Below, in pieces: positions 1-64,000 of a stretch of DNA of 64,000 nt. Both the position numbers and the translations under genes were made by a program. The stretch is taken from contig NZ_JAGQBH010000001.1 in the NCBI RefSeq assembly GCF_024345535.1, forward strand, positions 496,001 to 560,000, read 5' to 3'. The notes beneath the pieces were generated by a model. The model ran no database searches and was not told the origin of the DNA. It saw only the letters and a list, made by a program, of their open reading frames with translations. The stretch is from Cyanobium sp. N.Huapi 1H5. Lineage in GTDB: Bacteria > Cyanobacteriota > Cyanobacteriia > PCC-6307 > Cyanobiaceae. The stretch's first letter is position 1. The number at the start of each line of letters is the position of its first letter.

Positions 1-26
1 TGGCGGAGGTGTAGGGGTCCGAGAGG

Positions 27-569
27 CTACCCGTTGCTTCGTTGGTGGAAGAAGCGTCTGGCCGCATCGCTGCACAGCAGACGAACGGCCAGGACGCCCA
101 GAAGAAGGGAGGGGAGCAGGTCGGCGATGACCCTCCAGGCCAGCGCCGCATAACTGGAATAGCCACAGAGATAGGTCATCCCGCCAAACGGATGGCCACA
201 GAGCAGGAGAGGGTCCGGCAGACCGCCGCCGCCAGAGAGCAGGGAGAGCAGCACCACGTTGAGGGCCCTGGGCAGCGTACTGTCAGAAATACCGACGACC
301 ACTGCGGCGATTAGAAGGGTGACAGCCAGCCATTGGCCGTAGCGCCGTCCTTTCTGCAACCCCCAGAAGGTCAGCCCCGCCAGAACGATCACCAGGAGGC
401 TGGTCAGGACGTCCGTGGGCGTGACGGACGCGGGGCAACGCGGGGACGGTCCACCGGAAAAGCAGCTGAGGAGAGCGCCCAGGAATGCAACCCCAAAGCC
501 GATCAGGGAGAGGAGAAAAAGAACCTGGGATAGCCACACGCTTGGCGGACGGGCAACAGAACGCTTCAT
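27..569 (-). CDS. hypothetical multi-pass membrane protein
   Basis: No family recognised. The 180-residue product has about four hydrophobic stretches (roughly residues 12-35, 52-70, 78-110 and 140-165) and a basic, His/Arg-rich C-terminus, so it is probably an inner-membrane protein. The ATG at 569 lies only 6 bases after the stop of the upstream gene (576-1019), which is also a small membrane protein, so the two probably form one transcription unit. Cysteines occur in the loops between hydrophobic stretches. Function unknown. Confidence 0.6.
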   Translation of the reverse strand: MKRSVARPPSVWLSQVLFLLSLIGFGVAFLGALLSCFSGGPSPRCPASVTPTDVLTSLLVIVLAGLTFWGLQKGRRYGQWLAVTLLIAAVVVGISDSTLPRALNVVLLSLLSGGGGLPDPLLLCGHPFGGMTYLCGYSSYAALAWRVIADLLPSLLLGVLAVRLLCSDAARRFFHQRSNG

Positions 570-575
570 GGCCCA

Positions 576-1019
576 TCACCTCTCCCTGGCTCCTGTCAGG
601 GACACCGCCAAAGCCAGGGAGGCCCCATAGGCCAGGATGAACAGGTGGAAGCTGTTCTCCACGGGCTTCCACCGCGCCAGCTTGCTGGGTCCGCTTCGTG
701 GGGCCTGTCCCATCACGATCTGCAGGTTGGAATAGCAGCGATCACCCTGACTCCATCCATAGCAGTTGCCCGGGGAGGTCAGAAGGACCGCAACCTGCAG
801 CACCAGAACAACCGGCCAGATCCAGATCCTTGTGCGGATGCGATCGCCATGGTTCCGCCCAAGGGTCAGCCACCTCGCGAGCACGATCACGGCATAGATC
901 GGAAGGAGGAGCAGGACGTAGAGGATCCAGCCAAGCGTGGTGAAGGACGTGGCCAGGAACAGGACAAAGCTCACCAGGACATAACCCGTCAACGCCCAGG
1001 CGAAATCAAGCTTCGTCAT
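576..1019 (-). CDS. hypothetical membrane protein
   Basis: No family recognised. The 147-residue product has hydrophobic segments near residues 8-30, 32-50, 68-85 and 120-140. A loop containing two cysteines (GNCYGWSQGDRCYSN) may hold a disulphide on the outer face. A GTG codon sits directly before the ATG at 1019 and could be the start instead. It is followed after 6 bases by the next small membrane protein gene; the two look co-transcribed and may be partners. Confidence 0.55.
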   Translation of the reverse strand: MTKLDFAWALTGYVLVSFVLFLATSFTTLGWILYVLLLLPIYAVIVLARWLTLGRNHGDRIRTRIWIWPVVLVLQVAVLLTSPGNCYGWSQGDRCYSNLQIVMGQAPRSGPSKLARWKPVENSFHLFILAYGASLALAVSLTGARER

Positions 1020-1132
1020 CACCTTCCAGGCGAGGGAGGGTCAGAAAAAGGATCCTACCGGCACTGACAGCCTGATGACCTTTGATAAGAAAGTCCACCC
1101 TCTGGCTGCATTCCACCTGACGTCCATGCGAC

Positions 1133-1876
1133 TCACCCCCCCACCACCAGGGCGTCGACGATCTCGTAGCGCTCGACGTTCTCCCCAAGCACCAGCACCG
1201 ACCCATCGCCGCGCCGCTGCACCGTGAGCTTCTCGGGCTGATCGGACGCGACGGCCTTGCCCTTCACGAACAGGAACTGACGCTTCTGGCCCTCGGGGTT
1301 CGTCACCACCACCGTGGCGCTGTTGTTGGCCCGGCGGATCACGGAGGCCTTGCACCGGGCGGCCTTGCCGCTGCTGCCGGACCCACAGGGCACCTCCGCA
1401 GAGGCGTGGTACGGCGTGCCGGGGATCAGGGCATCGCGGGACGCGGGCACCGGGGCGAGGGGAGCACCACTGATCCCCACCTTGAGGCTGTAGGTGCTGG
1501 ATTCATTGCGGCGCGCCGCCGGCCGCATCAGATACACCCTCACCCTGACATCTCCATCGCTTGGCAAAGGCCCACGGAAGCGATTGCCGGAGCTGCTACC
1601 GATGAACAGGGCAGTATCGGTCCCGGCCGCGATCACATTGAAGTAGTTCTGGACATTGGAACCCTTTAGTTCCACGGTCAGGGTCTGACCGGCGCCGGCC
1701 CGCAGGTTGTAATCGATGGTCTGGTCGCCCATGAGCTGGCCCTTCAGCAGCGTGGAATCAGCTCCGGGTCGAAACGTGACCCTCTGATTCTCGATCGCGC
1801 TCTGCGCTATGCCAACCCCAGCCGGGAGGCTGATGGCCAGCAGGGCAGCGGCAGCGAAGGCGAGGGGAAAACGCAT
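1133..1876 (-). CDS. secreted PliG-like (g-type lysozyme inhibitor-like) protein
   Basis: A signal peptide (residues about 1-24, ending near GVGIAQS) supports the ATG at 1876; upstream in-frame residues read as non-coding. Residues about 25-140 resemble the periplasmic g-type lysozyme inhibitor fold: a charged beta-rich start, a QTIDYNLRAGAGQTLTVEL segment, a NYFNVIAAG segment, and an RVYLMRPAARRNES segment similar to the LMRNAARRNE-type motif of PliG homologues. Residues about 165-247 form a second small domain with two cysteines (PCGSGSSG and ARCKA). The family protects peptidoglycan against lysozyme; that role here is inferred from resemblance only. Confidence 0.6.
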   Translation of the reverse strand: MRFPLAFAAAALLAISLPAGVGIAQSAIENQRVTFRPGADSTLLKGQLMGDQTIDYNLRAGAGQTLTVELKGSNVQNYFNVIAAGTDTALFIGSSSGNRFRGPLPSDGDVRVRVYLMRPAARRNESSTYSLKVGISGAPLAPVPASRDALIPGTPYHASAEVPCGSGSSGKAARCKASVIRRANNSATVVVTNPEGQKRQFLFVKGKAVASDQPEKLTVQRRGDGSVLVLGENVERYEIVDALVVGG

Positions 1877-2229
1877 CGGTCCTTGGCTTGGGGCCAATGG
1901 ATACGCTACCTCGCTTGCTCCTGTGAACGCTACTAATTCCCGATGGAGGGCGGGGTGGGGAGTTCCGATTTCTCGAGAAAGGTGCAATGAACTCTTGAGC
2001 CAACGCTGGCCATCACCTGGCCACATTGGGTCTGTGATATATGCGCACGAGGGAATAAGGGTTGATCGGTGGCAGCTCAGGCGTATGGCTATGTTAGAAG
2101 GAAAAACCACTTCCATCAAGCAGAAAGGATATAGAGATGGCTAAAGAAGAAGTATCGACTCTCGAAGTGAGATGGCAGCACTGCGAGAGCGACCTATAAT
2201 ATGTTAACACAAAGCTCAACCATCGACAC
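1877..2229. other. 353-base intergenic stretch
   Basis: No recognisable gene. The composition becomes more AT-rich than in the flanking housekeeping genes. It holds a possible 20-codon ORF (2137-2199, plus strand, AAGGAT upstream of the ATG), too short to call. It also contains a perfect TATAAT at 2195-2200, which could be the -10 element for the gene starting at 2230; no convincing -35 box was seen. Confidence 0.4.
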
Positions 2230-2613
2230 ATGAATAACGGCCTGTCATCCCTCATGTTCTATTCGGCCGGTATTTTCCTAATGATATCTGGCGTAAATCA
2301 GATGATGGTTAAGGCACAGAATGAATCTGACGGAAGTACAGGAGGAAGCCTGATAGCGGAACACGTCCGATCGACAGGTTCCCAGTCATTTGGGGTTGGG
2401 ATCGCATGTCTTGCACTGGGTTCCATGCCCCGAAGGAATAAGGATAGAAAGGACGGTCTGGACAGCATCGAAATACATCAGTCCAAGATGCCCCACACGC
2501 CAGAGATTCGCAGAATGCGAGGACTATTCGACGAAAGTGAATGGCATCAGATTCTATTGATAGTCCAGGATGCAGGCATAGACGAAAGCAGCGCACAGGC
2601 AGAACAGTCGTAA
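2230..2613 (+). CDS. hypothetical protein with N-terminal membrane segment
   Basis: No family recognised. The 127-residue product has one hydrophobic segment at residues 5-22, a short polar region, a second weakly hydrophobic stretch (FGVGIACLALGSM, about residues 54-66), and a charged C-terminal half. Base composition is clearly lower in GC than the neighbours, which suggests acquired or weakly constrained DNA. A TATAAT lies 30 bases upstream of the ATG. It could be a genuine small membrane protein or a decaying gene. Confidence 0.35.
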   Translation: MNNGLSSLMFYSAGIFLMISGVNQMMVKAQNESDGSTGGSLIAEHVRSTGSQSFGVGIACLALGSMPRRNKDRKDGLDSIEIHQSKMPHTPEIRRMRGLFDESEWHQILLIVQDAGIDESSAQAEQS

Positions 2614-3150
2614 ATGACAAGCTCAGATTCAGCTGTGATCTGCGACAAAAACAAAAGAGTCATTGCAGAGATACGCCGGATGTCGACAGGCAAATAGAAA
2701 GTCATCGCGCCAAAGACCGATCCAATAAACTAAAGAAGGTGATAGGCTTGCCTGACTATTGTCGATAGCAGTAAAAAAACTCGGGTCATGTAGATGGGGC
2801 GCAACCTTCCCATTCCCTTCTACCGCTTCTTAGGCGGAACCTTCTAAGTCCCAAACTCTCAGCCTTGGGAAGCATAAAAGCGGGATGCTCTGTGGCCAAC
2901 GCCGCCAAACCCTTGATGTTGCCTAGGTGCGCCTTTCAGCGCCACGTAACCCCGTCAACTTAGGCAGAACCGGAGAAACACCCTGCTGCCGTGGTGGTTA
3001 AACCTTGCCAACCAGTAGCACTCCATCAAAGGACTGGTTGCACCCAATCTCGCCGCATTGGGGCAGATTGAGACGGACCAGCTTGAGCGCGTAGCTCCAC
3101 CCAGCGTCACTCTGAAGCGCTAAACCCCAGGCGCCCGCTGGCTTGGCCGA
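2614..3150. other. 537-base gene-poor, possibly decayed stretch
   Basis: No intact gene seen on either strand. Minus-strand reading of about 2760-2990 gives short protein-like fragments broken by several stop codons, which looks like an eroded gene or mobile-element remnant, but no family could be named. No terminal inverted repeats were found. Confidence 0.3.
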
Positions 3151-3522
3151 TCAACCCAGCGCCGCCACAGCCCGCTCGCAGCGTTCCAGTTCGGCCTCCA
3201 GCAGAGCCAGCAGCTCTGATCGCTCGGCCGGCAGTGGGAAGGGACCCGCCTCGTAGCGGGCCTCCACGGCGAATTCCTGCAGCGCCGCCAGGCGGGGCTC
3301 CAGAACCTGTCCAGCCACAGACGCCAGGTCGCTCAGCTCATGCACCCGAGGTGGCCGGCGATCGCTCAGCACGATCCAGGCCTTGAGCAGCTTCTCCACC
3401 ACCTGCTGGGCGGTGAAGCCCCAGTCCTCCTGCGGATACGCAGGATCCAGTCCGATCCGCAACGTACGCAGATGGCGGCGCACGATCGCCAGCAGCAGAG
3501 CCGCGTCCTCAGCCGGCGACAT
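3151..3522 (-). CDS. HEPN-domain protein (toxin of a HEPN/MNT pair)
   Basis: Predicted 123-residue helical HEPN protein. The R-x4-H motif that forms the RNase active site in HEPN toxins is visible as R56-PPRV-H61, followed by an ELSDLA helix; upstream is the typical AQQVVEKLLKAWIVL helix. The ATG at 3522 overlaps the end of the upstream nucleotidyltransferase gene by 14 bases, the usual translational coupling of these pairs. Family knowledge: the HEPN partner cleaves RNA and is silenced when the MNT partner adds AMP near its active site. Cellular target here is unknown. Confidence 0.8.
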   Translation of the reverse strand: MSPAEDAALLLAIVRRHLRTLRIGLDPAYPQEDWGFTAQQVVEKLLKAWIVLSDRRPPRVHELSDLASVAGQVLEPRLAALQEFAVEARYEAGPFPLPAERSELLALLEAELERCERAVAALG

Positions 3523-3928
3523 AAAGCACCTTCCCCTCGCGGGCCACATCGCCGAACACGTGCCAGCGCGAGCCACTCAGCCGTTCGGCGTCGGTGGCCC
3601 CGGCCACCACCAGGTCCACCCTGACGCCGAGGGGCCCGAGGGCCGCTCGAAAGCGCTGCCAGCAGGCGGCCTTCTCCGCGGGGGGGAGCTGGGGGCGGTC
3701 CACGATCACGGCCAGGTCCAGGTCGGAATCGGGGCGTGCCTCGCCGCGGGCCCGCGATCCGAAAACCAGCACCGCCATCACCTCGGTGTCGGCGCAGAGG
3801 CGTGCCAAGGCCAGGCGACAGGCCTCCGGATTCAGGCCGGGGCCGAGATCCGGCAGCGGCGCCAGCCCCAGGGGCTCACGCCAGGGAATCGCGGGCGGTA
3901 CGAACGGCTGTGCGGAGGCGGAAACCAT
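3509..3928 (-). CDS. MNT-type nucleotidyltransferase (antitoxin of a HEPN/MNT pair)
   Basis: The 139-residue product carries the minimal nucleotidyltransferase signature: GSRARG at residues 57-62 followed by the metal-binding DSDLDLAV (Asp69 and Asp71) and a later DLVV Asp near residue 104. It precedes the HEPN gene and overlaps it by 14 bases, so this is a two-gene toxin-antitoxin operon with the MNT protein as the likely antitoxin that nucleotidylates the HEPN protein. The N-terminus (about 30 residues, Pro-rich) is longer than in minimal MNT proteins. Start ATG at 3928. Confidence 0.82.
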   Translation of the reverse strand: MVSASAQPFVPPAIPWREPLGLAPLPDLGPGLNPEACRLALARLCADTEVMAVLVFGSRARGEARPDSDLDLAVIVDRPQLPPAEKAACWQRFRAALGPLGVRVDLVVAGATDAERLSGSRWHVFGDVAREGKVLYVAG

Positions 3929-3996
3929 GGCAAAACGCTACCGCCGCTGACCGCAAGCACCTTTCGGCGCGGCCACACCACCCCGCCTACCCGTTC

Positions 3997-5088
3997 CTAT
4001 TCGCCGCCCTGAGCGGCCAGGAGCTTGCGCTGCTGCTTCCAGCGCAGCACCTGCCAGACCAGGAACACCATCAACAGGGGAAGCACCGCCACCAGCACCA
4101 CGAACCGGTAGGTGTTGTCGACGATCTCGCCGCCGGCGGTGGCGGCAAGGACCTGCTCCACCAGATAGAGCCCATAGAGACCCAGCAGAATCCAGCCCTC
4201 AAGGCGGGAGATCACCCCGTTGGTCCAGAAGATCGGCAGGCAGGCCAGGGTGGTGGCCACCATGATCGGCAGGTCGCGGCTCACCATCACCGGATCCACC
4301 GCCAGCCCCTTGCCGCCGGAGAGCACGGCGCAGAGGCCCAGGATCACGATCTGGTTGAGCAGGTTGCTGCCCACCACGTTGCCGATGGCCAGGTCGGCCT
4401 TGCCCCGGTAAGCGGCCACCACGGAGGTGACCAGCTCGGGCATGGAGGTGCCGGCCGCCACGATCGTCAGGCCGATCACGGTCTGGCTCACCCCCAGGGC
4501 CACGGCAGCCGTGGTGGCCCCCCGCACCAGCAGCTGGGAGCCGATCACCAGCAGGGCCAGGCCCGCCGCCAGCTTGAAGGCCGCCACCAGCGGGGTGGAC
4601 CGCTCGTTCTCGTTGTCCTCGTCGTCCTCGGAATCCTCCGAGGCGGTGCGGATCTCCCAGACGAGGTTGGCGACCGTCGCGAACAGCAGCGCCACACCGG
4701 CCTGCCAGGTGAGCCGGCCCCCCGAGGCCATGCCCCACACGGCCATCGAGATGCCCAGCAGCAAGGGCACGTCCCGCCGCACCAGGCGGCTCCTGACGCG
4801 CAGGGGAACGATGGCCGCGCTGGCGCCCAGCACCACCAGGATGTTGAAGATGTTGCTGCCCACCACGTTGCTGACGGCCAGGTCGGCATCCCCCTGAAGG
4901 GTGGACAGCACGCTCACGAACAGTTCCGGCGTGCTGGTGCCCAGGGACACCACCGTCAGGCCGATCACCAGCTGGGGGATGCCCAGCAGCAGGGACAGGG
5001 CGACCGAACCGGCGACGAACAGTTCCCCGCCGCCGAACAGCACCAGGATCCCGAGGATGATCTCGACGAAACTGGGCAGGGTGGGCAT
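3997..5088 (-). CDS. calcium/sodium (CaCA superfamily) antiporter
   Basis: Integral membrane exchanger of 363 residues with the two inverted alpha-repeats typical of CaCA proteins: LGTSTPELFVSV near residue 50 and AAGTSMPELVTSV near residue 220, each followed by a SNVVGSN or GNVVGSN segment. A very acidic cytoplasmic loop (SEDSEDDEDNENE, near residue 155) separates the halves and may bind Ca2+. About ten membrane segments are visible. Likely exports Ca2+ in exchange for Na+ or H+. It stands alone between the HEPN/MNT pair and a divergent radical SAM gene. Confidence 0.9.
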   Translation of the reverse strand: MPTLPSFVEIILGILVLFGGGELFVAGSVALSLLLGIPQLVIGLTVVSLGTSTPELFVSVLSTLQGDADLAVSNVVGSNIFNILVVLGASAAIVPLRVRSRLVRRDVPLLLGISMAVWGMASGGRLTWQAGVALLFATVANLVWEIRTASEDSEDDEDNENERSTPLVAAFKLAAGLALLVIGSQLLVRGATTAAVALGVSQTVIGLTIVAAGTSMPELVTSVVAAYRGKADLAIGNVVGSNLLNQIVILGLCAVLSGGKGLAVDPVMVSRDLPIMVATTLACLPIFWTNGVISRLEGWILLGLYGLYLVEQVLAATAGGEIVDNTYRFVVLVAVLPLLMVFLVWQVLRWKQQRKLLAAQGGE

Positions 5089-5237
5089 GGCGGCGTGTCG
5101 GAAAGCGCATGAGTTTAGGGAGACGCCAGCCGATCGTCTGAAGTGACACGCTGGATCTCCCCGTTCCGCCGCCCCCCCTGAACCAGGAAACGCTGCTGTT
5201 CGAGCCGGCCCGTCCGGCCGCCGATGCCCTGCGCACC

Positions 5238-6851
5238 GTGCTGGCCTTCCCGAGCAGCTATTCGGTGGGGATCACCAGCCTGGGCTACCAGGTGGTGTGG
5301 GCCAGCCTGGCGGGCCGGAGCGACCTGGACGTGCGGCGGCTGTTCACCGACCAGGGGGACCCGGCCCACCGTCACTGCGACCTGTTCGGCCTCTCGCTCA
5401 GCTGGGAACTGGACGGACCGGTGCTGCTCGACCTGCTCGAGCGCCAGGGCATCCCCCTCTGGAGTCACCAGCGGGGAGAGGACGACCCGATCGTGTTCGG
5501 CGGCGGCCCGGTGCTCACCGCCAATCCCGAGCCCCTGGCCCCCTTCTTCGACGTGGTGCTGCTCGGTGACGGCGAGCTGCTGCTGCCCGCCTTCATCGAC
5601 GCCCTCCAGGCCGCCCGCGCCCTGCCCCGGCCCGAACGCCTGCGGCAGCTGGCCCCGGTTCCCGGGGTCTACGTGCCGGCGCTCTATGCCCCCCGCTACG
5701 ACGCCGATGGCGCCCTGCTGGCGGTGGAGCCCACCGCCGCCGACCTGCCGGCGACCATCGCCAAGCAGACCTGGCGCGGCAACACCCTCAGCCATTCCAC
5801 GGTGATCACGCCGGAGGCGGCCTGGCCCTCGATCCACATGGTGGAGGTGGCCCGCAGCTGCCCGGAGCTCTGCCGCTTCTGCCTGGCCAGCTACCTGACC
5901 CTGCCGTTCCGCACCGCCTCCCTCGACGACGGCCTGATCCCGGCGGTGGAGACGGGGCTGGCGGTGACCCAGCGGCTCGGCCTGCTGGGGGCTTCGGTGA
6001 CCCAGCACCCCCAGTTCGCCGACCTGCTCACCTGGCTGGATCAGGACCGCTTCGAGGGCACCCGGGTCAGCGTCAGCTCGGTGCGGGCCGCCACCGTGAC
6101 CCCCCATTTGGGGCGGATCCTGGCCCGGCGGGGCAGCAAGTCACTCACGATCGCGATTGAAAGCGGCAGCGAACGGATGCGCCGGGTGGTCAACAAGAAG
6201 CTCAGCGGCGAGGAGATCTTCGCGGCGGCCCGCTACGCGAAGGAAGGGGGCCTCAGCGGCCTGAAGCTCTACGGCATGGCGGGCTTGCCCAGCGAGGAGG
6301 AGGCCGACATCGAAGCCACCGCCGACCTGCTCCTGGCCCTGAAGAAGGCCACCCCGGGCCTGCGGCTGAGCCTCGGGGTGAGCACCTTCGTGCCCAAGGC
6401 CCACACCCCCTTCCAGTGGGAAGGGGTGCGGCCGGAGGCGGAGAAGCGCCTGCAGCGGCTGGCCCGGCGCCTGCAGCCCAAGGGCATCGAACTGCGCCCC
6501 GAGAGCTACGGCTGGAGCGTGATCCAGGCCCTGCTCTCCCGCAGCGACCGTCGCCTGGCGCCCGTGATCGTCGCGGCCCGGGGCCAGCACGACAGCCAGG
6601 GCGGCTGGAAGAAGGCCTACCGGGCAGCGCGCGCCGGCGAGGTGGCCGCACCGGCGGATCTGCCGGTCCCCCTGCCGGCACCGCCCCCCTGGGAGGAGGT
6701 GGTCCACGCCACCTGGGGGGAGGAGCGCGTGCTCCCCTGGACCCATCTGGAGGGACCGTTACCGGCCGCCACCCTGCTCAGGCATCGGCAGGAGGCGCTG
6801 GCCGGCGATAGCAGCGCAGACCCGCCAGCAGCACCCAGCCCGCCACATTGA
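5238..6851 (+). CDS. B12-binding radical SAM protein (TIGR03960-like)
   Basis: The N-terminal part (about residues 1-170) resembles a cobalamin-binding-like domain with the VLGDGELLLP-type segment of this family. The radical SAM core follows, with the 4Fe-4S cysteines in CPELCRFC (CX3CX2C) near residue 210. The substrate is not established for this family. The first canonical start in frame is the GTG at 5238, but coding similarity appears to continue upstream (residues resembling LLFEPARPAADALRT) to about 5178, with no ATG, GTG or TTG after the in-frame stop at 5139. The 3' end overlaps the convergent gene by 74 bases. Confidence 0.85.
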   Translation: MLAFPSSYSVGITSLGYQVVWASLAGRSDLDVRRLFTDQGDPAHRHCDLFGLSLSWELDGPVLLDLLERQGIPLWSHQRGEDDPIVFGGGPVLTANPEPLAPFFDVVLLGDGELLLPAFIDALQAARALPRPERLRQLAPVPGVYVPALYAPRYDADGALLAVEPTAADLPATIAKQTWRGNTLSHSTVITPEAAWPSIHMVEVARSCPELCRFCLASYLTLPFRTASLDDGLIPAVETGLAVTQRLGLLGASVTQHPQFADLLTWLDQDRFEGTRVSVSSVRAATVTPHLGRILARRGSKSLTIAIESGSERMRRVVNKKLSGEEIFAAARYAKEGGLSGLKLYGMAGLPSEEEADIEATADLLLALKKATPGLRLSLGVSTFVPKAHTPFQWEGVRPEAEKRLQRLARRLQPKGIELRPESYGWSVIQALLSRSDRRLAPVIVAARGQHDSQGGWKKAYRAARAGEVAAPADLPVPLPAPPPWEEVVHATWGEERVLPWTHLEGPLPAATLLRHRQEALAGDSSADPPAAPSPPH

Positions 6852-8115
6852 TCCGGCTGTCGTAAAGGGGGATGTCGGTGGCGTGCAGGGCCACCAGCAC
6901 CAGGACCGCGGCCCACCAGGCCCGGTCGAAGAGGGTGCCGCCGGCCATGCCCAGCCAGCCGGCCCGGATCAGCAGCCACAGCACCAGGCCCACCACCAGG
7001 ACGGCGACCGGCACCCCGTGGCTCATCGCCAGATCGATCGGCAGGTTGTGGGGGTGGCCGTGCCAGAAGCCGGTGCGCATCGGGTAAATGATGCTGAAGG
7101 CGGCCGCCCCCCAGCCCAGCCAGGGCCGTTCGGCGATCAGACCCAGGGCCACCTGCCACTGGGCCAGGCGGGTGATCGCCAGCGGTCGCTGGCCGCCGTG
7201 GTCGAGGTCGATCAGACGGCCCCAGATCGCCTCGGGCACCACCTGCCGGGCCAGCTCCTGCGGGGCCGCCGGTACCCAGGGCAGGGTGGAGAGGCCGATC
7301 ACCGCCAGCACCACCAGCAGCACCGGCAGCAGCCACAGCCAGCTGCCGGGCCCGGCCACCACGGGCACCGCCAGCAGCAGGGCCCCCCAGGCATTGCGGG
7401 AATCGGTGAGGAACACCGCCGCCACCAGGCCGGCGGCGATCACCAGCACCACCCCCCGGCGCCGCCAGCCGAGACCGCTCTCCATCAGGGCCGCCAGGGT
7501 CAGGGGCCAGGCCAGCACCATCCAGGCCCCGGCGATGTTGGCGTAGTCGAACAGTCCGGCCAGCCGTTCCGGCGGGTTGCCGCCGGCCTTGATGTGCCAG
7601 ATGATCAGGCCCCCCAGCCACTGGAAGGGTCCGCTCCAGCCCCACCAGATCTGGCCCAGGCCTGTGAGGATCACCGGCACCGTGCCGGCCACCACCGCCA
7701 GGGCCACGCGGCGGCGGGCGGCGGGAGTGCCGAGATACACCTGGAAGCCCCAGAAGCCCCAGAAGAAGGGCAGCCAGTTGCCCATCCCCAGCCAGGCCAG
7801 GTCATTGCTGGCGGCCCGGAAGCAGCCCAGCACCATCAGCACCGCCGCCGCCAGGAGCACGACGTTGACCCGGTCCGCCAGGAAGGGGCGTCGGCCGCGG
7901 CTGCCCAGAATCAGGGCCAGCAGCAGGGCCAGGCCGGCCAGGAAGGCGCTGCTGGCCAGCAGGAACATCCCCAGCTGGAAACAGCGCCAGCCCAGGGTCG
8001 TGGCGGCGGCCGGCTTGGGCGCCATCAGGCGCTCGTCGAGGGCGGAAAAACGGATCACCGGAGCGGTGGCGGCAGCGATGGACCGACGGCGGGTCCCGGG
8101 GCAAGGCTCAATCAA
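6778..8115 (-). CDS. O-antigen ligase / IctB-like membrane protein
   Basis: Polytopic membrane protein of up to 445 residues with about ten to twelve hydrophobic helices. Features of the Wzy_C/O-antigen ligase family are visible in its middle: a FDYANIAGAWMVLAWPL segment, TDSRNAWGALLLA, and a periplasmic loop ending in GHPHNLPID (the conserved His region). Cyanobacterial members are often labelled IctB (putative bicarbonate transport), a function that is disputed; glycan ligation or polymerisation is equally possible. The TTG start at 8115 overlaps the stop of purU by 8 bases, so it is probably translated from the purU transcript; an internal ATG about 30 codons downstream is the alternative start. 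Confidence 0.75.
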   Translation of the reverse strand: MIEPCPGTRRRSIAAATAPVIRFSALDERLMAPKPAAATTLGWRCFQLGMFLLASSAFLAGLALLLALILGSRGRRPFLADRVNVVLLAAAVLMVLGCFRAASNDLAWLGMGNWLPFFWGFWGFQVYLGTPAARRRVALAVVAGTVPVILTGLGQIWWGWSGPFQWLGGLIIWHIKAGGNPPERLAGLFDYANIAGAWMVLAWPLTLAALMESGLGWRRRGVVLVIAAGLVAAVFLTDSRNAWGALLLAVPVVAGPGSWLWLLPVLLVVLAVIGLSTLPWVPAAPQELARQVVPEAIWGRLIDLDHGGQRPLAITRLAQWQVALGLIAERPWLGWGAAAFSIIYPMRTGFWHGHPHNLPIDLAMSHGVPVAVLVVGLVLWLLIRAGWLGMAGGTLFDRAWWAAVLVLVALHATDIPLYDSRINVAGWVLLAGLRCYRRPAPPADA

Positions 8116-8962
8116 ACACAGCGGTCCGGCCCCTGTAGACCATCACCTGTCGCCGCAGAAACAGGCGCACCGCCCGGGCCAGGGCCAGCCGTTCGGTGTC
8201 GCGTCCCTTGCGGATCAGGTCCTCCACCTCGTCGCGGTGGCCCACGTGCATGGTGGCCTGCTCGATGATCGGCCCCCCGTCCAGCTCCTCGGTGACGAAG
8301 TGGGCCGTGGCGCCGATCAGCTTGACCCCCCGCTCCCAGGCCCGGTGGTACGGCTGGGCCCCCTGGAAGGCCGGCAGGAAGGAGTGGTGGATGTTGATCA
8401 CCTGGGAGAAGCGGGCCAGGAACGCGGGGCTCAGCACCTGCATGTACTTGGCCAGCACCACCAGCTCGATCCGCTCCTCCTCCAGCAGGGCCAGCTGGGC
8501 CTGCTCCACCTCCGCGCGGGAGGCCGCCGTGATCGGCAGGTGGACGAAGCGGGCACCGAAATCCACCGCCAGCGCCTCCAGGTCCGGGTGGTTGGAGACC
8601 ACCAGGGGCACCTGCATCGGCAGCTCCCCGGAGCGGGTGCGCCAGAGCAGGTCCACCAGGCAGTGGTCCTGGCGGCTGGCGAAGATCGCCACCCGGGGCA
8701 GGGCGTCGGAGAAGTGCACCTGGCCCTCGCCGCCGAGGCGCCCCGCCAGGGCCGCCACGGCCGGAACGATCGCCTCACGGGGCAGGCCGAACCCCTCCAG
8801 GGCCCATTCGATCCGGCTCAGGAACAGCCCCGCCCCCGCATCGGTGTGGTGGTCGGCATGGAGGATGTTGCCGCCGTTGGCGGCCACCCAGCCCGAGAGT
8901 TCGCTCACCAGCCCTGGCCGATCGGGGCAGATCAGCTGCAGGATCGCCGTGGGGGAACGCAT
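8108..8962 (-). CDS. purU: formyltetrahydrofolate deformylase
   Basis: Hydrolyses 10-formyl-THF to formate and THF. The product is 284 residues, the usual length. The N-terminal ACT domain begins AILQLICPDRPGLVSELSGW; the C-terminal formyltransferase-like domain carries the NIHHSFLPAFQGAQPYHRA motif with the catalytic His, followed by GATAHFVTEELDGGPIIEQ. Start ATG at 8962 is chosen because the ACT domain begins directly there; about 170 further upstream in-frame residues are antisense to psbQ. Its formate can feed PurT, encoded about 10 kb away. Divergent from psbQ and followed by an overlapping membrane protein gene. Confidence 0.93.
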   Translation of the reverse strand: MRSPTAILQLICPDRPGLVSELSGWVAANGGNILHADHHTDAGAGLFLSRIEWALEGFGLPREAIVPAVAALAGRLGGEGQVHFSDALPRVAIFASRQDHCLVDLLWRTRSGELPMQVPLVVSNHPDLEALAVDFGARFVHLPITAASRAEVEQAQLALLEEERIELVVLAKYMQVLSPAFLARFSQVINIHHSFLPAFQGAQPYHRAWERGVKLIGATAHFVTEELDGGPIIEQATMHVGHRDEVEDLIRKGRDTERLALARAVRLFLRRQVMVYRGRTAVFD

Positions 8963-9053
8963 CAATGAATCCGGAACGGATCGCTCGGAACCGTCATGGT
9001 GGCGCAGGCGGGCCGGTAAAGTCACGGCGCCAGCCACGTCACAGCACCGTCCC

Positions 9054-9647
9054 ATGGCCGTCGCGTCGATCTCCGCGCCCCTCTCCCTGATGGGTGTCCT
9101 CCGCCGCCTCAGCCTGCTTGCCGTGGCCCTGGTGCTCAGCGTTTCCCTGGTGGCCTGCTCGGGCGAGCAGACCCGCAAGCCGCCGACGATCAGCCCGGAG
9201 GACATGACCCTGATCGCCCGCCAGACCGAAGGGTTCCTGGCCGCGAAGGAGCGCCTGCCGGAACTGGCCGATCTGGTCAACGAGCGCAACTGGGTCTTCA
9301 CCCGCAACCTGATCCACGGCCCGATGCAGGATCTCGGTCGCCAGATGCTGTACATCAACCAGCGCCTGCTGCCGGCCGACCGGGCCGAGGCCGCCAAGCG
9401 TGCCACCAAGCTGAAGGCCTCCCTGGCCAAGCTCGATGAGGCCGCCCGTCTGCAGGACGGCGAGAACCTGCGCAAGGACTACATCAAGGTGGCCACCGGC
9501 TTCAGTTCCTACGCCGAGGTGATTCCGGCCGAAGCCATCGCCCTGGCCGAATCCTTCAGCGCCGAGGCCAAGGTGTCCAACGCCGTGCCGCCGGCCCCCT
9601 CCCCCAACACCCCCGCGCCCCAGCCGGTCGCCAGCGGCGACGCCTGA
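9054..9647 (+). CDS. psbQ: photosystem II lipoprotein PsbQ (CyanoQ)
   Basis: Lumenal extrinsic subunit that stabilises the oxygen-evolving complex of photosystem II. The 197-residue precursor has a lipoprotein signal peptide with lipobox SLVAC at residues 31-35 (lipidated Cys35), as expected for cyanobacterial PsbQ. The mature part is a four-helix-type sequence with the NWVFTRNLIHGPMQDLGRQM segment. The C-terminus carries a low-complexity Pro/Ala tail not needed for the fold. ATG at 9054 is used; a second ATG 12 codons later is an alternative that keeps the signal peptide. Divergent from purU. Confidence 0.9.
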   Translation: MAVASISAPLSLMGVLRRLSLLAVALVLSVSLVACSGEQTRKPPTISPEDMTLIARQTEGFLAAKERLPELADLVNERNWVFTRNLIHGPMQDLGRQMLYINQRLLPADRAEAAKRATKLKASLAKLDEAARLQDGENLRKDYIKVATGFSSYAEVIPAEAIALAESFSAEAKVSNAVPPAPSPNTPAPQPVASGDA

Positions 9648-9699
9648 TCCGCACCCCGGCGGGCCGCGCCGCCCCCCTCCTGACGATGGACCGTCCCGG

Positions 9700-10839
9700 G
9701 TGACCCCCTCCGGCACCTCGGTGATCGTGGTGGGGGGGGGCATCGTGGGCCTGGCCTGCGCCTGGTTCCTGCAGTGCCGCGGCCACGCGGTGCTGCTGCT
9801 CGATCCGGCCCGGGCAGCCGCCACGGCCGATGCCCCGGGGGAAGGCCCCGAGCGCAGCGGCAGCCTGGCCGCCCTCGGGGTGCTGATGGCCGACAGCTTC
9901 CACCGGGACCGGGGCCGGGCCTGGGACCTGCGTCAGCGCAGCCTGGAGCTCTGGAGCCAGTGGCGCCAGGAGCTGGACCGACGGGGTCATCCGATCCCCT
10001 ACCGCTCCGGGGTGCTGCTGCTGGCGGCGGGTGGGGACGAGGAGGAACGCCTCGGGGCGCTGGGGGCCCGCAAGCGGGCCCTGGGCCTGCCCCTGGAGCC
10101 CTGGGACCGGCGGCGGCTGGAGCAGCTCGAACCCGGCCTGCCCCAGCCCTGCCTGGCGGGGCTCCACTCCGGCCGCGACGGCCAGCTGGATCCGGGATCG
10201 GCCCTGGCCGCCCTGGCGGCGGACGGCCGGGAACGGGGCCTGACCCTGCGGGCGGAGGCGGCCGTGGCCCTGCGGCCCGATGGGGGCGGCTGGCGGGTGG
10301 ACCTGGCCGGCGGCGGCGCGGAACGGGCGGCCTGGGTGGTGCTGGCGGCGGGGACAGCCAGCGGCGCGCTGCTGGAGGCGGCCGCGGGGGTGACGGCCGG
10401 GGTGGACAGCGGCCCCTGGGAGCTGGAGCCGGTGCTGGGCCAGGCCCTGGAGCTGGAGCTGGACGCCCCCCTCCCCGTCCACTGGCCCGGGGTGGTGGTG
10501 TGGCGGGGCGTCAACCTGGTGCCCCGACCCGACCTGGAGGGGGGCCGGCGCCTGTGGCTGGGGGCGACCCTGGAGCCGGGCCGCGAGGCCGACCCGGACC
10601 AGCTCAGGGAGCTGCGGGACCTGGGCGGGGCGGCACCGGAGTGGCTGCGGCAGGCGCGGGTGGTGCGCCGCTGGCAGGGCCTGCGCCCCCGACCCGTCGG
10701 CCGGCCGGCCCCCCTGCTGGAGCAGCCGGCCCCGGGGCTGCTGCTGGCGGGCGGCCACTACCGCAACGGCATCCTGCTGGCGCCAGCCAGCGCCGCGTGG
10801 GTGGCCGGGCAGATCGAGGCCCGCCCCACCGACGCCTGA
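9700..10839 (+). CDS. thiO: glycine oxidase-like FAD-dependent oxidoreductase (ThiO family)
   Basis: Predicted flavoenzyme of 379 residues. The dinucleotide-binding motif is at the N-terminus (VIVVGGGIVGLACAWFLQ). The middle has the GLHSGRDGQLDPGSALAAL segment typical of the DAO/ThiO family, and the C-terminus has LLLAGGHYRNGILLAP, which binds the FAD ribityl/pyrophosphate. ThiO oxidises glycine to iminoacetate for the thiazole part of thiamin; general D-amino-acid oxidase activity cannot be excluded. Start is a GTG at 9700. Convergent with dnaK, whose terminator lies in the gap. Confidence 0.8.
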   Translation: MTPSGTSVIVVGGGIVGLACAWFLQCRGHAVLLLDPARAAATADAPGEGPERSGSLAALGVLMADSFHRDRGRAWDLRQRSLELWSQWRQELDRRGHPIPYRSGVLLLAAGGDEEERLGALGARKRALGLPLEPWDRRRLEQLEPGLPQPCLAGLHSGRDGQLDPGSALAALAADGRERGLTLRAEAAVALRPDGGGWRVDLAGGGAERAAWVVLAAGTASGALLEAAAGVTAGVDSGPWELEPVLGQALELELDAPLPVHWPGVVVWRGVNLVPRPDLEGGRRLWLGATLEPGREADPDQLRELRDLGGAAPEWLRQARVVRRWQGLRPRPVGRPAPLLEQPAPGLLLAGGHYRNGILLAPASAAWVAGQIEARPTDA

Positions 10840-10857
10840 AAGCCGCGGCGGCCCATG

Positions 10858-10882
10858 AAAAAGCCCCCCTGGTGAGGGGGGC
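10858..10882 (-). terminator. Rho-independent terminator of dnaK
   Basis: On the minus strand a 7-bp GC stem (GCCCCCC / GGGGGGC, plus-strand arms 10863-10869 and 10876-10882) with a 6-base loop is followed by five T residues. It lies 35 bases after the dnaK stop codon. Confidence 0.8.
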
Positions 10883-10917
10883 GGTTGCTGTGGTGTCGGC
10901 GGTGATCCGCCGCCGGA

Positions 10918-12822
10918 TCACTTGCTCTCGGTGAACTCGGCGTCGATGACGTCATCGGCGGCCGAGGCGGTGCCGTTGCCGTTGCCACCGGGGGCGGCGC
11001 TGGCGGCGGCACCCTCAGCCCCGGCCTGCTGGTACACGGAGGCACCGGCGGCGTAGAGAGCTTTCTGCAGCTCCTCGAGGCTGGCCTTGATGGCCGGGGA
11101 GTCGTCCTTCTCGAGGGCCTCCTTGAGGTCCTTGGCGAAGCCCTCCACCTTGGCCTTGTCCTCAGCGCCCACCTTGTCGCCGAGCTCGCCCAGCTGCTTC
11201 TCGGACTGGTAGATGAGGGTCTCGGCCTGGTTCCTCAGGTCGATCTTCTCCCGCTTCTCCTTGTCGGCGGCGGCGTTGGCCTCCGCGTCCTTCACCATCT
11301 TGTCGACTTCGTTGTCGCTGAGGGTGGAGGCGCCGGTGATGGAGATGCTCTGCTCCTTGCCGCTGCCCTTGTCCTTGGCGGTGACGCTGAGGATGCCGTT
11401 GGCGTCGATGTCGAAGGTGACCTCGATCTGGGGCACGCCACGGGGGGCGGGGGGGATGCCGTCGAGGCGGAAGGTGCCCAGCGACTTGTTGTCAGAGGCC
11501 ATCTCACGCTCGCCCTGCAGCACGTGGATCTCCACGTTCGTCTGCCCGTCGACGGCGGTGGAATACACCTCCGACTTCTTGGTGGGGATGGTGGTGTTGC
11601 GGGTGATCATCTTGGTCATCACGCCGCCGAGGGTCTCCACACCCAGGGAGAGGGGGGTGACATCGAGCAGCAGGATGTCCTTCACCTCGCCGGCGAGCAC
11701 ACCACCCTGGATGGCGGCACCCACGGCCACCACCTCATCGGGGTTCACCGTCTGGTTGGGGGTCTTGTTGGTGATCCGCTTGACCAGTTCCAGCACCGCG
11801 GGGATGCGGGTGGAGCCGCCCACCATCACGATCTCGTCGAGCTCGCCGGTGGAGAGCTTGGCGTCCTTGAGGGCCTGCTCCACCGGCACCCGGCAGCGGT
11901 CGATCAGCTTGGAGGCGAGTTCCTCGAACTTGGCCCGGGTGAGGGTGAGGTCGAGGTGCTTGGGCCCTTCAGGGGTGGCGGTGATGAAGGGGAGATTGAT
12001 CTCGGCCTGGGTGGCGCTGGAGAGTTCGATCTTGGCCTTCTCGGCCGCCTCGGTGAGGCGCTGCAGGGCCTGCTTGTCCTGGCGCAGGTCGATCCCCTCG
12101 TTGGCCTTGAAGCTGTCGGCCAGGTGATCGACGATCACCTTGTCGAAGTCGTCGCCGCCCAGGTGGGTGTCACCGCTGGTGGAGAGCACCTCGAAGACGC
12201 CGTCGCCCACTTCCAGCACGGAGACGTCGAAGGTGCCGCCGCCGAGGTCGAACACGAGGATGCGCTCGTTGCTCTTGCGATCCAGGCCGTAGGCCAGGGC
12301 CGCCGCCGTGGGCTCGTTGATGATCCGCAGCACCTCGAGGCCGGCGATCTTGCCGGCGTCCTTGGTGGCCTGGCGCTGGGAGTCGTTGAAGTAGGCGGGA
12401 ACGGTGATCACCGCCTGGGTGACGGTTTCGCCCAGGTACTTGCCGGCGTCCTCGGCCAGCTTGCGCAGCACTTCGGCCGAGATCTCCTCGGGGGCGAACT
12501 GCTTGCTGAGCACCGGGCACTTGATCTTGACGTTGGCGCCGGCCTTCTCAACGCCGTAGCTGACTTCCTTCGACTCCTCGTTCACCTCATCCACCCGACG
12601 GCCGATGAAGCGCTTGACGGAATAGAAGGTGTTCTCCGGGTTCATGACCGCCTGGCGCTTGGCGATCTGTCCGACCAGCTTGTCCTGGTTCTTCGTGTAG
12701 GCCACCACCGACGGCGTCGTGCGGAAGCCCTCGGCGTTGGCGATCACCGTGGGCTTGCCGCCCTCCATCACGGCGACGCAGCTGTTCGTGGTGCCGAGGT
12801 CAATACCGACGACCTTGCCCAT
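10918..12822 (-). CDS. dnaK: molecular chaperone DnaK (Hsp70)
   Basis: ATP-dependent Hsp70 chaperone of 634 residues. The ATPase domain (1-about 385) starts [20 protein letters not shown] and includes the phosphate loop [18 protein letters not shown] and the adenosine motif [10 protein letters not shown]. The hydrophobic linker [13 protein letters not shown] precedes the substrate-binding domain, and the protein ends in a Gly/Ala/Asn-rich stretch and [12 protein letters not shown]. Length and tail match the main housekeeping DnaK (DnaK2 type) of cyanobacteria. A GGAGG element lies just upstream of the ATG at 12822. Monocistronic, with its own terminator. Confidence 0.97.
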
Positions 12823-12998
12823 GGATGACCACCTCCTGGTGTGGATGAAGTTCTGACTGGAGCCATCTTCCGCATCCGGGGTTCACCCAGGCGAGGGGTG
12901 GTTCCCGAACCGGTGCCGTACCGGGAAGGGGGTCTGGGCCTGTCGGAGCCTGGGATCCGGCGGACCTACGGTCGGGCGGCAGCTGCTCACGCGAGCCC

Positions 12999-13913
12999 AT
13001 GGTGACCCCCCAGGCAGGCCCGGTGATCGGTGGTGGCACCGCCCTGGCGGGGGTGCTGGGGGATCCGGTGCGCCACTCCCTCTCGCCGGCGATGCACAAC
13101 GCCGCCATCGCCGCCCTTGGGCTCGACTGGGCCTACCTGGCCCTGCCGGTGGCGGCGCCGGACCTGCCCGTGGTGCTGCAGGGACTGGAGGCGATCGACT
13201 GCCGGGGCCTCAACGTCACCCTGCCCCACAAGCAGGCCGCCGCCGCCCTGGCCCAGGAGCTGACGCCGCTGGCACGGCGGCTGGGGGCAGTCAACACCCT
13301 GGTGCGCCGCGACGGCGGCGGCTGGCTGGGCACGAACACCGACGTGGAGGGGTTCCTGGCGCCGCTGCGGGGCCTGGCCGCCCGCGAGGCCCTGGTGCTG
13401 GGCTGCGGCGGCAGTGCCCGGGCCGTGGTGGCGGGGCTGGTGGAGCTGGGCCTGGGCCGCATCCGGGTGGCGGGCCGCGACAGCACCCGCCTGGGCCGTT
13501 TCCTCGCCTCCTGCGCCGACTGGGCCCCCGGCCTGGAGCCCCTGGCCTGGGCGCCCGCGGCGGATGGACAGCCGGACCCCCTGGCCGAAGCGCTGGCGGG
13601 TGCCGATCTGGTGGTGAACACCACGCCCCTGGGCATGGCCTCCGGCCGGGATCCGGCGGCGGCGGCGCGCTCGCCCCTGCATCCCGACCAGGTGGCCCTG
13701 CTGCGGCCGGCCGCCACCGTCTACGACCTCATCTACATCCCCCGGCCCACCACCCTGCTGCGCCAGGCCGCTGAACGGGGCTGCCGCACCATCGATGGTC
13801 TGGAGATGCTGGTGCAGCAGGGCGCCGCCTCCCTGCGGCTCTGGAGCGGCCGGCCGGAGGTGCCGGTGATCGCCATGCGGGACGCGGCCCTGGCCCGGCT
13901 GGAGGCCCCCTAG
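12999..13913 (+). CDS. aroE: shikimate dehydrogenase
   Basis: Reduces 3-dehydroshikimate to shikimate with NADPH in aromatic amino-acid synthesis. The 304-residue product has the substrate-binding start (GVLGDPVRHSLSPAMHNAAI), the catalytic Lys region NVTLPHKQAA, the LGAVNTLVR segment, and the nucleotide motif VLGCGGSARAVVAGL. A GTG one codon after the ATG could also initiate. Divergent from dnaK and followed closely by the Tic20-family gene and rpsF on the same strand. Confidence 0.93.
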   Translation: MVTPQAGPVIGGGTALAGVLGDPVRHSLSPAMHNAAIAALGLDWAYLALPVAAPDLPVVLQGLEAIDCRGLNVTLPHKQAAAALAQELTPLARRLGAVNTLVRRDGGGWLGTNTDVEGFLAPLRGLAAREALVLGCGGSARAVVAGLVELGLGRIRVAGRDSTRLGRFLASCADWAPGLEPLAWAPAADGQPDPLAEALAGADLVVNTTPLGMASGRDPAAAARSPLHPDQVALLRPAATVYDLIYIPRPTTLLRQAAERGCRTIDGLEMLVQQGAASLRLWSGRPEVPVIAMRDAALARLEAP

Positions 13914-13949
13914 CCTGCGGGGACCGTCCGCCCCCGAGCCAGCGCCCCC

Positions 13950-14417
13950 ATGGAAGGTCCTCCGATCTGGCAGCGGCTGCTGGGAGCCCTGGCCTACCTG
14001 CTGCCCCTGAGCGACGCCCTGCGCTTCGGCCAGTCCCTGTTCGACATGTTCCCGCTGCTGGGGTGGCTGGCGCTGCCGGCCCTGCCCCTGGTGGTCCTGG
14101 AGCAGGCCATCCCCTTCGGCGGCCTGGTGCTGTTCCTGCTGCTGTTCCTGCTGGTGGTGCGCAACCCCCGGGTGCCCTACCCGATCCGGTTCAACGTGCT
14201 GCAGGCGATCCTGATCGACATCGTGCTGGTGCTGCTGAGCCTGGCCTTCGACACGGTGCTGGCGCCCCTGGGCGCCGGCTTCGCCATCCGCACCCTCTCC
14301 AACACGATCTTCCTGGGCACGGTGCTGCTGGTGCTGTTCTCGGTGGTCCAGAGCCTGCGGGGCAAGGAGGCCGACATCCCCACCGTCTCCGAGGCGGTGC
14401 GGATGCAGCTCTTCTGA
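13950..14417 (+). CDS. Tic20-family protein (Ycf60-like)
   Basis: Small polytopic membrane protein of 155 residues with four hydrophobic helices (about 10-30, 38-70, 88-115, 118-140). The start IWQRLLGALAYLLPLSDALRFG and the NPRVPYPIRFNVLQAILIDI segment are characteristic of the cyanobacterial Tic20 family, homologous to the chloroplast inner-envelope translocon subunit. The role in bacteria is not settled. It is 36 bases after aroE and 80 bases before rpsF, so co-transcription is plausible. Confidence 0.85.
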   Translation: MEGPPIWQRLLGALAYLLPLSDALRFGQSLFDMFPLLGWLALPALPLVVLEQAIPFGGLVLFLLLFLLVVRNPRVPYPIRFNVLQAILIDIVLVLLSLAFDTVLAPLGAGFAIRTLSNTIFLGTVLLVLFSVVQSLRGKEADIPTVSEAVRMQLF

Positions 14418-14497
14418 AGGGCGCCACGGCGCTGCGATAGGGTCTTGGATCCGTCGCTGACGGGCCCCGGTGCCCTTCAGCCCCTCCACAGGCGACC

Positions 14498-14860
14498 ATG
14501 ACGCAGCCCTACTACGAAACGATGTACATCCTCCGGCCGGACATTCCGGAGGAGGAAGTCGAGACCCACGTCGCCAAGTACCGCGACATCGTCGTCGAGG
14601 CCGGCGCCGAAGTGCTCGACACCCAGATGCGCGGCAAGCGCCGCCTGGCCTACCCGATCGCCAAGCATCGGGAAGGCATCTACGTGCAGCTCAACCACAG
14701 CGGCAACGGCCAGCAAGTGGCCCTGCTCGAGCGGGCCATGCGTCTCTCCGAGGACGTGATCCGCTACCTGACCGTGATCCAGGACGGCCCCATGCCCCCG
14801 CCCCGCAGCGTCCCCGGCGCAGCGGTCGAGGTGGCCCCCACCGAAGCGGCGACGGCCTGA
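14498..14860 (+). CDS. rpsF: 30S ribosomal protein S6
   Basis: Ribosomal protein S6 of the small-subunit platform. The 120-residue product begins [20 protein letters not shown] and contains [20 protein letters not shown], both strongly conserved in S6. The C-terminal tail is Pro/Ala-rich and acidic, as in other cyanobacterial S6 proteins. Start ATG 14498. Confidence 0.96.
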
Positions 14861-15686
14861 TCCGGCTTGTTCTGCGCTGATCACTGGGCCTACAGTCCGC
14901 CCAATGGGTGTTAGGCGATGACTGCGACGGACAGGTCCAAAGCCGGCGGGGAAGCTGGCGAGGAGGCCGGCCCGGAAGCCAGGCCAGCCTCCCGTGGCCT
15001 GCCGGCCCAGCCGGCCTTTCCGCCCTCCAGCTGGCCCGCCAACCCGGCGCCGCCGGCAGCGAGCGTGCTGACGCCCGGCCAGCCGGTGGCCTCCGCGCCG
15101 CTGCCGCCCCCGGCCAGCTTCAGCTTCGGCGAGGTCCCCGCCGCCCCGGATCCGGCCCCCATGGCCGCCGAGCCCGTCGCTGACGACCTCGGCCCTGCGG
15201 TGGCGTCCGTCTCCCCGGCATCAGCGCTGCCACCGACCGCACCGGCATCGATCGCAGCAACGCCGGCGGCGGCCAGCGCCACCCCCACCAGCCTGGCGAT
15301 CACCACCACCGGCCCCGACGCCCAGCAGCTCGAGATGGAGCTGGCCGCCGCCCGGGATGAACTGAAGGCCCTGCACGAGATGCTGGAGGACCTTCCCGAG
15401 ATCTTCGAGCGCAAGTTCCAGCAGCGCTTGGCCACGGTGATGGAGCACCAGAAGCACCTCCTCGCCGACAACCAGGCCCTGCGGGATCGGCTCTACAGCC
15501 TCAACCCCGCTGCGGCCGATGGGCCGCCCCCGGGCTCAGGCCGCCCCCAGCCCCTGCTCCTGCCCACGGTGGCCAGGAAGCAGGGCTGGGGCCAGGCCCT
15601 GAAGCGGGCCCTGCGGCTGGGCGGTCCGGACGCCGCCAGCCGCTCCGATCGGGAGGGACGCGGCGGCGAAGGGGCGCCCCAGAAGA

Positions 15687-16943
<1,257 letters not shown>

Positions 16944-16988
16944 CCGTGCCGCTCCTGCGCTGTGGCGACCGATTCTGGCGCCTGGGGG

Positions 16989-17201
16989 TCATTCTCCCCC
17001 CTGGTCCGCCGGCGGCAGCCGCCAGCGCAGCAGCACCACCAGGGCCAGCAGCAGCGGCGGCCCCAGCACCAGGGCGGCCACCACCGCCGGCTGGACCGGC
17101 AGGGGCTGGGGCCAGCGCAGGCCGGCGGCGGCCAGCAGGGTGCTGAGCAGGAGGGCCGCCGACCAGAGACGGCCCACCTCCAGGAGCTTGGATGGGGTCA
17201 T
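16989..17201 (-). CDS. small hypothetical membrane protein
   Basis: 70 residues with two hydrophobic helices (about 12-28 and 38-58), probably a helical hairpin in a membrane. It lies 45 bases upstream of argG on the same strand. No function can be assigned. Confidence 0.5.
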   Translation of the reverse strand: MTPSKLLEVGRLWSAALLLSTLLAAAGLRWPQPLPVQPAVVAALVLGPPLLLALVVLLRWRLPPADQGGE

Positions 17202-17254
17202 GGGGGCGGCGCGATAGAGTGGTGAGTCGGTCCTTGACGACCCAGCCTGACGGC

Positions 17255-17506
17255 ATGAGCATTCTCGACACCATCAACCCCTCCCTGACCCGCTACCGGC
17301 GCAACGAGCCGGCGCCGGTGCTGCCGCTGCGGGATGAGCCCGATCTGCTGAGCCTGCTGGAGGCCAGCGGCCGCCTGGTCGCCGACGAGGAGACCGCCAG
17401 CACCGATGTGAGCACGGTGGAGGAGGAGGAGCTGTCGGCGCTGATGGGCGAGAAGGAGGATTACAACCCGGCCGACGAGCCCACGGAGGAAGACTGGGAG
17501 GACTGA
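17255..17506 (+). CDS. DUF3134 family protein
   Basis: An 83-residue acidic protein. The pattern [18 protein letters not shown], then [13 protein letters not shown], then [14 protein letters not shown] fits the small cyanobacterial DUF3134 family, whose function is unknown. The ATG at 17255 is chosen because the family match starts there. It lies 34 bases before mraY on the same strand, so the two are probably co-transcribed. Confidence 0.75.
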
Positions 17507-17540
17507 CGGTCCGCTCCGGCTCCACCCTGCACCGTTTCCG

Positions 17541-18617
17541 ATGGCCTCCCGCGACGGCCGCCTCCCGGCGGCCCTGCTCGCCCTGATCCTGCTGGCCGCC
17601 TGCCTGGCCAGTGATGCCCTGGTGGCCAATTCCATGCTGACCCTGCCGCTGGTGGTGGCGGCCCTGGTCAGCGCCGGGGTGGCGGCCCTCGGTGTGCCGC
17701 GCCTGCGGGCCCTGAAGATCGGCCAGGTGATCCGGGACGAAGGGCCCCAGGCCCACCACAGCAAGGCGGGCACCCCCACCATGGGCGGCCTGCTGGTGGT
17801 GCCCGTGGGGGTGCTGGTGGGGGGGCTGATCAGCCCGGAGGATCCCCGCCCGCTGGCGGTGGCGGCGGTCACCCTGGCCTACATGGCGATCGGCGCCGTC
17901 GACGACTGGCGCAGCCTCACCCGCCGCACCAACACGGGCCTGAGCCCCCGGGGCAAGCTGCTGCTGCAGGCCCTGGCCGCCGTCGGCTTCCTGGTCTGGG
18001 CCCACCAGGGCGGCTGGCTGGGGGGCGGGGTGCCCGGCGATCTGGGGCTGCCCTTCGGCCGGGTGCTGACCCTCGGGCTGCTGATCTGGCCGCTGGCCCT
18101 GTTCGTGTTCCTGGCCGAGAGCAACGCCACCAACCTCACCGACGGGCTCGACGGCCTGGCGGCCGGCTGCGGCGCCGTGGTGTTCACCGGCATGGGGCTG
18201 CAGCTGATGCTGCGGGGGCACGGGGGCGATCCGGTCCTGGCCGCCTTCTGCACCGCCATGGCGGGCTGCTGGCTCGGCTTCCTCAGCCAGAACCGCCATC
18301 CGGCGCGGGTGTTCATGGGGGACACGGGCTCCCTGGCCATGGGGGCCGCCCTCTCCTCGGTGGCCCTGCTCACGGACAGCCTCTGGCCCCTGCTGCTGAT
18401 GGGCGGGGTGTTCCTGGCCGAATCCCTCTCGGTGATCCTGCAGGTGGGGGTGTTCAAGGCCACCAAGGGCCCCGACGGCCAGGGGCGGCGCCTGTTCCGC
18501 ATGGCGCCGCTGCACCACCACTTCGAACTCGGGGGCCTGCCGGAGCAGAGCGTGGTGCTCGCTCTCTGGGGCGCCAGCCTGATACTGGTGCTGGTGGGAC
18601 TGGTGCTGCTGCCCTGA
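17541..18617 (+). CDS. mraY: phospho-N-acetylmuramoyl-pentapeptide-transferase
   Basis: Integral membrane enzyme that transfers phospho-MurNAc-pentapeptide to undecaprenyl phosphate, forming lipid I. The 358-residue product has about ten helices and the family motifs [16 protein letters not shown], the Asp-rich [22 protein letters not shown], and the C-terminal [14 protein letters not shown] loop. Follows the DUF3134 gene by 34 bases. Confidence 0.95.
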
Positions 18618-18678
18618 GCAGCCGCTCCCTGTCGTCGATCGCGGCGACCCCGCCGACCGATCCGTCGCACCCCCGGCC

Positions 18679-18927
18679 ATGGCGTTTTTCACCTGGAAGG
18701 AAACGGGCCTCACCGCCGACTGCGCCAGCCTGGAGGCAATGGCGGCACGGTTCGAGGAGGCGGCGGCCCTGATGCGCCGCATGGCCGAGGAGGGCTTCAA
18801 GGTGGAGCGCCACCCGGAGGGGCAGCGCATCACCCACCCCGACCCGGCGGTGTTCGGGGCCTACGGCTTCGTGAGCGAGGAATCGGCCGAAAGCCAGCTC
18901 ACCCTGCTGGAGGAGTCCGGCGCCTGA
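18679..18927 (+). CDS. conserved small protein of unknown function
   Basis: An 82-residue soluble, acidic protein beginning AFFTWKETGLTADCASLEAM with a predicted amphipathic helix (about 18-45) and a beta-rich second half ending in a DPAVFGAYGFVSEESAESQ segment. It looks like a short conserved picocyanobacterial protein, but no named domain was recognised. It follows mraY by 61 bases on the same strand. Confidence 0.6.
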   Translation: MAFFTWKETGLTADCASLEAMAARFEEAAALMRRMAEEGFKVERHPEGQRITHPDPAVFGAYGFVSEESAESQLTLLEESGA

Positions 18928-18958
18928 GGGGGGCCAGATGCGTGGGGGGCCCGGGCGC

Positions 18959-19165
18959 TCAGCGGCGCAGGTAGCCCACCAGCCACACCACCACAAAGGC
19001 CAGCGACGACACCCCCAGGTAGATCAGGGTCCAGGTCTGAAACTGCGCCACCGTCCAGCCGAAGGGCAGCAGCCCGTTGGCCGCGTCACCGGCGGTGCTG
19101 AAGGCGAGAATTCTGGAGGCCAGGGGGCCGAAGCCCTGGGAGATCACGGGGAGAGCCGCAGGCAT
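18959..19165 (-). CDS. small hypothetical membrane protein
   Basis: 68 residues: a polar, Gly/Ala-containing N-terminal half and one strong C-terminal membrane helix (about residues 45-63) ending in basic LRR. It is convergent with the preceding small gene and its 5' end faces purT. No function assigned. Confidence 0.45.
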   Translation of the reverse strand: MPAALPVISQGFGPLASRILAFSTAGDAANGLLPFGWTVAQFQTWTLIYLGVSSLAFVVVWLVGYLRR

Positions 19166-19232
19166 CGCGGCACGTTAGGGGAAGGGGCGCGCGCCGCGTC
19201 AGGATCGCCTGATCCGCACCCCCTCCCCAGCC

Positions 19233-20438
19233 ATGGCACCAGGCCCTTCCCCCTTCCCGCGGACGGTGATGCTCCTGGGCAGCGGCGAGCTGGGCAAGGA
19301 GGTGGCCATCGCCGCCCAGCGGCTCGGCTGCCGCGTCATCGCCGTCGACCGCTACGCCGGTGCCCCCGCCATGGCGGTGGCGCAGGTGAGCGAGGTGGTC
19401 GCCATGGCCGACCCCGACGAACTCAAGGCGGTGGTGCGGCGCCATCGGCCCGACGTGGTGATTCCGGAGATCGAGGCCCTGGCGGTGGATGCCCTGGCCG
19501 AGCTGGAGGCGGAAGGCCTCACGGTGATCCCCACCGCCCGGGCCACGGCGGTGACCATGAACCGCGACCGCATCCGTGACCTGGCCGCCGGCGGGCTGGG
19601 GCTGCGCACCGCCCGCTTCGCCTACGCCGAAAGCGCCGCCGAACTGGCGGCGGCGGCGGCGCCCCTGGGCTGGCCGGTGGTGGTGAAGCCGGTGATGAGC
19701 TCCTCAGGCAAGGGGCAGAGCGTGGTGCACGGCCCCGAGGCGATCGAAGCCGCCTGGGAAGCGGCGATGGCCGGTGCCCGGGGCGAGGGGGCGCGGGTGA
19801 TCGTGGAGGAGTTCCTGCGCTTCAGCCTGGAGATCACCCTGCTGACGGTGCGCCAGTGGCAGGGCCCCACCCTGTTCTGCCCGCCGATCGGCCACATCCA
19901 GGAACGGGGGGATTACCAGTGCAGCTGGCAACCGGCGCGGCTGGGGGAGGAGCAGCTGGCGGCGGCCCAGGCGATGGCCAGGGCCGTCACCGATGACCTG
20001 GGCGGCGCTGGCCTGTTCGGGGTGGAGTTCTTCCTCTGCGGCGAGCCCGGCGCCGAGGAGGTGGTGTTCTCCGAGCTCTCGCCCCGGCCCCACGACACCG
20101 GCCTGGTGACGCTGGTGGGCCAGAACCTGAGCGAATTCGAGCTGCACCTGCGGGCGGTGCTGGGGCTGCCGATCCCGGAGATCCGCAGCCTGGGCGCGGC
20201 GGCCTCCCGGGTGATCCTGGCCGGACCGGACGTCCCTGCGGGAGCCGGAAGCCCCACCTACCTGGGGCTGGAGCAGGCCCTGGCGGTGCCGGACACCCAG
20301 GTGCTGATCTTCGGCAAACCCGAGGTCCGGCCCTGGCGGCGCCTGGGGGTGGCCCTGGCCCGCGGCGACGCTGAGGCGGACGCCCGCGGGCGCGCCGATC
20401 GAGCCGCGGCCCTCGTGCAGGTGCAGACCAGCCGATAA
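19233..20438 (+). CDS. purT: formate-dependent GAR transformylase
   Basis: ATP-grasp enzyme that makes N-formyl-GAR from GAR, formate and ATP in purine synthesis. 401 residues; the N-terminal nucleotide fold starts MLLGSGELGKEVAIAAQRLG; the ATP-grasp core has WPVVVKPVMSSSGKGQS and the metal-binding VEFFLCGEPGAEEVVFSELSPRPHDTG. The window also encodes PurU, the classical source of the formate PurT uses. ATG at 19233. Confidence 0.95.
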   Translation: MAPGPSPFPRTVMLLGSGELGKEVAIAAQRLGCRVIAVDRYAGAPAMAVAQVSEVVAMADPDELKAVVRRHRPDVVIPEIEALAVDALAELEAEGLTVIPTARATAVTMNRDRIRDLAAGGLGLRTARFAYAESAAELAAAAAPLGWPVVVKPVMSSSGKGQSVVHGPEAIEAAWEAAMAGARGEGARVIVEEFLRFSLEITLLTVRQWQGPTLFCPPIGHIQERGDYQCSWQPARLGEEQLAAAQAMARAVTDDLGGAGLFGVEFFLCGEPGAEEVVFSELSPRPHDTGLVTLVGQNLSEFELHLRAVLGLPIPEIRSLGAAASRVILAGPDVPAGAGSPTYLGLEQALAVPDTQVLIFGKPEVRPWRRLGVALARGDAEADARGRADRAAALVQVQTSR

Positions 20439-20501
20439 ACCGCCACCACCACTGGTTTTTCGCCGCTTTGAGCCCTATGGTGCGCCCCTGCGGGTAGCAC
20501 A

Positions 20502-21503
20502 ATGACTCAGGCCCATTCACCCTCGAGGCTTTCTCGCTCCCGGAAGACCCGGCAGAGGAAGGAACTCGGGGCCGTGGCCCTGCCTGAGAAAACCAGCACC
20601 CGGCCCGATCCGAAGCAGCGGCCCCCCGCCCCGCACCGGTCCCGCCGCCGGCCCCTGCTCACCTTCGGCATCGGCGTCGCCGTCGGAGCCTTGATGGCGG
20701 GCCCCCTGCCGGCCCGGATCGCCCCGTTCCTGGCGGGTCTGATCCCCAGCTCGCGGGGCATCGGCGCGGTGCTGAATCCGCTCACGATCGAGAACCGCCC
20801 GATCCTCGTCCTCGGCCGCGATGCCGTGGGCGAGAACACCGACGTGATGTTCACGGTGCGGCTCGATGGCGACATCACCCACATCACCCAGGTGCCGCGG
20901 GACACCTTCATCGAATCCCCCCAGTTGGGGGTGGTGAAGGCCAACTCCCTGTTCGCCCTCGGCGGCATCCAGACCGCCAAGGCGGAAGTGGGCACCCTGC
21001 TCGCCACCCCGGTGGAGCGCTACCTCAAGGTGAACCTCGACGCCGTCAACAAGCTGGCTGAAGCCCTCGGGGGCGTCGAGGTGGATGTGCCCAAGCGCAT
21101 GTACTACGTCGACAACGCCCAGGGCCTCTACATCGACCTCTACCCCGGCAAGCAGCTGCTGAAGGGCAAGGAACTGGAGGGTTTCCTGCGCTTCCGTCAC
21201 GACGAGCGGGGCGACCTGGGCCGGATGGAACGCCAGCGCCAGGTGATGGCCCAGGTGTTCAGCAAGCTGGCCCAGCCGGCCACGATCGCCAAGCTGCCGG
21301 CCCTGCTGGAGATCGCCGGCAACGACATGGTCACCGACCTGTCGCCGATCGAGATGACCCAGCTGATGTCCGCCCTCGGCAAGACGAAGCTGAGCACCCA
21401 GCGGGTGCCCGGCCGGCTCTACTGGCACAACGACCTCAGCTACTGGATGCCCGACAGCAACCAGGCCTACCCCAGCGGCAGCGGCGAAGAGCCGCTGCCC
21501 TGA
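20502..21503 (+). CDS. LytR-CpsA-Psr (LCP) family protein
   Basis: Predicted to transfer glycan polymers from undecaprenyl carriers to the cell envelope. 333 residues: basic cytoplasmic N-terminus (about 1-50), one membrane helix (about 51-72), then the extracytoplasmic LCP domain with the signature ENTDVMFTVRLDGDITHITQ, the conserved VPRDTFIESP, ANSLFALGG, and the Arg motif FLRFRHDERGDLGRMERQRQ. Stand-alone gene between purT and a convergent terB-like gene. Confidence 0.87.
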   Translation: MTQAHSPSRLSRSRKTRQRKELGAVALPEKTSTRPDPKQRPPAPHRSRRRPLLTFGIGVAVGALMAGPLPARIAPFLAGLIPSSRGIGAVLNPLTIENRPILVLGRDAVGENTDVMFTVRLDGDITHITQVPRDTFIESPQLGVVKANSLFALGGIQTAKAEVGTLLATPVERYLKVNLDAVNKLAEALGGVEVDVPKRMYYVDNAQGLYIDLYPGKQLLKGKELEGFLRFRHDERGDLGRMERQRQVMAQVFSKLAQPATIAKLPALLEIAGNDMVTDLSPIEMTQLMSALGKTKLSTQRVPGRLYWHNDLSYWMPDSNQAYPSGSGEEPLP

Positions 21504-21507
21504 GGCC

Positions 21508-22002
21508 TCAGGCGGCCGGGCCCCAGCCGTCGTCGGGGGTGCGCCAGCCGGCGGTGAGCTCGGCCAGCAGCTGGGCCAGCCCCTCCTTCTTCGGCAGGTC
21601 GGCTTCCGCCGCCCACTCGATCTCCTGGATGCGGGCGTCGTCAAGGCCCAGCAGCTCCACCAGATGGCGGTAGGCCACCCGCTCCTGGGCGTTGATGCTG
21701 GACTCGGCCGGTGAGCGCCGGCCCACCCGCACCATCATGTAGCTGAGCTTCAGGGCCAGCTGGCGGTCGTCGGAGCCGGGGAGCTGGGCCACCAGATCAT
21801 CCAGGCCCGCCACCGGCAGCCGCTCGGCCAGGAAGGCCTCCAGCTGGGCATCCCCGAGGCTGTCGGGGCTGTCGCCCTGCAGCTGGGTGGCCACCTGCTC
21901 GGCCAGCAGCTCCCGCTCGGCCTTGGAACATTCGCCGTCGGCCCAGGCGACGGTGCAGACGATGCGCAGCAGGGCCGCCTGGGCGGGGGTGAGTTCAGCC
22001 AT
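21508..22002 (-). CDS. TerB-like (tellurite resistance TerB fold) protein
   Basis: All-helical protein of 164 residues. The start LTPAQAALLRIVCTVAWADGECSKAERELL matches the TerB-like repeat, where acidic residues around ADGEC can bind metal. Family members are linked to stress responses, but the actual role in cyanobacteria is unknown. It begins 3 bases after the uvrA stop and probably shares its transcript. Confidence 0.75.
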   Translation of the reverse strand: MAELTPAQAALLRIVCTVAWADGECSKAERELLAEQVATQLQGDSPDSLGDAQLEAFLAERLPVAGLDDLVAQLPGSDDRQLALKLSYMMVRVGRRSPAESSINAQERVAYRHLVELLGLDDARIQEIEWAAEADLPKKEGLAQLLAELTAGWRTPDDGWGPAA

Positions 22003-22005
22003 GGG

Positions 22006-25032
<3,027 letters not shown>

Positions 25033-25083
25033 GGGGGGCGGTCGGCAGCCGATGAGTCTACGGGGGATGGCCCTGGGACAGGC

Positions 25084-26019
25084 TCAGGCCAGGGCCGGCA
25101 AGGGGGCGGCGGCGGCGCAGAGCTCCAGGCTCACCTCCCAGAGGCGCCGGCACTGGTCGGCATCGAGGGCCGCCGGGGCGATGCGCACCTCGGTGGGCCA
25201 GCCCCGCAGGCCGCCCCACTGGTCGGGACCGTAGTGGCCACCAGGCTTGGCCTCGGGCGCGGTGGCCGCGAACAGCTGGGGCAGGGACCCCATGGCGGCG
25301 CTCTGGAACAGCGGATCCATCAGCCGGTAGGCGATGGGCTCGAAGCGGGAGCCGGTGGCGGCGATCGAGGCGGGCTGGAGGTTGGTGCGGGCGAAGCCGG
25401 GGTGGGCGGCCAGGGAGAGAACGGGGCTGCCCTGGTCGGCAAGGCGGCGCTGCAGCTCGAGGGCGAACATCACATTGGCCAGCTTGCTCTGGCCATAGGC
25501 CCGCCAGCGGTCGTAACGGCGCTCGCCCTGGAGGTCGTCGAAGGCGATGCGGCCGAAGTACTGGGCCCCGGAGGTGACCGTGACCACCCGGGCGCTGGGA
25601 CGGTCGCGCAGCAGGGGCAGCAGGGCGAGGGTGAAGGCGAAATGGCCGAGGTGGTTGGTGCCGAACTGGAGTTCGAAACCCTGGCGGGTGAGGCACCGGG
25701 GCGGCGCCATGACGCCGGCGTTGTTGATCAGCAGATCGAGGCGGCCGTAGCGCTCGGCGACGGTCCCGGCGGCGGCGGCCACGCTGGCCAGGTCGGCCAG
25801 ATCCAGGGGCAGCACGTCGATGGCGCCGGTGGAGGCCGCGGCCGTGAGCAGCTCCTCGCGGGCCTGCTCCGCCTTGGCCAGGGAACGGCAGGCGAGCAGC
25901 ACGGTGGCGCCGCGGGCCGCCAGGGCCCGGGCCGTTTCCAGGCCCAGGCCACTGTTGGCACCGGTGACCAGGGCGATCCGGCCGGACTGGTCAGGGATGT
26001 CGGCGGCGGTCCATCGCAT
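25084..26019 (-). CDS. short-chain dehydrogenase/reductase
   Basis: Rossmann-fold oxidoreductase of 311 residues. The cofactor motif TGANSGLGLETA is at residues 18-29, NNAG near residue 97, a catalytic Ser in TVTSGAQYFG, and YGQSKLAN carries the Tyr-x3-Lys pair. The sequence resembles the retinol-dehydrogenase/protochlorophyllide-reductase-like branch of SDR proteins; NADP(H) is likely, the substrate is unknown. Upstream of uvrA on the same strand. Confidence 0.85.
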   Translation of the reverse strand: MRWTAADIPDQSGRIALVTGANSGLGLETARALAARGATVLLACRSLAKAEQAREELLTAAASTGAIDVLPLDLADLASVAAAAGTVAERYGRLDLLINNAGVMAPPRCLTRQGFELQFGTNHLGHFAFTLALLPLLRDRPSARVVTVTSGAQYFGRIAFDDLQGERRYDRWRAYGQSKLANVMFALELQRRLADQGSPVLSLAAHPGFARTNLQPASIAATGSRFEPIAYRLMDPLFQSAAMGSLPQLFAATAPEAKPGGHYGPDQWGGLRGWPTEVRIAPAALDADQCRRLWEVSLELCAAAAPLPALA

Positions 26020-26056
26020 GGCGATCAGGGAGCGAAAAGCGTTTGGGGGAGAGCCG

Positions 26057-26650
26057 TCAGCCGGAGCCGTCCTCCCTCGCTGAAATCGTAACGGAATGTG
26101 ACGGACCCGGTCCTTCGCGGCGCAGCAGGAAGAAGAACGGCGGCTCCATGCCCTTGAGGTCCATCACCCCCAGCACGGTGTCGTCATCCACCTTGCGGAA
26201 GACATCGTTGATGGGCAGGTGGTCGTACTGCATCGTGGCGCTGTCCACGCCGCGGTAGCGCGTCATCCGCAGCCGGGCCCCGGAGCGGCGGGTGCTGAAC
26301 AGGGGCAGCAGCAGCTGGAACAAGCGGCCGGCCAGCGGCGCGGTGGGGATCGGCACGCGGCCGCTCAGGCGCAGCCCCGGCCCCATGGCCCTCGGCTCCA
26401 GGCAGGTGAGGCCGCCACCGAGGCTGCGGAACACCAGCGGATGCACCTCCTCGGCGCTGTCGAAGCGCTTGCCATGCCAGTGGAAGGCCTCAAGGGCGCC
26501 GTCGAGGGGGTGTCCGGTGGGGACGCTCTCCCCCGTCCAGGCCCCGAGCATGAACGCGATCTCCACCGGGGGGAGGGCATCGAAGCGGGCGAAGGCCGCC
26601 TCCGTGGTGTTGGTGGTGCTGGTGCTGCTGGTGGCGGGGGGCGAACCCAT
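26057..26650 (-). CDS. GXWXG/DUF4334 domain protein
   Basis: 197 residues. After a Ser/Thr-rich leader, the GXWXG-type motif LGAWTGESVPTGHPLDG appears at about residues 36-52, followed by the DUF4334-type C-terminal half with MTRYRGVDSATMQYDHLPI and DDTVLGVMDLKGM. The pair of domains is predicted to form a lipocalin-like beta barrel; its ligand is unknown. It lies 14 bases downstream of the AraC-type regulator on the same strand and may be controlled by it. Confidence 0.7.
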   Translation of the reverse strand: MGSPPATSSTSTTNTTEAAFARFDALPPVEIAFMLGAWTGESVPTGHPLDGALEAFHWHGKRFDSAEEVHPLVFRSLGGGLTCLEPRAMGPGLRLSGRVPIPTAPLAGRLFQLLLPLFSTRRSGARLRMTRYRGVDSATMQYDHLPINDVFRKVDDDTVLGVMDLKGMEPPFFFLLRREGPGPSHSVTISAREDGSG

Positions 26651-26664
26651 GCGGGGTTCCGGCG

Positions 26665-27609
26665 TCAGGAGTTCATTGTCCGGCGCCGACGGGTGCCGCG
26701 CGGGGATTCCCCCCAGCGGCGGCGGTAGTCGGCAGCGGTGCCGCCGCAGGCCAGGAGCCCGGCGGCCTGCATCAGCTCGGCGATGCTGCGGTGGTCCTGG
26801 CCGGCCTCCAGCAGCAGCTGCCGCAGGCGGGTGAGCCGCAGCCGCCTGGCCTCCGCCATCGGCGTGCGCCCCAGCTCCTCCTGGAAGCCGTACTGCAGGG
26901 TCCGGACGGAGAGGTCCATGGCCCGGCTCAGGTCGTCGACGCTGAAGCGATCCGCCAGGTGCAGCTCCATCCAGTGGCGGGCCTCGGCCACGGTCCGGCG
27001 GCGCCGGGCGGCGGAGAGGCGTTCGCCCGGCCGTCCGGCCTCAGGGGGGTGGCACCACTGGTGCAGCGCCTCCACCAGGTCCGCCGCGGCGTGGCCCGAG
27101 CCCCGGGGCTGCCAGGCGGCGGCACGGGCCAGCTTCAGCCCGGCCGTGACCAGCCTGCGGCTGGCCAGCCCCTGGTCGAGCAGGGGGGAGGGCGGCCCCG
27201 GTCCCCCCAGACAGGACCCGGGAATCACGATCGAGAGTCCGGTGATCGCGTCGCTGGTGAGGCCCCGCATGGCATCGCCGGGCCGGAACAGCACGCCCAT
27301 GCCCGGCTCCGCCACCACCTCGACACCGTTGATCACTTCCTGGGTCAGCCCCTGGAGCGGCAACCAGAGCACCCCGTGGCCGCCCTGCTCGCGCAGCAGT
27401 TCCAACCGGCCGCGGCCGTGGAGGAGCACCAGCTCGAATTCAGCCACGGCCGCCGTGCGGATGTGGGTATGGAAGGGGGGCGAACCCGGCAGGAGCCGGC
27501 TGCGGTGGTGGCCGAGGGTGCCGGCGACGAGGCTCTCCCATGCGGCGAAGTCGTCGCTGCGCAGAACCGTGTGCAGGCCCGGAGCCTCCAGCAGCTGCAG
27601 TGGCTTCAT
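26665..27609 (-). CDS. AraC-family transcriptional regulator
   Basis: 314 residues. The C-terminal domain (about 205-305) contains the two helix-turn-helix motifs of AraC proteins: FSVDDLSRAMDLSVRTLQYG and SIAELMQAAGLLACGGTAAD. The N-terminal part is a cupin-like sensor domain of unknown ligand. ATG at 27609 is preferred over a farther upstream start that would encode an unlikely basic leader. It is divergent from the autotransporter-like gene; a pair of TTGACCC/GGGTCAA half-sites lies between them. Confidence 0.8.
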   Translation of the reverse strand: MKPLQLLEAPGLHTVLRSDDFAAWESLVAGTLGHHRSRLLPGSPPFHTHIRTAAVAEFELVLLHGRGRLELLREQGGHGVLWLPLQGLTQEVINGVEVVAEPGMGVLFRPGDAMRGLTSDAITGLSIVIPGSCLGGPGPPSPLLDQGLASRRLVTAGLKLARAAAWQPRGSGHAAADLVEALHQWCHPPEAGRPGERLSAARRRRTVAEARHWMELHLADRFSVDDLSRAMDLSVRTLQYGFQEELGRTPMAEARRLRLTRLRQLLLEAGQDHRSIAELMQAAGLLACGGTAADYRRRWGESPRGTRRRRTMNS

Positions 27610-27699
27610 GGCGGCCAGGGCGCTGGAGAGGCTGGGTCCGTTGTACCGCCATGGGGCGCCCGCTGATCGACGCGGTGCAGGATTTTCGTTTTTCTTACA

Positions 27700-27731
27700 T
27701 TGACCCGTCATTCATCTCTGGAAAGGGTCAA
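27700..27731. promoter_or_regulatory. inverted repeat in the AraC/autotransporter divergent region
   Basis: TTGACCC (27700-27706) and GGGTCAA (27725-27731) form a 7-bp inverted repeat with an 18-base spacer. It lies between two divergent genes, one encoding an AraC regulator, so it is a candidate operator. TTGACC also resembles a -35 hexamer. Sequence pattern only. Confidence 0.35.
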
Positions 27732-27800
27732 CAAAATCCCTGACCTTCTTGCTGCTGCAAGACCCCTTGCATAGGGTGCCCGGAAGTCGCATTTGCCGGC

Positions 27801-29510
27801 ATGGTCCACGTAAGGAAGCGCCCTTCCGCCTCCATGATCGGTGGCCTGCTGAGCCTCGGTGCCCTGGTCGGCAGCCCAGGCCCGGCGATGGCGGATACCA
27901 GTGTCTCGATCGGCTCCAACGGTGTTCAGTATCAGATCGACTACGAACAGTTCACGGCACCGGATTCATCCAGAGGCATCGATCCGCGCCTGCTGAACAC
28001 GGCCTGGTGGGGTCAGCAACAGGCCGCCGAAAGCACGGTCACACTGCTGCAGACGCCCCTCGGTGCCGCCTATGCCTACCGGCCCCTGTTCGTGGGCGGC
28101 GCCTGGGACCGCTGCTACTGGCAAACCGTGGGGTCCAGTCCCCGATGCTCGGGCCAGACCGTTGACCTGCTGATCCTGAACTATCAGGCCGTGCCGACCT
28201 CATCAAACCCGAATGTGAGTGGCGCCGCCTCCAGCATCCTGGCCAATTCCCCTGGCCCCCAGCAGGCGGTGGCCACCGACCTGGGCCTGGGGGTGGCCGC
28301 ATCGGTCGTCACCGGCACGGCGGGTCAGCCGACGGTGATCGGCGCCACCAGCAACGCCGACTTCAATGGGGTCCTGGCCGTAGTGAACGCCCTGCCCAGC
28401 CAGGCGGCCGTCAATCAGTCCTTCGAGCAGGTGATCGCCGAGCCCTACGCCAGTCAGGTGTCGGTCGGGCTGGAGACCCTGGAGCGCTTCCGCCAGGACG
28501 CCCTGGACCTGGCCCTCTCCACCCAGAAGGTGACCTTCGGCTCCGGGGGCGACAGCCGCCGCTGGGCCCTGATGCTGGAGGCCTCCAACACCCAGGCGTC
28601 CCTGAGGGGAACCGGTGGGCTGGCCTCCCTGGACTATCAGATCTTCCAGTCCACCTATGGCCTGGAGTATCGGTTGTCCAGCGACTGGCGGGTGGGTGGC
28701 GTCTTCGGGTACGGCACCAACGGGCTTTCCAACTACCAGTTCAGCAACGTCACCATCGATGCGGACACCTATTCGGGTGCCGTGTATGGCCTCTACTCCC
28801 CTGGAGCGGCCTGGAAGATTGCCGCCCTGGCTGGCTACACCAGTTTCCAGAACCGATCCAATCGTCCGATTCAATTCGGGACGATTGATCGCACGGCCCA
28901 GGCGCGATGGGCCGCCAACGGCCTCACCCTGGCGCTGACCTCTGAATACGACTGGGTGCTCAACCCTGCCCGGCCAGCCCCTGGCGCCAGCCAGCCGGCC
29001 CCCCAGCGGGACGCCATCCGATTCAAGCCACGGGCTCTGGTGTCCTACGCCAAATACAACCAGGGCGCCATCAACGAAACCGGCGCCAACTCCCTGAATC
29101 TGGCGGTCAACAGCCACACCGCCGATTCCCTCATCCTCGGCCTCGGGGGCACCCTGGAGGTGCCGATCAGGCTGTCGAATCAGTCGCGGCTGATTCCGCG
29201 GCTCTCCATCGGCTATGAACACGACCTGATGGGGAACAGCAACGAGGAGCACCAGCTCACGGCCTCTTTCGCCCAGGTTCCGGAACCCGGATCACTGACG
29301 CTGCTGGGTCAGAACCGCGGCGCCGATGCCCTGGATGTGGCCCTGAATCTCGAGTACGAAGCGTCAGAAAGTCTGTCGCTGTACGCCGATGTGGGCGGCT
29401 CCTTCTGGAGCAATGGCAACGAGATCTCCTACGGCGGTGGGCTGCGGTGGCGGTTCGGGGGGGCTCCCGGGGGCGGCGCCCCCACCCCCGCACCCACCCC
29501 CGCCCCCTGA
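27801..29510 (+). CDS. autotransporter-type outer-membrane beta-barrel protein
   Basis: 569 residues. A signal peptide (about 1-32, ending PAMADT) is followed by a short domain with two cysteines (DRCYWQ and PRCSGQ), a linker with the FEQVIAEPYASQVSVGLETL pattern typical of the segment before autotransporter barrels, then about twelve alternating beta strands from near residue 248 to 548 ending GGGLRWRFG. The passenger is short (about 200 residues) and resembles no known enzyme. Unusually, the barrel is followed by a Gly/Pro/Ala/Thr tail of about 20 residues, so the usual C-terminal aromatic signal is not the last residue. Divergent from an AraC regulator. Confidence 0.7.
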   Translation: MVHVRKRPSASMIGGLLSLGALVGSPGPAMADTSVSIGSNGVQYQIDYEQFTAPDSSRGIDPRLLNTAWWGQQQAAESTVTLLQTPLGAAYAYRPLFVGGAWDRCYWQTVGSSPRCSGQTVDLLILNYQAVPTSSNPNVSGAASSILANSPGPQQAVATDLGLGVAASVVTGTAGQPTVIGATSNADFNGVLAVVNALPSQAAVNQSFEQVIAEPYASQVSVGLETLERFRQDALDLALSTQKVTFGSGGDSRRWALMLEASNTQASLRGTGGLASLDYQIFQSTYGLEYRLSSDWRVGGVFGYGTNGLSNYQFSNVTIDADTYSGAVYGLYSPGAAWKIAALAGYTSFQNRSNRPIQFGTIDRTAQARWAANGLTLALTSEYDWVLNPARPAPGASQPAPQRDAIRFKPRALVSYAKYNQGAINETGANSLNLAVNSHTADSLILGLGGTLEVPIRLSNQSRLIPRLSIGYEHDLMGNSNEEHQLTASFAQVPEPGSLTLLGQNRGADALDVALNLEYEASESLSLYADVGGSFWSNGNEISYGGGLRWRFGGAPGGGAPTPAPTPAP

Positions 29511-29572
29511 GGGCCGGTTCCGGCGGCACGGTCCCGGTGTGCTCCTAGCCTGAATCGGACAGGTGAGCGCCG

Positions 29573-30979
29573 GTGCGATCGATGACCCTCCACGACAGAG
29601 CGGCGGCCGGTTACTCCCTGGAGGACGACATCTATTCCTCCTCCGATCTTTCGGTCACCCTGCCGAAGAGCCATTTCCCCAGTAAGGAACACAACCCCCG
29701 CGCCGTGTTCGCCGCGATCCGCGACGAACTGATGCTGGATGGCAATTCCCGCCAGAACCTGGCCACTTTCTGCCAGACCTGGGTGGAGGACGAAGTCCAT
29801 GCCCTGATGGATCTCTGCATCGACAAGAACATCGAGGACAAGGACGAATATCCCCAGACCGCCGAGATCGAAGCCCGCTGCGCCCGCATGGTGGCCGATC
29901 TCTGGCATGCCCCCGCGGTCGATGACGCCATCGGCTGCTCCACCACCGGCTCCAGCGAGGCCGCCATGCTCGGCGGCCTGGCGATGAAACGCCGCTGGGA
30001 AGCCGAGCGGAAGCAACAGGGGCATCCCAGCCACAGGCCCAACCTGGTGACCGGCCCGGTGCAGATCTGCTGGCACAAGTTCTGCCGCTACTGGGACATC
30101 GAGCACCGCGAGATCCCGATGGAGCCTGGCCAGCTGATCCTCAGCCCCGAGGCGGCCCTGCGCCTCTGCGACGAGAACACCATCGGCGTGGTGCCCACCC
30201 TGGGGGTCACCTTCACCGGCCAGTACGAACCGGTGGAGGAGCTGGCGGCCGCCCTCGACGACCTGCAGGCCCGCACGGGCCTCGACATCCCCATCCATGT
30301 GGATGCCGCCAGCGGCGGATTCCTGGCGCCCTTCTGTGCCCCCGACCTGGTCTGGGACTTCCGCCTGCCGCGGGTGCGCTCGATCAATGCCTCCGGTCAC
30401 AAGTTCGGCCTGGCGCCCCTGGGGGTGGGCTGGGTGCTGTGGCGCCAGACCACCGACCTGCCCGAGGAGATGGTGTTCTGGGTGAACTACCTGGGCGGCA
30501 ACATGCGCGATCTCACCCTCAACTTCTCCAGGCCGGGGGGCCAGGTGGTGTGTCAGTACTACAACTTCCTGCGCCTGGGCCGGGAGGGCTACCGCAAGGT
30601 GCACGCCGCCTGTTATGCCACCGCCCAGTACCTGGCCCGGGAGATCGCCAAGCTGGGGCCGTTCGAGATCCTGTTCGGCGGCGACGATCAGACGGGAATT
30701 CCCGCCCTCACCTGGAGGATCCGGGAGGGAAGCGAGGTGAACTTCAACCTCTACGCCCTGGCCGACCGCCTGCGGGTGCGCGGCTGGCAGGTGCCGGCCT
30801 ACAGCCTGCCGGCCCACTGCGAGGGGATCACCGTGCAGCGGATCCTGGTGCGCCATGGCGTCAGCCGGGATCTGGCCGATCTGCTGCTGGAGAACATCCG
30901 CCAGTCGCTCGACTTCTTCGCCAGCAACACCGGCCACACCGCCCTCAACGAGGCGACGGCCTCGGGGTTCCACCACTGA
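29573..30979 (+). CDS. gad: glutamate decarboxylase
   Basis: PLP enzyme converting glutamate to GABA and CO2 with uptake of a proton. 468 residues, close to bacterial GadA/B. Visible motifs: the N-terminal [52 protein letters not shown], and the PLP-lysine segment [13 protein letters not shown] with Lys277, matching Lys276 of the E. coli enzymes. A GTG at 29573 is used as start; an ATG three codons later is equally possible. No gadC antiporter is next to it, so a GABA-shunt role is at least as likely as acid resistance. The 3' end overlaps recN by 35 bases. Confidence 0.93.
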
Positions 30980-32669
30980 TCGCCGGCGCCCCTGAACCCA
31001 GCAGGCTGGCGGCATAGCTGTGGGCCTCGCCGGAATCGCCGCCGGCCAGTTCCGCCAGCTCCGCCTGGCGCTCGCGAGTGTCCCGCAGGTGGGACACCCG
31101 GGTGTGGGTGAGGCCGGCCTCAACGCTCTTGCTGACCCGGAAGTGGTGCTGGGCCGCGGCGGCCACCAGGGGCTGGTGGGTGATGCAGAACACCTGGCGC
31201 CGCTCAGCCAGGCGCCGCAGCAGCTGGGCCATGGCGCCGCTGACGCGGCCGCTCACGCCCGCATCGATCTCATCGAACAGCAGGGTGACGTGGGGGTCGG
31301 CCGCGGCCAGACAGGTTTTGAGGGCCAGCAGGAAACGGCTCATCTCGCCGCCGGAGGCCACCTCCACCAGGGGCGCCGGCGGCTGGCCCGGGTTGGCGGA
31401 GAACAGGAACTGCACCGCATCGGCCCCCTCCTCGCCGGGTTCGGCGGCAGCCAGGTCGACGGCGAAGCGCACGTTCGCCAGGCCCATGGGCCGCAGGGCC
31501 GCCATCAGCTGCTCCTCAAGGCGGCGGGCGGCGACGGTGCGGGCCTGGGTGAGCACGGCATTGGCCCGGTCCCGCCGCTGGCGGGCGGCGGCTTCGGCGG
31601 CCTCCAGGCCCGCCAGGGCGGCCTCCGCATCCGCCCCGGCCAGCTGCTCGCGCAGCTCGTCGCGCCGGGCGATCAGTTCGGGCAGGGACTGGCCATGGCG
31701 GCGCTCCAGGGCCTTGAGCTGGGCCATGCGCTCCTGCAGCAGGGCCAGGCTGTCGGGGTCGCTCTCCAGCAGGGAGCCGTAGCGGTCGAGGTCGCGGGCC
31801 AGATCCTGCAGTCCGGCGAGGGCGTCGGCGCAGGCCCCGTGCAGGGCGACCACTTCGGCGTCGAGGGCGGCCATGGCCTGCAGCTCCTGGTCGCAGGCCG
31901 CCAGGTGATCCAGCACCGACGGGGCGGCCTCGGCCCCCTCCACCAGCCGGCCGATCAGGGCCATCACGCCCTCCTGGAGGCGCACCGCATGGGCCAGCCG
32001 GTCCTGCTCCCCCTGGAGCCGCTGGCGCTCGGCGGGGTCCTCCAGCGCCGCGGCCTCCAGCTCCGCCAGCAGCTCCTCCTGCCGCTCCCGATCCCGGGCG
32101 AAGCGCTCCCGGTCGGCGCGGGCCCGCGCCAGGGCATCGGCCTCCCCCTTCCAGTGCTGCCAGGCGGCGCGGGTGGCCTCCAGGGCCGCGGCCAGATCCT
32201 CACCAGCGAAGCGATCCAGCCAGCGGCGCTGCTGGCCAGGGCGGCCCAGCTGCTGGGTCTGGCCCTGCACGGTGAGGTCGAGCAGCAGGGGGCGCAGCTC
32301 CAGCACCTGGCTGCGGCTCACCACCACCCCGTTGAGGCGGTGGCGGCTGGTGAGCCGGTCGTCCTGCAGGCGCCAGTCGCGGCTGAGCAGCAGTTCCTCG
32401 TCCTCGGCGTCGAGCTCCTGGCGCTCCAGCCAGTCGCGCACGGGGGGAGCCAGGCTGAAGCTGGCCTCGATGCGGCCCCGCTCGGCGCCGCGGCGCAGCA
32501 GCCGGGCCCCCTGGCTGCCCTGGGCACCGCCGAGCAGGGCATCGAGGGCATCCAGCAGGATCGACTTGCCGGCGCCGGTTTCGCCGGTGAGCACGGTGAA
32601 CCCGGTGGAGAACGCCAGCTCCAGCCGCTCGATCAGGGCGATGTTCTCGAGGCGCAGACCCGTGAGCAC
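30945..32669 (-). CDS. recN: DNA repair protein RecN
   Basis: SMC-like ATPase used in double-strand break repair, 574 residues. The N-terminal Walker A is [18 protein letters not shown]; the middle is a long coiled coil rich in Ala, Leu, Glu and Arg; the C-terminal lobe holds [15 protein letters not shown] (signature) and [18 protein letters not shown] (Walker B), then [11 protein letters not shown]. Convergent overlap of 35 bases with the glutamate decarboxylase gene. Confidence 0.95.
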
Positions 32670-32773
32670 CCAGGCCTCCGGCGAGCGATCGGTACGTGGC
32701 CCGACCGTAGCGGCTGTGACTTTCGTTTAGAAGGGGGTTCCGCCTGCCGGCGCCGCGGCGGTGCCCCCCAGCC

Positions 32774-34726
32774 ATGGTTTCCTCCCCCCCCGCCCCCGCC
32801 GTAGCCCCCGAGCGCCCGGGCGCCAGCGTCGAGATGGGCATCGAGATGGGGGACTTCCTGGAGGCGGCGGGCCTGCTCAGCTACGACCCGGCCGCCATCA
32901 CCCGCATCTACGCCGGCCACCCGATGCGCCTGGCCCGGCGGGTCTGGCAGACGCTGGTGCCGATCGGCCTCTATCTGCTGGGGGTGGGCTTCGACTGGTT
33001 CACCGGCCAGCTCGCCAACCCGGGCCGGGCGCGGGAACGGGCGCGGGAGTGTGCCGAATTACTGGTGGCCCTCGGCCCCGCCTTCATCAAGGCCGGCCAG
33101 GCCCTCTCCACCCGGCCCGACATCATTCCGCCGGTGCTGCTCGAGGAGCTGGCCCAGCTGCAGGACCAGCTGCCGGGCTTCGACAGCGCCCTGGCCATGG
33201 CCTGCATCGAGGAGGACCTCGGCGCTCCGGTGGAGACGATCTTCGCCTCGCTCGAGAAGGAGCCGATCTCCGCCGCCTCCCTCGGCCAGGTGCACCGGGG
33301 TGTGCTGATGAGCGGCGAACGGGTGGCGGTGAAGGTGCAGCGGCCGGGCCTGCGGGAGCAGATCACCCTCGACCTCTACATCGTCCGCAACATCGCCGGC
33401 TGGCTGAACAGGAACGTGGGCCTGATCAAGAGTGATCTGGTCGGTCTGATCGATGAACTCGGCAAGCGGGTCTTCGAGGAGATGGACTACATCAACGAGG
33501 CCACCAACGCCGAGACCTTCGCCCGCCTCCACAGCCACAACCCCCGCATCGCCGTCCCCGCCATCTACCGCCAGGCCACCAGCCGCCGGGTGCTGACGAT
33601 GGAATGGATCGACGGCGTCAAGCTCACCAACCTCGACGCGGTGCGGGGCCTGGGGGTCGACCCCGACCAGATGGTGGAGGTGGGGGTGAACTGCAGCCTG
33701 CAGCAGCTGCTGGAGCACGGCTTCTTTCACGCCGATCCCCACCCCGGCAACCTGCTGGCCCTGCCCGACGGACGCCTGGCCTACCTCGATTTCGGCATGA
33801 TGAGCGAGGTGTCTCGGGAGGCGCGCACCGGGCTGATCCAGGCGGTGGTGCACCTGGTGAACCGCAACTTCGGCGCCCTGTCCAAGGACTTCGTGCAGCT
33901 CGGCTTCCTGGGGGAAGCGGTGGATCTGGAGCCGATCGTGCCGGCCTTCGAGACGGTGTTCGGCCAGGCCCTGGAGATGGGGGTGAGCCGCATGGATTTC
34001 AAGGCGGTCACCGACGACCTCTCCGGGGTGATGTACCGCTTCCCCTTCCAGGTGCCGCCGTACTACGCCCTGATCATCCGTTCCCTGGTGACCCTGGAGG
34101 GCATCGCCCTGAGTGTGGACCCGGACTTCAAGATCCTCGGCGCCGCCTACCCCTACTTCGCCCGCCGGCTGATGGAGGATCCCGATCCCGAGCTGCGCCG
34201 CAGCCTGCGGGAGATGCTCTACGACGGCGATGAGTTCCGCTGGCAGCGGCTGGAGAGCCTGGTGGCCAGCGCCTCCCTCCAGGACCAGCTCGACCTCGAC
34301 GGCCTGCTCGACCAGGTGCTCGATTTCCTCTTCTCCCCCAACGGCGGCCTGCTGCGCCAGCAGCTCGTCGATGCGCTGGTGCAGCAGATGGATGCCCTGG
34401 CCTGGAACACCACCCTGCGCCTCGGCCGCCGGCTGCCGCCCCGCCTGCTGCCCCCGGGGCTGCGGGCCCTGCCCCCCAGCGCGGCGACCCCGCCGCTGAT
34501 GGACCTGGAGCCGATCCAGGAGCTGCTGGCCATCCTGCGCGACCTGCCCGGCTTCGAGCCGTCGCTGCTGCTCAAGCGCCTGCCGCGGGTGCTGGGGGAG
34601 CCGGATCTGCGCCTCATGGGGCTGCAGGTGGCGAAGGGTCTGGCGGAGCGGGGCGTGGTGCACCTGCTGCGCGATGTGCTCGTGACGCCGGCGGTGCGTC
34701 AGGCCGCCGGTGTCAGCGGTGCCTGA
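32774..34726 (+). CDS. ABC1/AarF/UbiB family atypical kinase
   Basis: 650 residues. The ABC1 core lies at about 95-400 with the family KxGQ motif in AFIKAGQALSTRPDIIP, an Ala-rich loop in ISAASLGQVHRGVL, the VAVKVQRPG Lys, the catalytic-loop-like HADPHPGNLLALPDGRLAYLD and the metal DFGMMSE. Members act as ATPases in isoprenoid quinone metabolism or membrane lipid homeostasis; cyanobacteria carry several paralogues, so the exact role is open. The C-terminal about 200 residues are hydrophobic/helical. Confidence 0.87.
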   Translation: MVSSPPAPAVAPERPGASVEMGIEMGDFLEAAGLLSYDPAAITRIYAGHPMRLARRVWQTLVPIGLYLLGVGFDWFTGQLANPGRARERARECAELLVALGPAFIKAGQALSTRPDIIPPVLLEELAQLQDQLPGFDSALAMACIEEDLGAPVETIFASLEKEPISAASLGQVHRGVLMSGERVAVKVQRPGLREQITLDLYIVRNIAGWLNRNVGLIKSDLVGLIDELGKRVFEEMDYINEATNAETFARLHSHNPRIAVPAIYRQATSRRVLTMEWIDGVKLTNLDAVRGLGVDPDQMVEVGVNCSLQQLLEHGFFHADPHPGNLLALPDGRLAYLDFGMMSEVSREARTGLIQAVVHLVNRNFGALSKDFVQLGFLGEAVDLEPIVPAFETVFGQALEMGVSRMDFKAVTDDLSGVMYRFPFQVPPYYALIIRSLVTLEGIALSVDPDFKILGAAYPYFARRLMEDPDPELRRSLREMLYDGDEFRWQRLESLVASASLQDQLDLDGLLDQVLDFLFSPNGGLLRQQLVDALVQQMDALAWNTTLRLGRRLPPRLLPPGLRALPPSAATPPLMDLEPIQELLAILRDLPGFEPSLLLKRLPRVLGEPDLRLMGLQVAKGLAERGVVHLLRDVLVTPAVRQAAGVSGA

Positions 34727-34762
34727 GATCCGTAGAGTCGATCGGACCCAAGGGAGACAAGC

Positions 34763-35377
34763 GTGAACAAGCGGCGAAGGCTCGTGGCCGCTGTCCTGGG
34801 TCTGGGGCTGTGCTGCTCGACTCCCGCGGCCATGGCCACCGAGAACCTGGTGTTCACCAGCGGGGCCTTCCGGCGCTCGATTCCGGTGGCCGACCTGGAG
34901 CACCTGGCCACCACCGGCGAGGCCCGGGGCCTGCTGGCGGACGTGCTGCGGCTGGGCCGCCAGGACCCCAAGCAGGTCAGCAAGCTGCTCAACGAATCGG
35001 TGAAGCTGCCGATCGTGCTGATGAGCCGCCTGCTCAACACCCGCATCGGTGAGGCGATCCTGGCCCGCCTGGCGCGGATCCTGTTCCCCCTGCGGGCCCC
35101 GGAAGCGGGCGTGCCCGCCCTGCGCGCCGCCATGGTGCTGGGCACCTACGAGGGCAAGGGGTCGCTGTCGGCGATCACCTTCCTGCGGGCCTACCCGACC
35201 CGGGAGCTGGAGGTGAGCATCCCGGCCCTGATGGGGCTGGTGTCCAAGGCCTCCTCCATCAGCGAACTGGTGCGCTTCTTCTCCGAGTCCCCCCTCGACG
35301 GGCTGCGGGGCAACGAACCCCAGGCGACCCCGGCTCCGGCACCCGCCACGCCGGCCCCGGCCGCCCCCGCCCCCTGA
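34763..35377 (+). CDS. secreted DUF1400 (alpha/beta hydrolase-associated) domain protein
   Basis: 204 residues with a signal peptide (1-about 29, ending PAAMAT). The mature part matches the DUF1400 domain usually found at the N-terminus of cyanobacterial alpha/beta hydrolases: [21 protein letters not shown], then a helical part ending [21 protein letters not shown]. No hydrolase domain follows; the protein ends in a Pro/Ala tail, so this is a stand-alone version. GTG start at 34763 with an AGGGAGA ribosome-binding site 7 bases upstream. Confidence 0.7.
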
Positions 35378-35399
35378 CGCCCGAGACCGGAGCCCTACA

Positions 35400-36530
35400 T
35401 TGACGTCAGCCGCACCGCTGTCCCCCGTGCCCCTGCTTCGAGCCCTGCGACGTCTGGGCCGGCAGCCCACCATGCAGGACTGGCCGGGGCTGATCGAGGC
35501 CTACCGCAGCTGGCTGCCCGTCAGTGACGCCACCCCGGTGGTGACCCTGCGGGAGGGGGCGACCCCCCTGATTCCGGCGCCGGTGATCGCCGAACGGGTG
35601 GGCCGGGGCGTGAAGGTGTTCCTCAAGTACGACGGCCTCAACCCCACCGGCTCCTTCAAGGACCGGGGCATGACGATGGCCATCAGCAAGGCCAAGGAGG
35701 CGGGCTCGGAGGCGGTGATCTGCGCCAGCACCGGCAACACCTCGGCGGCGGCGGCGGCCTACGCGCGCCGGGGCGGGATGCGGGCCTTCGTGCTGATCCC
35801 CGACGGCTACGTGGCCCAGGGGAAGCTGGCCCAGGCCCTGCTCTACGGCGCCGAGGTGCTGGCGGTGCAGGGCAACTTCGACCGGGCCCTGGCGATCGTG
35901 CGGGACGTGGCCGACCGCTACCCGGTCACCCTGGTCAATTCCCTCAACCCCTACCGGCTGCAGGGGCAGAAGACGGCCGCCTTCGAGGTGGTCGACGCCC
36001 TCGGTGAGGCCCCCGACTGGCTCTGCATCCCGGTGGGCAACGCCGGCAACATCAGCGCCTACTGGATGGGCTTCAAGGAGTACCGCCAGGCGGGCCACAG
36101 CACGGTCCTGCCGCGGATGATGGGCTTCCAGGCCGCCGGGGCCGCCCCGATGGTGCTGGGGCACACGGTGGAGCAGCCCGACACGATCGCGACGGCGATC
36201 CGCATCGGCAATCCGGTGAACAAGGAGAACGCCCTCAACGCCCGAACCGAGAGCAACGGCGACTTCATGGCCGTCACCGACGCCGAGATCATCGAGGCCT
36301 ACAAGCTGCTGGGCCAGGGGGAAGGGGTGTTCTGTGAGCCCGCCAGCGCCGCCTCGGTGGCGGGCCTGATCAAGCGACGGGAGGAGGTGCCGGCCGGCGC
36401 CACGGTGGTGTGCGTGCTCACCGGCAACGGCCTCAAGGACCCGACGACGGCGATCGAGAACAACGACGCCACCTTCCACACGGGCATCGCCCCCGAAACC
36501 GAGACCGTCGCCAAGGTGATGGGCTTCTGA
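35400..36530 (+). CDS. thrC: threonine synthase
   Basis: PLP enzyme converting O-phosphohomoserine to threonine. Up to 376 residues, class close to bacterial/archaeal short forms. The PLP-lysine motif is in [20 protein letters not shown], the phosphate-binding loop in [16 protein letters not shown] and [16 protein letters not shown], and the C-terminus has [17 protein letters not shown] at 35400 gives the longest form; an internal ATG at 35472 is an alternative. It borders the candidate replication origin upstream of dnaN. Confidence 0.94.
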
Positions 36531-36939
36531 TCGGCTGCTGCTGAACAGTCCGCAGCGGACCTTTTCACACCCGACGGTGGCCCAACCGTCTGGGGAAATC
36601 CTGGGACATTCCCCACCGCACCCCGGGAGAGCCGGGGGAGGGGAAACCCCCGTGGGCGGATCGCGGATTCCCCAGGCCCGGGAATCGGTGGAAAACCCCT
36701 GGAAACGGCCCCATTCCGGCGCCGATTCCCCAGCCATCGAGACCAGAAAACCCAGTGATGGAAAGGGGAGTGAACCGCTTTACCCGTTTTCCCCCGCCCC
36801 TACTGCGACGGGCTGTTTTTCTTCTTCTCAATCCTTGATTGATCCTCTGATCAGTCGGGGAGCCACCCGTTGCGCTTTGGCGCGCGCTGTGAAACCGTGG
36901 GGCCTCACGAACGCCGTGCCGCCCTCGCCGGCCCCCGCC
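36531..36939. other. oriC: candidate chromosomal replication origin (thrC-dnaN gap)
   Basis: A 409-base gap directly upstream of dnaN, where cyanobacterial origins are often placed. DnaA-box-like motifs: TTTTCACAC (36562-36570), GGTGGAAAA (36687-36695, reverse complement TTTTCCACC, one mismatch to the cyanobacterial TTTTCCACA), GATTCCCCAG twice (36666-36675 and 36724-36733), and TTTTCCCCC (36787-36795). A pyrimidine- and AT-rich tract (about 36812-36848) could be the unwinding element and is unusual for this GC-rich genome. It also holds the dnaN promoter, not resolved here. Confidence 0.55.
36548..36565 (+). terminator. possible weak terminator of thrC
   Basis: GTCCG-CAG-CGGAC hairpin (36548-36560) followed by CTTTT, 17 bases after the thrC stop. 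The T run is short, so this is a weak prediction. Confidence 0.35.
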
Positions 36940-38103
36940 ATGAAGCTGGTCTGCTCCCAGGCTGAACTCAGCGCCAGCCTCCAGCTGGTCAGCCGGGCGG
37001 TGGCGACCCGCCCCACCCATCCGGTGCTGGCCAACGTGCTGCTCACCGCCGATGCGGGCACCGGCCGCCTCAGCCTCACGGGCTTCGACCTCAGCCTCGG
37101 CATTCAGACGAGCCTGCCCGCCGCCGTCGAGACCAGCGGTGCCATCACCCTGCCGGCGAAGATGTTCGGCGAGATCGTGGCCCGCCTGGCCACCGACAGC
37201 CCCATCAGCCTCAGCTGCCCGGAGGGCGAAGAGCAGCTGGAGCTGACCAACCTCTCGGGCAGCTACAAGATGCGGGGGATGCCCGCCGACGACTACCCGG
37301 ACCTGCCCCTGGCCCAGAGCAGCACGCCGATCCGCTTCCATGCCGAGGCCCTGGTGAAGGGCCTGCGGGCCACCCTGTTCGCCAGCAGCCCCGATGAGAA
37401 CAAGCAGCTGCTGACGGGCGTGCACCTGCGCCTCGATGGCGAAGGCCTGGAGTGCGCCGCCACCGACGGCCACCGCCTGGCGGTCCAGCGCCTCTCCCAC
37501 GCCGTGGAGGCCTCCGGCGGCGAGCCGCCGGCCGCCGATGGCGAGGACTTCGCCGTCACCGTGCCGGCCCGTTCCCTGCGGGAGCTGGAGCGGATCCTCT
37601 CGGGCCGCGGTTCCCAGGAGCCCCTGAGCCTGTTCTGCGAGCGCGGCCAGGTGGTGGTGCTCTCCGCCGACCAGGTGCTCACCAGCCGCAGCCTCGACGG
37701 CACCTACCCCAACTACCGCCAGCTGATCCCGCCGTCGTTCCAGCGCCGCATGGTGCTCGATCGCCGCGCCTTCATCGCCGCCCTCGAGCGGATGGCGGTG
37801 CTGGCCGACCAGCACAACAACGTGGTCAAGATCAGCGCCGACCCGGCCGCCGGCACGGCCACGATCCGGGCCGATGCCCAGGACGTGGGCAGCGGCTCGG
37901 AATCGCTGGCGGCCACGATCGAGGGGGAGGCGATCGAGATCGCCTTCAACGTCCGCTACCTGCTCGATGGCCTCAAGGCCATGGGCTCCGACCAGGTGGT
38001 GCTGCAGTGCAACGCCGCCACCACTCCGGCCGTGCTGGCGCCGGTGGGGGCCGATGAGGCGTTCACCTACCTGGTGATGCCCGTCCAGATCCGCACCAGC
38101 TGA
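36940..38103 (+). CDS. dnaN: DNA polymerase III beta subunit (sliding clamp)
   Basis: Ring-shaped clamp that tethers DNA polymerase III. The 387-residue product begins KLVCSQAELSASLQLVSRAV and shows the three-domain layout, with NKQLLTGVHLRLDGEGLECAATDGHR in the middle and the C-terminal peptide-binding end YLVMPVQIRTS. ATG at 36940 is fixed by the conserved N-terminus. It stands next to the candidate origin and is followed after 4 bases by the PRC-barrel-like gene, then purL and purF, as in picocyanobacterial genomes that are numbered from dnaN. Confidence 0.96.
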   Translation: MKLVCSQAELSASLQLVSRAVATRPTHPVLANVLLTADAGTGRLSLTGFDLSLGIQTSLPAAVETSGAITLPAKMFGEIVARLATDSPISLSCPEGEEQLELTNLSGSYKMRGMPADDYPDLPLAQSSTPIRFHAEALVKGLRATLFASSPDENKQLLTGVHLRLDGEGLECAATDGHRLAVQRLSHAVEASGGEPPAADGEDFAVTVPARSLRELERILSGRGSQEPLSLFCERGQVVVLSADQVLTSRSLDGTYPNYRQLIPPSFQRRMVLDRRAFIAALERMAVLADQHNNVVKISADPAAGTATIRADAQDVGSGSESLAATIEGEAIEIAFNVRYLLDGLKAMGSDQVVLQCNAATTPAVLAPVGADEAFTYLVMPVQIRTS

Positions 38104-38107
38104 GCCC

Positions 38108-38968
38108 GTGGGTCTTCCCGACCAGCTGCTGCTGAGCGATCTGCTGCGGCGGCAGGTGCGGTGCGATCAGGGCCTCGAGCGCGGCGCCGGGGTGCTGGCC
38201 TGGATGCATCCGCCGGTGCACCGGCTGCTGGGCTGGGCCAGCCGGCCTTCAGCCTTCGCCCAGAAGCGGCTGGTGTGGCGGCTGGACCAGCTGCGGGGGC
38301 TGGGGGAGCAGGAGGTGTTCGTGAAGGGGGAGCCGGCCGAGACGGACGCCGCCACCCTCGAACGGCTGCCGACCCTGATCGATGCGGCCCTCACCGGCGC
38401 CGATGACGTGCCCCTGGGCCTGGTGGCCGACGCCGCCGTCGAGCTGCGCAGCGGCCGCATCCTCCACTACCTGGTGGCCCGCAGCGATCCGCGGCTGCCG
38501 GGCACCAGCCGCTGGCGCCTGAGCCCCGACCGCATCGTCGACCAGCAGCCCGGCCGGGTGTTCACCGCCCTGCGGGGGCTGGACGATCTGCCGGTGGCCC
38601 GCGCCAGCGTGCGCCAGCAGCTGCTGCGCCGCTCGCGGCGCTGGAAGGAGCAGGTGCAGGAGGTGGGCGGCCGCGTCGAGGAGCGGCTGGAGGGCTGGCT
38701 GGAGGAGCCCCCCTGGCCGGAGGCCTTCCGCGAGGAGCGGCCCTGGCCCGAGCGGGACCGGGACCCCGAGCCGGACCCCCGCGACCCCTACGCGGAGGAC
38801 CGTTACGCCGGCGAGCCGGACGAACCCGACCCGCTCGAGGACTGGCCCGAAGAGGAGGAGCCCCAGGACTTCCGGGAGCCCCGCCAGGCGCCCCCGGAGG
38901 AGCCGCCACCGCGCCGCGACCGCTACCGGGGCCGGGAGCCCCATGGGGACGACGACCCCTGGATCTGA
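38108..38968 (+). CDS. PRC-barrel-like protein with acidic Pro-rich tail
   Basis: 286 residues. The N-terminal about 175 residues (starting [20 protein letters not shown], later [19 protein letters not shown]) resemble two PRC-barrel-like modules. The last 90 residues are extremely rich in Pro, Glu, Asp and Arg and probably disordered. GTG start. Conserved gene position between dnaN (4 bases upstream) and purL (26-base overlap) suggests a housekeeping role in picocyanobacteria; function unknown. Confidence 0.65.
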
Positions 38969-41366
38969 TACTGGAGGGCCGTTGCCGCGCCCCCCGGTGG
39001 TTTCTGCCTCGACCCCGTCCTTCTCGGTGCCCGAGGCCCTGCGCAAGGAGGGCCTGAGCCAGGGCGACTACGACGAGATCGTGCGCCGCCTGGGGCGCGC
39101 CCCCAACCGGGCCGAACTGGGCATGTTCGGGGTGATGTGGTCGGAGCACTGCTGCTACCGCAACTCCCGCCCCCTGCTGGGCCAGTTCCCCACCACCGGC
39201 CCCCGCATCCTGGTGGGGCCGGGCGAGAACGCCGGCGTGGTGGACCTGGGCGAGGGCCAGCGGCTGGCCTTCAAGATCGAGAGCCACAACCACCCCTCGG
39301 CGGTGGAGCCCTTCCAGGGGGCGGCCACCGGGGTGGGGGGCATCCTGCGGGACATCTTCACCATGGGGGCGCGCCCGATCGCCCTGCTCAACGCCCTGCG
39401 CTTCGGGCCGCTGGAGGACGAGCGCAACGTGGGCCTGATGGAGGGGGTGGTGGCCGGCATCGCCCACTACGGCAATTGCGTCGGCGTGCCGACGGTGGGC
39501 GGTGAGGTGGCCTTCGACCCCAGCTACGGCGGCAACCCCCTGGTGAACGCCATGGCCCTGGGGCTGATGGAGACCGACGACATCGTCTGCTCCGGGGCGG
39601 TGGGCGTGGGCAATCCGGTCGTGTACGTGGGCAGCACCACCGGCCGCGACGGCATGGGCGGGGCCAGCTTCGCGTCCGCCGAGCTCACCGAGGCCTCCCT
39701 CGATGACCGGCCCGCCGTGCAGGTGGGCGATCCGTTCCTGGAGAAGGGGCTGATCGAGGCCTGCCTGGAGGCCTTCCAGAGCGGTGATGTGGTGGCGGCC
39801 CAGGACATGGGCGCCGCCGGCCTCACCTGCAGCTGCTCGGAGATGGCCGCCAAGGGGGGCCTGGGCATCGAACTGGATCTGGACCGGGTGCCGGCCCGGG
39901 AGTCGGGCATGACGGCCTACGAATTCCTGCTGAGCGAATCCCAGGAGCGGATGCTGTTCGTGGTGGCGGCGGGCCGGGAGGAGCCGCTGATGGAGCGCTT
40001 CCGCCGCTGGGGGCTGCAGGCGGCGGTGGTGGGCCGGGTGCTGCAGGAGAACGTGGTGCGGGTGCTGCAGCACGGTGAGGTGGCGGCCGAGGTGCCCGCC
40101 AGCGCCCTGGCGGACGACACGCCGATCAACCACCACGAGCTGCTGGCCGAACCCCCCGCCGAGATCCAGGCCCACTGGACCTGGAGCGAAGCCGAACTGC
40201 CGCCGGCCTCGAATGCCGGCGGCCTGGAGCTGGCCGATGGAGCGCTGGGCTGGGGGGACGCCCTGCTGCGCCTGCTCGATGACCCCACCATCGCCAGCAA
40301 GCGCTGGGTGTACCGCCAGTACGACCACCAGGTGCAGGCCAACACGGTGGTGCTGCCCGGCGGTGCCGATGCGGCGGTGGTGCGGCTGCGGCCCCAGCAG
40401 GGGCAGGGGGCGATGGCGCCGGCGACCCGCGGCGTGGCGGCGACGGTCGACTGCCCCAACCGCTGGGTGGCCCTCGATCCGGAGCGGGGCGCCATGGCGG
40501 CGGTGGCCGAGGCGGCCCGCAACCTCTCCTGCAGCGGCGCCGAGCCCCTGGCGGTCACCGACAACCTCAACTTCCCCTCCCCCGACACGGCCACCGGCTA
40601 CTGGCAGCTGGCGATGGCCTGCCGGGGCCTGTCGACGGCCTGCAGCGCCCTGGCCACGCCGGTCACCGGCGGCAACGTCTCGCTGTACAACGAGACCCGC
40701 CTGCCCGATGGACGCATGCAGCCGATCCATCCCACCCCGGTGGTGGGCATGGTGGGGCTGGTGCACGACCTGGCCCACGTGACGGGGCTGGCCTGGGGCC
40801 AGGCCGGCGATGGTGTCTGGCTGCTGGGGGTGCCGCTGCAGGAGAGCGGCGACGAACGCCTGGGGCTGGGGGCCAGCAGCTACCTGGAGGTGGTGCACGG
40901 CCGGCTCACGGGCCGCCCGCCCCTGACGGATCTGGCCCTGGAGGGCCAGGTGCAGGGCTTCCTGCGCCAGGCCATCGCCGCCGGTCTGGTGCGCTCCGCC
41001 CACGACCTTTCCGATGGCGGCCTGGCGGTGGCGCTGGCGGAGGCCTGCATCGCCTCCGGCCTCGGGGCTGCGGTGGAGCTGCCCGCCGGCGGGGGGCGCC
41101 CCGACCGGCTGCTGTTCGCCGAGGGCGGCGCCCGGGTGCTGGTGAGCGTGGCGCCGGAGCAGGAGGTGGCCTGGCAAGCCGCCCTGGTGGAGGCCGGTGC
41201 GGCCGTGCCGGCCGAGCGCCTGGGCACGGTCACGGCGGATTCCCGCCTGGTGGTGGCGCGGGGCGGCGAGCCCCTGCTGGCGCTGGCGGTGGAGCAGCTG
41301 CGCCACACCTACGAGCAGGCGATCCCCGCCCGCCTGGGCAAGGCCGGCCCCCCACCCGACAGGTAA
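38943..41366 (+). CDS. purL: phosphoribosylformylglycinamidine synthase, large subunit PurL
   Basis: ATP-dependent conversion of FGAR to FGAM in purine synthesis. 807 residues is the small-PurL (PurLQS) type that needs separate PurQ and PurS. Motifs: [68 protein letters not shown], and [14 protein letters not shown] at 38943 overlaps the previous gene; a GTG at 38997 is an alternative start closer to the conserved region. The stop overlaps the purF start by one base (TAATG). Confidence 0.95.
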
Positions 41367-42916
41367 TGGGCCAAGATGAAGCCGGTCCTTGGTCTGAGCC
41401 TGCCGTGCCCTTCGCCGATCACCGCGATGCGCACGCTTCCCTGATCAGCACCGCCGACGGCGCCGACAGCGACCGCCCCGACAAGCCGGAGGAGGCCTGC
41501 GGCGTGTTCGCCGTGCTGGCCGCCGAAGAGGCGGTGGCCAACCTCACCTATTTCGGGCTCTACGCCCTGCAGCACCGCGGCCAGGAGTCGGCCGGCATCG
41601 CCGTCTTCGACGACGTCAAGGTGCGGCTGCACAAGGACATGGGCCTGGTGAGCCAGGTCTTCGACCAGGAGGTGCTGGAGCGGATGCCGGGCCAGCTGGC
41701 GATCGGCCACAACCGCTATTCCACCACCGGCAGCAGCAAGGTCTGCAACGCCCAGCCGGTGGTGCTGATGACGCGCCTGGGGCCCCTGGCCCTGGCCCAC
41801 AACGGCAACCTGGTGAACGCGGCGGAGCTGCGGGACTCGCTCGCCCACCTGGCCGGGGAGTTCACCTCCACCACCGACTCGGAGCTGATCGCCTTCGCGC
41901 TGCAGGAGGCGGTGGATTCGGGTCTGGGCTGGAACGCGGCGATCCGCAAGGCCGCCGGCCGCTGTCGCGGTGCCTTCAGCCTGGTGATCGGCACCCCCGA
42001 CGGCCTGTTCGCCCTGCGCGACGGCCATGGCATCCGGCCGCTGGTGTTCGGCCTGCTGGGGGAACCGGAGCAGGGCCAGTGGGTGGCCAGCAGCGAGACC
42101 TGCGGCCTCGACATCATCGGCGCCAGCTTCGTGGATGACGTGCAGCCCGGCGAGCTGATCCACTTCCGCCAGGCCGATCCGATCCCCGAGCGCCAGCGCT
42201 GGTGCGAGGAGCCGCCCAAGCTGTGCGTCTTCGAGATGATCTACTTCGCCCGGCCCGACAGCCGCTTCTTCGGCGAGTCGCTCTACAGCTATCGGGTGCG
42301 GATCGGTGAGGTGCTGGCTCGGGAAACGCCCGTGGAGGCCGACATCGTCATCGGTGTGCCCGATTCCGGCATCCCGGCGGCGATCGGTTATTCGCATGTG
42401 AGCGGCATCCCCTTCGCCGACGGCCTGATCAAGAACCGCTACGTGGGCCGCACCTTCATCCAGCCCACCCAGGCGATGCGGGAGGCGGGGATCCGGGTGA
42501 AGCTCAACCCCCTGCCGGATGTGCTCTTCGGCAAGCGGGTGGTGGTGATCGACGACTCGATCGTGCGCGGCACCACCAGCCGCAAGCTGGTGGCGGCCCT
42601 GCGGGATGCGGGCGCCACCGAGGTGCACATGCGGATCAGCTCGCCGCCCGTCACCCACCCCTGCTTCTACGGCATCGACACCGACACCCAGGACCACCTG
42701 ATCGCGGCGCGGCTGACGCTGGAGGAGATCGAGCGGCACCTGGGGGTGGATTCGCTCGCCTATCTCACCAAGGGCGGCATGGTGGAGGCGGCCCAGGCCC
42801 ACTCGAGCCACTTCTGCACCGCCTGCTTCGACGGCCAGTACCCGATCGAGATGGATGACGAGGTGCGCAACAGCAAGCTGATGCTCGAGCCCACCGGCCT
42901 GGCGGCGCGGGTGTAG
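41366..42916 (+). CDS. purF: amidophosphoribosyltransferase
   Basis: First committed enzyme of purine synthesis (PRPP plus glutamine to phosphoribosylamine). 516 residues; a 44-residue propeptide is followed by the catalytic Cys45 in EEACGVFAVLA. The glutaminase domain has LQHRGQESAGIAVF and IGHNRYSTTGSS; the phosphoribosyltransferase domain has the PRPP loop VVIDDSIVRGTTSR. The cysteines near the C-terminus (HPCFYGID, HSSHFCTACFDG) fit the 4Fe-4S form of the enzyme. Translationally coupled to purL. Confidence 0.96.
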   Translation: MGQDEAGPWSEPAVPFADHRDAHASLISTADGADSDRPDKPEEACGVFAVLAAEEAVANLTYFGLYALQHRGQESAGIAVFDDVKVRLHKDMGLVSQVFDQEVLERMPGQLAIGHNRYSTTGSSKVCNAQPVVLMTRLGPLALAHNGNLVNAAELRDSLAHLAGEFTSTTDSELIAFALQEAVDSGLGWNAAIRKAAGRCRGAFSLVIGTPDGLFALRDGHGIRPLVFGLLGEPEQGQWVASSETCGLDIIGASFVDDVQPGELIHFRQADPIPERQRWCEEPPKLCVFEMIYFARPDSRFFGESLYSYRVRIGEVLARETPVEADIVIGVPDSGIPAAIGYSHVSGIPFADGLIKNRYVGRTFIQPTQAMREAGIRVKLNPLPDVLFGKRVVVIDDSIVRGTTSRKLVAALRDAGATEVHMRISSPPVTHPCFYGIDTDTQDHLIAARLTLEEIERHLGVDSLAYLTKGGMVEAAQAHSSHFCTACFDGQYPIEMDDEVRNSKLMLEPTGLAARV

Positions 42917-42936
42917 GCCCGGCGGCCGGCCGCACC

Positions 42937-44046
42937 ATGCGCATCGCCTTCCTGGATTCCTGGCTGCAGGAGGTGGCCGAGGGCAGCGGCACGGCGGCGG
43001 CCATCGGCGGCCTGGCCGGGGCCCTGATCGCCCGGGGCCACACGGTGGAGCGGGTGGTGCCCGAGGGGGCCTGGCCGCGGAATCTGCTGCTGCGCCGCCT
43101 CTGGTTCAACCTCACCCTGCCCCGGCGCCTGGCGGCCGCCGAGGGCCGCTACGACCTGGTGGTGGGCTTCGACATCGACGGCTTCCGGGTGGCGCACCGC
43201 TGCCCGGTGCCCTACGTGTGCTGCATCAAGGGGGTGCTGGCCGAGGAGTCGCGCTGCGAGAGCGGCTGGCCGCGGCTGATGCTCTGGGGCCTGTCGCGGC
43301 TGGAGCGCCTCAACGCCCGCCGGGCGCCGTTGGTGCTCTCCACCAGCCGCTACTGCTGCGCGCGCATCGAAGAGCACTACGGCGTGCTGGCGGAGCGGCT
43401 GCGGCTGGTGCCGGAGGGGATCGATATCGGCCTGTGGAATCCTGCGGGCGGGGACGCCGCCGCCATCGACGGAGCCCGGGAGCCCCACACGGTGCTGTGC
43501 GTGGCGCGCCAGTACCCGCGCAAGCGGGTGGGGGATCTGATCACGGCGTTCCAGAGCGTTCACGACCAGCTGCCCAGTGCCCGACTGATGGTGATCGGCG
43601 ACGGCCCGGAGCACGGGGTGCTGCGGGAGCTGGTGGAGCGGCTGGGGCTGGGGGCGGTGGTGCAGTTGCTGGGGGCCCTGCCCGACGACGGCGCCGTGCG
43701 GGAGTGGTACCGGCGCAGTGCGGTGTTCTGCCTGCCGTCGATCCAGGAGGGCTTCGGGATCGTGTTCCTCGAGGCGATGGCCAGCGGGCTGCCGGTGGTG
43801 AGCACCACGGCCACGGCGATCCCCGAGGTGGTGCCCCACGGGAAGGCCGGGCTGCTGGTGCCGCCGCGGGATCCGGCGGCCCTGGCCGAGGCCATTCTCA
43901 AACTGCTCACCGATCCCGCGCTGCAGGCCGAGCAGCGGGCCTTCGGCCGCGCTCATGTGGTGCCGTTCAGCTGGGACCGGGTGGCGGAACGGTTCCTGGA
44001 GGCGGTGAATTCTGCGGTGTCGCCCCCGGCAGCCGCCGGATCGTGA
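42937..44046 (+). CDS. GT4-family glycosyltransferase
   Basis: GT-B fold glycosyltransferase of 369 residues. The C-terminal donor-binding half shows VLCVARQYPRKRVGDLITAF, LMVIGDGPEHGVLREL, and the E-x7-E motif in LPSIQEGFGIVFLEAMASGL. The acceptor and donor are unknown; cell-envelope polysaccharide or glycolipid synthesis is likely. 20 bases after purF; its last 80 bases overlap the convergent phytochelatin-synthase-like gene. Confidence 0.85.
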   Translation: MRIAFLDSWLQEVAEGSGTAAAIGGLAGALIARGHTVERVVPEGAWPRNLLLRRLWFNLTLPRRLAAAEGRYDLVVGFDIDGFRVAHRCPVPYVCCIKGVLAEESRCESGWPRLMLWGLSRLERLNARRAPLVLSTSRYCCARIEEHYGVLAERLRLVPEGIDIGLWNPAGGDAAAIDGAREPHTVLCVARQYPRKRVGDLITAFQSVHDQLPSARLMVIGDGPEHGVLRELVERLGLGAVVQLLGALPDDGAVREWYRRSAVFCLPSIQEGFGIVFLEAMASGLPVVSTTATAIPEVVPHGKAGLLVPPRDPAALAEAILKLLTDPALQAEQRAFGRAHVVPFSWDRVAERFLEAVNSAVSPPAAAGS

Positions 44047-44746
44047 CCAGGCCGCGGCTGCGGCCCGAGGTGGAATCAAGGGTGCGGATCGCAGCCCAGA
44101 GGTCGGCCACCGGGACCCACACCGAGGGGTAGCGGTAGCGGGCCACATCGAGGATCAGCACCCGGTCGGTGGGGGCGTGAAAGGCGGCCAGCGGGGCGAT
44201 ATGGCCGCCGCCGGCCTGGCCGAGGGTCGGGCGCAGGTAGTTGGCCAGCAGGCGGTCGCCGGGCTGGCTGAGGTTGGCGCGCAGCAGGGCGCGGAACTGC
44301 TCCAGGCTGAGCTGGTCGCCGTGGATCGCTTCGGCTTTCACCCCGTGGGCCGCCAGCAGGCCGGCCAGCTCGGCCAGGGTCATGCCCTGGCGCCGCACCA
44401 CGTCGGCGCTCACCACCTGGCTGCCGGCCGGCACCTCGAAGACGTTGTCCTGGGTCCAGAAGCGGTAACGGCCGTAGCCCGGCACGGCCGGGGCGGGCAC
44501 GGCCAGGCTGTTGAGCACCATGGCGGCGCTGGCCACGCCGCAGTAGGCGAGGTTGGCCTGGGTCAGGAACTGTTCGGCCAGGGGGCCGTAGTCGGCCCGC
44601 TCGCCGCTGGCCACCAGCAGGTCCATGCCCGCCGGCTCCATCAGGGGGATCGGCGCGGCCCGCAGGCGCCCGGCCGCCAGCGGCGCCGCCAGGGCCAGCG
44701 ACAGCAGCACCAGGCCGGGGAGTGGGGTGGTGGGGCGCGACGCCAT
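43967..44746 (-). CDS. secreted phytochelatin synthase-like cysteine peptidase
   Basis: 259 residues. A signal peptide (about 1-31) precedes a single phytochelatin-synthase domain with the nucleophile in QANLAYCGVASAAMVLNSL (Cys69), the His in GGGHIAPLAAFH and the Asp in LILDVARYRYPS. It lacks the Cys-rich second domain of plant enzymes. Cyanobacterial half-size homologues mainly cleave glutathione to gamma-Glu-Cys and make little phytochelatin. ATG at 44746 is fixed by the signal peptide. Ends in a Pro-rich tail; overlaps the convergent glycosyltransferase gene. Confidence 0.82.
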   Translation of the reverse strand: MASRPTTPLPGLVLLSLALAAPLAAGRLRAAPIPLMEPAGMDLLVASGERADYGPLAEQFLTQANLAYCGVASAAMVLNSLAVPAPAVPGYGRYRFWTQDNVFEVPAGSQVVSADVVRRQGMTLAELAGLLAAHGVKAEAIHGDQLSLEQFRALLRANLSQPGDRLLANYLRPTLGQAGGGHIAPLAAFHAPTDRVLILDVARYRYPSVWVPVADLWAAIRTLDSTSGRSRGLVTIRRLPGATPQNSPPPGTVPPPGPS

Positions 44747-44784
44747 GGCACCGAAGGTAGGGGAGCCATCGCGGTGCTGGGGGC

Positions 44785-45690
44785 TCAGCCGAGCTCCAGG
44801 CAGGCCAGCCCGTACACGTCCGCCAGCGACACCGCCGGCGGCAGGCCCCGGTACATGCGCAGGGTGCGGGAAACGGGGGCGAACCCCAGCGAGGCCAGTA
44901 GCGGGGCGGCGGCGGCATTGGCGCCAGGGGCATCGATCAACACCGTGCCGGGGTGGCGCTGCAGCAGGCCTTCCAGCAGGGCCCTGGCGGCGGCAGGGCC
45001 ATCGGCAACCAGCGGCCCGACGCGCCAGCCGTCGCCAGCGGGCAGCAGGCAGGGCCGCACCCGCCCGAAGCCGTGGCAGGCGCCGCGGCGGTCCACCAGG
45101 GCCAGCACCGTGCCGGCCGGATGCCGGAGCCACTGGCGCAGGAAGTGGGGGCGGGGCGAGGGTTCCCGCTCGGCATCGAAGTGCTGGACAGCCGTCGACG
45201 GGATGGCGCTGCCCTCCAGCAGGCACCAGGGCGGCTCCGGCGCGGTGGGCACGGAAGCCGGGACGCCGTCGTCGGCGAGCCGCTGCCAGCGGGTGGTGGG
45301 GGAGGCGGGCGCGAAGCCCCAGCCGGCGTAGTCGTCGATCCGGTCCGGGGCGGCCTCCAGGCCGATGCAGGGCACGTCGTCCAGGTGCTGGAGGGCGTGG
45401 CGCCACAGCTGCACCCCGTAGCCCCGGCCCCGCTGGGCGGGCACCACCAGGAACAGGCCGATGAAGCCGTAGGAGGCGTTGTAGCGGACCCCGGCGATGC
45501 ACCCCACCGGCTCGTCGCCGAGCCAGCCCACCCAGAGGCCCTGGCGGACGGTCTGGCGGTAGATGGCCACATCGCCCACGCCCGGCGCGAAGCCCTCCTG
45601 GCGCGCCCAGCCGGTGATGGTGGGGATGTCGTCGCTCTGCAGGGGGCGGATGGTGAGGGGGGAGGGGCGGCTCCGGTCGGGCGTGCTCAC
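44785..45690 (-). CDS. GNAT-family N-acetyltransferase
   Basis: 301 residues with an N-terminal GNAT domain (about 12-140) showing the acetyl-CoA loop VVPAQRGRGYGVQLW, and a second, divergent GNAT-like half (about 165-301) ending GFAPVSRTLRMYRG, so it belongs to the two-domain type. Substrate unknown. The GTG at 45690 overlaps the vapC stop as GTGA, indicating coupling to the toxin-antitoxin genes upstream. Confidence 0.8.
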   Translation of the reverse strand: MSTPDRSRPSPLTIRPLQSDDIPTITGWARQEGFAPGVGDVAIYRQTVRQGLWVGWLGDEPVGCIAGVRYNASYGFIGLFLVVPAQRGRGYGVQLWRHALQHLDDVPCIGLEAAPDRIDDYAGWGFAPASPTTRWQRLADDGVPASVPTAPEPPWCLLEGSAIPSTAVQHFDAEREPSPRPHFLRQWLRHPAGTVLALVDRRGACHGFGRVRPCLLPAGDGWRVGPLVADGPAAARALLEGLLQRHPGTVLIDAPGANAAAAPLLASLGFAPVSRTLRMYRGLPPAVSLADVYGLACLELG

Positions 45691-46088
45691 CAGATCGTCT
45701 CCAGCTCCGGAATGGCGCGGAGCTTCTCGTCGGCGCTGATCAGGGGCCGCCGGCCCTGCAGGGCCGTGGCGGCGATGAGGCGATCGGCCGGGTCGCCATG
45801 GCGGAACTGGGGGCCCCGGGAGAGCAGGGCGATCTCGGCGGTGATCGGCAGCACCTCCAGCCGCAACGCTTCGAGCAGGCGCCGCAGGTAGAGGGCCGGT
45901 GGCACGGCTTCCGGGAGGCTCAGCCGTCCGCGTTCGTGCAGCAGTGCCAGCTCCCAAAGCCTGATGTCGGCGATGGCCAGCTGGCCCTGGGCCCGCCCCT
46001 GCTCCAGAGCTGCTGCGGCGCGCCGTGACAGCCGGGCCGGCTCATGGGCCCAGAACAGCAGGACATGGGTGTCACAGATGGTCAGCAT
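45687..46088 (-). CDS. vapC: VapC-type PIN-domain toxin
   Basis: 133 residues. PIN RNase fold: first Asp in LTICDTHVLLFWA, conserved Glu in RLWELALLHERGRL, and the C-terminal Asp cluster HGDPADRLIAATAL with a final SADEKL. VapC toxins cleave specific RNAs. ATG at 46088 overlaps the end of the antitoxin gene by 17 bases; the stop overlaps the GNAT start. Confidence 0.87.
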   Translation of the reverse strand: MLTICDTHVLLFWAHEPARLSRRAAAALEQGRAQGQLAIADIRLWELALLHERGRLSLPEAVPPALYLRRLLEALRLEVLPITAEIALLSRGPQFRHGDPADRLIAATALQGRRPLISADEKLRAIPELETIW

Positions 46089-46326
46089 CACCGGCGCCTT
46101 CGAGATCAGCGTCGCCATTGGCAATCGAGGCGACGACATCCCCCAGCGTGACGCTGCCGGCCAGCCCCTCCAGCCAGCGGCGGGCCTCCTCGGCCGGGTC
46201 CTGTTCCGGCTCGATGCGGGCAATCACCCGGCCATGGGAGGTGACCTGAATGGCTTCCCCGGCCTGAACCCGCTTGAGCCAGGCCGGCAGGTTCTGGCGC
46301 AGGTGGGTCACGGAGACGCGCGCCAT
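46072..46326 (-). CDS. vapB: Phd/YefM-type antitoxin
   Basis: 84 residues beginning ARVSVTHLRQNLPAWLKRVQ and GEAIQVTSHGRVIARI, the Phd/YefM DNA-binding pattern; the acidic C-terminal half would neutralise the toxin. ATG at 46326 is preferred to an upstream in-frame start because the family match begins there. First gene of the vapB-vapC-GNAT operon and divergent from the integron integrase. Confidence 0.82.
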   Translation of the reverse strand: MARVSVTHLRQNLPAWLKRVQAGEAIQVTSHGRVIARIEPEQDPAEEARRWLEGLAGSVTLGDVVASIANGDADLEGAGDADHL

Positions 46327-46427
46327 GAAGGGCGTCTGTACATGGGGTCTGTACAGATTAGGGCTTGTGGTGATGGGGATTGGGACTGGCGTGGGAACTC
46401 TCAAGAGTCCCCCCCACCCTCAAGGCC

Positions 46428-47399
46428 ATGACCGACGCCTGCCGTTCCCCCGGCCTGATCCAGCGCTATCGCGAGGAGCTTCAGGTGCGCCATTACGCCC
46501 GCCGCACCGTGAACACCTACGAGCAGTGGCTGCGTCGCTTCCTGCGGTTTCACGGCAGGCGCCACCCCCGCACGATGGGCAGCGCCGAAGTGAACGCCTT
46601 TCTGAGCCACCTGGCGGTGGAGCTGCAGGTGAGCGCCTCCACCCAGAACCAGGCACTGGCGGCGCTGCTGTTTCTGTACCGGGAGCTGCTGGAGCGGGAT
46701 CTGGAGCTGGAGGGGGTGGTTCGGGCGCGGACACGGCGCCGGCTGCCGGTGGTGCTCAGCGAAGCGGAGGTGCGGGCGGTGCGCCAGCGACTGGAGGGAG
46801 AGCCAGCCCTGGTGGTGGGGCTGCTGTATGGAAGCGGGCTCCGGTTGATGGAGGCGCTTCGACTGCGAGTCAAAGATCTCGATGTTGAACGGCGTGAGCT
46901 CACGGTGCGCGACGGGAAAGGCGGCAAAGACCGGCTGACCGTGCTGCCCCAGAGCCTGGTGCCTCAGCTGCAGGAGCATCTGATGAAGGTGCGCCAGCTG
47001 CATCGGGGTGATCTGGTGGCGGGCTGGGGCCGGGTGGTGATGCCCTACGCCCTGGCGAGGAAGTATCCGAGGGCCGATCGGGAGTGGGCCTGGCAGTGGG
47101 TGTTTCCCCAACAGAACCGCTGGCATGATCGGGACTCAGGAACCCAGGGCCGCCACCACCGCGATCCGAGCGTGGTGCAGAAGGCGGTGAAGCGGGCCGT
47201 AGCCGAGGCGGGACTCACGAAGGCGGCCAGTTGCCACACCTTCCGCCACTCCTTTGCAACCCACCTGCTGGAACGGGGGCAGGACATCCGCACGATCCAG
47301 GAGCTGCTGGGACATCAGGACGTGAGCACCACCATGATCTACACCCATGTGCTGAATAGGGGGCCGCTCGGTGTCTGCAGCCCAGCAGACATGATGTAG
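46428..47399 (+). CDS. intI: integron integrase IntI
   Basis: Tyrosine recombinase of 323 residues that inserts and excises gene cassettes at attI and attC. Catalytic residues are all present: Arg139 ([10 protein letters not shown]), His270 and Arg273 (CHTFRH), His296 (GHQD) and Tyr305 (TMIYTH). Each sits exactly seven positions before its counterpart in IntI1 (Arg146, His277, Arg280, His303, Tyr312). The IntI-specific insertion before the His/Arg motif is visible ([20 protein letters not shown], about 206-225), which separates it from XerC/D. The end ([15 protein letters not shown]) is typical of IntI. ATG at 46428 is chosen by homology. It appears intact. No LexA box was recognised. Confidence 0.95.
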
Positions 47400-47411
47400 C
47401 CATGGCTACAT
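47394..47411. repeat. 18-bp perfect palindrome over the intI stop codon
   Basis: ATGTAGCCATGGCTACAT reads the same on both strands and includes the intI TAG stop (47397-47399). No T run follows, so it is not an ordinary terminator. It could be a dimeric protein-binding site at the edge of attI. Confidence 0.6.
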
Positions 47412-47577
47412 GTGGTTATCGGACCCGTGAACCACGGCCAACGACTTGGCCCTTCCAACTAAGATCTCTGTGCAGGAAAGGATTCTCGTCCCATGGCCGA
47501 TTGGCAACAGCTGGGGTTCACGGAATGGAGCAGAGGAAGGCCCGTGGTTCACGGAACCGTCCAATAAATAGTTGGGC
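47412..47577 (+). other. attI: putative attI region
   Basis: Non-coding DNA between intI and cassette 1. The recombination core is GTTGGGC at 47571-47577; it is the exact complement of the R'' core (GCCCAAC) of the attC ending cassette 1, as expected if cassette 1 was inserted here. Two direct copies of GGTTCACGG (47515-47523 and 47546-47554) lie upstream of the core and could be integrase-binding direct repeats like those of attI1. No clear cassette promoter was found. Confidence 0.6.
47425..47554. repeat. inverted repeat within putative attI
   Basis: CCGTGAACCACGGCC (47425-47439) and GGCCCGTGGTTCACGG (47539-47554) are inverted copies, differing by one inserted C, about 100 bases apart. The second arm contains one of the two GGTTCACGG direct repeats. 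Confidence 0.6.
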
Positions 47578-47634
47578 TAACTAACGCCAGTAAACCACAG
47601 AGTCAGAGCGGAAACGTAGTTTTTCTGCTGAAAC

Positions 47635-47967
47635 CTACAGGGGAGATGAATTCTCATTTCCATACCACTCCACCGCATATTCATAAAGGCTGTCAAGAAC
47701 CTCAGAAAGCTGTTTCCCACGCTCAGTCAATCTATATGCGACTCTAGGAACCGTGCCTTGCTCAACTTGACGGTCGATAAGCTGAATGGATTCCAGCAAG
47801 CGCAATCTATCTGCAAGGACCTTTGTGGATATTCCATCAACCTTGCGCTTCAGTTCACCAAAGTGCAATTCGCCACGGGAGCTTAGGATCCACAAGATGT
47901 AGATCGTCCACTGTGCCGAAATATGGCCAATTAATATTTCAAGCGGGCAGCACATCTGCTTGACCAT
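47635..47967 (-). CDS. HxlR-family transcriptional regulator (cassette 1)
   Basis: 110-residue winged-helix regulator. The family core is visible: CPLEILIGHISAQWTIYILWIL, then the recognition region GISTKVLADRLRLLESIQLI and the wing VAYRLTERGKQLSEVL. ATG at 47967 puts cysteines at positions 6 and 7, where the redox-sensing Cys lies in quinone- and diamide-responsive members such as YodB. It is divergent from the azoreductase gene 95 bases away, so it very likely controls that gene. It is transcribed against the array, so it needs its own promoter. Confidence 0.82.
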   Translation of the reverse strand: MVKQMCCPLEILIGHISAQWTIYILWILSSRGELHFGELKRKVDGISTKVLADRLRLLESIQLIDRQVEQGTVPRVAYRLTERGKQLSEVLDSLYEYAVEWYGNENSSPL

Positions 47968-48062
47968 TGGATGGAGTAGGTAGTTACCAAATGGAAACCA
48001 ATTGACTTTTGCGTCGGATGGCGCGAGGTTTGCGCTGTCCTGAGCAGGCCTAACGCTAGTCC

Positions 48063-48683
48063 ATGGGAACGCTACTGCACATTGACTCAAGTCCTCGCGG
48101 CGAGAATTCCAGCTCGCGACTACTTGCCAGCACCTTCATTGCAGCATGGAAGGAGAACCATCCTGACGATCATATTATATATCGCGACCTGAAGAATACG
48201 TGTATACCTCATATCACAGAAGAATGGATTGCCGCAGATTTTACCCCAAGGGATGCATTGACTGCGGAGGCGCGTCAAGTGCTTGAACTGTCCGACATAT
48301 TGGTAGACGAGTTCCTTGCCGCAGACAGATGTTTATACAGCGTTCCGATGTATAATTTCGGAATCCCATCCAGTTTTAAAGCCTACATCGATAATCTTGT
48401 TCGATTTGGTCGAACATTTACATCTGATCACGGATGCTACCAAGGGCTTGCAAAAGAAAAAAAGGTTCTATTTATCACCGCTCGCGGCGTTGAGTATGGC
48501 TCAAACTCGCCCTACCACGGATGGGATGCACAAGAGCCTGGGCTAAGGTATGCATTCCAGTTCATGGGAGTTTCTGACATCAGCTTTATTCATGCATGTG
48601 GCCTTGACTTGGGAGAGGAGTCTCGGCGCAGCAGTATTGACAAGGCCAAAGGCGAAGTGAAGAGCTTTTTGTCATCCTGGTAG
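48063..48683 (+). CDS. azoR: FMN-dependent NADH-azoreductase (cassette 1)
   Basis: Flavodoxin-like quinone/azo reductase of 206 residues. The FMN phosphate loop is HIDSSPRGENSSSR near the N-terminus, followed by SVPMYNFGIPSSFKAYIDNL and VRFGRTF, all typical of AzoR. It reduces quinones and azo compounds with NAD(P)H by two-electron transfer. Paired with a divergent HxlR regulator in the same cassette, as in Bacillus yodB/azoR control. Base composition is clearly lower in GC than the host. Confidence 0.85.
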   Translation: MGTLLHIDSSPRGENSSSRLLASTFIAAWKENHPDDHIIYRDLKNTCIPHITEEWIAADFTPRDALTAEARQVLELSDILVDEFLAADRCLYSVPMYNFGIPSSFKAYIDNLVRFGRTFTSDHGCYQGLAKEKKVLFITARGVEYGSNSPYHGWDAQEPGLRYAFQFMGVSDISFIHACGLDLGEESRRSSIDKAKGEVKSFLSSW

Positions 48684-48693
48684 TTGACGAGCA

Positions 48694-48778
48694 GCCCAAC
48701 ATCAAGATCCAGCGGACGAGATCAGTAGAGTGTCCAAGTCGACCATCTCGTGCTCGCCGCTGATCTTGAGCGTTATGC
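48694..48778 (+). other. attC1 (end of cassette 1)
   Basis: 85 bases: R'' GCCCAAC (48694-48700), R' GTTATGC (48772-48778). Inner arms ATCAAGATC...AGCGG and CCGCTGATCTTGAGCG pair to form the attC hairpin. Same sequence family as attC4, attC5 and attC8. Confidence 0.85.
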
Positions 48779-48843
48779 ATGCCTTGCCAGAACCATTCCC
48801 AATGCCTAGACTAGCTTTGTGATTCTGCCTCACGAGCGATAAC

Positions 48844-49740
48844 GTGGAAGCAAAGATTGACATCTCGTCTAAGAGCCTTGAGAAGGGTTTAGATATTGCG
48901 AAAGAGTTTCTTCAGAGGGTGATTGGGCCTGGACTTGAAGAGGCTGGTCTTCTGCTTAAGGAAAGCATTGCTTTGTGGAGATTCAGAAATCAAGTCGCCA
49001 TTCTCGAAAAGGCACATGAAATATGCCAGAGGAAGGGAATAAGACCCAGCCCAATATCGCTAAAGCTTCTTTGCCCATTGATGGACAGCGCCTCTTTAGA
49101 GGATGACCCTGACCTGCAGAATAAGTGGGCAACACTGCTCTCAAACATGGTCGATTCAGAAAAGAATATTCAGAATCATGTATTCCCCTACATCCTTGGG
49201 CAGCTGTCGCTACCCGAATATGCGCTTCTGGATGTCGTAGTTCGTGAGAAGCGTGACCGAGTTAAGCGGCTTGGCGAGGAGCTGGCAAAGCACAACGAGC
49301 ACTTTGGCGACCTTGAGAATGGGATTAATCAGAAGCTCGCCGAAGTGAAGCAGTCAATCGCTTCAGAGAAGGAGCTGCCAAATGGGTTTGAACAACTTAA
49401 GAAGATTAGTCAGTTAGTTGCGCAGAGGGGCAAGCTCAATTCCGAGCTTGCGGGCTTAAGGGTTAAGGGCAGACAGATTGAGTTCAGGATTGCCGAACCG
49501 CAACAGATACCCGACGGGGCCTTAAAAGATTTTGAAGTTTCAAATCTTATACGACTGGGCTTGGCAAAGTTCCTTCGCGAGCCCTTTGCCGATCCTGTGC
49601 AGATTCAAATTCCTAATGATCCCAGGGATGATTACCTGTCAACAGAAGTAGAAGTTATTGTTGAATACACTGATACGTATGTCATCACTGAGCTTGCGGA
49701 GCTCTTAATTCTGGCCTGTTCAGAAGACTTGGATGCATAA
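48844..49740 (+). CDS. Abi-alpha (DUF4393) protein (cassette 2)
   Basis: 298 residues from a GTG start. The N-terminal 100 residues carry the Abi_alpha/DUF4393 pattern: IGPGLEEAGLLLKESIALWR, FRNQVAILEKAHEICQRKGI, LKLLCPLMDSASLEDDPDLQ and NKWATLLSNMVDS. A coiled-coil region follows (about 135-215). Family members are linked to abortive phage infection, but the mechanism is not known. Leader of about 70 bases after the preceding attC; the stop overlaps the attC2 R'' core. Confidence 0.8.
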   Translation: MEAKIDISSKSLEKGLDIAKEFLQRVIGPGLEEAGLLLKESIALWRFRNQVAILEKAHEICQRKGIRPSPISLKLLCPLMDSASLEDDPDLQNKWATLLSNMVDSEKNIQNHVFPYILGQLSLPEYALLDVVVREKRDRVKRLGEELAKHNEHFGDLENGINQKLAEVKQSIASEKELPNGFEQLKKISQLVAQRGKLNSELAGLRVKGRQIEFRIAEPQQIPDGALKDFEVSNLIRLGLAKFLREPFADPVQIQIPNDPRDDYLSTEVEVIVEYTDTYVITELAELLILACSEDLDA

Positions 49741-49824
49741 CATGCCTCTGGAGTGGGCAGGCCGCCATCGATGCTCTGCTCGCGTTGAAATGTTATTGCC
49801 TGCCACTCAGAGGCAGCGTTATGC
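49735..49824 (+). other. attC2 (end of cassette 2)
   Basis: 90 bases: R'' GCATAAC (49735-49741) overlapping the stop codon, R' GTTATGC (49818-49824). R'' is the exact complement of the GTTATGC that starts cassette 2. Arms GGAGTGGGCAGGC and CCTGCCACTC pair. Same family as attC6, attC9 and attC11. Confidence 0.87.
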
Positions 49825-49901
49825 CTCCTGCGCCAAGGCATGAAATGGCAAGTCAATGGAAAAACACCTATCATCACTGACAATTTAGGTGAGGTCTGGC
49901 A

Positions 49902-50861
49902 ATGCAAGACGAACAACCCAGTCCTGCCAATGGAAGTGAAGACGGTAAATCCCCTCAGCCTCAGAACTCGACCAATGCATCACAAGGTTCTCAAGCAGTG
50001 AATGCAGCAAAGCCTGCCAGTGTGATCAAGAACGCCAAGACAGCCCAGCCGATTGAAATGCTGGATGAACTTCTTTTTGTAGACACAAATGTATTGCTTG
50101 ACTTTTATCGAATTCGAAACAGCGATATTAGCCTTGAATACCTAAAGCAGCTTGAGGCATGCAAAGATCGGCTAATCATTACTTCTCAAGTTGAAATGGA
50201 ATACAAGAAGAACAGGCAAGAAGCCATCATTGAATCCCTGAATAGCTTTGGCTCACCAGATTGGAATAAGCTTAGCGGGCCGGCCATTGTTGCCGATCTT
50301 CAAGCAATGAAGATGATTGGAAAGCAGAAGGATGAAATCACGAAACAACAGAAGAGGGTTAATGAGAAAATTCAAATGATCCTTAAGAATCCAACTAATA
50401 ATGATCCTGTTTACCAGTGCTTGCAGCGTCTCTTTAAGAATAGATCAAGCTACAATCTGTCGCGCGAGAAAAGCACTCGGTTTACGGTAAGGAATCTCGC
50501 AAAGAAAAGATTCATCCTTGGCTACCCACCTCGAAAAAAGAATGAGACATCAATCGGCGATTCGGTAAACTGGGAATGGATTGTCCAGTGCGCAGTAGAC
50601 AGCGGCAAGCATATCATCATCGTTACTCGGGACAAAGACTACGGAGCGATCTATAAAGGCAGTTCATTTCTTAATGATTGGCTACGTCAAGAGTTTTCCG
50701 AGCGCGTCAGCCGAAAACGGAAGATAATTCTTACTGAGAAACTAGCAATTGCCCTTAAGCTAGTGCATGCTGCTGTCACCAAAGAGATGGAAGAAGAGGA
50801 GGATCGGATCATAGCCGAAGTGGTTGACAGTTCTCCTGAATCGTCTGTCGATGAGGCATAA
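49902..50861 (+). CDS. PIN-domain (DUF4935-like) nuclease (cassette 3)
   Basis: 319 residues. Residues 1-50 are a polar, Gln/Ser/Asn-rich leader. The PIN domain starts LLFVDTNVLLDFYRIRNSDI with the first catalytic Asp at 61, continues with TSQVEMEYKKNRQEA (conserved Glu), and ends SIGDSVNWEWIVQCAVDSG and IIIVTRDKDYG (later acidic residues). The spacing fits DUF4935-type PIN proteins, with a helical insertion. The C-terminus is acidic. Likely a metal-dependent RNase; a defence or toxin role is inferred from family and setting. No antitoxin gene is present in the cassette. Confidence 0.75.
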   Translation: MQDEQPSPANGSEDGKSPQPQNSTNASQGSQAVNAAKPASVIKNAKTAQPIEMLDELLFVDTNVLLDFYRIRNSDISLEYLKQLEACKDRLIITSQVEMEYKKNRQEAIIESLNSFGSPDWNKLSGPAIVADLQAMKMIGKQKDEITKQQKRVNEKIQMILKNPTNNDPVYQCLQRLFKNRSSYNLSREKSTRFTVRNLAKKRFILGYPPRKKNETSIGDSVNWEWIVQCAVDSGKHIIIVTRDKDYGAIYKGSSFLNDWLRQEFSERVSRKRKIILTEKLAIALKLVHAAVTKEMEEEEDRIIAEVVDSSPESSVDEA

Positions 50862-50915
50862 CATTGGCTTTGAGTCCGACAACCCTACGGGTTGCGGCTC
50901 AAGCCAGCGTTGGCG
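50856..50915 (+). other. attC3 (end of cassette 3)
   Basis: Short 60-base site: R'' GCATAAC (50856-50862), R' GTTGGCG (50909-50915). TTGGCTTTGAGTCCG and CGGCTCAAGCCAG form a near-continuous hairpin with inner arms ACCC/GGGT. R'' exactly complements the GTTATGC that starts cassette 3. Confidence 0.82.
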
Positions 50916-51069
50916 GGATCCGAGCAAGGCTTTAGTCAACTCCTACTTGCATAAGGATGGGACTTCAAGGAACCTCGATAAGAACCGGACCAACCTTCAC
51001 TTGCAACTGAGCAGAACGCCTTAATCTACTATTCTGACTATCCGTCAAGGAGATGCAAAGGGCAAACAT

Positions 51070-52422
51070 TTAAGGCGCCCTTCTACACACACTGGGAATT
51101 AAACAGTAGAAGGCATCGTGATACCATCTTTTCGATCCCTTGTCGTCATCCGTCGCCGTTTGCGATTGGAGGGTCCGCATGACCCCTTTGTCAATGGCCA
51201 ACTCAGCAGTTATAGTCGAAAGGTCCTTGTCTCCCAAAACAGTTGGCTCCTCCGTCGCGTACGGTTCCTCCCATGGCAGACGTAGAGGCTGGAACAGTGA
51301 TACTGCTACAACCTTTTCGAGCCTGCCCCTAATTCTACGAATAAACACATATTGCCTGTTCTCATTATATACAGCATTGCGCAAACTCTTAACAGCATAA
51401 ACTTCATTCTTAGGTTCAACATGGTAAAAGTGGCTTGTGGTCTGCTTCACCTGTGGGCAGCTATTGGCTGACAAACCTAGTTGCTTATCAGGTTCATAAA
51501 ACTTAGCTCCACTTAACATTGATCCCGTAAAGTCAGCGCCCATTAGGCGTGTACAAACAAGGGTAGCCCTAAACAAGGATGCATCCTCAAGGTTTGCATC
51601 AATAAGAGAAGATCTTTCGATTTTAGCGTCGCTGAGGTTGGCGCCCTTTAGATTTGCGCCGATCATACTGGTACGCACTAGATTCGCGCCTTGAAGATTT
51701 GCATATTGAAGGTCAACTCCGTCAAGATTTAGGCCTTCCAAGTCGGCTCCTTTGAGGTTAGCCCTTGCGAGGCTTCCGCCAGCACCAGCTATTAGACCGC
51801 GACTTTTCCCGTTAGGCAGTGTGTTAAGGCCTGTTGACTGAAGAGATTGGATTACCAGACGTTGTCTACGGGGATCTAGCGACTGAATTGCGATAAATGT
51901 TTTGGCACGTGCGATTGAGAAAGCAGTATCATCTGGATTCCAGTTTCTACAGTTTGTCGTTAAGACTTGGCAATCCCATGGGTCTTCTTCTTTGACAAGT
52001 GACATGATATCCTTAAGATATTCATCCAATAACTTCTGGCGTTCATCGTCAGCCGCCTTATCGATTTCCAGATTTTTTTGAGCAAGAGCGTTCTGAAGAG
52101 AATCTCTCTGAGAAGCACTATTGTAACTATTGGTTATCCAGAGTATCGCCAAAGGCAGCCCAACCAACTGTACTAAATCTAATGCAGTTTTTCCTGGCAG
52201 GCCAGTCTTTTGCCAAAAACAGTGCCAAATGTATCTTGCTCTTGTGAGCTGCCTAAGTTGCCAGTTATGTAACATGTGACCTGCATCTTCCCAATCAGTC
52301 TCAGCGTTGCCATTAATCTCTTTTGCTTCTCGCTTGGACCACAGTCTCTCTGCAAGAAACGCTCTGAGCGCTTTTGAGTATTGTTTGCTACCAGGCTTTT
52401 CCACAGTGTCCTCCACCTGCAC
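51070..52422 (-). CDS. membrane pentapeptide-repeat protein with DUF2934-like start (cassette 4, reversed)
   Basis: 450 residues. Residues about 20-55 (FLAERLWSKREAKEINGNAE, then TDWEDAGHML) resemble DUF2934. A membrane helix follows near 80-97, then a charged linker. Residues about 210-300 are a pentapeptide-repeat helix with repeats such as ANLKG, ADLEG, LNLDG, ANLQG, ANLKG and ANLED. The C-terminal 140 residues match nothing recognised. The gene is opposite in direction to the other cassettes, so it must use its own promoter. About 150 bases between its stop and attC3 hold nothing recognised. Confidence 0.75.
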   Translation of the reverse strand: MQVEDTVEKPGSKQYSKALRAFLAERLWSKREAKEINGNAETDWEDAGHMLHNWQLRQLTRARYIWHCFWQKTGLPGKTALDLVQLVGLPLAILWITNSYNSASQRDSLQNALAQKNLEIDKAADDERQKLLDEYLKDIMSLVKEEDPWDCQVLTTNCRNWNPDDTAFSIARAKTFIAIQSLDPRRQRLVIQSLQSTGLNTLPNGKSRGLIAGAGGSLARANLKGADLEGLNLDGVDLQYANLQGANLVRTSMIGANLKGANLSDAKIERSSLIDANLEDASLFRATLVCTRLMGADFTGSMLSGAKFYEPDKQLGLSANSCPQVKQTTSHFYHVEPKNEVYAVKSLRNAVYNENRQYVFIRRIRGRLEKVVAVSLFQPLRLPWEEPYATEEPTVLGDKDLSTITAELAIDKGVMRTLQSQTATDDDKGSKRWYHDAFYCLIPSVCRRAP

Positions 52423-52552
52423 CGGGCAATACTTCTACGGAAACCACATAGCCTGCCTTTCGCTTTGTATTTCTTAATCAGCAGTGCACGTTGGATCTAT
52501 GTACGCAGCAGATAGTCTTGAGATTCAAAGTAGACTCTATTGCTAGGAAACC

Positions 52553-52637
52553 CTCCAACAACCAGATGCAGAAGACGGGAGCACAGTCTGGGGCCAATGC
52601 CGAGGTTGCTGCCCGCTTCTGATCTGGAGCGTTATAC
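52553..52637 (+). other. attC4 (end of cassette 4)
   Basis: 85 bases: R'' CTCCAAC (52553-52559), R' GTTATAC (52631-52637). CCAGAT...CAGAAG pairs with CTTCTGATCTGG. R'' differs by one base from the complement of the cassette start (GTTGGCG). Belongs to the attC1/5/8 family. Confidence 0.8.
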
Positions 52638-52772
52638 AGACCAGGCTAGCTAGACATGAAACGCGACATTCGAAGTGGCCATCAGGAAATTCAGATATCT
52701 GCGACTCTCCATACGGCTACTCCACGCATAGTGAGGATATGCTATTAATCGTCAGACGAAGGGAGTGCCTAA

Positions 52773-53306
52773 ATGGCTGACAGTAAGACGTGGGCCGATG
52801 TTGCGCATACTGCCGTACAAGTAGGTCTTGCCGCATTGATCGGAGGCGGCTTCACTCTTTTGGCAACCGCCCTAAATACTGATCGACAACGAAAGCAAGA
52901 GTTAGTTAAACGGAGGCTTGAGCTTTTGGAGACTGCCTGCACAGAGATAAACCTCTACTTCGACCAGTTAACTAATGTCAATTCCATTTTACGACGAGAG
53001 CTGAGGAGTCTCGAAGCTGGAAACCCTTTACGATATAAAGACCAGCTAGACAGAAACAAAGCAGAGCTTTTTGAAAGATCCTCGGGGCTGTTTGCAGCTG
53101 AGGCCAAACTCCAGATCCTCAGGGAGAAGTCCTGCACAGAGATCTATCGAAAGTTCTTTTCGGCGAATGCCGCCTATGCAGATGTAGCTACCATCGGCAA
53201 TGAAAGCTGCACCATTGAGATTCTTCATCAGAGGTTTCAAAAGATTGTTGCCGCACGAGACGAGCTTCTAGATGCTCTTGGTCGTGCATACACTCGAAGT
53301 GTCTAG
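52773..53306 (+). CDS. membrane-anchored helical protein of unknown function (cassette 5)
   Basis: 177 residues. One N-terminal membrane helix (about 14-33, VGLAALIGGGFTLLATAL), then a charged RQRKQELVKRRLELLE stretch and a long helical, coiled-coil-like cytoplasmic region. No named family recognised. The layout (short N-terminus, one helix, cytosolic coiled coil) is like that of small membrane-tethered effectors or sensors. ATG at 52773, about 140 bases after the preceding attC core, room for its own promoter. Confidence 0.65.
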   Translation: MADSKTWADVAHTAVQVGLAALIGGGFTLLATALNTDRQRKQELVKRRLELLETACTEINLYFDQLTNVNSILRRELRSLEAGNPLRYKDQLDRNKAELFERSSGLFAAEAKLQILREKSCTEIYRKFFSANAAYADVATIGNESCTIEILHQRFQKIVAARDELLDALGRAYTRSV

Positions 53307-53329
53307 CTTAAATGCTCTTGAGCCAAACT

Positions 53330-53413
53330 GTATAACATCAAGATTCAGAAGATGGTAGCAAAGGGCGACACCTATGCCAAGGACAATGTCCGCTTCTGAT
53401 CTTGGCGTTGGGC
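53330..53413 (+). other. attC5 (end of cassette 5)
   Basis: 84 bases: R'' GTATAAC (53330-53336), R' GTTGGGC (53407-53413). Arms ATCAAGATTCAGAAG and CTTCTGATCTTGG pair. R'' exactly complements the GTTATAC that starts cassette 5. attC1/4/8 family. Confidence 0.86.
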
Positions 53414-53511
53414 AGCCAAAGGGAAGAATCAGGTCTTTCCCCTGTGTAAGATCAGCCTAACAATCAAATTTGAAGCGTCGGCTGCTTCCATCCTCTCAGA
53501 TTCAATTTACA

Positions 53512-54393
53512 ATGACAGCTTCACCCATTTCCAATTTCAGCAGTCTGTTAGAAATTGCATTTGGCATGAATGCAGTTTCAGGAGTTATACAAGTGCGAGT
53601 CAAGGACGATTATGCGCTTCTCAGACAACATCTTTCATCCGCCGCTTCAGAGTACTGTGATGAATCGGAAGGAGAATCGACCTCAGTAAGAGACTTACTT
53701 ACCAAGGTAAGTCGTAGATTCAGCAAAAGACTAGAAGGTGCTAGCCAAGCCTGCTCAGCATTAGTGATAGCTTTTTGCATCATATCCTTGTTTCTGCTTT
53801 TGCTGTCAAGTCTTAACCCTTCATGTTCAATAGGTAACATGGCTACGGCCACGATTGTCTCATTGCTTATTACAGGTCCTATCCTTATCTTGGCAATATT
53901 TATAGTGCTCTCAAAGGCAAACGCGATAAATGCAATAAATCAGGTTCAAAGGATCTGTTTCGAGCTGGAATCGAGTTGCCTTCATCCAAGCGGAGTGATT
54001 TCCATGAAGAGGATTGGAGAGAGAGTAGGTATCAGCATGCCAAGTCATGATAAAGGAGTGCTCGATCGCTTAGCCGCATGGCTTGCTGGGGTGCGAACAA
54101 TTAAAGTGAATATGAGCGAGATCGAGCCCGAGGTGGCCAACCTCTTAAAAACGGAAGGCAAGGAGTTCACAGAAGAGAATGCATATGAAGGAGTTTCAAA
54201 GGCCATGGGATTTCTTTTTCTGCTATATGAGAAGGAAAAACGCTCGCCCGGATCAATGCTCAGGTTCTCAGGAAATGGGAAGGATATCGACATTCCCATA
54301 AGTAAAATAATCGACGGAATAGCTCATGGCAAGGATCCTGCTGAGATCTTATCCCTTGACAATCCTGAATCAGATGAAAGTACTAGAATCTAG
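53512..54393 (+). CDS. two-helix membrane protein of unknown function (cassette 6)
   Basis: 293 residues from the ATG at 53512 (a TTG 14 codons upstream is possible). A soluble N-terminal region (about 1-75) is followed by two membrane helices (about 80-105 and 112-135), then a large cytosolic C-terminal region rich in charged residues. No family recognised. Lower GC than the host. The two helices with cytosolic domains on both sides recall membrane sensor proteins, but no function can be stated. Confidence 0.6.
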   Translation: MTASPISNFSSLLEIAFGMNAVSGVIQVRVKDDYALLRQHLSSAASEYCDESEGESTSVRDLLTKVSRRFSKRLEGASQACSALVIAFCIISLFLLLLSSLNPSCSIGNMATATIVSLLITGPILILAIFIVLSKANAINAINQVQRICFELESSCLHPSGVISMKRIGERVGISMPSHDKGVLDRLAAWLAGVRTIKVNMSEIEPEVANLLKTEGKEFTEENAYEGVSKAMGFLFLLYEKEKRSPGSMLRFSGNGKDIDIPISKIIDGIAHGKDPAEILSLDNPESDESTRI

Positions 54394-54411
54394 TACACGT
54401 TTTTTATTGCT

Positions 54412-54502
54412 ACCCAACAAGCCCCTCGAGTGGACATGCCACCACCAGCGCTCTGCTGCGCACCCCACACTCTTTGCCTGCAACTCATGGGCAGCGTTAG
54501 CT
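54412..54502 (+). other. attC6 (end of cassette 6)
   Basis: 91 bases: R'' ACCCAAC (54412-54418), R' GTTAGCT (54496-54502). CGAGTGGACATGCC pairs imperfectly with the TGCCTGCAACTCATGGGCAG arm. R'' has one mismatch to the complement of GTTGGGC, which starts cassette 6. attC2/9/11 family. Confidence 0.83.
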
Positions 54503-54552
54503 GCACAGGAAGGCCGAGGTCGGTATCGTTGATGTGATGGTGGCGCTTTCGG

Positions 54553-54786
54553 ATGACGACAATCCTCAGAAGCGGTCCATATAGGGTCTACTTCTACAGT
54601 CACGAGCCAAACGAGCCTCCCCATGTTCATGTCGACAGAGATAAGGCGTCTTGCAAAGTCTGGCTTGTTCCTGTGGCACTGTCCTCAAGCCTTGGTTTCA
54701 GCGCCAGAGAGCTGCGTGAAATTGAACGGCTGGTCAGCTTGAACAGAGCTATCCTGCTGAAAGCATGGGAGGAGTTTCATGGCTAA
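54553..54786 (+). CDS. DUF4160 protein (cassette 7, putative toxin-antitoxin pair)
   Basis: 77 residues with the DUF4160 pattern: RSGPYRVYFYSHEPNEPPHV, HVDRDKASCKVWL and a C-terminal helix FSARELREIERLVSLNRAIL ending LKAWEEFHG. Its stop overlaps the DUF2442 gene by 8 bases. DUF4160-DUF2442 pairs are common in bacteria and are listed as putative toxin-antitoxin modules; which partner is toxic is not established. Placement in an integron fits a stabilising toxin-antitoxin cassette. Confidence 0.8.
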   Translation: MTTILRSGPYRVYFYSHEPNEPPHVHVDRDKASCKVWLVPVALSSSLGFSARELREIERLVSLNRAILLKAWEEFHG

Positions 54787-55039
54787 CCCTGGTGAGCAGG
54801 TCACTGACGTTGCGTTGACAGAAGACAGGCTGATCGTCGACCTGGCTGACGGTCGTTCTATCTCGGTACCGTTGGCTTGGTTCCCAAGGCTTCTACATGC
54901 AACCTCCCAGGAGCGTGACAACTGGGAGATTGCAGGGGCTGGCTACGGAATCCACTGGCCAGATGTTGATGAGGATTTAAGTGTGGAAGGCCTGCTTCGA
55001 GGTGCGCCAGCGCCCCAGGCAAAGGCTCTGGTCAGCTAA
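54779..55039 (+). CDS. DUF2442 protein (cassette 7, putative toxin-antitoxin partner)
   Basis: 86 residues: TDVALTEDRLIVDLADGRSI, VPLAWFPRLLHATSQER and GYGIHWPDVDEDLSVEGLL, the classical DUF2442 signature. Overlaps the DUF4160 gene by 8 bases and ends inside the attC7 R'' core. Expected to act with its neighbour. Confidence 0.82.
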   Translation: MANPGEQVTDVALTEDRLIVDLADGRSISVPLAWFPRLLHATSQERDNWEIAGAGYGIHWPDVDEDLSVEGLLRGAPAPQAKALVS

Positions 55040-55123
55040 CACCGCCATGCACCTGAGCCGCCGCCGTAACGTTATACTCTTCGCCGCGCAAACCTTGCGG
55101 CCAGGTGATAGCGAGCGTTAGCT
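55034..55123 (+). other. attC7 (end of cassette 7)
   Basis: 90 bases: R'' AGCTAAC (55034-55040), R' GTTAGCT (55117-55123), perfectly complementary. Inner arms CACCTGAGCCGC and GCGGCCAGGTG pair. Not obviously in either of the two main attC families. Confidence 0.85.
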
Positions 55124-55347
55124 GGCTTCGTTTAAAGCCATAACACTTCACCTTCGCTGATATCTATGCCTGCAATAGAGTATGGATGCGCCTTAGTATT
55201 TGCTTGAGATGATCTCTAGTATGTGAAAGTCATCCACAGAAATTCTTTGTGCTGACAGCCATCTAGACATTGGATTGAATTGGGCAAATCTATCTGCCAA
55301 ATGCTAAAGTGATAATTGCTACTCAATTCTCTGAATTAAAATCCAAT

Positions 55348-55701
55348 ATGAAGGTAGAGATTCTCGTTGCTCTCATTACTGCCGTAGTCTCAATTGGGCT
55401 CGCAGTTCTTAGCGCTTATGTAACATCGAGATCACAAGTAAAGCAACTGGAAAGACAGTTTTTGCTTGATTACAAAGCGGAACGAGTGGTTCGTCGGCTC
55501 TTGGAGCATCCGAAATGGAGGCTCAGAACATTTGCGGCTATCAAGTATCACGTTGCAGGTTTTGAGGACAATGAGCTTCGACGTATTTTAATTCGGGTTG
55601 GTGCCATTAGGTTTGAGGATGACCAGAACATTGAAATATGGGGTCTTATGACTAGAAATCAGGACCTGATTGATTCCGAGGTTGGAACTAGTGATTTTTA
55701 G
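55348..55701 (+). CDS. single-helix membrane protein of unknown function (cassette 8)
   Basis: 117 residues from the ATG at 55348 (a GTG 13 codons upstream is possible). One N-terminal membrane helix (KVEILVALITAVVSIGLAVL) followed by a basic stretch and a small cytosolic domain with LLEHPKWRLRTFAAIKYHVA and DNELRRILIRVGAI, which could be a small helical or winged-helix-like domain. No family recognised. About 230 bases of AT-rich leader precede it and may hold its own promoter. Confidence 0.6.
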   Translation: MKVEILVALITAVVSIGLAVLSAYVTSRSQVKQLERQFLLDYKAERVVRRLLEHPKWRLRTFAAIKYHVAGFEDNELRRILIRVGAIRFEDDQNIEIWGLMTRNQDLIDSEVGTSDF

Positions 55702-55759
55702 CTGACTATCATTAGGTGATGCGTACAGATGATCCCAGAAGACGGTCGTTGTGTTTTCC

Positions 55760-55843
55760 AGCTAACATCAAGATACATAAGACGGGAGCACAGGGTGCCC
55801 TTCCACCACAAGCGAACGCCCGCTTCTGATCTTGGCGTTAGCT
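55760..55843 (+). other. attC8 (end of cassette 8)
   Basis: 84 bases: R'' AGCTAAC (55760-55766), R' GTTAGCT (55837-55843), perfectly complementary. Arms ATCAAGATACATAAGACGGG and CCCGCTTCTGATCTTGG pair. attC1/4/5 family. Confidence 0.88.
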
Positions 55844-55868
55844 GAGTGATCAAGTCACATTTTTCCGC

Positions 55869-57275
55869 ATGACCAAAACGTTTAGCCTAGATCACATCGT
55901 CGATAGTTCCAGATTCACAATCTTACTTGGAAAGAATGGTGCTGGTAAGAGCACACGCATGCGAGAGCTTGACTCCTCGCCGTCATTGAATACTAAATAT
56001 ATCTCCCCGGAAAGGGGAGGCACGCTAAAATACGATCCCAACGTAGACAATAATATTGCCACCAGTCAAGGCTGGTTAGAAAATACTCGGCGACAGAATA
56101 GATTCGAACAGTTCCGACAGCAGAGTGCGGCACAGTTTAGATCTCTAGAGGTCTTGATTCTAAGAGAGATTGAGCGAGATGCTGAGAAACGCAATGACCA
56201 CGCATACACGTTCGACCGTGTTCTCGGACAGATAAACAACCTCTTGCCGGCCATTTGCCTCGTGAGGTCTGACAAGGGCTTTTCAATACAATCAAAAGAC
56301 GGAGTACTAATACCTGAAGAGAATATTTCTAGCGGTGAATCAGAGCTTATAGCTTTGGCCATCGAAGTACTTGTGTTTTCTCGTTCGGAGATGTCCGACA
56401 AGATTTTGCTCCTTGATGAGCCTGATGTTCATTTGCACCCCGATCTTCAGCAAAGGTTTATTGCATTTGTCGAACTCATTGCGATAGAGAAAGAAATTAA
56501 GGTTGTGATATCGACGCATAGTACTGCAATAATCTCGGCTTTCTCTGAAGGTTCAGATCTTGCTATTGTGCCAGTTTCACATAAAGGCCAGTCACAGTTC
56601 GGTTTATTTAGACGATCTAACATATGTGATGAAATACTTCCAATTTTTGGCGCCCACCCGTTATCCAGTATATTTAATCGCAGTCCAGTCGTTCTAGTCG
56701 AGGGTGAGGATGACAAGCGCGTATTAGAGCAGGCAATTCGGTCGAGCAATGGACGACTTAGGTTTTCACCCTGTGTAGTAGGAACAGTTGCTGAATTGAA
56801 CGAGTGGGAAGCTTGGCTAAATCAATTTTTGCCGGTTCTTTATGATGAGCCGAAAGGATACTCGCTTCGTGATCTCGACGACTCTTCACAGTGCGAAATC
56901 GAAGATCTAGGGCTTGTTTGCAGAATCCGTATCAACTGCTATTCAATAGAGAATTTGCTTCTCACCGAAGAGTGCCTTACTTATCACGACTTTACAGAAC
57001 AGAGCTTTATCGCTGAGTGCGTAAAATGGAAGAACCAATTTCCTCTGCATAAGTCTGCGGCCGAAATGTCAACCTTGATTGACAGATTCTGCGATAGAAG
57101 GGCCATTAAAGTTAAAAGCCTAAGGAACATTATTGTCGCACTGCTGGGCACTAACAAGCCGTGGGAGGTTGTCGTGGGCCAGTTAATTGCAAGAGGCATT
57201 GGCAATGGCAATAGTTCAGAGCACTCAGTCAGCCATTACTTGGGAAGCAAGGCAATTGATCAACTCTTCAGCTAA
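55869..57275 (+). CDS. OLD-like ATPase with Toprim domain (cassette 9)
   Basis: 468 residues. The N-terminal ABC-type ATPase has Walker A GKNGAGKST (21-29), signature ISSGESE (153-159), Walker B ILLLDEPDVHLHP (179-191) and a switch His in ISTHSTA. A Toprim-like half follows, with VVLVEGEDDKRVLEQA (acidic Glu/Asp at 278-282) and LRDLDDS (333-339). This is the layout of OLD-family overcoming-lysogenization-defect nucleases, many of which act in phage defence. No UvrD-like or reverse-transcriptase partner is in the cassette, so it is a solitary class-1-like protein. Starts only 31 bases after the attC8 recombination point. Confidence 0.82.
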   Translation: MTKTFSLDHIVDSSRFTILLGKNGAGKSTRMRELDSSPSLNTKYISPERGGTLKYDPNVDNNIATSQGWLENTRRQNRFEQFRQQSAAQFRSLEVLILREIERDAEKRNDHAYTFDRVLGQINNLLPAICLVRSDKGFSIQSKDGVLIPEENISSGESELIALAIEVLVFSRSEMSDKILLLDEPDVHLHPDLQQRFIAFVELIAIEKEIKVVISTHSTAIISAFSEGSDLAIVPVSHKGQSQFGLFRRSNICDEILPIFGAHPLSSIFNRSPVVLVEGEDDKRVLEQAIRSSNGRLRFSPCVVGTVAELNEWEAWLNQFLPVLYDEPKGYSLRDLDDSSQCEIEDLGLVCRIRINCYSIENLLLTEECLTYHDFTEQSFIAECVKWKNQFPLHKSAAEMSTLIDRFCDRRAIKVKSLRNIIVALLGTNKPWEVVVGQLIARGIGNGNSSEHSVSHYLGSKAIDQLFS

Positions 57276-57361
57276 CAAGCCTCTCGAGTGGACAGGCCAC
57301 CATCAACTATCCGCTGCGCCGTCCCAGACTCCTTGCCTGCCACTCAGGGGCAGCGTTAGGT
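57270..57361 (+). other. attC9 (end of cassette 9)
   Basis: 92 bases: R'' AGCTAAC (57270-57276, overlapping the stop codon), R' GTTAGGT (57355-57361). R'' exactly complements the GTTAGCT that starts cassette 9. Arms CGAGTGGACAGGC and GCCTGCCACTC pair. attC2/6/11 family. Confidence 0.88.
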
Positions 57362-57389
57362 TTACTTGAGATCAGGATGGAACATCACG

Positions 57390-57986
57390 ATGATCATTTG
57401 GATTAACGGACCGTTTGGAGTCGGAAAGACCCAGACCGCTTATGAGCTTAACTATCGCATCCCGAACTCAATCGTTGTGGACCCAGAAGAAGTTGGGTTC
57501 TTCCTGCAGAAACAGATACTGCCAGAAAGTAGACTTCCCGATTTCCAGGACTATCCATTGTGGAGAAAGTGGGTGTCGGAACTTCTCCATGAAGCACAGA
57601 ATGACAGAAATCGTGTGGTCATTGTACCGATGACCGTTGTATCAGAGGCCTACTTCCGGCAAATCATCAACCCATTAGACGATGCTGGAATTGTTGTGCA
57701 AGACTTCACCCTGATTGCTAGGAAAGAGACAATCGAAAGACGCCTCAAGAAGCGATTTGATGGTGGGTCCTGGAACTTTCGGCAAATCGACAGGTGTTTG
57801 AGTGGTCTCGAGTCAGATGTTTTTTCAAATAAGATCGACACTGATCGTATGGATCTGTATCAAGTGGTCGACTGCATTTTGAATGAGCTGCCCCCGGAGA
57901 TTGATTCAATTCGCAAAAAGAGTGGTCGTGGCGCAAGATTTATTAGAAGACTCCGTGTCTTCCTTGCTCACATTAGAATCGTTTAG
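57390..57986 (+). CDS. TmrB-like P-loop protein (cassette 10)
   Basis: 198 residues. The P-loop WINGPFGVGKTQTAYEL at the very N-terminus (Walker A residues 7-14) and a DPEEVGFFL segment match the TmrB/shikimate-kinase-like group of P-loop proteins; later residues TLIARKETIERRLKKR fit the family's lid region. TmrB confers tunicamycin resistance by binding the drug; here the ligand is unknown. ATG at 57390 is fixed by the P-loop. Followed after 9 bases by a methyltransferase gene with no attC between, so the cassette carries two genes. Confidence 0.78.
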   Translation: MIIWINGPFGVGKTQTAYELNYRIPNSIVVDPEEVGFFLQKQILPESRLPDFQDYPLWRKWVSELLHEAQNDRNRVVIVPMTVVSEAYFRQIINPLDDAGIVVQDFTLIARKETIERRLKKRFDGGSWNFRQIDRCLSGLESDVFSNKIDTDRMDLYQVVDCILNELPPEIDSIRKKSGRGARFIRRLRVFLAHIRIV

Positions 57987-57995
57987 AAGCTTCTC

Positions 57996-58619
57996 ATGGC
58001 AAGTCTTCCCAGTGCACTAGCTTCTGTTCCATGGAATCACAACTCTCATTATTATGACTTCATCTTATCAAGGCTCCCTGCTTCTAGAGGGAAAGCTCTT
58101 GATGTTGGGTGTGGGAAAGGCGATTTCGCTGTCATGCTGGGTTTCCATTTTGAGGAAGTAGATGCTATCGATCTTGACCAGCGGGCGATCCAGTCTGCCC
58201 GGGAGCATTATGCAGGCCATGACAACGTTAGGTTTCATCTAGATAGCTTCTTGAAATACCAATGTTGCGATAGTCAATATGACTTCATCAGTATGATCTC
58301 GAGCCTCCACCATATGGATCTCGAAATGGCTATTGCAAAAGCAACGCAACTTCTGAGAACAGGAGGTGCAATATTTATACTAGGATGCTATCGTGAGTCG
58401 GGACTTATTGACTTCATCTGCGGTTCTGTTGCGATTCCTGCAAATATGATTTATTGTCTATTCAGAGGCTCAGAAGAGAAAGATGCCATAGAAATGGTAA
58501 CCGTGCCTGCGACGTGCACCATAAGCCAGATCGGGAAGGAGATGCATAGGTTGCTTCCAGGCCACGTATTCAGAAGGCACTTGTTCTGGAGGTATTCAGT
58601 GGAATGGAGAAAAACCTAA
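57996..58619 (+). CDS. class I SAM-dependent methyltransferase (cassette 10)
   Basis: 207 residues. The SAM-binding glycine motif is KALDVGCGKGDFAVMLG (about 33-49), followed by VDAIDLDQRAIQSAREH and the post-II motif FISMISSLHHMDLEMAIAKA, LRTGGAIFILG. Small-molecule methyltransferase of unknown substrate. Second gene of cassette 10, 9 bases after the TmrB-like gene, so the two probably act together, perhaps in antibiotic or toxin modification. Confidence 0.82.
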   Translation: MASLPSALASVPWNHNSHYYDFILSRLPASRGKALDVGCGKGDFAVMLGFHFEEVDAIDLDQRAIQSAREHYAGHDNVRFHLDSFLKYQCCDSQYDFISMISSLHHMDLEMAIAKATQLLRTGGAIFILGCYRESGLIDFICGSVAIPANMIYCLFRGSEEKDAIEMVTVPATCTISQIGKEMHRLLPGHVFRRHLFWRYSVEWRKT

Positions 58620-58679
58620 CTCCAAGTTCGACGCCGACAGCCTGGCTTCGCCATGCTGCGGGTCAACTTGGAGTTCGAA
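58614..58679 (+). other. attC10 (end of cassette 10)
   Basis: Short 66-base site: R'' ACCTAAC (58614-58620), R' GTTCGAA (58673-58679). Arms TCCAAGTT and AACTTGGA form the hairpin. The R'' exactly complements the GTTAGGT that starts cassette 10, and R' exactly complements the TTCGAAC that ends cassette 11, so the boundary is well supported. A GTTAGGC farther on (58748) is not used as boundary. Confidence 0.8.
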
Positions 58680-58757
58680 GGATCGCAGGTGAAGTCGGCT
58701 TACGCCGTGCCGACAGTTGTGACATACTAATCGATAAGGACTTGCCAGTTAGGCCTT

Positions 58758-59126
58758 ATGCACTCTGCAGATCTTGCTGAACTCCAAAGAATAGATGCAA
58801 GGTTGAGGGATCTTCACGCTTCTCTTTGTAGACAAAAAGTTGAGATGCTCAATTCCTTAGGCGTGATCGTCGAGGAAAGGCTTTCAAGTCCTATGGATGT
58901 TGCAAAAGTTGCAGAGCTCAACGAGAAGCTTTCGCACATTGAAGCAATGCAAGAGGAGGTCTATCGGAAGTGGCAACAACCTAGAGATGCTGAGGTAGAG
59001 CTTGAGTTAGATCAACTGAAGAGGGGTAGTGGCAATTCAGATCGGGTGTACGGAACGGGAGAGAGGGGCGGAAACTATGAGGTCCGAATCTCAAAAAAGG
59101 GATCTGTCTTCAAGCGATACATCTAA
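58758..59126 (+). CDS. hypothetical helical protein (cassette 11)
   Basis: 122 residues, charged and mostly helical, with a coiled-coil-like segment (about 5-80) and a short basic end SKKGSVFKRYI. No family recognised. Only gene in its cassette; about 170 bases after its stop contain nothing recognisable before attC11. Confidence 0.5.
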   Translation: MHSADLAELQRIDARLRDLHASLCRQKVEMLNSLGVIVEERLSSPMDVAKVAELNEKLSHIEAMQEEVYRKWQQPRDAEVELELDQLKRGSGNSDRVYGTGERGGNYEVRISKKGSVFKRYI

Positions 59127-59293
59127 TCAAAAGACTACACTCAGGTGATCGCAGCCAAAGCTTCGAATCCATCTCGAAGGTTGCTCTGCCCTGGGTTTAA
59201 AGTTGAGCGCTCTTGTCAGATAGGAGGTAAAGCTTCCCTGAGTCCTACTCGTGTGGCAGATGTCCGCAGGCGGTACCTGTTTTGAAGCGACAC

Positions 59294-59384
59294 TTCGAAC
59301 ACACCCCCTCGAGTGGACAGGCCACCCTGTAATCGCTTCTCACGTTGAACTCACACTGCCTGCCACTCAGGGGCAGCGTTAGGC
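59294..59384 (+). other. attC11 (end of cassette 11)
   Basis: 91 bases: R'' TTCGAAC (59294-59300), R' GTTAGGC (59378-59384). Arms CGAGTGGACAGGC and GCCTGCCACTC pair. R'' exactly complements the GTTCGAA that starts cassette 11. attC2/6/9 family. Confidence 0.86.
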
Positions 59385-59501
59385 TGACGGACAAAGTAGA
59401 GATGAAGCCAAGACCGACCAGTACTGGGGACGTTGGATTCCAGCAATGAGCCATCTGCTTTGCCTAGGCTGCTGACTCAAGCCTACACTCGCGAAGTCAA
59501 C

Positions 59502-60346
59502 ATGACTATTAACTTTCCCGAGGATAAGTACGTTGAGGTTGATGGGATTAGAACGAGATATTGGACTTTGGGCGACAGGGGATCCGCGGTCCTGTTTATT
59601 CACGGCCAGGGGGGCGCAATTGACTATTGGTACAAGAATGTTTTCCCTATCGCTGAACATTATCAAGTCTATGCCTTGGACTGGGTTGGATCAGGCAAGA
59701 CTGATAAGCCAATCCAAACTTATGATCTTGATGATCTAAGTCAGTTCATTATCCGCTTCATGGACGTAGTCGGCTTGTCTCTTGCCACGCTGATCGCAGG
59801 CTCTGTGGGCGGCATTCTTGCACTGAAGATAGCCCTGCAGTCTCCAGCAAGAGTGGACAAGCTTGTATTGATAGGGGTCGGCGGCTTAGGTAAGGAAGTG
59901 GCCTTCCCCGCACGTCTGACTTCACTGCCAGGTGTAGGTAAGTCCTGAACCATCCCAGCACTGCGGCTGCGAAGTTCATGATGCAGCAGTGCGTCTATAA
60001 CCCAGAACCATATCTTAATGACAGCGAGTTCATGGCTATGGTGCTTCGGAATATGGCGTCTGACATTCTGCAGTTTCAAACTCGGACATTTCGAACGATG
60101 GGAAACATCTTTGGAATTAGGCCTGAAATCTGGCAAGAAATTCGAAGCCGACTGCCTGAGGTTACTGCTTCAACTCTCATCCTTTGGGGGCAGCAGGAAC
60201 GAGCATTCCCAGTGAGTCACGCTGAGATTGCAAAGAATGGCATCGCAAACTCCCAATCGAAGATATTTGATCAATGTGGCCACTTGCCATATCTCGAGTA
60301 TTCTGATGAGTTCAACAATACAGTGCTTGAGTTTCTTTCGACTTAG
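59502..60346 (+). pseudogene. alpha/beta hydrolase broken by a frameshift (cassette 12)
   Basis: The first part (59502-59948) encodes an alpha/beta hydrolase start: VEVDGIRTRYWTLGDRGSAV, VLFIHGQGGAIDYWYKN and VYALDWVGSGKTDKP, with a Gly-x-Val-Gly elbow (IAGSVGGILALKIAL). It stops at TGA 59946 after LPGVGKS. Reading continues in another frame as VLNHPSTAAAKFMMQQCVYN and then TLILWGQQERAFPVSHAEI to 60346, with the catalytic-His end GHLPYLEYSDEF. One missing base near 59938-59942 (AA for an expected GAA codon) explains the break. The elbow has Val in place of the usual Ser nucleophile pattern, so the enzyme may already be atypical. A sequencing error is also possible. Confidence 0.75.
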
Positions 60347-60360
60347 ATTGAGCCGCTGCA

Positions 60361-60447
60361 GCCCAACTTTAAGATAGAGCGGGCGGGAGTAGAAGCATTG
60401 TTTGATGGCTGAGACCACATTCCCGCCGCTGCTCCTGAGCGTTCACT
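60361..60447 (+). other. attC12 (last attC of the array)
   Basis: 87 bases: R'' GCCCAAC (60361-60367), R' GTTCACT (60441-60447). Arms GCGGGCGGGA and TCCCGCCGC pair. R'' has one mismatch to the complement of GTTAGGC that starts cassette 12. No further site was seen between here and 60495. Confidence 0.8.
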
Positions 60448-60494
60448 CGGCCGTAGCTGAACGAGCAGCTAAAGTCGATCGCTGACTCAACTCC

Positions 60495-61973
60495 GTGAAG
60501 CTCAACCTCTTTCGGAAGTCGCTGATCGCCTCCCTGGCCGGTATCAGCTTCTTCAGTGGCGTGCAAGCCAAGCAGCCCGCAGCCTCTGATGTCCAACAGA
60601 CAAGGCTTGGGGTTCTTCAACTGGAGAACGGCTACCCCACCAAGGCCACCGCGGCCAGGCTCTACGACGAGCTCGACTTCCAGCGCGCCACCCAGGCCTA
60701 CCTCTGGGCCCTGCCGGCCGTCGGCTTCAAGGCGCTCTACGACGCCCAGGCCAAAACCTTCGGCGCCCGCAACGGCGATGTGGTGCTCTACCAGACCTTG
60801 AAGGACAAGGCGGGGATGCTCACCCCCAACATCACCACCCTCTACGCCTTCAGCTTCTGGGACCTGGCCAAGCAGGGCCCGCTGGTGATCGAGGTGCCCG
60901 CCGGGCTCACCGCCGGCGGGGTGATGGACATCTGGCAACAGCCGATCACCGACATGGGCCAGACGGGACCCGACAAGGGCGCCGGTGGCAAGTATCTGAT
61001 CCTGCCTCCCGGCAGCCCCGAGCCGGTGGCCCCCGGTTACCGACTGGTGCGTTCCCCCAGCAACCAGATCTGGTTCGGCACCCGAGGCCTTGATCCCGAC
61101 AAGGCCGTGGCCGAAGCCACCGTGCGCCGCCACCGGCTCTACGGCTGGAACCAGCGGGACAACCCGCCCACCAACGCCTATGTTCCGGTGGCTGGTCGCC
61201 CCTGGCAGTCGGCCCAGCCCGCCGACCTGAATTACTGGCGCCTGCTGAGCGAGCTCTATGCCAACGAGCCGGTGGCCCCCCGCGACCGCATGCTGTTCGG
61301 GATGCTGGCTCCTCTGGGGATCACCCCTGGCCAGCCCTTCCAACCGGATGCCCGCCAGGCCAAGGTGCTCACGGAGGCCGCCCAGGTGGGCGATCTGATG
61401 GCCCGCACCATCGCCTACGACAAGCGAATCCCCGGCGCCACGGTGTACCCCGGCAAGCACTGGGAGTACGCGGTGCTGTTCGACCTCGACCAGGAAACGC
61501 CCGACCGGCGCCGGGTGCAGCTCGACGAGCGCAGCTCCTGGTTCTACGAGGCGATCGGTATGTCGGCGGGGATGCAGGGGCGGATCGTGGGCTTCGGCCA
61601 GGTGTACCTGGAGGCCTCCAAAGATGCCAAGGGCCGCTGGCTCGATGGCGGCCGCACCTACCGGATGCGGGTGCCGGCGGCCGCGCCGGTGAAGCAGTTC
61701 TGGTCGATCACCCTCTACGACAACCTCAGCCGCGGCCCGCTGATCACCGACCAGGGTGCCGCTGACCTCAGCTCCCGCAAGCCGGATCTGGTCACCAACG
61801 CCGATGGCTCGGTGGATGTGACCTTTGGCCCGGTGCGGCCCGCCGGCGCCGCCAACTGGATCAAGACCACCCCGGGCAAGGGCTGGTTCGCCTACTTCCG
61901 CTTCTACGGCCCCACCGAGGCCTACTTCAGCAAGGCCTGGCAGCTGAACGACATCGAAGAGCTCAAGCCCTGA
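60495..61973 (+). CDS. secreted DUF1254/DUF1214 protein
   Basis: 492 residues with a signal peptide (about 1-26, ending GVQA). The DUF1254 part includes AYLWALPAVGFKALYDAQAK and TPNITTLYAFSFWDL; the DUF1214 part near the C-terminus includes FWSITLYDNLSRGPLITDQG. GTG start at 60495. Family function is not established. Together with the next gene it forms a tandem pair of divergent paralogues, and its GC-rich composition marks the return to host-like DNA after the integron. Confidence 0.85.
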   Translation: MKLNLFRKSLIASLAGISFFSGVQAKQPAASDVQQTRLGVLQLENGYPTKATAARLYDELDFQRATQAYLWALPAVGFKALYDAQAKTFGARNGDVVLYQTLKDKAGMLTPNITTLYAFSFWDLAKQGPLVIEVPAGLTAGGVMDIWQQPITDMGQTGPDKGAGGKYLILPPGSPEPVAPGYRLVRSPSNQIWFGTRGLDPDKAVAEATVRRHRLYGWNQRDNPPTNAYVPVAGRPWQSAQPADLNYWRLLSELYANEPVAPRDRMLFGMLAPLGITPGQPFQPDARQAKVLTEAAQVGDLMARTIAYDKRIPGATVYPGKHWEYAVLFDLDQETPDRRRVQLDERSSWFYEAIGMSAGMQGRIVGFGQVYLEASKDAKGRWLDGGRTYRMRVPAAAPVKQFWSITLYDNLSRGPLITDQGAADLSSRKPDLVTNADGSVDVTFGPVRPAGAANWIKTTPGKGWFAYFRFYGPTEAYFSKAWQLNDIEELKP

Positions 61974-62029
61974 GGCCACCCTTCGCCTGACAGCCGCCCT
62001 TCGTACCCACCGCTTTTCCAGCCAACACG

Positions 62030-63472
62030 ATGGTTCCGACCCCCAGCCGACCAGCGGTCGCCTTGATCGCCGCCCTCATCGCCGCTCTGCCGCTGAGTCC
62101 CCTGGGTTCCCTGGCCGCGACACCGGCTTCGGCACCAGTCGCCAGCTCAGTGAGCCAGGCCAAAGCGCCCAGCCCCGCAGAAGCCCGTGCCATCGCCAAA
62201 GAGGCCTGGCTCTACGCCTATGCCCCCCTGCAGGGCTACCAGACCCTCTGGAACCAGACCCAGAACAAGGCGTTCCCGGGCTACGTGGGTGGCTTCGACC
62301 GCTTCCGCCACTACAGCCGCTCCGCCACCCCGGCCGACAAGGACATCGTCACCCCCAACAACGACACGCCCTACTCCTGGGCCTGGCTGGATCTGCGCAG
62401 CGAGCCGATCGTGCTGTCGCTGCCCGCGGTGCTGGCACCCCGCTACTACGTCAACCAGTGGTTTGATCTCTACACCCACAACTTCGCCTACACCGGCGTG
62501 CGTTCCACCGGCCGCGGGGCCGGCACCTATCTGTTCGCCGGACCCCACTGGAAGGGCACGGTGCCGAAGGGCATCACCAAGGTGTTCCGGGCGGAAACCG
62601 ACTTCGTCGGCACCCTCACCCGCACCCAGTTGAACGGGCCCGATGACATGCCAGCCCTGAAGGCGATCCAGGGCCAATACGTCCTCACGCCCCTGTCGCG
62701 CTTCACGGGCCAACCGGCGCCTCCGCCCGCCCCAGTGGTGGCCTGGCCCGCCTGGGACGCCAGCAAAGCCGAGGGGATCGGCTTCATCACCTATCTCAAC
62801 GCCCTATTGCCGTTCATGCCCGCCGTGCCATCGGAGCGAGCGATGCGGGCCCGGTTCGCCCGCATCGGCATCGGCCCCGGCCTGCCCTTTGATCCGGCCA
62901 GGCTGGATCCGAAGCTCCGCATCGCCCTGGAGGAAGGGGTGGCCGAGGCCAGCCAGGAGCTCAAAGCCAAGGCCCAACAACAGACCAGCTCCCAGGGATT
63001 CTTCGGCAGCCGACAGCAACTGGGGTCCGATTACCTCACGTTCCGCTCGATGGGAGCGATGCTGGGGATCTATGGCAACAGCAGTGAAGAGGCCTTCTAT
63101 GCCACCCAGCAGACCGGGCCCGACGGCCAGGTGCTTGATGGGCGCAAGCGATGGATGCTGCGATTTGAACCGGGCCAGCTGCCACCGGTGACGGAGTTCT
63201 GGTCGGTGACGATGTACAAGCTGCCGGAACGGTTGCTTGTGGAGAATCCCATTCAACGCTATTCGATCGGTGATCGCACATCCGGCCTGAAGTTGGGAGC
63301 CGATGGATCCCTGGAGATCTATATCCAGAGCGAGAATCCAGGAGCGGACAAAGCCTCGAACTGGTTGCCTGCGCCAGCTGGACCGTTCTTCTTCGTGGCG
63401 CGCTTGTATGGCCCTAAGGACCCAGTCCTGAAGGGAACGTGGAAGCTGCCACGCTTGACAGAAGTCAAGTGA
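62030..63472 (+). CDS. secreted DUF1254/DUF1214 protein
   Basis: 480 residues with a signal peptide (about 1-36). Motifs: AYAPLQGYQTLWNQTQNKAF, TPNNDTPYSWAWLDLRSEPI, RYYVNQWFDLYTHNF and, near the C-terminus, TEFWSVTMYKLPERLLVENP. Second copy of the tandem pair, 57 bases after the first, only moderately similar to it, so the duplication is old. ATG at 62030. Confidence 0.87.
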   Translation: MVPTPSRPAVALIAALIAALPLSPLGSLAATPASAPVASSVSQAKAPSPAEARAIAKEAWLYAYAPLQGYQTLWNQTQNKAFPGYVGGFDRFRHYSRSATPADKDIVTPNNDTPYSWAWLDLRSEPIVLSLPAVLAPRYYVNQWFDLYTHNFAYTGVRSTGRGAGTYLFAGPHWKGTVPKGITKVFRAETDFVGTLTRTQLNGPDDMPALKAIQGQYVLTPLSRFTGQPAPPPAPVVAWPAWDASKAEGIGFITYLNALLPFMPAVPSERAMRARFARIGIGPGLPFDPARLDPKLRIALEEGVAEASQELKAKAQQQTSSQGFFGSRQQLGSDYLTFRSMGAMLGIYGNSSEEAFYATQQTGPDGQVLDGRKRWMLRFEPGQLPPVTEFWSVTMYKLPERLLVENPIQRYSIGDRTSGLKLGADGSLEIYIQSENPGADKASNWLPAPAGPFFFVARLYGPKDPVLKGTWKLPRLTEVK

Positions 63473-63815
63473 AGCAAAGCCCATGAACAACTGAATGGCT
63501 TGACTTCTAGCCGCTGTTGAGTGGAGGCGTCAGAAGGGGCATGAGTAAGACTGCGATTCGAGAGGTCGAAGCAGCGTTTCCAAACCTTGGATTCCATGAC
63601 TCATTGCTGCGTCTTGCAAAAGACTATGGAGGCTCAACACTTGTTGGTGGCATAAAGGTAACCCTTGGCATCGTTAAGTGGTGACTGTGGTTATGACTGC
63701 GGGCTAACCATTCATTCCATGGATGCCCCTTCGCGGCGCAGCCTGTTGGCCCGCCAGATCGCGAGCGCTCCAGCCAATTGAGCCAGGCTTCTGCCCTCAC
63801 CACGATGCTGCCGGA
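63473..63815. other. 343-base stretch with a possible 47-residue ORF
   Basis: The only candidate gene is 63541-63684 (plus strand, 47 residues, starting SKTAIREVEAAFPNLGFHDS). It shows no domain and may be a decayed fragment. Nothing else was recognised before the agmatinase-family gene at 63816. Confidence 0.3.
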
Positions 63816-64000
63816 TCAGGCTGCTGAGCGATTGGTGTGAGCCGGAACAACCTGGCGAAACGGTGCGCTTGCCATGGCATAGAGGATGTCCATGCCAACG
63901 GTTGCTCCCAGAATGGCCGTGATATGTGAAGGGTCGTATGGTGGCGAGACTTCTACGACATCTCCACCGACAACATTCAGGCCATGGACACCCCAAAGAA
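63816..64000 (-). CDS. agmatinase/ureohydrolase family protein, 3' end (partial)
   Basis: Only the last 60 codons are in the window; the gene continues beyond 64000. The frame reads GLNVVGGDVVEVSPPYDPSH then ITAILGATVGMDILYAMASA, the C-terminal hallmark of agmatinase/arginase-fold enzymes (GGDVVEV-PPYDP). These are Mn-dependent enzymes that release urea from agmatine or related guanidino compounds; the metal-binding His and Asp residues lie outside the window. Stop TGA at 63816-63818. Confidence 0.85.
   Translation of the reverse strand, partial: LWGVHGLNVVGGDVVEVSPPYDPSHITAILGATVGMDILYAMASAPFRQVVPAHTNRSAA

Follow-up and report, generated by a model that had tools for sequence, protein, structure and literature searches.

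The thrC-dnaN gap of Cyanobium sp. N.Huapi 1H5 as the probable chromosomal replication origin

The gap between thrC and dnaN in Cyanobium sp. N.Huapi 1H5 is very probably the chromosomal replication origin (oriC) of this bacterium. An earlier note on this DNA had proposed a candidate oriC next to dnaN, and the proposal is borne out by gene order, a profile match unique in the genome, a cluster of DnaA boxes, a switch in A/T asymmetry and the data of two complete relatives. We analyzed a window of 64 kb (contig C1, 496001-560000) from a genome of 3,137,012 bp in 12 contigs. The gap measures 409 bp and lies at 532.7 kb on C1.

Sequence elements of the gap

According to the available text of PMC4674748, the cyanobacterial DnaA box is TTTTCCACA. 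Measured against it, the gap and its borders contain the following features (window coordinates; strand given where one applies):

35400-36530, plus strand: thrC (threonine synthase), left border; TIGR00260, 327.5 bits
36531-36939: thrC-dnaN intergenic region, probable oriC, from gene order in relatives and the match to profile R1
36587-36605: invariant block CGTCTGGGGAAATCCTGGG, identical in the window and in 13 of the 13 closest relatives aligned
36591-36599, minus strand: box ATTTCCCCA within the invariant block; 2 mismatches to TTTTCCACA
36666-36674, plus strand: putative DnaA box A, GATTCCCCA, in the first GATTCCCCAG repeat; 3 mismatches
36687-36695, minus strand: putative DnaA box B, TTTTCCACC, the best match, at a conserved position; 1 mismatch
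36724-36732, plus strand: putative DnaA box C, GATTCCCCA, in the second GATTCCCCAG repeat, at the conserved position TTCC.CA; 3 mismatches
36778-36786, plus strand: degenerate DnaA box D, CTTTACCCG, aligning with the consensus TTTTCCCCG of relatives; 4 mismatches
36787-36795, plus strand: putative DnaA box E, TTTTCCCCC, aligning with TTTCC[A/C]CA of relatives; 2 mismatches
36796-36799: GC-rich spacer GCCC from box E to the trio element, by sequence and by a geometry like that of the basal unwinding system (BUS) in the available text of PMC8287927
36800-36811: putative DnaA-trio element CTACTGCGACGG, opposite strand 3'-GAT-GAC-GCT-GCC-5', aligning with CTACTACTACT of low-GC relatives
36812-36856: AT-rich tract, presumed first-melting region
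36869-36900: dnaN-proximal conserved elements GTTGCGCTTT and CTGTGAAACCGTGG, invariant in the window and 13 relatives
36940-38103, plus strand: dnaN (DNA polymerase III beta clamp), right border; TIGR00663, 314.9 bits

Among the matches listed for dnaN in the named set, the best is Synechococcus sp. BO 8801 (99%), followed at 95-97% by Aphanothece, Synechococcus, Cyanobium and similar strains, which marks the host as a freshwater picocyanobacterium of the Cyanobium type.

The three motifs that the earlier note had singled out are all present. GGTGGAAAA at 36687-36695 reads TTTTCCACC on the minus strand, one mismatch away from TTTTCCACA; the repeated GATTCCCCAG lies at 36666-36675 and 36724-36733 and nowhere else in the window; and the AT-rich tract spans about 36812-36856, with the least stable 60 bp of the gap (52% AT) starting at 36797. 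By frequency, these motifs are only mildly unusual relative to shuffled sequence: TTTTCCACM occurs twice in the window against 0.40 expected (at least two in 7 of 100 shuffles), and GATTCCCCAG twice against 0.31 expected (at least two in 4 of 100). Equally unstable 60-bp windows make up 0.07% of those starting in 3001-46000, and the tract is not unique, with 60 separate equally unstable places in the host-like DNA of C1. The strong evidence comes from comparison with relatives, because there the motifs hold conserved, regularly spaced positions.

Of the boxes in the gap, only B comes as close as one mismatch to TTTTCCACA. Exact copies, six in the genome, all lie outside the gap, and an exact search does not pick it out. 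When C1 (752.5 kb) was scanned with a relaxed box pattern, picked after the gap had been seen, its densest cluster was the gap, with six sites in 300 bp against two for the next best. One exact TTTTCCACA lies at 52397-52405, in a low-GC cassette region, with a weak origin-profile match around it (E 0.12).

The dnaA gene sits apart from the gap, on contig C9 (PF00308, 228.9 bits; PF08299, 95.2 bits), and its DNA-binding domain is uninterrupted. The recognition motif reads GGKDHSTVMYA, and 30 relatives (L190-L219) have GGKDH[S/T]TV[M/I]YA. We considered a private change of DnaA specificity and found no sign of one, as the motif fits the pattern of these relatives. GGKDHS is found in the DnaA of this genome (L001) and in 9 of the 30, and GGKDHT in the remaining 21; we take this S/T position in the C-terminal domain to be DNA-contacting.

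Conservation of the layout in relatives

We searched 61 genomes of the family, 51 of which gave a dnaN match, and used the best 30 loci, our own included. In 28 of these thrC lies upstream of dnaN across a gap of 350-547 bp; in the other two, the sequence starts at a contig end 173 bp before dnaN. The same order was seen in 76 of 80 named loci (the best 80 of 172). Three of the other four have no upstream DNA or less than 500 bp, and the fourth (L134) has about 790 bp with no thrC match. This last locus (CALPNT020000155.1), titled as a Bifidobacterium breve bin, carries a picocyanobacterial dnaN (79% identity) and looks mislabelled. Two loci, L112 and L117, have longer gaps of 1,422 and 1,797 bp; their extra DNA lies on the thrC side of the first box block, and the downstream box layout is kept.

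We aligned the gaps in two sets, one of 18 gaps and one of the window with 13 close relatives. Both show a fixed layout: first a block with a minus-strand box, then two inverted boxes spaced by about 20 bp and a third box, and after these a tandem box pair, CCCCTAC..CGACGG, a T-rich tract and the dnaN-proximal blocks. In this layout GGTGGAAAA corresponds to box B and the two copies of GATTCCCCAG to boxes A and C, positions at which relatives mostly carry TTTTCC[A/C]CA or a near form. In the window, boxes A and B form the inverted pair, 21 bp from start to start, with box A aligned to TTTTCC[A/C]CA of the relatives, and boxes D and E stand in tandem. From 36585 on, 156 of 355 gap sites are invariant among 14 sequences, compared with 72 of 186 fourfold sites of dnaN. 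Because this mean is barely above that of the fourfold sites, the conservation argument rests on the clustering of invariant sites in blocks, such as a 19-bp run.

A profile (R1) was built from 14 relatives, with the window and its sister left out. In the 3.14-Mb genome, where 150 of 327 first-look candidates were scored, the gap is the sole match at E up to 10 (E 2.1e-22, window 36668-36843); a second, weak match (E 0.055) overlaps it on the other strand. Of 20 genomes, our own included, 19 have their best R1 match next to dnaN, among them all seven from other families, in one of which (G073) it is weak (E 0.001). In the remaining genome, G070, the best match is on another contig, since the dnaN contig ends within dnaN. 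R1 matches alone could be explained by descent of a conserved spacer, so the functional pointer is the survival of the layout while nearby letters diverge.

Strand asymmetry and other readings of the gap

In the genome under study, strand asymmetry was measured on C1, about a quarter of the whole. Raw GC skew, the check named in the earlier note, shows no clean switch around the gap, the cumulative minimum of a 400-kb stretch lying at 730 kb, and GC skew at fourfold sites was uninformative on C1 (213 of 1000 permutations as large). The missing switch is not disqualifying, because most cyanobacterial genomes have irregular GC skew, as described in the available text of PMC7198777. We measured the A/T skew at fourfold sites (AT4) of 570 C1 genes called by a simple codon-model script, comparing plus- with minus-strand genes to remove the coding effect. 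AT4 does switch on C1, with a best breakpoint at 566 kb (560 kb for GC-rich genes only) and a bootstrap 95% interval of 520-584 kb (520-588 kb in another run). The gap at 532.7 kb is inside this interval and off its peak, the optimum being about 30 kb to its right. None of 1000 permutations was as strong anywhere on C1: the observed minima were -0.153 (all genes) and -0.150 (GC-rich genes), on a 2-kb grid, and the most extreme permutations -0.087 and -0.120, on a 10-kb grid. Genes transcribed in the direction of a fork leaving the gap are richer in T than those read against it (-0.145 at the gap). The strand difference is positive in all eight bins on the left side of the gap; on the right side the three full bins are negative and the last, partial bin (14 genes) is near zero.

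Two complete relatives, each sampled at 40 stretches, agree. In G045, the A/T sign changes between 2260-2280 and 2327-2347 kb, with the dnaN gap at 2324.8 kb, and changes back near 1.0-1.06 Mb, at a distance of about 49% of the circle; three stretches at 1.33-1.48 Mb are off pattern, and raw GC skew does flip in this genome. In G079, the best A/T breakpoints are at 2280 and 2300 kb, with the dnaN gap at 2314.4 kb and no clean GC-skew switch; several stretches in the range 0.57-1.32 Mb give values close to zero or mixed ones. At about 1.82-2.0 Mb on contig C1 of G079, the A/T skew runs counter to the sign of its arm, as it would following an inversion.

The alternative that survives best, improbable as we judge it, is that replication does without DnaA or uses several origins, as in Synechocystis PCC 6803, the gap being what is left of an origin that once depended on DnaA. 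Eroded boxes and trios and irregular GC skew would fit such a history, and dependence on DnaA and oriC was lost several times among cyanobacteria (available text of PMC7198777); against this stand the A/T asymmetry of G045, with one main origin-like and one opposite switch, the invariant blocks, which the window and all 13 close relatives keep, and the retention of dnaA with a conserved DNA-binding domain.

It is less probable still that the gap is mainly a regulatory region of dnaN, conserved for transcription, with the origin elsewhere. Its conserved blocks extend about 350 bp upstream and are built from elements resembling DnaA boxes and trios; in three genomes the strand asymmetry changes sign at or close to the gap, and R1 has no further match in the genome. 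This reading would draw on the strong blocks adjoining dnaN (36869-36900), which may be promoter elements, and on the 64-kb width of an asymmetry interval peaking about 30 kb from the gap. GTTGCGCTTT and CTGTGAAACCGTGG may indeed be a dnaN promoter and/or a regulator site; a sigma-70 promoter and terminator scan found nothing, including no promoter at 36869-36900. Finally, the gap might code for additional N-terminal residues of dnaN (frame 36577-38103, 508 aa), as this frame is open in the window and stays open across the entire gap in 4 of the 13 closest relatives. This reading can be dismissed, since most relatives have in-frame stops (9 of those 13, the frame being open through only 8 of 104 gaps) and dnaN begins M-K in 28 of 28 loci with the start shown.

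We return to the gap as the probable oriC. It is intergenic, beside dnaN and a conserved neighbour, in a genome that encodes DnaA and shows a strand-composition switch; a box cluster shows up with the relaxed motif, though with one box within a single mismatch of TTTTCCACA and no exact copy. Counting against oriC are the single box within one mismatch, the two trios, the lack of a GC-skew switch on C1 and the AT4 peak about 30 kb off. DnaA made from C9 would bind the inverted pair A/B as well as boxes 0, C, D and E, and the tandem D/E boxes, next to the GCCC spacer, would guide DnaA-ATP onto the trio element. The adjacent T-rich tract would then open and the helicase would be loaded, with two forks departing, one through thrC and one through dnaN. 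The gap may be the only such origin of the chromosome.

Trio element, known origins and the neighbouring integron

The triplets of the window, read 3' to 5', are GAT and GAC, then GCT, GCC and CGA, followed in frame by CAA AAA GAA GAA GAG; two consecutive trios are thus in pattern before a break of three triplets. Low-GC relatives have CTACTACTACT or CTACTACTACG, with three or four repeats of 3'-GAT. The 14 close sequences have one or two in-pattern trios (12 called by script; L111 and L122 from the alignment), whereas three or four are retained by certain GC-rich relatives that fall outside the closest clade (L007, L145-L148, L153, L019). Across gaps, boxes correlate negatively with GC (rho -0.53, n=104), as do leading trios (rho -0.39, n=85), with ancestry ignored, two overlapping locus sets (e.g., L003/L120), the window among the rows, two short gaps dropped and no trio call in 19 of the 104.

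In the available text of PMC8287927, three trios are minimally required in B. subtilis, with triplets counted by their central A; the BUS search program wants at least three, and it found such a BUS in 1755 of 2070 predicted origins. The window shares with the BUS the tandem boxes, a 4-bp GC spacer, a trinucleotide element and then AT-rich DNA (PMC8287927, as available). Where a BUS has a DnaA box no more than 16 bp from its trios, box E ends at 36795 and the element starts at 36800; where it has at least three consecutive 3'-NAN-5' triplets, the window has two. We call the element BUS-like only, because it falls short of the strict three trios. It is possible, if rather doubtful, that in the GC-rich lineage the 3'-GAT run became the conserved CTAC..CGACGGGCTGTTT block, with no more than one or two in-pattern trios, and that opening departs from the three-trio rule, through a changed contact of DnaA with the strand or less dependence on trios; the GC-rich relatives that keep three or four trios speak against such a rewriting. 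In the part of the literature covered, we found no statement on trio loss in GC-rich cyanobacteria.

The available texts on other cyanobacterial origins give a similar picture. DoriC 10.0 places cyanobacterial oriC usually next to dnaN (PMC6323995). Prochlorococcus origins are flanked by thrC and dnaN with DnaA boxes nearby (PMC2836286), and the window differs in its high GC, drifted boxes and unusable GC skew. Synechococcus elongatus PCC 7942 (PMC3480399, PMC4674748, PMC7198777) shares the dnaN adjacency, a dnaA located elsewhere and a box cluster; its oriC has 11 boxes, seven exactly TTTTCCACA, and another neighbour gene, and has been confirmed experimentally with DnaA essential. The oriC of Cyanobium gracile PCC 6307 shows, like the window, an A/T to G/C drift of the DnaA box, and the available part of that source (DoriC 10.0, PMC6323995) does not mention a changed trio element such as that of the window. 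Origins next to dnaN and their GC drift are thus already in print, and this gap is a further example.

The earlier note had also placed an integron within about 10 kb of the origin, and the integrase gene does start 9.4 kb from the gap. The gene at 46380-47399 encodes an integron integrase (TIGR02249, 451.6 bits, cut-off 265), a type of enzyme known in cyanobacteria (available text of PMC2426708). We surveyed 42 genomes of the genus, our own included, of which 41 have a dnaN match, 17 at 90% identity or more. In 14 of these 17 (G000, G066, G079, G080, G062, G071, G094, G064, G088, G089, G086, G005, G070, G085), the contig and strand that carry dnaN also carry an integron-integrase match, 7.7-11.7 kb downstream of it, partial or broken in several (G064, G088, G094, G086, G005). 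For G087 and G081, a search of the dnaN contig up to E 1e-30 gave no such match, and none was found in G063, where the contig ends 9.2 kb out. Of the 24 genomes with lower dnaN identity, two (G061, G105) show a same-strand match at 14.4-14.5 kb. In G084 and G090 the dnaN contig has matches on its opposite strand, and in the complete G083 the match is about 549 kb away. Judging from these positions, this looks like one integron inherited vertically next to the origin in a single clade; dosage or fork direction might keep it in that place. In the part of the literature covered, we found no title about where integrons lie in Cyanobium.

The low-GC stretch 3' of the integrase gene (48691-60395) contains spaced repeats, some ending in GCGTTAG and attC-like. 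Repeats on the 3' side of the integrase gene are not the usual integron arrangement. A second integron-integrase-like stretch (69% identity, residues 46-339) lies elsewhere in this genome, at C1:318321-319121.

For this GC-rich picocyanobacterium, the likely origin, and with it the likely extent of the replication arms, is now fixed, and an apparently inherited integron is placed next to the origin. A/T skew at fourfold sites works here where GC skew fails. The relatives form a natural series of origins, with boxes and trios that tend to be more eroded at higher GC; this series could serve to test the minimum number of trios.

Follow-up and report, generated by a model that had tools for sequence, protein, structure and literature searches.

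The attI1 site is bound by the IntI1 integrase at four regions, L, R, DR1 and DR2 (PMC3518468, PMC12901181), and its direct repeats favour attI × attC recombination, a role as topological filters having been suggested for them (PMC8946536). Attachment sites longer than the 65 bp of attI1 have precedents in attI3 (131 bp) and in the undefined attI2 (about 311 bp) (PMC8876359; PMC12901181); the accessible portions of these reports describe no distal dyad, and our comparison with the two sites is one of descriptions rather than of sequences. The attIA site of Vibrio cholerae, which like the site described here is the cognate attI of a chromosomal integron, is reported to be without direct repeats (PMC8946536). 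In the reverse integrons of the Treponema denticola type, intI is transcribed towards attI and the cassettes, and the attI site is described, in the accessible part of the report, only by an R-site-like GTTAGGT motif (PMC3607928).

The integron described here resides in the 3.1-Mb genome of a Vulcanococcus-like picocyanobacterium (Cyanobiaceae), and the closest named relative of its integrase (IntI) is that of Vulcanococcus limneticus. Within the window (the whole 64-kb stretch of DNA that was analysed), the intI product matches the TIGR02249 model with 451.6 bits (1.5e-135; cut-off 265), aligns over approximately its full length with IntI4 (PDB 2a3v; 2.4e-88), and contains the PF00589 and PF13495 domains; an alternative TTG start codon is possible at position 46380. 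Nine attC sites were located between positions 48694 and 59384 with a covariance model (E values from 1e-12 to 1e-22), all of them in a single orientation with the bottom strand on the minus strand; this model was trained on six attC sites of the window, and three of the nine finds are thus independent.

46428..47399, plus strand: intI, integron integrase gene, coding for a tyrosine recombinase (TIGR02249, PF00589, PF13495, PDB 2a3v)
48694..48778, plus strand (bottom strand on minus): attC of cassette 1, 80.8 bits
49735..49824, plus strand: attC, 85.4 bits
52553..52637, plus strand: attC, 60.1 bits, outside the training set of the model
53330..53413, plus strand: attC, 64.6 bits
54412..54502, plus strand: attC, 59.3 bits, outside the training set
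55034..55123, plus strand: attC, 77.4 bits
55760..55843, plus strand: attC, 74.8 bits
57270..57361, plus strand: attC, 80.7 bits
59294..59384, plus strand: attC, 52.9 bits, outside the training set

The intI gene (plus strand) is transcribed towards attI and the cassettes, the bottom strand of the downstream attC sites is the minus strand, and attI is positioned 3' of intI. Since intI and the cassettes share their reading direction, the integron of the window is reverse-oriented; the classical layout, with attC sites 5' of intI, is present in the cyanobacterial loci L026, L028, L031 and L073. The earlier note had interpreted the region behind intI as the attI site of an integron, an assignment that is borne out by the integrase matches, by the nine attC sites of the same orientation, and by a GTTRRRY core with attI1-like repeats.

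The same genome harbours a second integron integrase (L002; C1, at about 318-319 kb) that is 69% identical over the matched part and possesses its own attI with a similar spacing and different half-sites. A lone attC-like match in the opposite orientation was found at window positions 1998-2099, about 44 kb from intI (35.7 bits; E 1e-7). A small gene divergent from intI (46072-46404, minus strand) is a candidate antitoxin gene, and a GGCGTCTGTACA / GGGGTCTGTACA repeat located between the two genes (46331-46355) could serve as an operator. Cassette 1 (47638-48683) carries two divergent genes, of which the minus-strand one codes for an HxlR-type regulator and the plus-strand one is azoreductase-like with a flavodoxin fold, and this arrangement implies that promoters of its own may be present there. 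Abi_alpha (abortive infection) and PIN_12 domains are encoded by cassettes at 48844-50861, which suggests a phage-defence cargo.

The following elements lie between the end of intI and the first cassette.

47394..47411, no strand: perfect 18-bp palindrome ATGTAGCCATGGCTACAT over the TAG stop codon of intI (47397-47399), lineage-specific
47412..47435, no strand: DRa, distal dyad GTGGTTATCGGACCCGTGAACCAC of 24 bp with its centre at 47423/47424, probably two head-to-head IntI-type half-sites (covariation, spacing, match to DRc, other phyla)
47513..47524, plus strand: DRb, DR2-like single half-site GGGGTTCACGGA (relatives have it at one fixed offset before the core)
47544..47555, plus strand: DRc, single half-site GTGGTTCACGGA, DR1-like, adjoining the L box (motif search aligned on the core)
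47556..47567, minus strand: ACCGTCCAATAA, putative L box of the core, in the opposite orientation to DRc (position and conservation in relatives)
47571..47577, plus strand: R box of the GTTRRRY type with the crossover point, G^TTGGGC, bordering cassette 1 (motif and relatives)

This site resembles attI1 in its GTTRRRY core cut at G^TT, in its inverted L box, for which ACCGTCCAATAA is proposed by analogy with attI1, and in its two direct-repeat half-sites upstream of L; the attI1 repeats themselves, GATGTTATGGAGCAG and GATGTTACGCAGCAG in the plasmid locus L280, are similar to the half-site of the window. However, the repeats of attI1 are spaced by 19 bp, whereas DRb and DRc are 31 bp apart, and while attI1 has four binding regions, the site of the window adds a third, palindromic repeat about 147 bp upstream of the crossover. 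Furthermore, attI is found upstream of the intI start in class 1 integrons but downstream of intI in the window. Measured from centre to centre, DRa is followed after about 101 bp by DRb and after a further 31 bp by the DRc:L:R assembly. The centre of DRb precedes the crossover G by 46 bp, and DRb occurs at one sharp offset before the core among the relatives; the sequences of close relatives part ways from the core at 47571-47577 onward.

Two direct repeats and a long inverted repeat had already been reported in the earlier note. The former were found as GGTTCACGG at 47515-47523 and 47546-47554; the latter, which had been placed at 47425-47439 and 47539-47554, was found nearby, at 47420-47437 with 47542-47559 (89% over 18 nt). 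Overlooked at that time was the dyad structure of DRa: GTGGTTATCGGACCCGTGAACCAC combines two opposed copies of the half-site found again at DRb and DRc, which explains why one arm looks inverted relative to the core-side repeat. We consider it likely that the segment 47412-47577 is an extended attI of a reverse-oriented integron, consisting of the core, DRb and DRc, and the distal dyad DRa bound by IntI.

The evidence for a role of DRa comes primarily from its relatives. A set of 93 distinct 3' flanks of intI from Cyanobiaceae was assembled from IntI relatives of the same genus or family, from further stretches of their genomes, and from named relatives; DRa, DRb, DRc and the core proved to be conserved in this comparison with other strains, which had been advocated before. 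At the place of DRa, the relatives carry dyads of different sequence, several of them perfect over 22-24 bp, and in roughly half of the loci the dyad is centred 27 nt after the stop codon begins. Fully palindromic and yet quite different DRa sequences are present, for instance, in L125/L181 (GTGGTTCTCTGACCAGAGAACCAC), L143/L145/L170 (ATCTTAGGCGGATCCGCCTAAGAT) and L184 (ATGTTCTGCGGGTCCGCAGAACAT). Across about 80 Cyanobiaceae integrons, the arms of DRa covary (z values between 5 and 9; 0 of 5000 permutations), although these and all other permutation and Fisher values given here overstate independence, as the loci are related to each other. The first fitting of the dyad centres used dyad information, which could flatter the covariation, and a second calculation therefore relied on centres chosen in advance. 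With stop+27 as the centre, 457 arm pairs were counted versus 320±15 after permutation (n=75), and 199 versus 144±11 when only integrons below 85% IntI identity were considered (n=38); neither value was reached in 5000 permutations. The fitted centres give the same answer, and control centres mostly had no effect (largest z of 3, at stop+47). A good dyad is absent from some Cyanobiaceae loci (L002, L023 and L169 keep the GGACCCG half only), and about ten loci are devoid of a recognisable core. A group with TGA stop codons (L021, L146, L147, L152, L177) has no recognisable core at the usual distance, and some of its members keep a dyad, e.g. L177 with TGCATCACGGTTCCGGAGATGCA.

The letters of DRa follow those of the repeat next to the core in the same integron. 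With fixed positions, the left arm of DRa agrees with its own DRc at 5.25 of 10 positions and with the DRc of other integrons at 4.08 of 10 (z 6.1, n=64); below 85% IntI identity, the corresponding values are 4.64 and 3.51 (z 4.1, n=33), and fitted positions yield z values between 6 and 7. That DRa matches its own DRc better than those of other integrons points to a single recogniser evolving together with the integron. Moreover, the DRa sequences of integrons within one genome differ (L001 and L002 in G000; L018, L142 and L145 in G029), and the IntI protein of each integron hence fits better as the recogniser than a host regulator does. Because the repeats change together from integron to integron, they are very probably integrase sites; likewise, the integrase probably binds DRa, since the relatives keep the symmetry of this element and its distance to the core while its letters change.

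This distance is the second property that sets DRa apart. The centre of DRa is 144-148 bp away from the G of the core in 26 of the 33 representatives that share less than 85% IntI identity, and the intervening spacer is unalignable despite its constant length: its tested part is 72.8±1.1 nt long, with a pairwise identity of 0.496 as compared with 0.479 after shuffling. In Cyanobiaceae loci where 34-35 nt rather than 27 nt separate the stop codon from DRa, the distance to the core is still 146-148 bp. Minor distance classes exist (about 97, 116-122 and 136-142 bp, and one locus at 177 bp), and the value of 147 bp is therefore not absolute.

The same layout was recognised by eye in the flanks of reverse integrons from Chlorobiota, Planctomycetota, Desulfuromonas, Methylomirabilota, Neomarinimicrobiota and Treponema. 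Both a generic score for a dyad plus repeat and the half-site matrix of the Cyanobiaceae were too weak to separate signal in non-Cyanobiaceae loci, for which a comparison aligned on the core was used instead. In eleven pooled loci from Chlorobiota, Planctomycetota and Desulfuromonas, dyads are enriched at the offset of 145-150 bp predicted from the Cyanobiaceae (Fisher test, 2e-6), and sequences at this offset match their own DRc (7e-8), values that are optimistic in that several of these loci are related and some are not significant alone. Perfect dyads are present in Planctomycetota (L048, GGTTTATACAGTCTGTATAAACC; L279, CGTCTTATACAGACTGTATAAGACG). The dyad overlaps the stop codon in the Chlorobiota loci L210 and L217; it lies within the coding end of intI in L241, and about 90 nt past the stop codon in L222. 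Since its position relative to the stop codon varies in this way, the core and not the end of the gene is the point of reference. In 80 loci, mostly non-reverse or unsorted, a dyad 3' of intI reached p<0.05 in four cases, which is near chance, and two of these are terminator-like hairpins.

Classical integrons and Cyanobiaceae each have a clade to themselves in the IntI tree (97/94 and 100/99, respectively), while all other sampled integrons are reverse integrons. Treponema shares with the window the direction of intI and, in some of its integrons, possibly a dyad at 122-127 bp, an offset class that was chosen after looking (p about 0.008); a per-position dyad profile shows no peak at 125 in Treponema, and we regard this dyad as suggestive. 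Unlike in Treponema, the IntI proteins of the Cyanobiaceae form a clade of their own, mostly with the 147-bp spacing. In the open-access literature searched, we found no description of a distal dyad in attI; much of the attI literature lies outside that set, and with respect to the former, the extended attI with its distal dyad is an apparently undescribed variant. Upstream of intI, four cyanobacterial loci of classical orientation (L073, L026, L028, L110) contain several tandem dyads of the TTATGCGGAA...TTCTGCCTAT type before the core, and their attI thus resembles an array of IntI-type dyads. In the proteobacterial loci L081, L072 and L074, a perfect or near-perfect dyad adjoins the core upstream of intI (e.g. 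AGTATACACCGCTTGCGGTGTATACT in L081), together with an additional upstream TTATACACC half-site.

In the extended attI that we propose, the crossover core (the L box and G^TTGGGC) would be the point of recombination, DRb and DRc would serve as single integrase half-sites in direct repeat, the counterparts of attI1's DR2 and DR1, respectively, and DRa would offer two head-to-head copies of the same half-site on which IntI may be bound as a dimer. Bending or looping of the DNA might then keep DRa and the core together within a higher-order complex, which the constant distance between them would reflect, and this complex could control when or how attI joins in attC insertion. Within the idea of a distal dyad, simple extra binding or a control of transcription fits as well as looping; it is possible that DRa governs transcription, with no promoter or terminator match in support. 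A more elaborate version, which we put forward tentatively, holds that IntI dimers bound to the distal dyad synapse in cis with those bound to the core via a loop of about 147 bp, and that the resulting state, self-inhibited or primed, has to be displaced by an incoming attC; just as tentatively, the site would be a built-in switch for cassette capture that is conserved across several phyla. The approximately 14 helical turns to which 147 bp correspond are arithmetic at 10.5 bp per turn and not evidence of periodicity.

It is unlikely that DRa is instead the operator of a non-IntI regulator, encoded by the host or the element, for the transcription of the array or of intI. Dimeric repressors typically have operators of this form, a dyad of 20-24 bp, and its location between intI and the array would be suitable, but an operator for a single host regulator would not be expected to track its own DRc or to differ between integrons of the same genome (G000 L001/L002; G029 L018/L145), and there is no promoter-like match nearby: a search of positions 46200-48200 revealed no match to a sigma-70-like promoter or a terminator. 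Slightly less probable still, in our assessment, is an RNA hairpin after the intI stop codon that acts between intI and the cassettes, be it as a terminator, an attenuator or an insulator. In most loci DRa does come shortly after the end of intI, covariation of the arms is also compatible with an RNA stem, and the RNA of the window folds at this position (-10.3 kcal/mol); however, this fold is just slightly better than that of shuffled sequences (z -1.5), a T-run is missing, no GC-rich hairpin followed by a T-run was detected in 46200-48200, and an Rfam scan of the window gave no match. Furthermore, an RNA stem has no need for the match between DRa and the single repeats DRb and DRc, nor for a distance to the core that is kept while that to the stop codon shifts (L210, L217, L241, L222). 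That DRa is a functionless relic of a duplicated attI core appears very improbable: its organisation does equal that of the DR1:L dyad beside the core, and tandem dyads occur in several cyanobacterial attI upstream regions, but a relic should decay, whereas the two arms of DRa change in step with one another and with DRc, and the distance to the core stays within about ±2 bp over several phyla despite a spacer that cannot be aligned.

The earlier note had attributed a special role to the palindrome across the stop codon, which is present as described at 47394-47411, directly adjoins DRa, and is the longest perfect even palindrome within the 64-kb window, in which 0.55 perfect palindromes of 18 bp are expected (0.0016 per 184-bp stretch). 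Among the 19 close loci compared, it is perfect in two (L001, the window, and L194); 6-9 of its 9 pairs are kept in a close subclade of ten members (7-9 in most of them) and 3-6 in the rest of the compared set, and compensating changes were not found in any of the 19. As the key element of the region, it was ruled out by this comparison with relatives. The least probable of all readings is that this palindrome is itself functional, as its perfect form here and in L194 and its near-perfect form in most of the close subclade might suggest, for it has decayed without compensation in L003, L005-L008 and L010, its left arm is dictated by the stop codon and the last codon, about half a palindrome of this length is expected per window anyway, and the dyad that other reverse integrons conserve is placed inside, across, or tens of bases past the stop codon. 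The palindrome is thus not conserved in other strains; it is probably incidental and lineage-specific and lies outside the extended attI. Judged from the sequences compared, it is conservation, and not chance statistics within the window, that sets the apparently meaningful parts (DRa, DRb, DRc and the core) apart from it.

Of all parts of the integron, attI is the least well understood. The fixed layout described here (a distal dyad, about 101 bp, DR2, 31 bp, and DR1:L:R) would make attI recognisable from sequence in reverse-oriented integrons, and, as its arms and repeats agree, would give the half-site of each IntI directly. Many natural pairs of IntI proteins and sites would be on offer for working out the DNA specificity of IntI, and the layout predicts that IntI forms a complex exceeding the usual core synapse in size.
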